NCBI GenBank assembly: GCA_003222395.1
Contig: QHWB01000071.1
Location: 1-37,407, forward strand
Direction: 5' to 3'
Source of the DNA: Acidobacteriota bacterium
GTDB taxonomy: Bacteria; Acidobacteriota; Vicinamibacteria; Vicinamibacterales; CAVVIG01
DNA: 37,407 bases
Part shown: positions 1 to 37,407 of the stretch, in pieces
How positions within the stretch are numbered: the first letter of the stretch is position 1
Layout of the letters: the number at the start of each line of letters is the position of its first letter
Position numbers and translations under genes: made by a program
The notes under the pieces: generated by a model
Database searches by the model: none
Told to the model about the DNA's origin: nothing
The model's input: the letters and a program-made list of their open reading frames with translations, nothing else

Positions 1-140
1 CTGCCAAGCGCTACGGCAGCAGTGCTCTTGCCATCTTGGGTAAGCGTTTCGGTGATCTCGCCAGTCGCAATTCGCATGACGTGCACGGCGTTCGAGATCA
101 CGTCTGCAGGGCGCCTTTGGCCTTTGGGTCCTCTCGGCAT
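1..140 (-). CDS. MPRGPKG-type small conserved protein (partial, 3' end outside window)
   Basis: Reading the minus strand from the ATG at 140 gives 46 codons with no stop before the window edge. The protein begins MPRGPKGQRRPADVISNAV and continues VMRIATGEITE, then DGKSTAAVALG. This start resembles a widespread family of small basic proteins of unknown function whose C-terminus is usually a KGG/AR-rich tail; that tail would lie outside the window. It is divergent from rplU and its base use is less GC-rich than the ribosomal operon. A perfect dyad lies one base upstream of the start codon. Function unknown; the family call is from memory of the N-terminal motif only. Confidence 0.6.
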   Translation of the reverse strand, partial: MPRGPKGQRRPADVISNAVHVMRIATGEITETLTQDGKSTAAVALG

Positions 141-141
141 A

Positions 142-159
142 ATGCTTAGCGATAAGCAT
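142..159. promoter_or_regulatory. Perfect dyad next to the start of the MPRGPKG gene
   Basis: ATGCTTA (142-148), GCGA loop, TAAGCAT (153-159). The 7-bp arms are perfect and end one base before the minus-strand ATG at 140. That leaves no room for a Shine-Dalgarno sequence, so the site could be an operator over a nearly leaderless start. The protein that binds it is not known. Confidence 0.45.
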
Positions 160-242
160 ACGCCAGAATGCTTCGCGTCGCGATATTATGTGAGCGGAAT
201 AGACTCAGGCGAAGCGAGACGTTGCCGCTCCCCCCGCAACTC

Positions 243-272
243 TTTACAGGCAAGGCGGTTCGGCGCTACACT
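243..272 (+). promoter_or_regulatory. Candidate sigma-70 promoter of the rplU operon
   Basis: TTTACA at 243-248, an 18-base spacer, and TACACT at 267-272. The start of transcription would fall near 280, giving a very short leader before the rplU ATG at 297. No other clear promoter lies between 141 and 296. Inferred from consensus match only. Confidence 0.45.
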
Positions 273-296
273 ATCCCCTTTGCACGGGTGCCGACT

Positions 297-611
297 ATGT
301 ACGCAATCATCGAGACTAGCGGTCATCAGATCAAGGTGACCCCCGGGGGCTTCGCCACCGTGCCGGGCACGGTCGCGGAGCCGGGCACGAAGGTCACGCT
401 CGAGCAGGTGCTGTTCGTCGAGAAAGAGGACGGGGAGGTGCTCGCGGGCGCGCCGTATGTCGCCAACGCGAAGATCCTCGGCGTCGTCGAAGGCGAATCG
501 CGCGGCCCGAAGATTCGCGTGTTCAAGAAGAAGCGCCGCAAGGGGCAGCGCAAGACGAAGGGGCATCGCGCGGTTTTCACACGCGTTCGAATCACCGAGA
601 TCCAGGTGTAG
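297..611 (+). CDS. rplU: 50S ribosomal protein L21
   Basis: The 104-residue protein begins [14 protein letters not shown] and ends with the basic L21 tail ([15 protein letters not shown]...). L21 binds 23S rRNA in the large ribosomal subunit. Its length matches the usual ~103 residues, so the ATG at 297 is chosen; the open frame extends upstream to 168 but that sequence does not look like L21. It is the first gene of a classic rplU-rpmA-obgE run and stops two bases before rpmA. Confidence 0.97.
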
Positions 612-613
612 GC

Positions 614-871
614 ATGGCTCATAAAAAAGGACAAGGCAGCTCACGCAACGGCCGCGACAGCAACTCGCAGCGCCTCGGCGTCAAAGCGCACGACGGCAAT
701 CTCGTCAGCGGCGGCACCATCATCGTCCGCCAGCGCGGGCGGCGCTTCCGCGCGGGCCTCAACGCGGGCCTCGGCAAAGACGACACGATCTTCGCGAAGA
801 TCGCCGGCCGCGTGAAGTTCGAGGACCACGGCGCGCACGGCCGCGTGATCAGCATTCAGGCGATTGAGTAA
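614..871 (+). CDS. rpmA: 50S ribosomal protein L27
   Basis: This 85-residue protein starts [20 protein letters not shown], the conserved L27 N-terminus that reaches toward the peptidyl-transferase centre, and has the later [10 protein letters not shown] motif. It has no N-terminal extension of the Firmicutes type that needs cleavage. It lies two bases downstream of rplU, as in most bacteria. Confidence 0.97.
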
Positions 872-886
872 GCGCCAGCACAGAGA

Positions 887-1915
887 TTGTTTGTAGACGA
901 AGTCGACATTCACGTCGAAGCCGGAAATGGCGGGCGCGGATGCCTCGCGTTCCGGCGCGAGAAGCGCGTCCCGCGCGGCGGGCCCAGCGGCGGCGACGGC
1001 GGACACGGCGGATCGGTCTTCGTCGTCGCCAGCGCGCACGTCAACACCCTCATCAACTACCGATTCCATCCGGAGTTTGCCGCCGACCGCGGAGCACACG
1101 GCCAGGGCTCGAATCGCACGGGTCAGACCGGCGCGGATCTCGAGCTCGCCGTTCCGATCGGCACGCTCGTGTACGAAAAGACCGGCGACGGCGACCCGCC
1201 GTCTCGCCTGCTCGCCGATCTCGCCGAAGAGGGACAGCGCGTCCTCGTGGCGCGCGGCGGGCGCGGCGGGCTCGGCAACGCGCGCTTCGCGACGTCGACC
1301 AATCGCGCGCCGCGGAAAGTGCAGCCCGGCGAGCCGGGCGAGATCAAGGAGCTGCGGTTCGAGCTGAAGCTGCTCGCCGACGTCGGACTCGTGGGGTTTC
1401 CGAACGCCGGCAAGTCGACGCTGATCGCGCGCATCTCCGCCGCGCGTCCGAAGATCGCCGACTATCCGTTCACGACGCTCACGCCCAATCTCGGCGTCGT
1501 GCGGTTGAGCGACGATCGCAGCTTCGTCGTGGCCGATGTGCCAGGATTGATCGAAGGCGCGCACCGCGGCCTCGGCCTCGGCCATCAATTCCTGCGGCAT
1601 CTCGAGCGGACGAAAGTGCTCGTGCATCTGGTCGACGTCTCGGGCGCGAGCGGCCGCGATCCCGCGCAGGACCTCGACATCCTGCGGCGCGAGCTGGAGC
1701 TCTTTCAGCCGACGCTTGCCGCGAAGCCGCAGATGGTCGCGGCGAACAAGATCGACGCGCTTGACGAAGCGGCGCGCGCCGCGGCGCTCGAGAAGCGGGC
1801 GGCCGATCTGAAGCTCCCGTTCTTCCGCATCTCCGGCGCGACGGGCGCCGGCGTGGCCGAACTCGTCGAAGCGATGTGGCATAGACTGGCGGCATCGCGC
1901 CAGTCGGCCGCATAA
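887..1915 (+). CDS. obgE: GTPase ObgE/CgtA, ribosome-assembly GTPase
   Basis: 342 residues. The N-terminal glycine-rich Obg fold (VEAGNGGRGCLAFRREK, GGPSGGDGGHGG) covers about residues 1-155, followed by the G domain with Walker A GFPNAGKST, the switch region (YPFTTLTPNLGVV), DVPGLIEGA and NKID. Obg acts in 50S maturation and stringent-response signalling. There is no C-terminal OCT domain, which many orthologues also lack. The start is a TTG at 887, giving MFVDEVDIHVEAG; no ATG fits the Obg N-terminus. It follows rpmA by 15 bases. Confidence 0.96.
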   Translation: MFVDEVDIHVEAGNGGRGCLAFRREKRVPRGGPSGGDGGHGGSVFVVASAHVNTLINYRFHPEFAADRGAHGQGSNRTGQTGADLELAVPIGTLVYEKTGDGDPPSRLLADLAEEGQRVLVARGGRGGLGNARFATSTNRAPRKVQPGEPGEIKELRFELKLLADVGLVGFPNAGKSTLIARISAARPKIADYPFTTLTPNLGVVRLSDDRSFVVADVPGLIEGAHRGLGLGHQFLRHLERTKVLVHLVDVSGASGRDPAQDLDILRRELELFQPTLAAKPQMVAANKIDALDEAARAAALEKRAADLKLPFFRISGATGAGVAELVEAMWHRLAASRQSAA

Positions 1916-1919
1916 ACGC

Positions 1920-2654
1920 ATGCCGGAGCGACGTCGAATCGGGATCCTCGGCGGCACGTTCGATCCCATCCACAGCGGCCACATGGATGTTGCCACAGCC
2001 GCGCAGCGCACGCTCGGGCTGTCGCACGTCTACGTCATCACAGCGAGCGTGCCGCCGCACCGCGCGCAGCCGTCCGCGTCGAGCTTTCACCGCTTCGCGA
2101 TGACGGCGATCGCGTTGGCGGGTCTCGACGGATGGATTGCATCCGATGTCGAGCTGCGCATGCCGGCGCCGTCGTATACGTCGAACACCCTGAAGACGTT
2201 TCACGAGCAGGGGTACGATCCCGACGAGTTGTTCTTCGTGATCGGCGCCGATGCCTTTGCGGAAATCGGCGCGTGGCGCGACTATCCACACATTCTCGAC
2301 GCCTCGCACTTCGCGGTCGTCTCGCGGCCGGGACACTCCGTGAAGGGGTTGGCGGAGCGTCTTCCGGCGCTCGCGCCGCGCATGACGCAGAGGCCGGCAG
2401 GCGACGTCGGACACACGGCCACCTGGATCTTTTTGATCGACGCAACGACGGCGGACGTGTCATCCAGTGCCATCCGGCGCGCGCGCGCCGCAAGCGAATC
2501 GATCGCCGGAATGGTGCCGGCCGGCGTGCAGCAACACATTGAGCAGCACGGACTTTATATGCCGATGCCGCCAGAGCGCCGTGCGCTCGACGCGCGTCCG
2601 GCGGCCGCGGCAGGCAGGTTGCATGAGCAAGAAAGCGCTGACCACGTCGACTGA
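1920..2654 (+). CDS. nadD: Nicotinate-nucleotide adenylyltransferase
   Basis: 244 residues. The nucleotidyltransferase motif GGTFDPIHSGHMDVA is at the N-terminus and SSSAIRRA near the C-terminus, both typical of NadD. The enzyme transfers AMP from ATP to nicotinate mononucleotide to make deamido-NAD in NAD synthesis. It starts four bases after the obgE stop. The C-terminal ~25 residues are variable and overlap the start of rsfS by 32 bases, which suggests translational coupling. Confidence 0.95.
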   Translation: MPERRRIGILGGTFDPIHSGHMDVATAAQRTLGLSHVYVITASVPPHRAQPSASSFHRFAMTAIALAGLDGWIASDVELRMPAPSYTSNTLKTFHEQGYDPDELFFVIGADAFAEIGAWRDYPHILDASHFAVVSRPGHSVKGLAERLPALAPRMTQRPAGDVGHTATWIFLIDATTADVSSSAIRRARAASESIAGMVPAGVQQHIEQHGLYMPMPPERRALDARPAAAAGRLHEQESADHVD

Positions 2655-3021
2655 ACGCCGCAGGAAGGCGCCGCACCTCCCCGCGCAAATCGATCGCGCG
2701 GTTCGCGCCGCCGAAGACAAGAAAGCCCACGGGCTCGTCGTGCTCGATTTGCGGAAGGCCGCCTGCTTCGCCGACTTCTTCGTCATCTGTTCTGGCACCA
2801 ACGCGCGGCAGATTCGCGCCATCGCCGACGCCGTCATGGAAGCGCTCGCGCTCGAAGGCGCGCGGCCGGCGCACATCGAAGGCTACGACCGATCGGAATG
2901 GATCCTGATCGACTACTTCGATTTCATCGTGCACGTCTTCGCGCCCGAGACGCGCATGTTCTACGGACTCGAGCGCCTGTGGGGCAGCGCCGAGCGCATC
3001 GAGTTCCCAGAGCCCAGGTAA
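2623..3021 (+). CDS. rsfS: Ribosomal silencing factor RsfS (Iojap family)
   Basis: 132 residues from the ATG at 2623 (MSKKALTTS). The Iojap core is clear: AAEDKKAHGLVVLDLRK, ADFFVICSGTNARQIRAIAD, and WILIDYFDFIVHVF. RsfS binds L14 and blocks subunit joining when nutrients are short. An upstream start at 2467 exists in the same frame but would lie wholly inside nadD and adds non-family sequence, so the inner ATG is chosen. nadD-rsfS order is conserved in many bacteria. Confidence 0.95.
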   Translation: MSKKALTTSTERRRKAPHLPAQIDRAVRAAEDKKAHGLVVLDLRKAACFADFFVICSGTNARQIRAIADAVMEALALEGARPAHIEGYDRSEWILIDYFDFIVHVFAPETRMFYGLERLWGSAERIEFPEPR

Positions 3022-3032
3022 TCGGGCCGCGC

Positions 3033-3980
3033 ATGGCCAGGCCGACCCGACCGCGTTTCATCGCGCGCAGCCGCGCGATGCGGGCCCTGGACGAGCAGAT
3101 TCGCCGGTTCGCCGACAGCGATTCGAACGTGCTCATCGCCGGCGAAACGGGCACCGGCAAGAACGCCGTCGCCACCGAGCTGCACGCCCGCGGCCCCCGC
3201 GCGAAGCGTCCGTTCGTCGCAATTGACTGCGCCAGCCTCTCGGCGACCCTCATCGATTCCGAGTTGTTCGGCCACGAACGCGGCGCGTTCACCGACGCCG
3301 TGACGGCGCGCGCGGGCCGCTTCGAACTGGCGGGCAGCGGGACGGTTTATCTCGACGCGGTGACGGAACTGCCGATCGAAGCGCAGGGCAAGCTGCTGCG
3401 GATCGTCGAAGAGAAACGGGTCGAGCGCCTGGGCGGCCACGCGTCGATGGCGGTCTCGGCGCGGATCGTGGCGTCGGCCGACGCGCGAATCGAGGACGCG
3501 GTGCGCGCCGGCGAGTTCCGGCACGACTTGTATCACCGCCTGCGCGTGCTGCCGATCTTCCTGCCCCCGTTGCGCGAGCGCGGCGACGACGTGCTGCCGC
3601 TGGCCCGATATTTTCTGGCGCGCGTCGCCGCGACGACGCGCCGCGACGCGCCCGCGCTCTCGCGAGAGGCCGCCGCGGCGCTGCGCGACTACGCCTGGCC
3701 GGGCAACGTCCGCGAGCTGCAGCACACGGTGCAGCGTGCGTTCGATGCGTCGGATGGCGGCACGATCGCGCTGCAACATCTTCCCGACGAAGTGCTCGAG
3801 GCGCCGTCGCTGTATTCGTCCGAGGCGCTCGCGCACCGCCCGACGCTCGATGAAGTCGAGCGCCGCTACATCGCGTCGACGCTGCGCCACGTCCGCGGCA
3901 ACCAGACCGAAGCGGCGCGCATCCTTGGCATCAGCCGGAAGGCATTGTGGGAAAAGCGGAAGCGATACGGGCTGGACTAG
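3033..3980 (+). CDS. Sigma-54-type AAA+ transcriptional regulator with altered Walker B
   Basis: 315 residues from ATG 3033, with no receiver or sensor domain ahead of the AAA+ core. Walker A GETGTGKN is at residues 37-44. The sigma-54 contact loop reads GAFTDA (84-89) instead of GAFTGA. Walker B reads VYLDAVTEL, so the usual Asp-Glu pair is D108-A109. The arginine-finger region (FRHDLYHRLRVLPIFLPPLRER) and WPGNVREL are intact, and a Fis-type HTH (NQTEAARILGISRKALWEK) closes the protein. Loss of the catalytic glutamate and the loop change suggest weak or absent ATPase and sigma-54 activity, so it may act as a DNA-binding regulator. It follows rsfS by 11 bases and overlaps comF. Confidence 0.88.
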   Translation: MARPTRPRFIARSRAMRALDEQIRRFADSDSNVLIAGETGTGKNAVATELHARGPRAKRPFVAIDCASLSATLIDSELFGHERGAFTDAVTARAGRFELAGSGTVYLDAVTELPIEAQGKLLRIVEEKRVERLGGHASMAVSARIVASADARIEDAVRAGEFRHDLYHRLRVLPIFLPPLRERGDDVLPLARYFLARVAATTRRDAPALSREAAAALRDYAWPGNVRELQHTVQRAFDASDGGTIALQHLPDEVLEAPSLYSSEALAHRPTLDEVERRYIASTLRHVRGNQTEAARILGISRKALWEKRKRYGLD

Positions 3981-4690
3981 ACGCAGTACTCTCGGTTGTC
4001 CTGGCCTCGAGTTGCACCGCATGCGGCGAGCTGCTCGAGCATCCCACGCGCGGGCCGGTCTGCGAGGTCTGCTGGCGATCGATCCGTCCGATTACGCCAC
4101 CAGTATGCGATCGATGCGGCGATCCGCTGCCGGCGTGGAGATTGATCAGCGTCGGGCTCGCGCAGTGTCCGCGGTGCCGGCGCGCGCGGCCGATCGTCGA
4201 TCGCGCGCGGGCCATCGGAGAGTACGACGGGGCGCTCCGCGCCGTCATTCACGCGTTGAAGTACGAGGGACGGCGATCGCTGGCGCGGCCGCTCGCGGCG
4301 CTGATGCGCGAGCGCGGCGCCGCGATGCTCGACGGCGCCGCCTGCGCCGTGCCCGTGCCGCTGCATCGATCGCGCCGGCGCGCGCGCGGCTTCAATCAGG
4401 CAGCGGATCTGGCGCGGCGGCTCGGGGTGCCGGTGGTGCACGCGCTTCGCCGCCTGCGTCCGACGGCCACGCAGACCGATTTGCCCGCCGCCAGACGTCA
4501 CCGCAACGTCCGTAGCGCCTTCGGCGCGACGCGCCATGCGCGGGCAATCGCCGGATCGGTCATCGTCCTGGTCGACGACGTGAGCACGACGGGCGCGACG
4601 CTCGACGCGTGCGCGCGCGTCCTGAAAGATGCGGGCGCACTCGAAGTTCGGGCCCTTACGGCAGCGCGAGTCGTAACCGGACGACGGTGA
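3947..4690 (+). CDS. comF: ComF-family phosphoribosyltransferase-like protein
   Basis: 247 residues. Paired cysteines near the N-terminus (SCTACG, PVCEVCW, VCDRCG, QCPRC) look like zinc ligands. The C-terminal half is a type I phosphoribosyltransferase fold ending in the PRPP motif VIVLVDDVSTTGATLDAC. ComF is linked to DNA uptake and recombination in competent bacteria; its exact biochemistry is not settled. The GTG start at 3947 overlaps the preceding regulator by 34 bases. Its 3' end overlaps the convergent tmk gene by 35 bases. Confidence 0.9.
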   Translation: MGKAEAIRAGLDAVLSVVLASSCTACGELLEHPTRGPVCEVCWRSIRPITPPVCDRCGDPLPAWRLISVGLAQCPRCRRARPIVDRARAIGEYDGALRAVIHALKYEGRRSLARPLAALMRERGAAMLDGAACAVPVPLHRSRRRARGFNQAADLARRLGVPVVHALRRLRPTATQTDLPAARRHRNVRSAFGATRHARAIAGSVIVLVDDVSTTGATLDACARVLKDAGALEVRALTAARVVTGRR

Positions 4691-5255
4691 AGACTTCCTC
4701 CGCGATGTCGTCTTTCGACTGTTCACCGTCGACGACGACCCAGCGTCCCCCTGCCGCCTGACGCTGGTAGCTCTCCCGCACCCGCGCCAGCAGCGCCAGA
4801 TCGCGCTCGTACCGATCGCGATCGACCGCCTTGCGGTTCGCCGCGGTCTCGGGTGCGATGTCGAGCAGAATCGTCAGCGCCGCGGGTGGCAGATACTTCT
4901 GAATGTCGGCCAGCCAATCGGGATCGAGACCGAATGCTTCTCCGTACGCGACGCTCGAGGCGGCATATCGATCGCACACGAGAATCAGCCCGCCGTCGAG
5001 CCACCGCTGCAGATCGCCCCTGCGCTCGTACCGGTTGGCGATGTACAGCAGCTGCATGACGTCCGCCTCGTACTCACGCTCGCCCTGCAGCGCGCGCGCG
5101 ATCTCCTCGCCGATCGACGTGCCGTAGTCCGGAAAGGAAACGAGCCGCGACTTGCGCCCCTCGAGCTTGAGCCGATCGCGCAGTCGCTCGGCCTGCGTCT
5201 GCTTGCCGCTCTGATCGAGGCCTTCGAATGCGATCAGAACACCCGAATTGGTCAT
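4656..5255 (-). CDS. tmk: Thymidylate kinase
   Basis: 199 residues. The P-loop FEGLDQSGKQTQ (about 10-21) carries Gln instead of the usual Thr after Lys. The DR(Y) motif (VCDRYAASSVAYG) and LDIAPETAANRK follow. The enzyme phosphorylates dTMP to dTDP. The ATG at 5255 lies inside a tandem ATTGGTC repeat, so the first codons (MTN) come from repeat DNA. It follows lysA on the same strand and is convergent with comF. Confidence 0.93.
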   Translation of the reverse strand: MTNSGVLIAFEGLDQSGKQTQAERLRDRLKLEGRKSRLVSFPDYGTSIGEEIARALQGEREYEADVMQLLYIANRYERRGDLQRWLDGGLILVCDRYAASSVAYGEAFGLDPDWLADIQKYLPPAALTILLDIAPETAANRKAVDRDRYERDLALLARVRESYQRQAAGGRWVVVDGEQSKDDIAEEVFTVVRLRLALP

Positions 5256-5290
5256 TGGTCGTCAGTCGTTGGTCGTCGTCAGTCGTCGGT
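5247..5290. repeat. GTC/TTGG-rich tandem repeat across the tmk start and lysA stop
   Basis: ATTGGTC occurs twice in tandem (5247-5260), followed by two related units, TTGGTCGTCAGTCGT (5255-5269) and TTGGTCGTCGTCAGTCGT (5269-5286). The tmk ATG (5253-5255) and the lysA stop (5279-5281) are both built from this repeat. Simple repeats of this kind are scattered in some acidobacterial genomes (recollection, not searched). Confidence 0.7.
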
Positions 5291-6535
5291 TTCAAGCGAC
5301 AGCATGTCGTCGGTCGTCTGGCGCCGGCGGATGATGCGCCATGCGCCGCTGTCGACGAGCACCTCGGGAGGGAGCGGCCGACGGTTGTAGTTGGAAGCCA
5401 TGGCCGATCCGTATGCGCCCGCATCGAGGATCGCCACGAAATCGCCGACCTTCAACCGCGGCAGCTCGCGGTCGCGGCCGACAACGTCGCTGCTCTCACA
5501 GACGGGACCGACGATTTCGTACCGGCGCGTATTCGATCGGCGAAGCGTCACCGGTTCGATGCGATGGAACGCGTCGTACATGGCCGGGCGCAGCAGCTCG
5601 GTCATGCCGGCGTCGATGACCGCGAAGTCGCTGTCGGCGTCGCGCGATTTGAGATCGACGACGCGCGCGACGACCACACCGGCAGGCGCCGCAATCGCGC
5701 GGCCCGGCTCGATCACGATCGGCAGACCGGTGGCGCGTACCTCGGCGATGAGCATCGAGACGTAGTCCCCTATCGACGGCACGCTGCTACCGTCGTACGA
5801 AACGCCCAGCCCTCCACCCAGATCGAGGTACTCGAGCGCGACGCGGCGGCCCGCAAGATCGCCGGCCGCCGCCGCGGCGAGCGCCGCCGCGCGCTGCAGC
5901 GGATCGAGCGACGTGATTTGCGATCCGATGTGCACATGAACCGCCACGAGCTTCAGCGCGCGGCGATCCGGCAGCCGGTCGAAGAGATCCCCGGCTTCAT
6001 CGAGCGGCATCCCGAACTTGTTCACCTTCAAGCCAGTGGAGATGCGTGGATGGCTCCTGGCGTCGATGTCCGGATTGATGCGCACCGCCACGCGCGCGGT
6101 GCGGCCGAGGCGCGACGCGATCTCTTCGACGCGCGCGAGCTCGCCCGCCGATTCGACGTTGATCGCCTTGACGCCGAGCGAGACCGCGCACTCGAGCTCC
6201 GAGGGCGATTTGCCGACGCCGGTGAACACGATGTCGGTGGGCGCGAAGCCTGCTCTCCGCGCGACGTCGATCTCCCACGCCGAGTTCGCGTCCGCGGCCG
6301 CGCCGTGCCGGCGGAGCAGCCGTGCGATCGCGAGCGTCGAGTTCGCCTTCAGCGCGTAGTGCACCGCGTGCGGGTAGCCGCCGAACGCCTCGTCGATCGC
6401 GCGATACCGCCCGCGAAGCGCGGCGGCGCTGTACACGTACAACGGAGTCCCGACGGCCGCGGCGATCTCGGCCAGCGGCACGTCGTCGCACACGAGGTCC
6501 TCTGCTCTGCGGAAGAAGCCGGTCGGTGATGACAA
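5279..6535 (-). CDS. lysA: Diaminopimelate decarboxylase
   Basis: 418 residues, a PLP enzyme of alanine-racemase fold type III that converts meso-diaminopimelate to lysine. The PLP lysine is in HYALKANSTLA (K63). Other family signatures are STGLKVNKFG, VHVHIGSQI, LDLGGGLGVSY, EPGRAI, and VGPVCESSDV with the conserved Cys. The start is TTG at 6535; the C-terminal TDD-stop is provided by repeat DNA. It is divergent from the sigma-factor gene at 6564 with only 28 bases between them. Confidence 0.94.
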   Translation of the reverse strand: MSSPTGFFRRAEDLVCDDVPLAEIAAAVGTPLYVYSAAALRGRYRAIDEAFGGYPHAVHYALKANSTLAIARLLRRHGAAADANSAWEIDVARRAGFAPTDIVFTGVGKSPSELECAVSLGVKAINVESAGELARVEEIASRLGRTARVAVRINPDIDARSHPRISTGLKVNKFGMPLDEAGDLFDRLPDRRALKLVAVHVHIGSQITSLDPLQRAAALAAAAAGDLAGRRVALEYLDLGGGLGVSYDGSSVPSIGDYVSMLIAEVRATGLPIVIEPGRAIAAPAGVVVARVVDLKSRDADSDFAVIDAGMTELLRPAMYDAFHRIEPVTLRRSNTRRYEIVGPVCESSDVVGRDRELPRLKVGDFVAILDAGAYGSAMASNYNRRPLPPEVLVDSGAWRIIRRRQTTDDMLSLETDD

Positions 6536-6563
6536 CGTGATACGCTATTCTACTCAATCATTC

Positions 6564-7187
6564 ATGCCGCCGGATTCTCCGTCGCCCGCGGACATCGAGG
6601 CGCTCATCCAACGATGCCTGCGCGGCGACCAGCTCGCCTGGGACGCGATCGTCAAACAGTACTGGCGCAAGGTGTTCAACGTCGCGTACAAGTTCGTCGG
6701 CAAGCACGACGAAGCGGAAGATCTGGCGCAGGACATCTTCCTGAAGATCTTCAAGTCGCTCGACACGTTCGATCGGCGCGCGAACTTTCAGACGTGGCTG
6801 ATCAGCATCAGCCGCAACCTCTGCATCGATCACTATCGCAGCGTGCGGAAGGAGCGCGAGACGATCGACCGCGACGTCGACGCGAGCGAGCTCGCGCCCG
6901 CTTCGCGCGATCCGGGTCCGGTCCAGGTGCTCGAACAGCGCGATCGCGTCGAGCTGCTGCGGCAGGCGATGTCGGCGCTGCCCGACACGCTGCGGACCGC
7001 CGTGCTCATGCGCGATATCCAGGAACTGTCGTATCAGGAGATTGCCGACAAGCTGCGTCTGCCCGAGGGAACGGTGAAGTCGCGCATCAACCGCGGCCGC
7101 AACGAGCTGGCGCGCCAGATTCGAAAGCTGCGCGGCGAGGAATACAGTCCCACGGGGACGATGCCTCATCGCACCGGAGCCTACTGA
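6564..7187 (+). CDS. ECF-type RNA polymerase sigma factor
   Basis: 207 residues from ATG 6564 (an in-frame GTG at 6537 would add nine residues). Region 2 is clear (DQLAWDAIVKQYWRKVFNVAYKF... DLAQDIFLKIFKSLDTF, then TWLISISRNLCIDHYR), and region 4 carries the HTH ELSYQEIADKLRLPEGTVKSR. It would direct RNA polymerase to a dedicated promoter set. No anti-sigma gene is adjacent. The stop shares one base with the ATG of the STAS gene, so the two are probably co-translated. Confidence 0.93.
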   Translation: MPPDSPSPADIEALIQRCLRGDQLAWDAIVKQYWRKVFNVAYKFVGKHDEAEDLAQDIFLKIFKSLDTFDRRANFQTWLISISRNLCIDHYRSVRKERETIDRDVDASELAPASRDPGPVQVLEQRDRVELLRQAMSALPDTLRTAVLMRDIQELSYQEIADKLRLPEGTVKSRINRGRNELARQIRKLRGEEYSPTGTMPHRTGAY

Positions 7188-7528
7188 TGAATGTTAAAAC
7201 CGAACAGGTCGGCGGCGTGTCGGTCGTGCGCGTCGGCGAGTCGCGCCTGATGTACCCCATCCTCGGCGATTTCGCGGCGGCGGTCACCGGTCTGCTCTCG
7301 ACCGGCAAGCGCGAAATCCTGATCGATCTGTCGCCGGTGACCTACGTCGACAGCGCCACGATCGGCTGTCTGATGGATCTGTATCGGCAGACGACGAGCG
7401 CCGGCGGCCATCTGAAGCTGTCGGGCGTGCAGAAACGCGTCGAGACGATGCTGACGATGACCGGGGCCCAGAACTTCATCGAGATACACGCTGACGAGCC
7501 GAGCGCCGTCAAAAGCTTCGGGGCATAG
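7187..7528 (+). CDS. STAS-domain protein, anti-sigma-factor-antagonist type
   Basis: 113 residues covering one STAS domain. The phosphorylation-site motif reads VTYVDSATIGCLMDL, with Ser56 in the position of the phosphoserine of SpoIIAA and RsbV. Such proteins bind anti-sigma kinases in partner switching, but no HATPase anti-sigma kinase lies in this window. The ATG at 7187 overlaps the sigma-factor stop by one base. Confidence 0.88.
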   Translation: MNVKTEQVGGVSVVRVGESRLMYPILGDFAAAVTGLLSTGKREILIDLSPVTYVDSATIGCLMDLYRQTTSAGGHLKLSGVQKRVETMLTMTGAQNFIEIHADEPSAVKSFGA

Positions 7529-7530
7529 CC

Positions 7531-7797
7531 ATGCGGACGATCAAGACGACCACCGGCGCCTCGATCGCGCTCGACGGCGACCTGCTCTCGATCATGGAAA
7601 CGCTCTACCAGGAAGTGACCGCCCGGCGCGCGCTCGAGCGGTCGTTCGAGGACATGGTCAAGGAAATCCACCATCTCATCGATCAGATGGACGACGGCGA
7701 GCGGCGCACCTATCTGGCCGAGAGTCTCTTCCTGAACACCGTGAAGTACGAGAACGACAAGCTCGAAGCCTACATGAAGCGACTCACGAAGAAGTAG
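7531..7797 (+). CDS. Small acidic/helical protein of unknown function (88 aa)
   Basis: I do not recognise a family. The 88 residues are rich in Glu, Lys, Leu and Met and look mostly helical from about residue 20 (LLSIMETLYQEVTARRALE, then a stretch ending MKRLTKK). There is no signal peptide or membrane segment. It starts two bases after the STAS gene and its TAG shares one base with the GTG of the next gene. Its position in the chain suggests a role tied to the sigma/STAS pair or to the radical SAM protein. Confidence 0.8.
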   Translation: MRTIKTTTGASIALDGDLLSIMETLYQEVTARRALERSFEDMVKEIHHLIDQMDDGERRTYLAESLFLNTVKYENDKLEAYMKRLTKK

Positions 7798-9161
7798 TGT
7801 CGCTGAATTTTCTCGCAACACGGTTTCAGTGCTCCTGGCCGTGGACGACGCTCGTCATGCTCTGCGACGGCCGCATCGTCTGCGGATGCGCCGATCCGTA
7901 CGGCAAGCGCGTCCTCGGCGACGCGCGAGCGGCGTCGGTTCACGAGATCTGGAGCGGCCCGGCGATCGGCGCGCTTCGATCCGACCTGAACGCCGGCGGA
8001 TCGAAGTTCTGCGGTGATTGCCCGCTCAAATTGCCGCTCAAAAAAGGTGATGTCCCCGTCGTGCGGCCCATCGATGCGGGTCCCCTGCCATCGCGCATGT
8101 ACGTCGAGTGCACCGCCGCCTGCAACATCTCGTGCGCGCAGGCGTGCTGCGCGCCGGAAACCGGCATCACGCGCACGCGCCAGGCCGGAATGCTCGATTT
8201 CGATCTGTTTCGCCGGGTGATCGACGAGGCGGGTCCTTCGCTGGGGCGGGTCGATTTCTTCAACTACGGCGAGGCGTTTCTTCACAAGCGCGCGATCGAG
8301 ATGTGCGAATACATCAAGTCGCGCTTTCCGCACATCTACTTGTACACGAGCACGAACGGTCTCGCGCTGACCGAGGCCGGCGCCCGCCGGCTCGTTCATT
8401 CGGGCATAGACGAGGTGACGTTCTCGATCGACGGCGCCTCGCAAGAGACATACGTGAAGTACCGACAGCGCGGTGACTTCGACAAGGCGATCGCCAACCT
8501 GCGCGCGATGGCCGACGAGAAGCGCGCCGGCAGTCGCGATCTGCCGTTCCTGAACTGGCGGTACATCCTCTTCAAGTGGAACGACGGCGACGAGGACATG
8601 CACCTGGCGCGACGGATCGCCGCCGACATCGGCGTCGATCGGCTGTGCTGGGAGCTGACCGATCACCCCGAGGACAGCTTCTCGAGGCGATTCGTCAGCG
8701 GATCGTCGGACCTGGAATCGATCCGCCGCGAGATCTGGGACGACAACAACCTCGGAAACGCCATCCCTGGCGCGATGCCGAGGGCGCGCATCGACGTACG
8801 GACGCTCGTGCCGGGCCTCCCGCTGATCGCCCGCGCCGGACAGCTGGTTCGCGTGCGGACGCGCGTGCACAACCTCTCGACGCGTGCATATCCCGCGCAG
8901 GCGACCTACGGTCGGCGGCTCGTCAGGCTCGGCGCCCAGTTGTGTGCCGCAGACGGAACGCTTATCGATCGTGATTTCGCGCGGGCATGGCTGCCGTCCG
9001 CGCTCGCGCCCGGTGGAAACGCCGACGTCCCGATCGACGTGCCGGCGCCGAACCAGCCGGGACGCTACACGCTGAAATTCGATCTGGTCAGCGAAGGCAT
9101 CGACTGGTTCGAGCGCTGCGGATCGCCAACGACGACCAAATCACTGTGGGTGCGCGGCTGA
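7797..9161 (+). CDS. Radical SAM protein with N-terminal SPASM-like segment and C-terminal beta-sandwich
   Basis: 454 residues. Residues 1-70 look like a SPASM-type auxiliary-cluster segment placed before the core (CDGRIVCGCADPYGKRVLGD, then HEIWSG and FCGDCPL). The core cysteines are C105, C109, C113, C117 and C118 in ECTAACNISCAQACC. Spacing around the CN motif is CX3CX3C, not the canonical CX3CX2C. Core landmarks include FFNYGEAFLH, YTSTNG and FSIDGASQETYVKYR. From about 345 a beta-rich domain (VHNLSTRAYPAQATYG ... PGRYTLKFDLVSEGIDWF) resembles C-terminal domains of glycan-modifying proteins. Substrate unknown. The GTG start overlaps the upstream stop by one base. Confidence 0.85.
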   Translation: MSLNFLATRFQCSWPWTTLVMLCDGRIVCGCADPYGKRVLGDARAASVHEIWSGPAIGALRSDLNAGGSKFCGDCPLKLPLKKGDVPVVRPIDAGPLPSRMYVECTAACNISCAQACCAPETGITRTRQAGMLDFDLFRRVIDEAGPSLGRVDFFNYGEAFLHKRAIEMCEYIKSRFPHIYLYTSTNGLALTEAGARRLVHSGIDEVTFSIDGASQETYVKYRQRGDFDKAIANLRAMADEKRAGSRDLPFLNWRYILFKWNDGDEDMHLARRIAADIGVDRLCWELTDHPEDSFSRRFVSGSSDLESIRREIWDDNNLGNAIPGAMPRARIDVRTLVPGLPLIARAGQLVRVRTRVHNLSTRAYPAQATYGRRLVRLGAQLCAADGTLIDRDFARAWLPSALAPGGNADVPIDVPAPNQPGRYTLKFDLVSEGIDWFERCGSPTTTKSLWVRG

Positions 9162-9173
9162 TCGATCAGCTCG

Positions 9174-9923
9174 CTACGAAGAATGGGCCCTCGGCCTCGC
9201 CAAGTAGTTCCCTGGAGCGATCGCCGACCACTCGTAGCGCCAGCCGCTGACGAGATCGAAGATTTCCTGAGGGTTGTAATTCCACGGCGCGATCCGCGCC
9301 GGCTCGATCTCGCACATCAGGACGGGCCGATCGCGACGGAACAGCTGCTCGCCGCCCCGAAGCACGTCGCGCTCGCCGCCTTCGACGTCGATCTTCACGA
9401 AATCAACGCGCGGCAGCCTGCCTCGCACCGCGTAGTCGTCGAGGCGGCTCATCGGAACGCGGACGGCGCGCACCGATTCTCCGGGCGGCGGCCTGAGGCT
9501 GTTGCAGCCGGTCTGCCTGCCGTCGACGACGTACAGATCGACTTCGCCCTCGACGGCGCCGAGCGCGATCGGTTCGATCGTCACGTTGTCGATGCGATTG
9601 AGCCGAAGATGCCGCTCGAGCCTCGCGCGCTCCCGCGACGACGGCTCGAACGCGACGACGCGTCCGCATGCGCCGATGAGTTTCGCCGCAGTCATCGTGT
9701 AAAGACCGGCGTGCGCGCCGATGTCCAGCACCGTCATACCCGGCCGCAGCAGATCGAGGAGCAGCGCGCGCTCGGCCTTTTCGAACGTCCCCTCGAACAG
9801 CATGTCGCTCACCGCGTCGCTCTCCGCCATCCACCAGAGGCCGGGCGAGACGCGGAGCGGGAGCGCGGCGTTGGGCAGCAGGCGATTCCAGACGCGGCGA
9901 ATGCGCGGGCGCAGCGCGAGCAC
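9174..9923 (-). CDS. FkbM-family SAM-dependent methyltransferase
   Basis: 249 residues with a GTG start at 9923. The SAM fold is shown by VLDIGAHAGLYT, GRVVAFEPSSR and VDFVKIDVEGGERDVLRGG. FkbM enzymes O-methylate sugars, glycolipids or polyketides. The open frame runs up to 10109, but that extension is translated repeat DNA, so I start after it. It is convergent with the radical SAM gene, 12 bases apart, and downstream of lpxC on the same strand; a role in envelope glycan modification is plausible but unproven. Confidence 0.85.
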   Translation of the reverse strand: MLALRPRIRRVWNRLLPNAALPLRVSPGLWWMAESDAVSDMLFEGTFEKAERALLLDLLRPGMTVLDIGAHAGLYTMTAAKLIGACGRVVAFEPSSRERARLERHLRLNRIDNVTIEPIALGAVEGEVDLYVVDGRQTGCNSLRPPPGESVRAVRVPMSRLDDYAVRGRLPRVDFVKIDVEGGERDVLRGGEQLFRRDRPVLMCEIEPARIAPWNYNPQEIFDLVSGWRYEWSAIAPGNYLARPRAHSS

Positions 9924-9964
9924 GACGCTATCGTACCTGATGCGGCGCGATTCTTGAGGCTGCG

Positions 9965-10067
9965 TCAGAAGTACGAAGTTCGAAGTACGAAGTTCGAAGT
10001 AAACGCCGATTACTTCAGACTTCGTGCTTCGGACTTCGCACTGTACTTCTGACTTCGTACTTCGGGG
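9965..10067. repeat. Imperfect long inverted repeat of GAAGTACGAAGTTC units
   Basis: A left arm at 9965-10001 (units such as GAAGTACGAAGTTC) pairs with a right arm at 10011-10052 around a 9-base loop, and a further CTTCGTACTTCG copy follows to 10067. It fills most of the space between lpxC and the FkbM gene. In transcripts from lpxC it would fold into a long hairpin. It probably belongs to a dispersed repeat family; not searched. Confidence 0.75.
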
Positions 10068-10071
10068 ACGA

Positions 10072-10983
10072 TTAGTTCGCGAGCCGTGGCGCGGCGCTCT
10101 TGACGCCAAGCGCCACCGGAATCGGCGCGCTCACCGCGCTCTCGACGAGCCGCCAGGCGTGGCGCTCTTCGAGAATCTTCGCCGCGAACTCCGTGTGCAG
10201 CGCGTGGCCGGCACGATGCGCGACGAGATGGCCGATGACGGGATAGCCGACGAGGGCGAGGTCGCCGACCGCGTCGAGGATCTTGTGGCGGACGAACTCG
10301 TCCTCGAATCGGAGCGCGTTGTTGAGGATGCCGGTCTCGCCGAGCACAATGGCGTTCTCGAGCGACCCGCCGAGCGCCAGGCCGTTCTGGCGCATCATCT
10401 CCACGTCCTTGAGGAACGTGAACGTCCGCGCCGGCGCGACTTCCTCGACGAACGACTCCTCGGTGATCCGCACGGTTCGCGACTGGTGGCGCAGCAGCGG
10501 ATGGTCGTAGCTGATGCTGTAGGTGACCTTGAAATGATCCGACGGATAGAGCGCGATTCGCTTGTCGCCGCGCGAGATCGCGATCGGGCGGACGATCTTC
10601 AGATACTTCCGCGACGTCTGCAGCCGCTTCACGCCGGCTTCATGAATGAGATAGATGAACGGCGCCGCGCTGCCGTCCATGATCGGCACTTCCGGCGAGT
10701 TGAGCTCGACGAGCACGTTGTCGACGCCGGTGCTGAGGAGCGCCGCGAGCAGATGCTCGACGGTTTCCACCGACACTTCATTGCGCGCCAGCCCGGTCGC
10801 GAGCTGGATGCCGCCGAGATGATTGACGGTCGCCGGAATCTCGTGTCCGCCCAGATCGGTACGGCGGAAGCGAATGCCGAAGTCCGGCGACGCGGGTTTG
10901 AGCGTGAGATTGACCTTGTTGCCGGAATGAAGTCCGATTCCGACGCAGGAAATTTGACGACGAAGCGTACGCTGTGCGTCCAT
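10072..10983 (-). CDS. lpxC: UDP-3-O-acyl-N-acetylglucosamine deacetylase
   Basis: 303 residues from ATG 10983 (MDAQRTLRRQISCVGIGLHS), preceded by a good GAGAGG ribosome site. LpxC is the zinc enzyme of the committed step in lipid A synthesis. Zinc-site and active-site motifs are visible: VETVEHLLAAL, PIMDGSAAPF, ARTFTFLKDVE, LRFEDEFVRHKILDAVGDLALVG, and HRAGHALH. The frame opens upstream to 11031 but that adds non-family residues. Its presence indicates a lipid A-bearing outer membrane. Confidence 0.96.
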   Translation of the reverse strand: MDAQRTLRRQISCVGIGLHSGNKVNLTLKPASPDFGIRFRRTDLGGHEIPATVNHLGGIQLATGLARNEVSVETVEHLLAALLSTGVDNVLVELNSPEVPIMDGSAAPFIYLIHEAGVKRLQTSRKYLKIVRPIAISRGDKRIALYPSDHFKVTYSISYDHPLLRHQSRTVRITEESFVEEVAPARTFTFLKDVEMMRQNGLALGGSLENAIVLGETGILNNALRFEDEFVRHKILDAVGDLALVGYPVIGHLVAHRAGHALHTEFAAKILEERHAWRLVESAVSAPIPVALGVKSAAPRLAN

Positions 10984-11088
10984 TAGCCTCTCAGGCGATG
11001 GGGGCAACGCACAGCGGAGCTCAGCAAACACGATGCCCGACAGGTCGACACCGCGACGGTCGTGGCAACGTGTTGATTTGATTCTGAC

Positions 11089-14022
<2,934 letters not shown>

Positions 14023-14142
14023 ACTGTTGAGAATCCGCTGGGGACGGAAACTCTTCATCGTAACACGGAACGCGCCATGACCCGATAGCACAAGTCTTTC
14101 CCGCCTTCTCCCCCGCTCGCGGATGAATCGAGCGAGCGCGTC

Positions 14143-14169
14143 TGTAACCTTTCGGCCGGCTGAAACGTG
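14143..14169 (+). promoter_or_regulatory. Candidate ECF-type promoter ahead of the oxidoreductase/sigma operon
   Basis: TGTAACC (14143-14149), a 16-base spacer, and CGTG (14166-14169). This resembles the TGTCACA ... CGTC promoter reported for ECF41 sigma factors, and the second gene of the operon is ECF41-like, so autoregulation is possible. The predicted start of transcription would be almost at the ATG (14178), leaving the GGAGG site outside the transcript; this weakens the call. Confidence 0.3.
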
Positions 14170-14177
14170 ATGGAGGC

Positions 14178-15494
14178 ATGACCTCCACAACACACGCACC
14201 AATCGTCATCGTTGGCGGCGGATTGTCGGGACTCGTCGCCGCGAACCACATCGTCCGGCGCGGGCTGCCGGTCGCCGTCCTGGAAAAGGCATCCGCGGTC
14301 GGCGGCCGCGCCATCACGCGCGAGAAACATGGGTTTCTCTTCAATCTCGGTCCGCACGCGCTGTACCGCGCGGGAACGTTGCAGCAGACGCTGTGCGACT
14401 TCGGAATCGCCGTCCGCGGCGGCGTGCCGACCGGGGCCGGAGGCTATGCGCTGTATCGCGGACGGCGGCACACGCTGCCGACCGGACTCGCATCGCTGAT
14501 GACGACCGGCCTGCTCGACATCGCCGAAAAGATCGAGCTCGCCCGCGTCCAGACGGCGCTTCCCGCCATCGACGCGGCCGCCGCGGATCGCGAGACTCTT
14601 TCGTCGTGGCTCGACGCGCATGTACGCCATGAACGTGTGCGCGATCTGCTGCGAACGATCGTTCGCGTGACGACGTTCACGAACGATCCGGAGCGCCAGA
14701 GCGCCGGCGCGGCGCTCGCGCAGTTGCAGCTCGGTCTGAAAGGTGTGCTCTATCTGGACGGCGGCTGGCAGACGATCGTCGAAGGGCTTCGCCGCACCGC
14801 GCTCGCCGCCGGCGCGCGCATCGTCACGACGTCGCCGGCCGTAGGTCTCGAAAGACATGACGCACGCGAGGTGACGGCAGTACGCCTCGCCGACGGGACC
14901 GCCGTGCGCGCGTGCGCGGTCGTCATCGCCGCGGGACCCGACGACGTCGATGCGATCAGCGGACAGACGGGATTCGCGTCAACGCTTCCCTCGCCTGTGC
15001 GAATCGCCACCCTCGACGTCGCACTGCGGTCGCTGCCGAGGCCGAAGCAGACGGTCGCGTTCGGGATCGACACGCCGCTGTATTTTTCGGTCCACTCGGC
15101 GCTCGCGCGTCTGGCGCCGCAGGCCGGCGCGCTGATCCACGTCTCGAAATATCTGCGGCCGGACGAGAACGCCGGCCGCGAGGTCGAGCAGGAGCTCGAG
15201 CGCCTGATGGACGACATGCAGCCGGGATGGCGCGATCGCGTGGAAGCGCGCCACTATCTGCCGAGCCTGATGGTGACGCACGCCGAAGTCACCGCCGCGT
15301 CGGGCGGGCTCGGCGGCCGTCCTGCGCCGCGGCTCGCGCCATTCGACAACCTGTTCGTCGCTGGCGACTGGGTCGGACCGCGCGGGCAGCTGTCGGACGC
15401 GGCAGCGGCAAGCGCGGCAGATGCGGCGCGGCTCGCGACCGAAGCGGCAGGCCATGCGGCGCAGCGCTCTGGCGCGGCGATCCAAATCGCATGA
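14178..15494 (+). CDS. FAD-dependent amine-oxidase/phytoene-desaturase-like oxidoreductase
   Basis: 438 residues. The dinucleotide-binding motif is at the N-terminus ([17 protein letters not shown] ... VAVLEK), followed by VGGRAITRE, typical of the phytoene desaturase/amine oxidase superfamily. The C-terminal FAD motif is [19 protein letters not shown]. Substrate unknown. A GGAGG site precedes the ATG. Its stop overlaps the following ECF41-like sigma gene by four bases (ATGA). ECF41 sigma genes are typically next to oxidoreductase, epimerase or decarboxylase genes, which fits this pairing. Confidence 0.88.
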
Positions 15495-16435
15495 GCAGCA
15501 TCGAGCAGCTGTTTGCGGATCACCGGAAATTCCTGTGGAGCCTTTCATACAGGATGACCGGGAGCGCGGCCGACGCGGACGACGTCGTGCAGGACACGTT
15601 CGTCCGCGCGATGGAGCATCCGCCGCGGCGCATGGAGGATCCACTGCGCCCGTGGCTCGTCAAGGTCGCCCTCAATCTCTCCCGCGACGTGCTCCGCCGC
15701 CGCAAGCGGCGTGAGTACGTCGGCCCGTGGCTGCCGTCGCCCATCGAGACGACCGACGAACCGCCGTCGCACGAGCCGGCGATCGACGGCATGCGAGCGC
15801 TCGAAGGGCGATACGACCTGCTCGAAAGCGTCTCGTTCGCCTTCCTGCTCGCGCTCGAGCGGCTTACGCCAAGGCAGCGCGCCGTTCTGCTGCTGCGCGG
15901 CGTGTTCGACTACTCGGTGAAGGAGACCGCCGACGCGCTCGATCTCTCGGAGGCCAGCGTCAAGACCACGCATCATCGCGCGCGGGCGGTGATGGCCGCG
16001 TACGACGGCAGCCGTCAGAGGCCGACGGCGGCGCTGCAGCAGGCGACGCACGCCGCGCTGCTGGCGTTCATGCAGCGCCTCGAGGCGCGCGATGTCGCCG
16101 GCATCGAAGCGCTGCTCGCGGAGGACGTGAAGACGACCACCGATGGTGGAGGCGATTATCAGGCGGCGTTGCGCACGATCGTGGGCCGCGCCAAGGTGAT
16201 CCGGTTCTATGTCGCCGTCGCCCTCCCGTCGGCCGAAGTCGAGGGCGACTTCGTGATGCTCAACGGCCTGCCGTCAGTGGCTGCCCGCGTGCCCGGCGCG
16301 ACGGGACGCGCCGCGCCGCGGTTCGCGATGACGCTCGAGCTCGATCGTGAAGGAAAGATCTCGCACATCTACGTCGTGTCGGCGAACCGCAAGCTGACCG
16401 CACTTCCTCACCGTACGCCCGGCACGATCCGGTAG
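15491..16435 (+). CDS. ECF41-like sigma factor with fused SnoaL-like C-terminal domain
   Basis: 314 residues. Sigma region 2 (SLSYRMTGSAADADDVVQDT) and region 4 (LTPRQRAVLLLRGVFDYSVKETADALDLSEASVK) are followed by a SnoaL-like domain from about 185. Two hallmarks of the ECF41 group are visible: a WLP motif between regions 2 and 4 (residues 80-82) and DGGG (218-221). The C-terminal NPDKL-like motif is altered to ANRKL. In characterised members the fused domain controls sigma activity without a separate anti-sigma factor. It overlaps the oxidoreductase by four bases and is convergent with the CoA-racemase gene. Confidence 0.92.
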   Translation: MSSIEQLFADHRKFLWSLSYRMTGSAADADDVVQDTFVRAMEHPPRRMEDPLRPWLVKVALNLSRDVLRRRKRREYVGPWLPSPIETTDEPPSHEPAIDGMRALEGRYDLLESVSFAFLLALERLTPRQRAVLLLRGVFDYSVKETADALDLSEASVKTTHHRARAVMAAYDGSRQRPTAALQQATHAALLAFMQRLEARDVAGIEALLAEDVKTTTDGGGDYQAALRTIVGRAKVIRFYVAVALPSAEVEGDFVMLNGLPSVAARVPGATGRAAPRFAMTLELDREGKISHIYVVSANRKLTALPHRTPGTIR

Positions 16436-16465
16436 CGCAACGCGATCCCGGCGCGCAGGCGCATC

Positions 16466-17488
16466 TCAGATAACCTGCCGCAGCCGCAGCCGCTCGCGCT
16501 CGCCCTGGCTGATTCCCGCCGCCGCGAGCACATCGTCGGTGTGCGCGCCGAGGACCGGCGCGATGCCGCGCGCCTCGATCGTCACGTCTTCAGGCGCCAG
16601 CACCGGCGTCAGGCAGACGTCGGCGTCGCCGAAGAGCGCGAGCCACTCGCGCTCGGTGTGGCTGCGCATGATGGCGCGCACCTCGTCCATCACGCGCATG
16701 CGTTCACGTCCCTCGGCGTGCTGCAGCGCGATGAGGTCGCTTCGGCCCAGCCTCTCGCAGAAGCGTATCCAGAACTTCGCCTCGAGCGCGCCGAGCGCGA
16801 GCCATTTGTTGTCGGCGGTTTCGTAGATCGTGTAGCAGGCCTCTTCCAGATCACCGGTCGTCGGAAACATCGACCAATCGAGCGCGGCGCGCGCGATCGG
16901 CACGTCGACCGAGCTGCCTTCGCCGGTCCGCTCGCGCCGCAGCAGCGCCGCGAGGATGCCGATGGCCGCGTGCATCGCCGCGCCGATGTCGCCGACGAGC
17001 GGACCCGGCGGCGCCGGAGCGCGCAGAAGTCCAGCGAGCGCCTGGTAGTTGATGTCGTGAGCCGCGCGCTCCGCGTCGGGCCCGCTGCGGCCGAACCCGT
17101 TGATCGACGCGCACACCAGCCGCGGGTGGCGCATGCGAATGCTGTCCGGATCGACGCCGAGCCGCCGCGCCGTCGACGGACGAAAGCTGTCGACGATCAC
17201 GTCGCTCCGCGCGGCGAGCGCATCGAGCACGGGCGCGGCGTCGGGCGATCGCAGATCGAGCGTGACGCTCTTCTTGTTTCGATTGAGCATGTCGAAATAC
17301 GAACCGGCCGCGAGACTTCGCATCCCGTCGCCGCCGCGCGGGTCCTCGATCTTGATCACGTCGGCGCCAAGATCGGCGAGCAGCAGCGTCGCGTACGCGC
17401 CGGGGAGCAACCGCGTGAGATCGAGAATCGTGACTCCGTCTAGGGGCGGAGCTTGCTCCGCCCTGTGCGGCGTGGCAGGGTCGACCAA
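16466..17488 (-). CDS. CaiB/BaiF (family III) protein, alpha-methylacyl-CoA racemase-like
   Basis: 340 residues. The N-terminal family motif DGVTILDLTRLLPGAYAT is followed by DLGADVIKIEDP, NRNKKSVTLDL and NGFGRSGP. AHDINYQALAGLL, GDIGAAMHAAIG and ALGALEAKFW match the His-Asp, Asp and Glu positions of alpha-methylacyl-CoA racemase better than formyl-CoA transferase. It would epimerise branched acyl-CoA or move CoA between acids. The only start before the first beta strand is a TTG at 17488 inside a palindromic repeat, so residues 1-16 (including RAEQAPPL) are repeat-encoded. An in-frame TAG lies four codons upstream. Confidence 0.87.
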   Translation of the reverse strand: MVDPATPHRAEQAPPLDGVTILDLTRLLPGAYATLLLADLGADVIKIEDPRGGDGMRSLAAGSYFDMLNRNKKSVTLDLRSPDAAPVLDALAARSDVIVDSFRPSTARRLGVDPDSIRMRHPRLVCASINGFGRSGPDAERAAHDINYQALAGLLRAPAPPGPLVGDIGAAMHAAIGILAALLRRERTGEGSSVDVPIARAALDWSMFPTTGDLEEACYTIYETADNKWLALGALEAKFWIRFCERLGRSDLIALQHAEGRERMRVMDEVRAIMRSHTEREWLALFGDADVCLTPVLAPEDVTIEARGIAPVLGAHTDDVLAAAGISQGERERLRLRQVI

Positions 17489-17500
17489 GGTCGACCCCTA
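17441..17500. repeat. 60-bp composite palindromic element carrying a stop and a start codon
   Basis: Terminal TAGGGG (17441-17446) and CCCCTA (17495-17500) are inverted. Inside are two perfect hairpins: GGGCGGAGC-TT-GCTCCGCCC (17444-17463) and GGGTCGACC-AA-GGTCGACCC (17478-17497). On the minus strand its first three bases are the TAG stop of the permease gene, and the TTG at 17488-17486 is the start of the CoA-racemase gene. The GGGCGGAGC hairpin recurs at 27299-27318. Confidence 0.85.
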
Positions 17501-19000
17501 CGTCGTACGGGCCGGCGCGCCCGAGTGAAGACGGCTGTGCGTGTAGCCGTACGTGAAGTACAGCACCAGGCCGATGACGAGCCACCAGCCGAAGCGGCGC
17601 CACGCTGCTTCGGGCAGGCCAAGCATGATGTAGATGCAGCCGAGCGCCGACAGAATGCAGACGCCCCAGACGAGCGGCACCTTGAACGGTCGCGGACGGT
17701 TCGGCTCCTTGTAGCGCAGGACGAGGACGCCGACGCTCACCAGCATGAACGCGAACAGCGTCCCGATGTTCGTCAGGTCGTAGGTTTCGGCCGCGTCGCC
17801 GATTACGGCCCACAGCGCCACGAACACGCCGGTGATGATCGTCGTCGTCGACGGAATCTTCGTCCGCGGGTGAACCGTTGCCGCCCAGGCCGGCAGCAGT
17901 CCGTCACGTCCCATCGCGAAGAAGATGCGCGGCTGCCCGTACTGAAACACGAGCAGCACGGCCGACATCGACACCGCCGCGCCGAGCGCGACGAACCAGC
18001 CGACGGTCCGGAACCCTGCGAGCTCGAGGGCGCGCGCGAGCGGGTCGGCAACTGCCAGCTCTTTGTACGGCACCATGCCGGTGAGCACGGCGCCGACGAT
18101 CACATAGATCGATGTGCAGATGGCGAGCCCGCCCAGGATGCCGATCGGTAGATTTCGCTGCGGATTGATCGTTTCCTCTGCGGCCGTCGAGATCGCGTCG
18201 AAGCCGATATAGGCGAAGAACACGATCGCCGCGCCCTGGTGAATGCCTCTGAACCCGTTGGGCGCGAACGGCCGGTAGTTCGCGCTGTTGAGGTGCGTCG
18301 CGCCGACCGCGATGAAGATCGACAGCGCGATCAGCTTGATGACCACCATGACGTTGTTCGCCGTCGCGCTCTCGCGCGCGCCGCGCAGCAGCAGCCATGT
18401 GATGACCAGCACGATCGCGAATGCGGGCAGGTGCAGGAGGATCGGAATGCCGGCGACGCGCGGCGCCGTGCTCAACAACCCGTGGATCTGCGGATCGGCG
18501 CTGAGGAGCGCCGTCCGATAGCCGGTCGTCGTCCACGCCGGCAGCTGGACGCCGAAGCCGCGCACCAGCGTGTTGAAGTAGTCGCCCCACGAAATGGCCA
18601 CGGCGACGTTGCCCACCGCGTACTCGAGGATGAGATCCCAGCCGATGATCCACGCGACGAGCTCCCCGAGCGTCGCGTACGAATAGGCGTACGCGCTGCC
18701 CGCCTGCGGAATCATCGCGGCGAGCTCCGCGTAACACAGCCCGGCGAGCGCGCACGCGCCGCCGAGCAGAAGGAACGAGAACACGAGCGCCGGGCCGGCG
18801 CCCGACCGAACGACCTCGCCGTTGGGACCGATCTGTCCCGCCGCCGCCGTGCCGATCGCGCCGAAGATGCCGGCGCCAATCACTGCGCCTATCGCGAGCA
18901 TGATCAGATCGCCTGCGCCGAGCGATCGTTTCAGGCTGTGAAGGCCGTGCGTTTCCTCGACGAGCTCCGCGATCGGCTTGCGCTGGAAGAGTTGCGACAT
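17498..19000 (-). CDS. APC-family amino-acid permease (cationic-amino-acid type)
   Basis: 500 residues from ATG 19000. About 12 or more hydrophobic segments are visible. The first carries the substrate-site motif AIGAVIGAGIFGAIG, and the third and following regions carry AGLCYAELAAMIPQAGSAYAYSYATLGELVAW. FFAYIGFDAISTAAEE and the late PRPFKVPLVWG are typical of the CAT subfamily of the amino acid-polyamine-organocation family. The substrate cannot be assigned. The stop codon is the edge of a palindromic repeat. Earlier in-frame sequence up to 19510 is antisense to the NHL gene and is not used. Confidence 0.93.
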   Translation of the reverse strand: MSQLFQRKPIAELVEETHGLHSLKRSLGAGDLIMLAIGAVIGAGIFGAIGTAAAGQIGPNGEVVRSGAGPALVFSFLLLGGACALAGLCYAELAAMIPQAGSAYAYSYATLGELVAWIIGWDLILEYAVGNVAVAISWGDYFNTLVRGFGVQLPAWTTTGYRTALLSADPQIHGLLSTAPRVAGIPILLHLPAFAIVLVITWLLLRGARESATANNVMVVIKLIALSIFIAVGATHLNSANYRPFAPNGFRGIHQGAAIVFFAYIGFDAISTAAEETINPQRNLPIGILGGLAICTSIYVIVGAVLTGMVPYKELAVADPLARALELAGFRTVGWFVALGAAVSMSAVLLVFQYGQPRIFFAMGRDGLLPAWAATVHPRTKIPSTTTIITGVFVALWAVIGDAAETYDLTNIGTLFAFMLVSVGVLVLRYKEPNRPRPFKVPLVWGVCILSALGCIYIMLGLPEAAWRRFGWWLVIGLVLYFTYGYTHSRLHSGAPARTT

Positions 19001-19019
19001 GTGGCGCGATTGTATCTCG

Positions 19020-19044
19020 CTGGTTGCTGGTTGCTGGTTGCTGG
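19020..19044. repeat. Tandem 7-mer (CTGGTTG) array
   Basis: CTGGTTG is repeated three times and followed by CTGG, with no mismatch. It fills half of the 50-base gap between the NHL-protein stop and the permease start on the minus strand. It may affect spacing or expression of the permease and could vary in copy number. Confidence 0.8.
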
Positions 19045-19050
19045 ACCGGA

Positions 19051-20046
19051 TTACGACGACGACCGTGTCAGGCGATACGCAGTGTCGTTGGATGCGACGA
19101 CGAGTCCGCCGCGGCCGTCGAACGCGACGCCGACGAGGCCGGGACCGGCGAGCGTCAGTTGCGGATCGCCTTCCGGCGGCACGCGATACAGTCCGCTCGA
19201 ACCGGCGAGCGCCTCGACGACGTACAGCGCGCCTGACGCATCGAACGCCAATCCCTGAGGACGTCCGAAGCGCGCGTAGCGGACCGTCACTTCGCCGTTT
19301 GGAAGAATGCGATAGAGCGAGTCGTACGACGAGAGCGTCGGCCCCGTCACGTACACCGATTGGTCGGATCCGATCGCGACGTGGAACGCTGCGACGCTGG
19401 CCGGCAGCGACGCGAACGTCGTCGCGTGCCCCGCCCGGTCGACGCGGAAGATCGTGCCCGATCGATCGCCGACGAACAGCGTCCCGTCCGGCGCGAACGC
19501 GAGGCCGCACGCCACCCCGAGATCGTTCGCGAACTGTTCGGTCGATCCGTCGTTCGACACGCGGTACACGATCCCCTCGAAGCGGCTCGACACGTAGAGT
19601 CGTCCTTCCGAATCGATAGCCATCGACGTCGGGTTGACGATGCCCGACGAGAACGTTTCGCGCGTGCCGTTCGGCCTCACGCGGAAGATCGACACCGGCA
19701 CCTGCTGCCCCCGCGTCCCGCTGTAGGTCACGTAGAGATTGCCGTCGCGATCGAACACGGGGTTGTCGACCTGGTGCAGGCCGGTGGCGTACGTGGCTGC
19801 GATGTCGATGAACGCCGTTTCGCCAGGCGCCGACGCGACGCGGACCGTCGCGCGCCCCCCTTCGACGCCGGCAGGGATCACGACGTCGATTCTCGTCGGC
19901 GACGCGGACACGATCCGGGCGCGCTGCTCGCCGATGCGGACCTCAGGTGGCAGCGGTTCGTCGACCGGGAATCCGGCGCCTTCGATGGTGATGCGGCCGC
20001 CTTCAATCGCGCTCAGCGGATGAACGGCGGTCACGCGGGCGGGCAT
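19051..20046 (-). CDS. IPT/TIG plus NHL-type beta-propeller protein
   Basis: 331 residues. Residues 1-80 form an IPT/TIG-like Ig domain (VTAVHPLSAIEGGRITIEGAGF). The rest is a six-blade-like NHL/SGL propeller with repeated strands of the form NPVFDRDGNLYVTY, PTSMAIDSEGRLYVSS, GLAFAPDGTLFVGD and GLAFDASGALYVVE. No signal peptide is obvious, so it is probably cytoplasmic or exported by another route. It lies 12 bases downstream of the HNH gene. Function is not predictable; such propellers bind ligands or act as lactonases. Confidence 0.85.
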   Translation of the reverse strand: MPARVTAVHPLSAIEGGRITIEGAGFPVDEPLPPEVRIGEQRARIVSASPTRIDVVIPAGVEGGRATVRVASAPGETAFIDIAATYATGLHQVDNPVFDRDGNLYVTYSGTRGQQVPVSIFRVRPNGTRETFSSGIVNPTSMAIDSEGRLYVSSRFEGIVYRVSNDGSTEQFANDLGVACGLAFAPDGTLFVGDRSGTIFRVDRAGHATTFASLPASVAAFHVAIGSDQSVYVTGPTLSSYDSLYRILPNGEVTVRYARFGRPQGLAFDASGALYVVEALAGSSGLYRVPPEGDPQLTLAGPGLVGVAFDGRGGLVVASNDTAYRLTRSSS

Positions 20047-20058
20047 TAGACGCGGCTG

Positions 20059-20592
20059 TTACGTGTCGTCGAGCTCGACGTTCCAGTAGAGATAATCGCG
20101 CCAGCTTTCGGGCGCGCTGCGGAGGCCGACCGTGATGCGGATGGCCGGGGCGGACTCAGGACGCTTCGGCATCCGCAAGAGATGCATGCCGGCTTCAGCC
20201 GGCGTGCGCCCACCTTTCTTGCGATTGCACGACACACAGCAGGTGACGATGTTCTCCCAGTCCTTGCGGCCGCCCTGCGCGACCGGCACAACGTGGTCGA
20301 AGGTGAGCTCGCTCGTCGACGAGAGGTCGCCGCAATACTGGCACGTGTGCTCGTCGCGGGCATAGATGTTGGCGCGCGAGAACGGAACGTAATCGAAGCG
20401 GCGCTTGATCCTGATGTAGCGCAGCAGGCGAATGACCGAGGGGAGCTTGAACGTAATGGAAACCGAATGGACCTCGCGGTCGTACTCACGCACCACTTCG
20501 ACCTTCCCCTGGCAGAGCAGCGTGATGGCTTTCTGCCAGTGGACGATTTTCAGCGGCTCGTACGTCGCGTTGAGCAGGAGCGTCTGTTCCAT
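20059..20592 (-). CDS. HNH endonuclease family protein
   Basis: 177 residues. The HNH core spans about 80-130: zinc cysteines C84/C87 (CQYC) and C119/C122 (CVSC), and the catalytic DH at 99-100 (LTFDHVVPVAQGG) followed by ENIVTC and CNRKKG. The N-terminal MEQTLLLNATYEPLKIVHWQ is typical of a widespread chromosomal HNH family whose role is not established. It heads the minus-strand run that continues into the NHL protein and the permease. The start is ATG 20592. Confidence 0.93.
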   Translation of the reverse strand: MEQTLLLNATYEPLKIVHWQKAITLLCQGKVEVVREYDREVHSVSITFKLPSVIRLLRYIRIKRRFDYVPFSRANIYARDEHTCQYCGDLSSTSELTFDHVVPVAQGGRKDWENIVTCCVSCNRKKGGRTPAEAGMHLLRMPKRPESAPAIRITVGLRSAPESWRDYLYWNVELDDT

Positions 20593-20733
20593 TCGTGAAC
20601 CCGGGCATCCCGGGATTCTTGCTTGAAATTTTGCCCGACGCCTGCCGAGGTGTCAAGCGCCTGACGGCGCAAACGCGTTGACTCGTCAGCCTTTAGGCGC
20701 ACTGTGCTACGCTCGCTGTTGAGCCGATAAGCA
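20593..20733. other. Divergent intergenic region between the HNH and NlpC/P60 genes
   Basis: 141 bases. It holds two small inverted repeats, CCCGGG-CAT-CCCGGG just upstream of the HNH start and GCGCC-TGAC-GGCGC near 20658-20671. TTGACT (20678-20683) and a TG-C-TACGCT extended -10-like element (20705-20713) occur toward the NlpC gene, but they are 24 bases apart and do not make one good promoter. Nothing else is evident. Confidence 0.4.
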
Positions 20734-21246
20734 GTGGATGTGACGAGAACAGCTCCCCTGCTCCTCGCCGCGTTCTGTGGAGCGTGCGCGTCGACGGGCG
20801 CCGTGCCGCGGCCGTTTCCGATGCCCGGCTCTGCACCCTCGTCCTCGTCATCACCTGACAGACCTGCCGCCCCGAGGCATATCGACGGCTACGCGCTCGT
20901 GGGAACCGCGCTCTCGTTTCGCGGCGTGCCGTATCGAAACGGCGGCAGCGATCCACAGGGGTTCGACTGCAGCGGCTTCACGCAGTACGTCTTTGCGCAG
21001 TACGGCGTCGCGCTCCCTCGCGAAGTGCGGGAGCAGTTTGAGAAAGGGCGCGCGCTGACGCCCGGCGAGGTCGCGCCGGGCGATCTGATCTTCTTCTCGA
21101 CCGTCGCGCCCGGGCCGACGCACGTCGGCATCGCGATCGGCGGCGACGCGTTCGTGCACGCGCCGAGCTCCACGGGCGTGGTGCGCGTCGAACGACTCGG
21201 TTCGAGTTACTGGGCGCCTCGCTACGTGGGCGCTAGGCGGCTCTGA
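20734..21246 (+). CDS. NlpC/P60 family cell-wall hydrolase, probable lipoprotein
   Basis: 170 residues from GTG 20734. The N-terminus is a lipoprotein-like signal (LLLAAFCGACASTG), then a Pro/Ser linker to about 48, then the NlpC/P60 papain-like domain. Catalytic residues are C79 (FDCSGFTQYVF), H130 (THVGIAIG) and H142 (FVHAPSS). Such enzymes cut D-Glu-diaminopimelate bonds in peptidoglycan peptides. The gene stands alone and overlaps the convergent metallopeptidase gene by 14 bases. Another in-frame GTG two codons on is equally possible as start. Confidence 0.9.
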   Translation: MDVTRTAPLLLAAFCGACASTGAVPRPFPMPGSAPSSSSSPDRPAAPRHIDGYALVGTALSFRGVPYRNGGSDPQGFDCSGFTQYVFAQYGVALPREVREQFEKGRALTPGEVAPGDLIFFSTVAPGPTHVGIAIGGDAFVHAPSSTGVVRVERLGSSYWAPRYVGARRL

Positions 21247-22057
21247 ACGCGCCCTTCCGGATCAGCCGCTTCGACGAGTCGGCCGTGAACTGACGGACGT
21301 GCAGATCGTCCTCGGTGTAGCGCGTCGGCTGGTTCGCCGCGCGCAGCGTCTCGACTTTCACTCCCTCCGCGTCGGCCTCGCACGGCAGCTGCTCGGCGAG
21401 ACGCTCGATGTAGCGCTGCGGAAACGACGGAAACGTCCGGAAGCTCGTGCCGACCACGCCGCCGAAGCGCGAGGCGAGCGAGGAAAAATCGTCCTGCAGG
21501 AAATCGTACGCGGCCGCCGACGGCTTCGACTCGAGATACGTGTGCACCATCGTCGCCACCTGCTCGAAGAAGTGATGGCCGTGGCAGTTGGCCGAGTAGG
21601 TGCCGTCGCCGCGCTCGATGCGTCGGATGCCGGTCATCTCGGGATCGATGTGATACAGCTCGTGCACGACCGTGTCGAGCTTCGCGATCCACGGATCGGC
21701 GCCCGGATAGAACCGCTCCTTGCGCGATCGGTCGAGCGATTGATCGCAGAAGCGCGGGAGCGCGAACGAGATCATGTATTTGATCGATCGGCCGCCGACG
21801 GTGACGGCCGGCGATTTGGTGAGGAACCATTCCGATCGCCGCGTGATCCGCCGCGTCGATCGATCGCGCCAGAAATAGTATCCGGGATCGCTAGCCGGCA
21901 GCGTGAGGCAATGACACGTGGCGAACGCGCCTTCGGCATTCGATCGTCCCGATCGCGCGAACACGAGAACGTCGGCCGGGTTGATGAATGATAACGTCGG
22001 GATGCGGGACACAAGATCCTGCATGAGCAGCGAAAGGCATTCGGTGTAGTTGATCAT
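21233..22057 (-). CDS. HExxH putative metallopeptidase
   Basis: 274 residues. The zinc motif VVHELYHIDPEMTG puts ligands at H132 and H136 with catalytic E133; a downstream CHGHHFF (H159, H161, H162) may supply the third ligand. No signal peptide or membrane segment is seen, so it is probably cytoplasmic. It resembles uncharacterised phage-type metallopeptidase domains, but I cannot assign a family with confidence. It is a single gene with its own near-consensus promoter and a leader of about 110 bases. Confidence 0.75.
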   Translation of the reverse strand: MINYTECLSLLMQDLVSRIPTLSFINPADVLVFARSGRSNAEGAFATCHCLTLPASDPGYYFWRDRSTRRITRRSEWFLTKSPAVTVGGRSIKYMISFALPRFCDQSLDRSRKERFYPGADPWIAKLDTVVHELYHIDPEMTGIRRIERGDGTYSANCHGHHFFEQVATMVHTYLESKPSAAAYDFLQDDFSSLASRFGGVVGTSFRTFPSFPQRYIERLAEQLPCEADAEGVKVETLRAANQPTRYTEDDLHVRQFTADSSKRLIRKGAFRAA

Positions 22058-22173
22058 TCAGCGCACCACTACACAAAATCGACCGCGCTGCGCACACGCT
22101 GCCACGGGGGATAAGGCCCTCGGGTGGACAGGACCGCGGAAATCTGGGTTGTGTCGGAAAACGAGCGAAGGTG

Positions 22174-22202
22174 AGTATAGAGAACGAGGATCTGGAGGTC
22201 AA
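22174..22202 (-). promoter_or_regulatory. Near-consensus sigma-70 promoter for the metallopeptidase gene
   Basis: On the minus strand TTGACC (22202-22197), a 17-base spacer, and TATACT (22179-22174). Transcription would start near 22167 and leave a leader of about 110 bases before the ATG at 22057. It is the best promoter match I found in the window. Confidence 0.75.
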
Positions 22203-22225
22203 GCTGAACAGAGCATAATTCTTCG

Positions 22226-22960
22226 TCATCTTGCAAAATGAGTTTGTTCTTCGGGCGGAGTGACTGCGCCCATCCTGCGAAGAATCAGCTGCTGACGTCG
22301 AAGCAGACGCGTGCTCGGACGCGCCGGATTGAGCAACCGCGGGTTGATGATTGCACCGGCGAGAAGCGCCGACTCGATCGGTCCGAGCTCGGACGCCGAC
22401 GATCGAAAGTAGACGCGCGACGCCGCTTCGGCGCCCCAGATGCCATCGCCCCATTCGATGACGTTGAGATAGAGCTCGAGAATGCGCGCCTTCTTCAGCT
22501 CCGCCTCGAGGCGGCGGGCGATGATGAGCTCCCGCAGCTTCCGCAGCGGATTGCGCGACGGCGACAAGTACAGGTTCTTCGCGAGCTGCTGCGTAATCGT
22601 GCTCGCGCCGCGCACGAAGCGCCCGCGCGTCCAGTCGATGCCGATCGATTCCTGGAGCTGCTCGAGGTCGACTCCCTCGTGCTGCCAGAACGCCGAATCT
22701 TCCGCGAGCAGCACCGCGCGCTTGAGATCCGGCGAGATGCGCGCGTACCTCGTCCACCGCTGCAGATGCCGCGGCGTCCTGGCGGCCGCGCTCGCTTCGC
22801 GCGCGCGCAGTTCCATGAACGCCGTCGTCGAAGGATTGGTAGTTTTCAACGCCCGGACGTCGGGCAGCGTGAGGTAGGCGTACGCGAACAGCGCGAACCC
22901 AATTGCCGGAACCGCGAGGAGAGCTCTGAGAACATAACGTCCGGCTCGAGCCGGAGTCAT
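22226..22960 (-). CDS. mtgA: Monofunctional biosynthetic peptidoglycan transglycosylase
   Basis: 244 residues. A single N-terminal membrane segment (about 10-31) precedes the glycosyltransferase-51 domain: catalytic E87 in LLAEDSAFWQHEGVD, then RGASTITQQLAKNLYLSP, RKLRELIIARRLE and LELYLNVIEWGDGIWGAE. It polymerises lipid II into glycan strands at the inner membrane. The ATG shares one base with the TGA of the M48 gene upstream, so they are co-translated. A 16-bp palindrome sits in codons 3-7. Confidence 0.95.
   Translation of the reverse strand: MTPARAGRYVLRALLAVPAIGFALFAYAYLTLPDVRALKTTNPSTTAFMELRAREASAAARTPRHLQRWTRYARISPDLKRAVLLAEDSAFWQHEGVDLEQLQESIGIDWTRGRFVRGASTITQQLAKNLYLSPSRNPLRKLRELIIARRLEAELKKARILELYLNVIEWGDGIWGAEAASRVYFRSSASELGPIESALLAGAIINPRLLNPARPSTRLLRRQQLILRRMGAVTPPEEQTHFAR
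22940..22955. repeat. Perfect 16-bp palindrome in the first codons of mtgA
   Basis: TCCGGCTCGAGCCGGA reads the same on both strands. It lies five bases inside mtgA and is translated as part of MTPARAGR. It could hinder translation by folding over the start, or be another small palindromic insertion. Confidence 0.5.
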
Positions 22961-24474
22961 CAACCCGCCACCACGATCTTCAGACGCTCGCCGGCGCGCG
23001 GCTGATCGTTCACGGCGTGGCCGTTCATAATCGCGAGCGTCGACGCCTTGACCACGCCTTTGCCCGCGCGCTCGGCAATCGCCTGCCACGTGTCGCCGGG
23101 ACGCGCCGTATATAGATCGATGCGGTTGGGGTGAATGCTCTCGGCCTCTGCGCGGGTTATCGGACGAAAGGAATCGAGACTTTTGCCGAAGATCGGCTCG
23201 AGGCGCTGGTACGTCCGTTCGGGCGCGATGCCCGCCAGGAGAAACACGGACCGCTCGTGGACGATGTGCGCGGCGCGAATACCGGCGCGGCCGAAATCCT
23301 GCAGCGTTCCCTCGTAAGTGCCCACGAATGCATCGAGCCCGTTGATCGTCGTGCGCCCGCCGCTCAGCGGACGGAAGCCGGCGCCTTCCATCTGTCGCAG
23401 CGCGACTTCCTGAACGGTACGGCCTGTCGCGCGCTGGATGACCTGAAGCAGCATCACCGGCTGCTCCCCGGGTTCCCTTGCGACGACCTGCGTCTGACCG
23501 TTCGTCACATCCCATCCGGGCGGGAATTCGATCGCGAACCGCAGGTTCGCATGCAGAAACGTGGCGCCGCGCACGACGCCCTGATCCGGGTTGTCGCCGT
23601 AGACGATGCCGTCCATCCGCTTCAGGTATTCATCGTGCTCGACCCTGAAACGTGGCGCGGGGCTTCCAGGTGGCGCGGGGCTTTCAGCCCCGCGCTCGGC
23701 ATCTCGCACGGCCACCTGCACGCGCTGCACGCGATCCTCCGCCGCCGGATGCGTCTGCAGCCAGTTCGGCACCCCCTTGTTGTCGCTCGCCTCTTCGATC
23801 CTTCCGAGCGTCGTCAGCATCTGCGGAATGCCGTCGGGATCCCAGCCGGCGCGCGCCACGTACTTCACGCCGAGGCCGTCGGCCTGCGCCTCGTCGTCGC
23901 GGCTGTACTTCAGCATCAGCAGGCCGAGGCCGCTCTCGCCGAGCTGCGCGAACGGACGCGTCGCCGGCACGAAGATGCTGCCCAGAATGAGCCCGAGCTG
24001 CGCGCCGGTCGATCGCGAGTACTGCTGCGACGCATGACGCGCCGTGACGTGTCCGATCTCGTGGCCGAGCACGCCGGCCAGCTGCGCCTCGTCCTGCAGG
24101 AACGGCAGGATGCCGCGCGTTATATAGATGTAGCCGCCGGGCAGGGCGAACGCGTTGATGGCGGGGACGTCGACGATGGTGAAGTGCCACGGCAGGTTCG
24201 GACGCTCGGAGAGCTGCGCGAGTCGAAGGCCGATGTCGCTGACGTACTGCTGAAGCGCGCGGTCGCCGTAGACGCCCATCTCCTTGCGGACCTCGGCGTC
24301 CTGCGACTGGCCGATCTGGATTTCCTGGTCCTCGCTCATCAGCGAGAACTCGCGTTTGCCCGTGGCGGGATTGGTGGCGCAGGCGATCGCCAGCACGGTG
24401 ATCGAGACGGCCAAACCTGTAGCGCAGCCCTTCAGGGCTGCCCTAGGCGTGAACGTGACGGCCTTGTTTGGCAA
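22960..24474 (-). CDS. M48-family metalloprotease, lipoprotein with C-terminal LysM-like domain
   Basis: 504 residues from TTG 24474. A lipoprotein signal ends LAVSITVLAIAC (C32). The M48 domain carries H138-E139-x-x-H142 (LGHEIGHVTARH) and third ligand E195 (DDEAQADGLG). This is the BepA/YfgC-like group, usually periplasmic and tied to outer-membrane protein quality control. A linker at 260-275 is encoded by a palindromic repeat; then comes a variable domain and a C-terminal LysM-like segment (YTARPGDTWQAIAERAG). Residues about 11-20 (RAALKGCATG) are also repeat-encoded. It overlaps the 3' end of the aminotransferase pseudogene and is coupled to mtgA. Confidence 0.9.
   Translation of the reverse strand: MPNKAVTFTPRAALKGCATGLAVSITVLAIACATNPATGKREFSLMSEDQEIQIGQSQDAEVRKEMGVYGDRALQQYVSDIGLRLAQLSERPNLPWHFTIVDVPAINAFALPGGYIYITRGILPFLQDEAQLAGVLGHEIGHVTARHASQQYSRSTGAQLGLILGSIFVPATRPFAQLGESGLGLLMLKYSRDDEAQADGLGVKYVARAGWDPDGIPQMLTTLGRIEEASDNKGVPNWLQTHPAAEDRVQRVQVAVRDAERGAESPAPPGSPAPRFRVEHDEYLKRMDGIVYGDNPDQGVVRGATFLHANLRFAIEFPPGWDVTNGQTQVVAREPGEQPVMLLQVIQRATGRTVQEVALRQMEGAGFRPLSGGRTTINGLDAFVGTYEGTLQDFGRAGIRAAHIVHERSVFLLAGIAPERTYQRLEPIFGKSLDSFRPITRAEAESIHPNRIDLYTARPGDTWQAIAERAGKGVVKASTLAIMNGHAVNDQPRAGERLKIVVAG
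23652..23697. repeat. Palindromic GCGCGGGGCT element inside the M48 gene
   Basis: GCGCGGGGCT-TTC-AGCCCCGCGC (23673-23695) is a perfect 10-bp-arm hairpin. A half copy, GGCGCGGGGCTT, lies just before it (23654-23665). On the minus strand both are translated in frame as a Pro/Ala/Ser/Gly linker between the protease and C-terminal domains. Confidence 0.8.
24416..24447. repeat. GCAGCCC-TTCA-GGGCTGC palindromic element at the M48 5' end
   Basis: Arms GCAGCCC (24424-24430) and GGGCTGC (24435-24441) enclose TTCA, flanked by CCTGTAGC and CCTAGG. On the minus strand the CTAGG edge gives the TAG stop of the aminotransferase pseudogene, and the hairpin is translated as RAALKGCATG in the n-region of the M48 signal peptide. 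Confidence 0.8.
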
Positions 24475-25302
24475 ACGCGCTCTCCAGAGTCCCGCGCAAT
24501 AAGACGATGAGGCGGGGCGAAGAGCTGGCGCCCATCAGCCCGACCCGCGAGATTTTTCCGGCGAGCGGTCCGAGGGCGGCGCCGATCTCGATGTTGAACT
24601 CGTCGAGCAGATGTTTGCGGACCGCGGCTCAGCCAGTAGTCCTCGAGCAGCGCGAGATCGAAATAGAAGCTGCGGCACCTCACGCGCTTCTCGAGCGCGC
24701 GCGGACCGAACACGACCGGTGCCATCCCCGCGGAACCGCCGAGGCATTTCTGCGTGCAGCTGTAGCAGTTGTCGATGCCCCACGCGCCGACGTCGAGCGG
24801 ATGGCCGCCGAGCGAGGTGACGGCGTCGACGATGGTCAGCGCGCCGCGCTCGCGCGCGACTGCCGCAAGCTGCTGCACCGGATTCAGCACGCCGATCGCG
24901 TCTCCGCGTGCACGATGGCGACGACGTCGGCGTCGGACGCTTTGAGCTGCCGGCGCAGCGCCTCCGGGTCCGCCGCGCGTCCCCATTCGACGTCGAGACG
25001 CGTGACCGTCGCGCCGTACCGCTCGCACATCCCGGCGAGCCGGTCGCGCGTCCCCTCCTTCACGAGGTTGGCGACCGACGTCTCCATGCCCGACGTGCCG
25101 GTGCCGGACACGGCGAACGCGAACGATCCATCCGCGGCGCCGCAGGTTCGCGCCAGCTTCTCGCGGATGTCATCCATCAGGCGCACCATCACCGGATCGA
25201 GATAGCCGATCGTCGGCGCAGCCATGGCGCGCATGACGCCGGCGACGTGAGGCTTGGACCGGGCCCGAGCAGGATGCGATCGCTAGCGGGAAGCCGGCTC
25301 AT
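24443..25302 (-). pseudogene. Alanine-glyoxylate-type class V aminotransferase, frameshifted and internally deleted
   Basis: Translation from ATG 25302 gives MSRLPASDRILLGPGPS, the usual start of this family. It loses one base near 25250, then resumes PHVAGVMRAMAAPTIGYLDP. A second lost base near 24895 breaks HAETS|GVLNPVQQLAAV. The PLP-lysine region (CYSCTQKCLGGSAG) is present. At about 24625 EDYWLSR jumps directly to VRKHLLDEFNIEIGAALGPL; roughly 80-100 residues normally found between them are absent. The end GLMGASSSPRLIVLLRG is in frame to a TAG at 24443. Two frameshifts plus a deletion mean a dead gene unless the assembly is wrong. The start overlaps the aldolase gene by 20 bases. Confidence 0.88.
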
Positions 25303-26188
25303 TGAACGTGTCCTCGAATGCGGCGAGCGCGTCGCGAATCGCGGCGACCGCCGCGTCCGGCACGGGCGCGAGCGGCGGCCGCGGCACGCCGACGTCGATG
25401 CCGGCGAGGTTGAGCGCGGCTTTCAGCCCGGGCACGCCGTACGTGGCGCCAAGGATGCGCGCCACCGGCGCGAGCTGCTGCTGCAGCGCGCGCGCCTCGT
25501 CGCGGCGGCCTTCGCGCGTCAGCTCAAACAGCCGCACGCATGCGTGCGGGACGACCGATGCCGGCGCCAGGATGCCGCCGGCGCAGCCGACCGACAGCGC
25601 CGCGTAGAACGTCGACAGCGTGCCGGCGAGCACATGGAAGTTGTCGGGCGTTCCCGACACGAGCTCCGCTATCTGCGCGATATCGCCACCCGATTCTTTC
25701 ATTCCCACGATGTTCGGATGCGTCGCGAGCTGATGCACAGCAGCTGGCAGCAGGTTGACGCCCGTCAGCGCGGTGAAGTTGTAGAGGAGCACGGGCACGG
25801 GCGAGGCGTCGGCGACCGCCGTGTAGTGGCGGACGAACGCCTCGGTCGTCATCTGGTTCTTGAAGAATCCCGGCGTGCGCACGAGCACGAAGTCGGCACC
25901 GTGCTCGGCCGCGCGCTTTGTCGCGCGCACCGCCGCCTGCGTCGACTCGCGGCCGGTGCCGACGATGAACGGGCGACCTCTCGGAATCGCCTCGCGCGCG
26001 GCGACGACGACGCGGTCCGCTTCGAAGTCGTCGAGGAAGACCGCCTCGCCGTTCGACCCGAGCACGACGAAGCCGGCGAGCGGTCCGGCTACCCAGCGCT
26101 CGAGCGCCGCGCGCAGCCGCCGCGTATCGACGCGATCGTCTTCGTCGAACGGCGTTGGAATCGGAGCGAACACACCTGAAAGGATCAT
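25283..26188 (-). CDS. DapA/NAL-superfamily lyase, 4-hydroxy-2-oxoglutarate aldolase-like
   Basis: 301 residues, a complete (beta/alpha)8 class I aldolase. The Schiff-base lysine is K164 in PNIVGMKESGGD and the active-site tyrosine is Y136 (LLYNFTALTG). The GSNGEAVFL motif (about 44-52), GRESTQAAVRAT, and SPVPVLLY resemble eukaryotic 4-hydroxy-2-oxoglutarate aldolase (which makes glyoxylate and pyruvate) more than true dihydrodipicolinate synthase. The next gene is a broken alanine-glyoxylate-type aminotransferase, which would have consumed glyoxylate; this supports the assignment. Other NAL-family activities remain possible. Confidence 0.85.
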   Translation of the reverse strand: MILSGVFAPIPTPFDEDDRVDTRRLRAALERWVAGPLAGFVVLGSNGEAVFLDDFEADRVVVAAREAIPRGRPFIVGTGRESTQAAVRATKRAAEHGADFVLVRTPGFFKNQMTTEAFVRHYTAVADASPVPVLLYNFTALTGVNLLPAAVHQLATHPNIVGMKESGGDIAQIAELVSGTPDNFHVLAGTLSTFYAALSVGCAGGILAPASVVPHACVRLFELTREGRRDEARALQQQLAPVARILGATYGVPGLKAALNLAGIDVGVPRPPLAPVPDAAVAAIRDALAAFEDTFNEPASR

Positions 26189-26201
26189 CGAAGTGATTGT
26201 A

Positions 26202-26294
26202 TTTCAGAGAAAAAAGAAAATCTTCTTCGTGTCTTCGTGGCCGTACGTAGCGCGAGGCTTTCAGCCGAGCGTCACCGCGCGTCAGCCGAGCGTC
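26202..26294. repeat. Intergenic repeat cluster including the OppC-type stop codon
   Basis: An A/T-rich stretch with CTTCGTGTCTTCGTGG (26225-26240) is followed by CGTAGCGCGAGGCTTTCAGCC and two 13-bp direct copies of TCAGCCGAGCGTC (26261-26273 and 26282-26294). The second copy contains the stop codon of the permease gene on the minus strand. The 93-base gap to the aldolase gene is almost wholly repeat DNA. Confidence 0.7.
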
Positions 26295-27382
26295 CTCTCG
26301 TACCCTCCCGCGTCCTCGATCGCGAGGTTGAGCCCGAGCACGACGAGGAAGATCGCCGCCGCGGGACTCAGCAGCCACGGAAAGTCGGCGAACACGCGGA
26401 TGTTCGTCGACGCGTCGTGGAGCATCGTCCCCCAGCTCGCGATCGGATCGGGAAATCCGAGGCCGACGTACGACAGCGTCGCCTCGGCGACGATGAACGC
26501 CGGGATGAGCATCGCCAGCTCCGTCGCGACGAAGCCGCCCGCCGCCGGCAGCACATGGCGCACCAGCACGCGCGCCGCGCTCGCGCCGAGCGCCTCGGCC
26601 GCGACCGCGTAGTCGAGCCGCCGTTCGGAGCGGACGATGGCGCGCACGCCGCGCGCGATGAACGGCGCGCCGACGAGGGCGAAGATGCCTGCGAGCAGCG
26701 CGAAGACGACGCGCGGCGCGAGCACGAGCGGCAGCACGGCGCGCAGCGCGAGCGCGACGTACATCGCCGGCAGCACCATGACGAAGTCCGACGTCCGCAT
26801 CAGCGCCTCGTCGAGGGCGCCGCCGACGTAGCCGGCGAGGCCGCCGGCCGCCATGCCGACGAGCATCGCGCCGACAGCTGAGACGAGCGCGAGGCTCAGC
26901 GACATGCGCGCGCCGTACAAGAGGCGGCTGAACACGTCGCGGCCGTAGCTGTCGGTGCCGAACAGCAGCAGCGGCGCGCGCGCTTCGTCCGAGGACTGCA
27001 CGAGCGTCCCGCCGGAAAACCATCGAAGCGGAACCGGCCGACCCCGATCGATCTCGTAGCGCTGCTCCAGCTGGTTGACGAGCATCCACCGGTAGATGTA
27101 CGGCCGCTGGACGAAGCTCACGTGAGGAACGGTCGGCGGCGAGTTCAACAGCCCGGGAAATCGATCGTCCACGGCGTGCGGCGCCACGACCGGCGCCGCG
27201 ACCGCCGCCAGCGCCCAGACGGCGACAATCACGACCCCGATGCTGCGCGAGCTGAAGCGACCTGCGCCCTTGATGGGGCCCGGACCCGCTGTGCGCAGGG
27301 GCGGAGCTTGCTCCGCCCGGCCTGCGCCTTTCAGGCCCGCGATGTGGCGCGGGCCTTTCAGGCCCGTGATGTCCGTACTCAC
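26282..27382 (-). CDS. ABC transporter permease, OppC/DppC type
   Basis: 366 residues from GTG 27382, whose GTGA overlaps the stop of the upstream permease gene by four bases. The first ~45 residues, including TGLKGPRHIAGLKG and RAEQAPPL, are encoded by repeat DNA. Then comes a first membrane segment (VVIVAVWALAAVAAPVVAPH), a periplasmic loop, and a BPD_transp_1 domain with the ATPase-contact EAA motif near EALGASAARVLVRHVLPAA. It would import peptides or nickel-type substrates with the neighbouring permease and binding protein. No ATP-binding subunits occur in the window. Confidence 0.9.
   Translation of the reverse strand: MSTDITGLKGPRHIAGLKGAGRAEQAPPLRTAGPGPIKGAGRFSSRSIGVVIVAVWALAAVAAPVVAPHAVDDRFPGLLNSPPTVPHVSFVQRPYIYRWMLVNQLEQRYEIDRGRPVPLRWFSGGTLVQSSDEARAPLLLFGTDSYGRDVFSRLLYGARMSLSLALVSAVGAMLVGMAAGGLAGYVGGALDEALMRTSDFVMVLPAMYVALALRAVLPLVLAPRVVFALLAGIFALVGAPFIARGVRAIVRSERRLDYAVAAEALGASAARVLVRHVLPAAGGFVATELAMLIPAFIVAEATLSYVGLGFPDPIASWGTMLHDASTNIRVFADFPWLLSPAAAIFLVVLGLNLAIEDAGGYERTLG
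27267..27372. repeat. Cluster of palindromic elements translated in the permease N-terminus
   Basis: It contains GGGCGGAGC-TT-GCTCCGCCC (27299-27318), identical to the hairpin at 17444-17463. Next are two tandem units sharing CCTTTCAGGCCCG(C/T)GATGT, the second with the hairpin GGGCCT-TTC-AGGCCC (27351-27365). All lie between the coupled GTG start and the first membrane segment of the permease and keep its frame open. Confidence 0.85.
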
Positions 27383-28332
27383 TCCGTCACCCGCGGATCG
27401 ACGAACGCGAGCGCGACGTCCGAGAACAGCGTCGCGACGGCGAGGAAGATCGATCCCATGCCGGCGCAGCCTGCGACGAGGTACACGTCGCGCGCGCTCA
27501 GCGCTTCGAGCATCAGCCGCCCGAGGCCCGGCCATGCGGTGATCACTTCGACCGCGAACGATCCGCTCAGCAGCGTGCCGACCACCAGGCCGTACACCGC
27601 GGCAATCGGACGCAGCGCCGCCTTCAGCGCGTCGCGCCACACGACGCGCGACCTCGAGGCGCCGCGCGCCACCGCCGCGAGCACGTACGGCTGGCGGACG
27701 ACTTCGCGCATCGCCTGCGACTGCAGCCGCTCGAACATCGCCGCGAGCGGCAGCGCGATGGCCGCCGCCGGCACGACGAGGTGACGCAGGACGTCGAGCG
27801 CCGCGCCGCCTGGCGGCGCGACCGCCGATCGCATCCCGGAAATCGGCAGCCATCCTGTCCGCGCCGCGACGAAGACAAGGAACAGCGACGTGAGCAGCGG
27901 CGGCATCGAGAGCAGCACGACCGACCCGGCGCGAATCGCGCTCGGCATGAGCCCGCCGTGCCGGCTGCCGACGACGATGCCGAGCGGAAGGCCGACGAGG
28001 GTGGCGAGCGTCAGCGCCGTCAGCGCGAGGACGGCGGTGTTCACGGCGCGCTCGGGAATGAGATCGCCGACCGGACGGTCGTAAAGAAGGGAGTTGCCGA
28101 AGTCGAGCCGCACCGCGTGTGCCACCCAATCGCGGTACTGGACGGCGAGCGGCTTGTCGAGCCCGTACCGCTCGCGCGCCTGCTCGAGACGATCGCGCCG
28201 CGCCCCTTCGAGGCCGAGCGTGCCGCTCGCGAAATCGCCCGGCACGGCGCCGGCCAGCAGCAGCGACGCCGACGACACCGCGACGACCAGGAAGAGGGCG
28301 AACGCGAGGCGGCGGATGATGTAGCGGGTCAA
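27379..28332 (-). CDS. ABC transporter permease, OppB/DppB type
   Basis: 317 residues from TTG 28332. The N-terminus (MTRYIIRRLAFALFLVVAVSS) is a typical first membrane helix of OppB-type permeases, followed by LEQARERYGLDKPLAVQYRDWV and the BPD_transp_1 domain. The EAA-type cytoplasmic loop is ARGASRSRVVWRDALKAALRP. It pairs with the OppC-type permease, with which it overlaps by four bases. It follows the binding-protein gene across a hairpin. Confidence 0.93.
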   Translation of the reverse strand: MTRYIIRRLAFALFLVVAVSSASLLLAGAVPGDFASGTLGLEGARRDRLEQARERYGLDKPLAVQYRDWVAHAVRLDFGNSLLYDRPVGDLIPERAVNTAVLALTALTLATLVGLPLGIVVGSRHGGLMPSAIRAGSVVLLSMPPLLTSLFLVFVAARTGWLPISGMRSAVAPPGGAALDVLRHLVVPAAAIALPLAAMFERLQSQAMREVVRQPYVLAAVARGASRSRVVWRDALKAALRPIAAVYGLVVGTLLSGSFAVEVITAWPGLGRLMLEALSARDVYLVAGCAGMGSIFLAVATLFSDVALAFVDPRVTE

Positions 28333-28339
28333 TTCCTAT

Positions 28340-28368
28340 TGAGGCCCGACTTTACTAACGGGGCCTCA
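28340..28368 (-). terminator. Hairpin between the binding-protein and permease genes
   Basis: TGAGGCCC (28340-28347) pairs with GGGCCTCA (28361-28368) around a 13-base loop. It spans the binding-protein stop codon on the minus strand and has no T-run. Such structures often act as partial terminators or RNA-stability barriers that keep the binding protein more abundant than the permeases; here that is inference. Confidence 0.5.
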
Positions 28369-30103
28369 CGGCGATCGTATCAGCAGCCCACAGGACCGGG
28401 AGAGGCTGATACAGCGCCGGCGCGACGTTGACCAGGCGCGACGACACCGCCACGTACCATTTCTGCGCGGCGAAGTAGACGACAGGCTGATGCTCGTAGA
28501 GGATCTGCTGCACCTCGTCGAAGAGTCGCTTGCGCTCGGCGTAATCGGCCGAGCCGATCTGCTGCGCCATCAGCTCGTCGATGCGCCGCTCCCAGTCGGT
28601 GGCCGGCTTCGGCTGACTCATGTTCCAGAGGTGGAACGACCCCGAGCTGAACCAGAAGTCGGGGTTCGTGCCGGGATCGGTGTCCGTCGGAAGGATCGGG
28701 TACATCGCGGCTTCGTACCGGCCCGACACGAGGCGCTCGATGACGGCGTTCGCGTCGAGCAGCGCGACGTCGACCGTCAGCCCGATCTTCTTCAGCTCGT
28801 CGCGCACGACCGCGGCCCCGCGCTCGAGGCGCGGACGCCCCTTCTGCGTGACGATCGAGAAGCGCGCCGGCTGCCCGCTCGCGTCTTCCATCAAGCCGTC
28901 GCCGTTGCGATCCGTCAATCCAATCGACGCGAGCAGCGCCTTCGCGCCGGCCGGATCGTGCGGCGTCGCCGGCGTCCCGGTCCAATACCACTCCTTGTTC
29001 GCCGGCGTGACGAAGGAATAGACCGGCTCGCCCGCGCCGAGGAACACCGCATCGGCGAACGCCTTGCGGTCGACCGCCATCGAGATGGCGCGCCGCAGCT
29101 CGTCGCGCTGCAGCCACGCGGCGCGCGCGTCGCCGGCAAAGGCGCCAGGTTTCAGGTTGAACCAGAAGCTGTCGGCCCACAGCACGGGACCGAGGTCGAG
29201 GAGCTGCACCCGTCCCTCGCCCGCCGCCCGCTTCATCGTCGCGTACGACTCGGGCACCACCTCGCCGCTCATCGTGTCGATTTGCCCAGACTCGAGGCGC
29301 AGCAGCTCGGCGTTCTGGTCCGGGATGACGTCGACCGTCACGCGATCGAGGTACGGCAGCGGGCCGCCGTCCGGCGCCCTGCGCCAGTAGCGCGGGTTGC
29401 GCTCGAAGCGCAGCCGCTGCCCCGGCGTGTACTCGCGCAGCACGAAGGGGCCCATCCCGACGACCTCGGACGGCGGGGTGGAGAGGCCCCACGCGTCGGC
29501 CAGCTTGCCTGCTTTCAGCGCCGGCTCGAGCTTGTGGCGCGGCAGGATCGGCAGGTTCTCGAGCAGGCGGACGCCGGGCGCGAAGGCGAAGGGAAACGTG
29601 ACGACGACTGTCTGCGGATCGGACGCCGAGACGGTGAGCGTCTTTCCACCGGCCTTCAGCGAGTCGGCGAGGATGCTGCCGGTCTTCTCGTCGTACACCG
29701 CCGCGAACGCGAACACCACATCGTCAGCCGTGAAGGGATGGCCGTCCGAGAACGTCAGGTTCTGGCGGAGCCGGATGGTGTAGGTGCGGCGGTCGGCGGC
29801 GAGCGTCCAGCTCTCGGCGAGCCACGGCTCGACCGCCTGGGTGACCTTGTTGATGCGGACCAGTTTGGCCTGCGTGAGCTCGGAGACGAGATCGGTGGTG
29901 GTGTCGCGCGCCGTTAAACGATTGAAGGTGCGAGGCTCGCTGCGCACCGAGGCGACGATCTCGCCGCCTCGGACGATGCTTGTGGATACCGACTTTCCGG
30001 CGGCGCCGGACGTCGAACCGGTGTCGGTGCGGCAGGCGGCGGCAAGGAGTGCCGCGACGGCAAGCACGATGAGCGTGCGAAGGTGTCGTGCGTGTCCGGT
30101 CAA
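28355..30103 (-). CDS. ABC transporter solute-binding lipoprotein, family 5 (peptide/oligopeptide type)
   Basis: 582 residues from TTG 30103. The lipoprotein signal RTLIVLAVAALLAAAC puts the lipidated Cys at 24. The mature protein is a full family 5 binding protein: LTQAKLVRINKVTQAVEPWLAESWT, NLTFSDGHPFTADDVVFAF, GMGPFVLREYTPGQRLRFERNPRYW and a C-terminal EVQQILYEHQPVVYF. It would deliver oligopeptides or similar ligands to the two downstream permeases. Another TTG start at 30181 adds 26 residues ahead of the signal, but that stretch contains paired direct repeats and looks regulatory. Confidence 0.9.
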   Translation of the reverse strand: MTGHARHLRTLIVLAVAALLAAACRTDTGSTSGAAGKSVSTSIVRGGEIVASVRSEPRTFNRLTARDTTTDLVSELTQAKLVRINKVTQAVEPWLAESWTLAADRRTYTIRLRQNLTFSDGHPFTADDVVFAFAAVYDEKTGSILADSLKAGGKTLTVSASDPQTVVVTFPFAFAPGVRLLENLPILPRHKLEPALKAGKLADAWGLSTPPSEVVGMGPFVLREYTPGQRLRFERNPRYWRRAPDGGPLPYLDRVTVDVIPDQNAELLRLESGQIDTMSGEVVPESYATMKRAAGEGRVQLLDLGPVLWADSFWFNLKPGAFAGDARAAWLQRDELRRAISMAVDRKAFADAVFLGAGEPVYSFVTPANKEWYWTGTPATPHDPAGAKALLASIGLTDRNGDGLMEDASGQPARFSIVTQKGRPRLERGAAVVRDELKKIGLTVDVALLDANAVIERLVSGRYEAAMYPILPTDTDPGTNPDFWFSSGSFHLWNMSQPKPATDWERRIDELMAQQIGSADYAERKRLFDEVQQILYEHQPVVYFAAQKWYVAVSSRLVNVAPALYQPLPVLWAADTIAVRPR

Positions 30104-30140
30104 AAGCTGACTGTGGCGGCCAGGAAGTTGGCCGATCGAA

Positions 30141-30195
30141 TTTGCGTGCAACTCAGCCACGAAAATCGTTTTTGCGTGCAAAAGAATCGATTCTT
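30141..30195. promoter_or_regulatory. Paired TTTGCGTGCAA repeats and a 14-bp palindrome upstream of the binding-protein gene
   Basis: TTTGCGTGCAA occurs exactly at 30141-30151 and 30171-30181, 30 bases apart. It is followed at once by the perfect palindrome AAGAATCGATTCTT (30182-30195). The arrangement looks like an operator region for the transporter operon or for the divergent HTH gene. The rest of 30196-30374 shows no clear promoter. Confidence 0.45.
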
Positions 30196-30374
30196 GCGAG
30201 AGCGCGCGGCGACATGGCTAGCTTTTTGGCCGCAGCCGCGCTTCCAGCCCGATCGTTCCTGAACTCATCGTAATCCAGCAATTTCATCGTCCGCAAGGAG
30301 TTACCGGGTTTCCCTCCATTACGGTCCCGCTTGGAACCCATCGTGCCCTTATAGGCGGCACGCGGAGGGAAAAG

Positions 30375-30578
30375 ATGGACGTCACAGAAGCCGGGTTCGA
30401 ACCTCGTATCGGTCGCAGCGTTTCGCTGGACCACGCGGCTGAAATCCTCGGGGTTTCACGCCGCACCATCTACAACCGGATTCGAGAAGGCCGGCTGCAG
30501 ACGATTCGAACTATCGGGGGATCGCAGCGGGTGCTGATCGATTCCGTGAACGAGATTCGACGCACCACGCACAACTAA
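30375..30578 (+). CDS. Small excisionase/MerR-type HTH DNA-binding protein
   Basis: 67 residues from ATG 30375, preceded by a strong GGAGGGAAAAG ribosome site. The helix-turn-helix is SLDHAAEILGVSRRTIYNRIREGRL followed by the wing-like IGGSQRVLI; this is the HTH_17/excisionase fold. Such proteins direct excision of mobile DNA or act as small regulators. It lies just left of the low-GC segment, 36 bases before the S8 protease gene, with a small hairpin (30587-30601) between them, so it may regulate that gene. Confidence 0.88.
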   Translation: MDVTEAGFEPRIGRSVSLDHAAEILGVSRRTIYNRIREGRLQTIRTIGGSQRVLIDSVNEIRRTTHN

Positions 30579-30586
30579 CTGACCCG

Positions 30587-30601
30587 GCGCCGATCCGGCG
30601 C
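30587..30601 (+). promoter_or_regulatory. GC hairpin between the HTH and S8 protease genes
   Basis: GCGCCG-ATC-CGGCGC lies nine bases after the HTH stop codon and 13 bases before the S8 protease ATG. It has no T-run, so it is not a classical terminator; it could limit read-through or ribosome access. Confidence 0.35.
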
Positions 30602-30614
30602 GGCTGGAGCGATC

Positions 30615-32405
30615 ATGGTTTTCCGCACGAGCCTAGTCTTCGGCACTCTTCTCGTTACCGCCCACGCCGCCGTGGCGGCGCCGGGCGGGGCGCATCGCGC
30701 GCGGATGAGCGCCGATCTGCAGGACCACCTCAATGTCGGGTCGCAGACGATCGAAGTGATCGTCGACGGCGACGCGGCGTCGATCGACGCGCTGGCGGCG
30801 CGCTACAACCTGCGTGTCAGCAAGCGCATCGAGAGCGGCGCCGTGCTGACCGTGAACGCCGGCCAGCTCGCGGCGATCCAGCAGGACGAGGCGGTCGATC
30901 ATCTGTCGGGGAACGTGCGGATCCAGTCGAGCGACGCCGTGACGGCGGAGAGCATCGGGGCGGACCAGGTGTGGGCCGGCTCCGAGGCGGTGAAAGGGCT
31001 GACCGGCGCCGGCATCACGGTGGCGGTCATCGACTCCGGGATCGACACGACGCACGCGGCGCTGCGGGGCCGCGTGATTGCGACGAAAGATTTTCTGGGC
31101 GGCGACGGCCGGGACCTGTACGGGCACGGGACGCACATCGCCGGCATCATCGCGGGGCAGGGCGTGTCGACGCCCGACGGCAAGGATTACCGGGGCATCG
31201 CGTTCGGCGCGTATCTGGTGAACCTGCGGGTGCTGGACGCGACGGGCGGCGGCAGCGTGGCCGACGTCGTCGACGCGATCGACTGGGCGGTGGCGCACCG
31301 CAATGAATTCAACATCCGCGTGATCAATCTTTCACTGGGCGCGCCGGTTCTGCAGCCGTACCGGGACGATCCGCTGTGCGAGGCGGTGGAGCGGGCGGCG
31401 AAGAAGGGACTCGTCGTTGTTGCAGCCGCGGGCAATTACGGGCGGAACGAGCAGGGGCAAACCGTGCTCGGCTCGATCACTTCGCCGGCCAACAGCCCAT
31501 ATGCCATTGCGGTGGGAGCGATCGACACGCAGGGAACGCCGCAGCGGAGCGACGACACCGTCGCGTCATGGAGCTCGCGTGGACCGACAGCGTACGACCT
31601 CCTGCTGAAGCCGGACCTGGCGGCGCCAGGCGTCCGCATCGCCTCGGCGGAGGCGTCCGGGGCCTACCTGCCGACGACGTATCCAGCCCGGCACGTCACG
31701 GGCGACAGCGCAAACGCGTACTTCCAGCTGTCGGGAACTAGTCAATCAGCGGCCGTAGTCAGCGGAGCCGCGGTCTTGCTGCTGGATAACAGATCGATTC
31801 TGAGACCGACGGACGTTAAAGCTGCCATCCAACTCTCCTCATCATTGATGACCCATGAGGGACTGATTGGAGCGGGAGCCGGATCTGTCAATGTGCTCGC
31901 CGCCATCGAGCTCGTTCACGACGGTGAGTTGCCAGGTCAATTGTTGATCGCGAACGAACCAGCGATATCCTCCGGTGTGTTTTCGTTATCCGTGTCTGTG
32001 GCTAGTAACGCGAGGAATCAGTCAATCGTTTGGGGCATTAACGGTAACTCGATCGTTTGGGGCGTCAACGGCAACTCGATTGTGTGGGGTGTCAATGGCA
32101 ACTCAATCGTTTGGGGCGTGAACGGCAATTCGATTGTCTGGGGTGTCAACGACAGCTCGATCGTCTGGGGCGTCAACGGCAACTCCATCGTGTGGAGCGT
32201 CAATGGCAGTTCAATCGTCTGGGGCGTCAGCGGCTATTCCATCGTGTGGGGTGTCAACGCCAACTCAATCGTTTGGGGCGTAAACAGCGCCTCGATTGTG
32301 TGGGGTGTGAACGACAGCTCGATCGTCTGGGCCGTCAAAGACAGCTCCATCGTTTGGGGCATCGGCGATGGCGTTTCTGCGGGAACTGCTGCGCCGGTCG
32401 CATAG
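30615..32405 (+). CDS. Secreted S8 (subtilase) protease with 13 C-terminal SIVWGVNGN repeats
   Basis: 596 residues. A signal peptide (VFGTLLVTAHAAVAAPGG, cleavage about 22) is followed by an inhibitor-like propeptide to about 115. The S8 domain has triad D140 (VAVIDSGID), H171 (GHGTHIAGI) and S376 (SGTSQSAAV), all intact. After ~465 the protein becomes 13 nonapeptide repeats of the form SIVWGVNGN with an invariant Ile-Val-Trp. Codons differ between copies while residues are kept. The first ~375 codons are high-GC; the rest are lower-GC. The repeat tract may form a stacked beta structure or be cut into peptides; neither is shown. Confidence 0.93.
   Translation: MVFRTSLVFGTLLVTAHAAVAAPGGAHRARMSADLQDHLNVGSQTIEVIVDGDAASIDALAARYNLRVSKRIESGAVLTVNAGQLAAIQQDEAVDHLSGNVRIQSSDAVTAESIGADQVWAGSEAVKGLTGAGITVAVIDSGIDTTHAALRGRVIATKDFLGGDGRDLYGHGTHIAGIIAGQGVSTPDGKDYRGIAFGAYLVNLRVLDATGGGSVADVVDAIDWAVAHRNEFNIRVINLSLGAPVLQPYRDDPLCEAVERAAKKGLVVVAAAGNYGRNEQGQTVLGSITSPANSPYAIAVGAIDTQGTPQRSDDTVASWSSRGPTAYDLLLKPDLAAPGVRIASAEASGAYLPTTYPARHVTGDSANAYFQLSGTSQSAAVVSGAAVLLLDNRSILRPTDVKAAIQLSSSLMTHEGLIGAGAGSVNVLAAIELVHDGELPGQLLIANEPAISSGVFSLSVSVASNARNQSIVWGINGNSIVWGVNGNSIVWGVNGNSIVWGVNGNSIVWGVNDSSIVWGVNGNSIVWSVNGSSIVWGVSGYSIVWGVNANSIVWGVNSASIVWGVNDSSIVWAVKDSSIVWGIGDGVSAGTAAPVA
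32022..32372 (+). repeat. Thirteen 27-bp coding repeats (SIVWGVNGN nonapeptides)
   Basis: Units start every 27 bases from 32022 to 32346, counted from each TC(A/G/C)ATC codon pair. Every copy encodes IVW, and most encode SIVWGVN. Third-base changes (ATC/ATT, GTT/GTG/GTC, GGC/GGT) are common between units, which points to old repeats kept by selection on protein sequence. Confidence 0.95.
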
Positions 32406-32475
32406 CATTGTGGCTGTAGCCCGCGACCGACACATCGGCACAAACCAATTCCTATCAAGGATTTAGAGGAATACC

Positions 32476-32502
32476 ATGAAGCGCATTATTGTTTGGGACT
32501 AG
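32476..32502 (+). CDS. Possible 8-residue peptide MKRIIVWD
   Basis: ATG-AAG-CGC-ATT-ATT-GTT-TGG-GAC-TAG follows a good GAGGAAT ribosome site at the right distance. The peptide repeats the IVW core of the S8 protease nonapeptides (IIVWD versus SIVWG). It sits 70 bases after the protease stop and 24 bases before the HD-GYP gene. It may be a leader peptide, a peptide product, or the remnant of a larger repeat gene. The ORF is very short and could be chance. Confidence 0.4.
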   Translation: MKRIIVWD

Positions 32503-32526
32503 TCGAGCCGATAACCATGGACGCTC

Positions 32527-34923
32527 ATGGTGTCGGAATCGCGGTTTTCGTCGCTGGGGAGAATCTATCTCTCCTCAGTCATCGCTGTTGGAATCGCCGT
32601 CATCGCGATGTCGATTCAGCAGCTATATGCACAGCAGATCGGATATCCGTGGTTCGTCCTCGCCGCTCTGACCCTACTTAGCGGTTCGGCGACACTTCAA
32701 TTACCGTCTTCCTACGCGTCGATCTCGATCTCTGAGACATTCGTCATCACAGCGGCGCTTCTGTATGGCCCTGCCGCCGCGACCGTAATTGTCTCATTGG
32801 ATGCGCTCGCGATTTCGTTCTGGATTTCCAAACGCCATCGAGACCAGCCTCACCGCGCTTTATTCAATATCTCGGCACCGGCACTATCGGCTTGGTTTTC
32901 TGCCCATCTTTTCTTTTCTGTCGCTCGCATTTCACCTCTCGTCCAGGAACCTGCACCTGTAAACGCGATTCTGCCAGCACTCGCGCTTTTCGCGCTGACC
33001 TACTTCGCGCTCAACAGCTGGCTCATCACGTTCGTAATTTCGCTCGAGCGAAATCTCAATCCGCTCAGCGTTTGGACAGACAGCTTCTTATGGTTGTCGT
33101 TGAATTATTTCGGAGGAGCGTCGCTCGCGATCCTATTCGTTGGCTACAACCGAACAATAGATTTGGGGTACCTCGGCTTAATCCTGCCACTATTGATCGT
33201 GTTGTACTTCACGTTCAAAACAACGATGGGTCGCGTCAATGATGCGAACAACCATGTTGAACAACTAAATCGATTGTATTTATCAACGATTGAAACTCTC
33301 GCGATGGCGATCGACGCTAAGGACCAAGTTACGCACGGCCATATTAGGCGTGTCCAGATGTACGCAACACGTCTTGCACGAGAAGTCGGAATAAAAGATG
33401 AGAAGTTAATTCGTGCGATTGAGGCAGCTGCTTTGCTTCATGACATGGGTAAACTCGCCGTACCGGAATACATTCTGAATAAGCCTGGCAAATTAACAGA
33501 CGCTGAATTCGAAAAGATGAAACTTCATGCCAGTGTCGGTGCCGACATCTTGTCAGCCATCGAGTTTCCGTATCCTGTTGTCCCGATTGTTCGACATCAT
33601 CACGAGAACTGGAACGGAAAAGGCTATCCCGATGGCCTGAGGGGAACTGAAATACCGATTGGGGCGAGGATTTTGTCTGTCGTGGATTGCTTTGACGCGT
33701 TAACGTCCGACAGACCGTACCGGCCGCGGCTATCAAATGACGAAGCGATCGAGATCCTTATGGAACGCAGGGGTTCGATGTATGATCCTTTAATCATCGA
33801 CACGTTTACGAAGGTCCATCCGCGGATTGCGGTCGAAGAACCGATCCCTGCAGGTCCGCCTCCTGCCGCACTAGACGAGATTGCAACAGCTAGGAAAACG
33901 GCGGCTCCTCACGTCGCAACACCGGTACTTGATGAGATTGCCGCGAGCGCAGATGAGATGCTAACGCTGTACGAACTCGCGCGTTCGCTCGCGGGTCAAG
34001 TCAGCGTCAGCGACGCTGGTGACGTTATCGCCAACCATCTCCGTCGACTTATTCCATCGTCACTTTGTGTCTTTTATCTGTATGATGACCGCGCCAATGA
34101 AATCGAGGCCAAGCATGCGGTTGGCGACGGTTCAAAGATCGTCCAGGGGATGCGTATTCCGATCGGGCAGAGGTTGAGCGGGTGGGTTGCGGCTAATCGC
34201 CAAACGATTTCGAATTCTGATCCGGTATTAGACTTAGGTGAGCCGGCTCGTGCCAGGTCGCTTGCCCTGAGAAGTTGTATCAGCACGCCTTTATTGGCTG
34301 ACGATAATCTCTTGGTCGGGGTTCTTACACTCTATGCGGGTGAAGTCAACGCGTTTAACGAAGACCATCGTCGGATTGTTGAAGTCGTCGCTCGCCAGAT
34401 CGCTCACACGTTTAGGCGAGCGGTCGAATTCGACGAAAGCCCGCGGCGGGACCAGCTTACAGGATTGCCCAGCGAAAAGCAGCTCGAATCATTCGTTCAA
34501 TCTTCGTTGGATGAGTCGAATTCAGCTGAATTCGCTCTGCTATTGATCGACATTGACGATCTAAAGGGAATTAACGTGGCATATGGACGCGGGGCTGGCG
34601 ACGATGTCATACGGCATGTCGTACAGCAAACCCGTCACGGATTGCGAATGGCAGACATTCTCTTCCGAAGCAGCAGCGATGAACTTGTTGCTTATCTCAA
34701 CGCCACCGACCGGGAAACAGCACACCTAGTGGCCGTACGAATTCGAGATCGCATTAGCCGCGAGCCGCTACTGCTCAGGCCTGGTAGCACCTTGGTGGTG
34801 CATGCGACAGTGACTGCTGTGCATGCTCCTCATGATGGACGCTCCCTGGATGAACTACTTGCGGCGGCTCGTCGTCGCGTTCGTACGGCAACGGCCGATT
34901 CTGAAGGTGCCAGCGTACACTAA
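32527..34923 (+). CDS. Membrane HD-GYP phosphodiesterase with GAF and degenerate GGDEF domains
   Basis: 798 residues. About seven hydrophobic segments fill residues 1-230 (a MASE-like sensor). The HD-GYP domain follows: H305-D306 (LLHDMGKLAVPEYIL), then HHHENWNGKGYPDGLRG with GYP at 366-368. This would degrade cyclic di-GMP. A GAF domain covers about 475-625. The C-terminal GGDEF-like domain has SSSDEL (715-720) where GGDEF should be, so it is not expected to make cyclic di-GMP. Base composition is much lower in GC than the left of the window. ATG 32527 is used; no strong ribosome site is seen. Confidence 0.93.
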   Translation: MVSESRFSSLGRIYLSSVIAVGIAVIAMSIQQLYAQQIGYPWFVLAALTLLSGSATLQLPSSYASISISETFVITAALLYGPAAATVIVSLDALAISFWISKRHRDQPHRALFNISAPALSAWFSAHLFFSVARISPLVQEPAPVNAILPALALFALTYFALNSWLITFVISLERNLNPLSVWTDSFLWLSLNYFGGASLAILFVGYNRTIDLGYLGLILPLLIVLYFTFKTTMGRVNDANNHVEQLNRLYLSTIETLAMAIDAKDQVTHGHIRRVQMYATRLAREVGIKDEKLIRAIEAAALLHDMGKLAVPEYILNKPGKLTDAEFEKMKLHASVGADILSAIEFPYPVVPIVRHHHENWNGKGYPDGLRGTEIPIGARILSVVDCFDALTSDRPYRPRLSNDEAIEILMERRGSMYDPLIIDTFTKVHPRIAVEEPIPAGPPPAALDEIATARKTAAPHVATPVLDEIAASADEMLTLYELARSLAGQVSVSDAGDVIANHLRRLIPSSLCVFYLYDDRANEIEAKHAVGDGSKIVQGMRIPIGQRLSGWVAANRQTISNSDPVLDLGEPARARSLALRSCISTPLLADDNLLVGVLTLYAGEVNAFNEDHRRIVEVVARQIAHTFRRAVEFDESPRRDQLTGLPSEKQLESFVQSSLDESNSAEFALLLIDIDDLKGINVAYGRGAGDDVIRHVVQQTRHGLRMADILFRSSSDELVAYLNATDRETAHLVAVRIRDRISREPLLLRPGSTLVVHATVTAVHAPHDGRSLDELLAAARRRVRTATADSEGASVH

Positions 34924-35060
34924 GTCCGTCCTGGCACTTTAGAGCACGCTCCTGGCATCCCATCACTGTTGAGGCGACGACGTTCTGCACTGCACAAAAA
35001 GGACTACCACCCGAAAAATCTAGTACGGCCGACAAGGGGCTGATTTCAAAATGCCGACCT
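34924..35060. promoter_or_regulatory. Intergenic region with 21-bp-spaced TCCTGGCA direct repeats
   Basis: TCCTGGCA occurs at 34929-34936 and 34950-34957, two helical turns apart, followed by an A/T-richer stretch up to the next start. The CTGGCAC core resembles a sigma-54 -24 box, but no TTGC lies at the required distance, so it is not a good sigma-54 promoter. It may be an activator site for the downstream gene. Confidence 0.35.
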
Positions 35061-37407
35061 ATGGTTTCAGTCCCAGAAATCGAACAGATGGTCTCCGAGG
35101 GTCGGTACCGCGAGGCGCTACGTAACTTTGACGCAGAACTACCGGCGGGTCATCGAGAACCGCCGACCATGGTACTGCGCGCCGAACTCCTACAACGTGT
35201 AGGCCGATCCGAACAAGCAAAGCGCCTGATCCGGGCGTTACTGAAGTCGAGCAAATTAGATGATAAGTCGCGGGCCTGGGCCTATTTCATACTCGGTCGG
35301 GCCGCTGCAGATGAAGGTGAATTCGAAGAGGCGTGCACCTATTTACACAAATCGACTAACATTGCGCTGGCAGCTCGTAATTATCGCCACGCGGCGTGGG
35401 CTCAAGCGAGACTCCTCGCGTTGCTCGCAGACAGCTCAGGCCCGAATGCCCTCGACTCATTGTTGACTGATCTTCGGCATAATGCCGCTCGATCCGGTGA
35501 TCCGCAGGTTCTCGCTCTAACTCACCTATACATCGGTCAAGCCGAAGCGCAACGAACCGCTTTGTCGACCGCGCGTCGCCATTTGTCCCTTGCGGCCAGT
35601 CTATTGGCCACACGACCCAATCTATGGATCGAGTCGATGATCGAGCATGTTCGCACCGCGATTTGTATCATGGCGTCTGACTTTCCTGCCGCTACACAAC
35701 ATGCAAAAAAGGCACTCGCTCTCGCGGATGAATCCGGCCAGATGGTTCAACGCTCGGTTGCGTGTTCCAATCTCGGTTATACATTCTATGTAACCGGTCA
35801 TTGGGACGATGCCGTCCGGTGCTATGAACAAGCGCTCGAAATGGTTTACCCAAACAGCGATCACTTCACCGGCGCCCTCGACACATTGGCCAACATTAGG
35901 TTCGAGCAGGGCAAGTTGACCGAATGTGAGGATCTTCTAAAAAGAATTGAGCACGTAACTTGTTCCGATACGAGTCTTACGCGGTACGTATATCGTCATT
36001 CAATGCTGACGCGCGTCAAGGTGCTGACACATCGAGGCGACTTCAGAGGTGCTTTAGCTCTTCTGGAAAAGAGCATCGGAGTCGCTGAACATAGCCAAGA
36101 TAAGTGGCTGTTGACCTCCGCACTTCTAAACAAAGCCGACATATTGCGTCGACTCAGTGAAACTGAAACCGCGACTGACGTTATCGAAGCTGTTGGGCAA
36201 CAAATCTCTACCGAACCCCCTGAATTGTTCGCGACGTACCAACGCGTTCTTGCGTGTGCTTTGGCAGTCAAAGGCGAGCACCAATCGGCCAAGATACATT
36301 TTGAACGTGCGCATCGAATATGTTTTGCGCTCGGCCACAGTCAGGGCGTCGCCGACCTGAGACGTGAGTGGCACGCAACAACGGCCGCAATTATAGAGTC
36401 CGCGGAGAACATGCCGTCCACAAGCAGCCAATTGGTTGGTGGCGCGCTCGAATGTATAGCAGCTCTAATAAGCTACGCAGGCAGATGGCATCTTGTAGGT
36501 CTCGAACTAATCCGAATGCTCTCAGACTGCGGTCTTACCGCTGTTCTTGTCACAGACTCAGCAAACGCAGACGAGAAGACTCGAGCGTCAACGGCTTCCA
36601 CATCATCGACAGCAGATTGGCGTATTAATCTTCAGTCAGAAGAGCCCGTGTTAGAACTTGCAATACCGAGAAGTTCAGACGTCGTATCCGGTGCGGTCGT
36701 AAATGCGTTACGGACAATTGTTGGAGCGCTGAAAGCGCTCGACGGAGCACGCCTGGAAACCGAGCAGCGATCTGCACTCTGGCCCATGGATGAACTGCCG
36801 TCGAAACACGATCAGTTCGTTGTCTCGGGCCATTTCCGGGACCTCATGGCGTTTGCTCAGCGAGTTGCTCGGGCAAATGTGAATGTCCTAATCACCGGGG
36901 AGAGCGGCACCGGGAAGGAGATTCTTGCCCACGCTGTGCACGACTTCTCCGACCGAGCTGTCAAGCCATTTGTGCCATTCAATTGCGCCGCTATTCCGCC
37001 GCATCTGCTGGAAAGCCAGCTCTTCGGGTACAGACGCGGCGCGTTTACGGGCGCCGACAAGAACTATGAAGGCGTAATTCGAAGCGCGCGTGGCGGCACA
37101 CTGTTTCTAGACGAAATTGGCGAACTCAGTTTAGATCTGCAACCAAAGTTCCTTCGCTTTCTTGAATCTGGCGAGATTTCGCCGCTTGGTGAACCTATAT
37201 CGTCCCTCGTAGACGTTCGAATTGTCGCTGCAACAAATCGAAATCTTGAGGATTCTGTACGCGATGGTCTATTCCGCGAAGACTTGTTTTACCGCGTTAA
37301 CGTCGTTCGCCTCGCGCTCAAGCCACTCCGTGAACGTCGCGACGAGATACCGCAGCTCGTCGAGCAATTCGTGGCGCGAGCCGCAAAAGATTTCAACAAG
37401 GGGCACA
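35061..37407 (+). CDS. TPR-containing sigma-54 AAA+ transcriptional activator (partial, 3' end outside window)
   Basis: 782 codons are open from ATG 35061 to the window edge with no stop. Residues 1 to about 450 are helical TPR-like repeats (for example LGYTFYVTGHWDDAVRCYEQ and AWAYFILGRAAADEGEFEEA). A linker of unclear fold follows. The sigma-54 AAA+ domain begins near 585: Walker A GESGTGKE (613-620), intact GAFTGA (660-665), Walker B LFLDEIGEL (681-689), arginine finger FREDLFYRVN. Unlike the regulator at 3033, all catalytic motifs are kept. TPRs probably sense a protein or peptide partner. A DNA-binding domain, if any, is past the edge. Confidence 0.93.
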   Translation, partial: MVSVPEIEQMVSEGRYREALRNFDAELPAGHREPPTMVLRAELLQRVGRSEQAKRLIRALLKSSKLDDKSRAWAYFILGRAAADEGEFEEACTYLHKSTNIALAARNYRHAAWAQARLLALLADSSGPNALDSLLTDLRHNAARSGDPQVLALTHLYIGQAEAQRTALSTARRHLSLAASLLATRPNLWIESMIEHVRTAICIMASDFPAATQHAKKALALADESGQMVQRSVACSNLGYTFYVTGHWDDAVRCYEQALEMVYPNSDHFTGALDTLANIRFEQGKLTECEDLLKRIEHVTCSDTSLTRYVYRHSMLTRVKVLTHRGDFRGALALLEKSIGVAEHSQDKWLLTSALLNKADILRRLSETETATDVIEAVGQQISTEPPELFATYQRVLACALAVKGEHQSAKIHFERAHRICFALGHSQGVADLRREWHATTAAIIESAENMPSTSSQLVGGALECIAALISYAGRWHLVGLELIRMLSDCGLTAVLVTDSANADEKTRASTASTSSTADWRINLQSEEPVLELAIPRSSDVVSGAVVNALRTIVGALKALDGARLETEQRSALWPMDELPSKHDQFVVSGHFRDLMAFAQRVARANVNVLITGESGTGKEILAHAVHDFSDRAVKPFVPFNCAAIPPHLLESQLFGYRRGAFTGADKNYEGVIRSARGGTLFLDEIGELSLDLQPKFLRFLESGEISPLGEPISSLVDVRIVAATNRNLEDSVRDGLFREDLFYRVNVVRLALKPLRERRDEIPQLVEQFVARAAKDFNKGH

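Follow-up and report, generated by a model that had tools for sequence, protein, structure and literature searches.

GTAG-type REP elements probably inserted in frame after the start of an OppC-like permease gene

An OppC-like permease gene in the genome studied here opens with a run of stacked palindromes, which raises the question of what these palindromes are, how they came to lie at the gene start and whether they belong to the protein. The window analysed, a stretch of 37,407 nucleotides, forms contig C36 of a genome (label G000) that totals 7.74 Mb over 118 contigs. OppC leads to 15 named loci, of which the nine nearest are MAGs labelled Acidobacteria or Terriglobia, one of them 'gp6', and the other six are distant. 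The upstream gene, oppB, ends in ...GACGGAGTGA, and the sequence can be read directly to confirm the first-pass annotation on one point, the four-base overlap between the GTG of OppC and the TGA of OppB. The palindromes make up most of the first 45 OppC codons. The gene begins with GTGAGT, followed by 43 extra codons and then CGCAGCATCGGG; these 129 bp keep the frame, hold no stop and precede the first membrane helix. Some 45 palindromic residues ahead of the helix had been described before, and this is upheld for most of them; the earlier limit at 27267 falls about 20 bases short of the boundary at 27248. The features at this junction are the following, with the insert coordinates and the figure of about 43 codons being approximate, as they are set by comparison with relatives.

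26282-27382, minus strand: OppC-like ABC transporter permease with a GTG start (BPD_transp_1, 3.7e-19; sequence)
27379-28332, minus strand: OppB-like ABC permease, upstream gene of the operon (BPD_transp_1, 2.9e-28)
27248-27376, minus strand: in-frame insert of 43 codons, TDITGLKGPRHIAGLKGAGRAEQAPPLRTAGPGPIKGAGRFSS (orthologue junctions)
27344-27370, plus strand: class A REP unit with GTGG tail, encoding ITGLKGPRH on the minus strand (copies, folding)
27320-27343, plus strand: second class A REP, tail lost, encoding IAGLKGAG (read by eye)
27295-27318, plus strand: class B REP with tail GCAG and hairpin GGGCGGAGCTTGCTCCGCCC, encoding RAEQAPPL (copies, folding, tail search)

A further class A REP is present at the 3' end of oppC (26247-26284), and a direct repeat, GACGCTCGGCTGA, runs across the oppC stop codon, so that the stop codon itself may be REP-derived. 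An AlphaFold model of OppC has a mean pLDDT of 44.7, too low to read any role for the tail.

The units have a GTAG-like tetranucleotide beside a hairpin and measure 24-27 bp, within the 20-40 bp total expected of REPs, with several orientations and phases in use. The class B unit places a GGGCGGAGC hairpin and its GCAG tail among the first OppC codons, and the class A palindrome CGGGCCTGAAAGGCCCG sits at 27350-27366. When single-stranded folding is compared with that of dinucleotide-shuffled sequences, 27295-27370 does better than 199 of 200 (z -3.5), as do the individual hairpins at 27344-27370 (z -3.8) and 27297-27320 (z -3.5). The 20-mer at 27299-27318 exactly matches that at 17444-17463, and both window copies encode AEQAPPL in frame in their genes, so the first-pass annotation was right on both counts. 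Elsewhere in the window, a long reading frame (30615-32405), by eye resembling a subtilisin-like protease, contains a 27-bp tandem repeat (31968-32399) that codes for SIVWGVNGN-like units close to its C-terminus.

A genome-wide search for the hairpin, which had been proposed earlier, returns 11 copies of the 20-mer, and CGGGCCTGAAAGGCCCG has 31 exact and 19 one-mismatch copies, with no match to the reversed control in either case. The GTRG-tailed class A pattern occurs 372 times (reversed control 0), above the usual REP copy number of >100 per genome. Class B with its tail, at up to one mismatch, does not reach this number alone, giving 32 matches (control 0), two of which are both strands of one hairpin. 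The tail, GTAG or GTGG, beside the hairpin, the doublets with tails pointing outward and the long arrays together identify the elements, and we conclude firmly that the window palindromes are REP elements of the GTAG type.

The genome contains a single Y1 transposase match. Its reading frame scores 100.5 bits against model NF047646 (REP-associated tyrosine transposase, RAYT; cut-off 80), and it is flanked by inverted REPs, a setting found here for class A only:

C106, 59066-59383: RAYT tyrosine transposase domain match (profile search)
L042:862-1405: REP array on one side of the RAYT gene, 14.7 copies of a 37-bp unit
L042:1934-2058: REP array on the other side, inverted, 3.9 copies of a 31-bp unit

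No transposase in this genome is tied to class B, the sole Y1 match showing no link to it. In a set of 27 family members, matches to the tailed class A pattern occur in G000 (372), G026 (172), G009 (90), G024 (73), G010 (25), G016 (13), G017 (10), G006 (5), G011 and G025 (2 each) and G002 (1), and there are none in the other 16. All seven genomes with at least 10 class A copies have a Y1 transposase match, but so do 18 of the 27 overall, so a good number of genomes have a Y1 match and yet lack class A altogether. Separately, G016 has 79 tailed class B matches against 13 for class A, and its congeners G024 and G026 show the opposite balance, which indicates that REP classes grow differently inside one genus.

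To see what the oppB/oppC junction looks like in relatives, we laid out 30 orthologue loci, 29 of them readable, as L058 stops before the N-terminus; REP-like stretches were judged by eye. The four-base stop/start overlap is common to 18 of the 30 loci. The comparison bears out the earlier expectation that homologues would lack a segment of about 40 residues: the insert is absent in 27 of the 29, their proteins typically opening immediately with M-x-R-x-x-G or M-x-R-x-G, for example ATGAGCCGCACGCTGGGG in G005. It follows that about 43 codons of the window gene are an insertion. Two genomes of one other genus have shorter REP-like N-terminal inserts at the same place (L044 in G026 and L048 in G024); the former is an exact class A REP (CGCTCGCCTGAAAGGCTCGCGCTACA), and the latter is degenerate. 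Both differ in sequence and residues from the window insert, so the same N-terminal residues are not seen in other genera. A tree of OppB plus OppC (21 rows) pairs this genus with the insert-free genus g6 as its sister (96/93), apart from G000, and having the insert therefore requires at least two changes. Two separate gains are the simplest history; one gain plus losses is a less simple alternative. The relatives searched include no second genome of the window genus.

How common are REPs inside other genes of this genome? We surveyed 1,232,260 bases (the window, all of C14, C34:80001-220000 and C64:1-400000), a non-random choice in that C14 was taken for its length, the C34 part was picked because it contained a hit, and the C64 part contained hits too. 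Genes were called with a 7-state model trained on long reading frames, using no annotation, and a site was counted as interior when at least 30 codons from either gene end. The survey yields 105 REP units at 65 sites (reversed controls 0), of which 22 are interior to predicted genes and in frame, four lie near C-termini, 12 cross gene ends and 27 are intergenic. As 88% of the surveyed bases are called coding and 26 of the 65 sites fall within predicted genes, genes are under-represented among REP sites, yet far from spared. The OppC site itself is tallied as intergenic, since the OppC start chosen by the gene finder lies past the REPs, and the CoA-transferase site discussed below is tallied among those crossing gene ends. 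Allowing up to two mismatches put 24 of 57 sites within genes, with one control match in C14 and none elsewhere; this looser definition was dropped, as it took in some likely chance or wrong-start cases. Doubtful examples are an EF-Ts start call, an EAENRALR stretch in a regulator and GLKAALNL at 25409.

Pfam was run on 15 of the 20 interior genes, those from outside C64. The REP lies inside a family match in eight: ComEC (DUF4131), DUF2085, siroheme synthase (NAD_binding_7), threonine synthase (PALP), an alpha/beta hydrolase (Abhydrolase_6), DcuC, a DUF4147 protein and an M20 peptidase. In siroheme synthase and DUF4131, the matched stretch is longer than the profile stretch by 17 and 32 residues, near the REP-coded lengths (18 residues in siroheme synthase). 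Three REPs fall between domains (a P-type ATPase, an S9 peptidase and a CCG protein, where the REP precedes the better-scoring of two CCG stretches), two fall beyond the domain (an M48 peptidase and an ABC ATPase), and two genes match no family. The M48 case is in the window:

22960-24414, minus strand: M48 peptidase gene hosting a REP pair (Pfam domain)
23652-23692, plus strand: class A REP pair, one degenerate, in frame and just past the M48 domain

In the M20 peptidase (L122:3238-4812), two REPs lie in the dimerisation domain with RPNQTPA-like heptapeptide repeats between them, and similar repeats, RSATDG, adjoin a REP in a 967-aa protein (L121:11787-14690). At G000:C64:60402-60741 (L201), a predicted 624-aa protein ends in SPERLALPNRGVAAR-like repeats, which are the in-frame reading of eight tandem REPs.

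The second window copy of the hairpin, at 17444-17463, lies where two genes meet:

17440-17501, no strand assigned: class B double REP, tails outward (CTAG, GTAG) (tail search, sequence)
16466-17488, minus strand: CoA-transferase family III gene with a REP-derived N-terminus (CoA_transf_3, 4.1e-81)

Here, the GTAG tail supplies the TAG that ends the upstream reading frame, whose product looks transporter-like by eye. The doublet loop holds a TTG; ahead of codon 27, itself within conserved sequence, the CoA-transferase frame has no other ATG, GTG or TTG. Judging from the sequence, the element likely gives the CoA-transferase its TTG start and first codons. By eye, G026 shows a decayed class B doublet there, similarly placed and oriented, and G024 and G016 have a different palindrome upstream of an ATG.

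Siroheme synthase provides another recurrent site. In an alignment of 19 sequences including G000, one loop carries REPs, as judged by eye, in G000, G017, G026 and G024. G016 has a short stretch there that may be a remnant, and G019 has a longer stretch, seen at the alignment level. Nothing REP-like was seen by eye in G020, G010, G009 and the other aligned rows. Among further loci, G005 has palindromes in this loop whose sequence differs from the G000 ones (L218, G005:C160), and the G025 locus ends at a contig end. G000 and G017 have a 52-bp doublet at the same position that is 43/52 identical as it lies and 51/52 identical after one copy is reverse-complemented, while the flanking 60 nt are 67% and 58% identical. 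This opposite orientation reflects either independent insertion of the same element or in-place inversion with unusually slow change.

More than one genus thus has REPs at the siroheme synthase loop, the oppB/oppC overlap and the CoA-transferase start, and at all three shared sites the REPs differ in type or orientation between genera. Such recurrence would fit RAYT-driven elements that return to the same nucleotide positions in genes, making these true insertion hot spots and the REPs portable peptide inserts and donors of start and stop codons. The S9 peptidase insert, however, is unshared, with no counterpart found in the G017 orthologue or in any of 11 aligned relatives, and this counts against general hot spots; we regard the idea as tentative and rather doubtful. 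If it were true, elements open in several frames and both orientations would shape protein evolution across genera.

The reading that we consider probable for oppC is that three clustered REPs, two of class A and one of class B, together with degenerate palindromic sequence, inserted right after the oppC start at the overlap with oppB and kept the frame. Since the 129 bp hold no stop, the operon would still make its permease, lengthened by about 43 residues ahead of the first membrane helix. The RAYT on C106 would mobilise, or would once have mobilised, class A REPs as single-stranded hairpins. REPs would insert widely and survive where least harmful, between genes, at gene ends or, length and frame permitting, in tolerant loops or tails. 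As to movement, what the comparison shows is occupied and empty orthologous sites. The insert would presumably be neutral for the permease. That it is translated is suggested by its frame, the start position and analogy with the interior cases.

The main competitor, which we judge unlikely, holds that the cluster is an untranslated intercistronic spacer, with ribosomes restarting at the internal GTG at codon 51 and the palindromes, if active, working as RNA structure. The gene finder did prefer this start (27232), and PMC3733652 argues that many N-terminal REPs are extragenic, lying upstream of the true start, and warns of misplaced starts. The earlier description of the OppC start as well fixed is therefore likely to hold but is not proved. 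Codon 51 is the only in-frame start between codons 1 and 66, but it sits inside the first hydrophobic stretch, past RSIG, which aligns with the orthologues' starts; initiation there would lose this basic R-x-x-G beginning and would have just a weak GGGG ahead of it. The frame is also open across all 129 bp, and other genes of this genome have REPs inside domain matches. It is far less probable that the segment is an old functional part of the permease family, palindromic by chance. L053 and L061 do have N-termini about 10-17 residues longer, with no recognisable REPs, but 27 of 29 orthologous sites are empty, the units recur genome-wide in unrelated genes, and the other genus's inserts differ in sequence; a family-wide ancient N-terminus was accordingly rejected. 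Least credible of all is true kinship with the palindromic elements of Rickettsia, rejected on tag and size. The likeness drawn by the first-pass annotation survives as far as behaviour goes, with repeated palindromes inserted in frame in unrelated proteins (translated, in our genome, by inference) in an unrelated lineage. The elements themselves are GTRG-tailed units of 24-27 bp with a RAYT, whereas those of Rickettsia are about 150 bp with a conserved peptide (PMC10969869, available part) or are REP-sized types with CGTC tags and, in the portion of PMC3733652 available, no dedicated transposase.

The closest match is instead the intragenic GTAG REPs of PMC3733652 (2013), whose available text describes them within genes in a number of species, Opitutus terrae having the most, N-termini included, with tails supplying TAG stops and one pair at about the same site, in recB of two Xanthomonas species. 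Our elements share the GTAG/GTGG tail, similar hairpin length, doublets, clusters, intragenic positions including N-termini, TAG stops from the tail and REPs at about the same site between species. They differ in coming from an apparent acidobacterium (that text names Acidobacteria only for transposases with other terminal repeats), in showing occupied and empty orthologous sites side by side, in having a site where two genera carry one and the same element in opposite orientations and in probably also giving a start codon, a term absent from the main text of PMC3733652 as available. RAYTs flanked by inverted REPs were described in PMC2817692 (2010); the RAYT-type protein between inverted REPs at L042 is similar as far as the accessible part of that paper goes, except that its flanks are arrays of about 15 and 4 copies and that the RAYT is known here by sequence.

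Intragenic REP insertion is thus already known in other bacteria, and the comparative detail here is unusually clear; in the one open-access library searched, we found no earlier description of REP insertion into reading frames in this lineage. The new details are the REP-like inserts at the same OppC junction in two genomes of another genus, the 52-bp siroheme synthase element in opposite orientations and the element at 17440-17501 as stop donor and likely start donor. REPs in this genome enter reading frames on a large scale, with 22 of the 65 sampled sites, about one in three, being inside genes, and if the non-randomly sampled stretches are typical, there would be roughly 140 interior REP sites genome-wide. 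Since related genera offer both occupied and empty sites, what becomes of such insertions can be put to the test.
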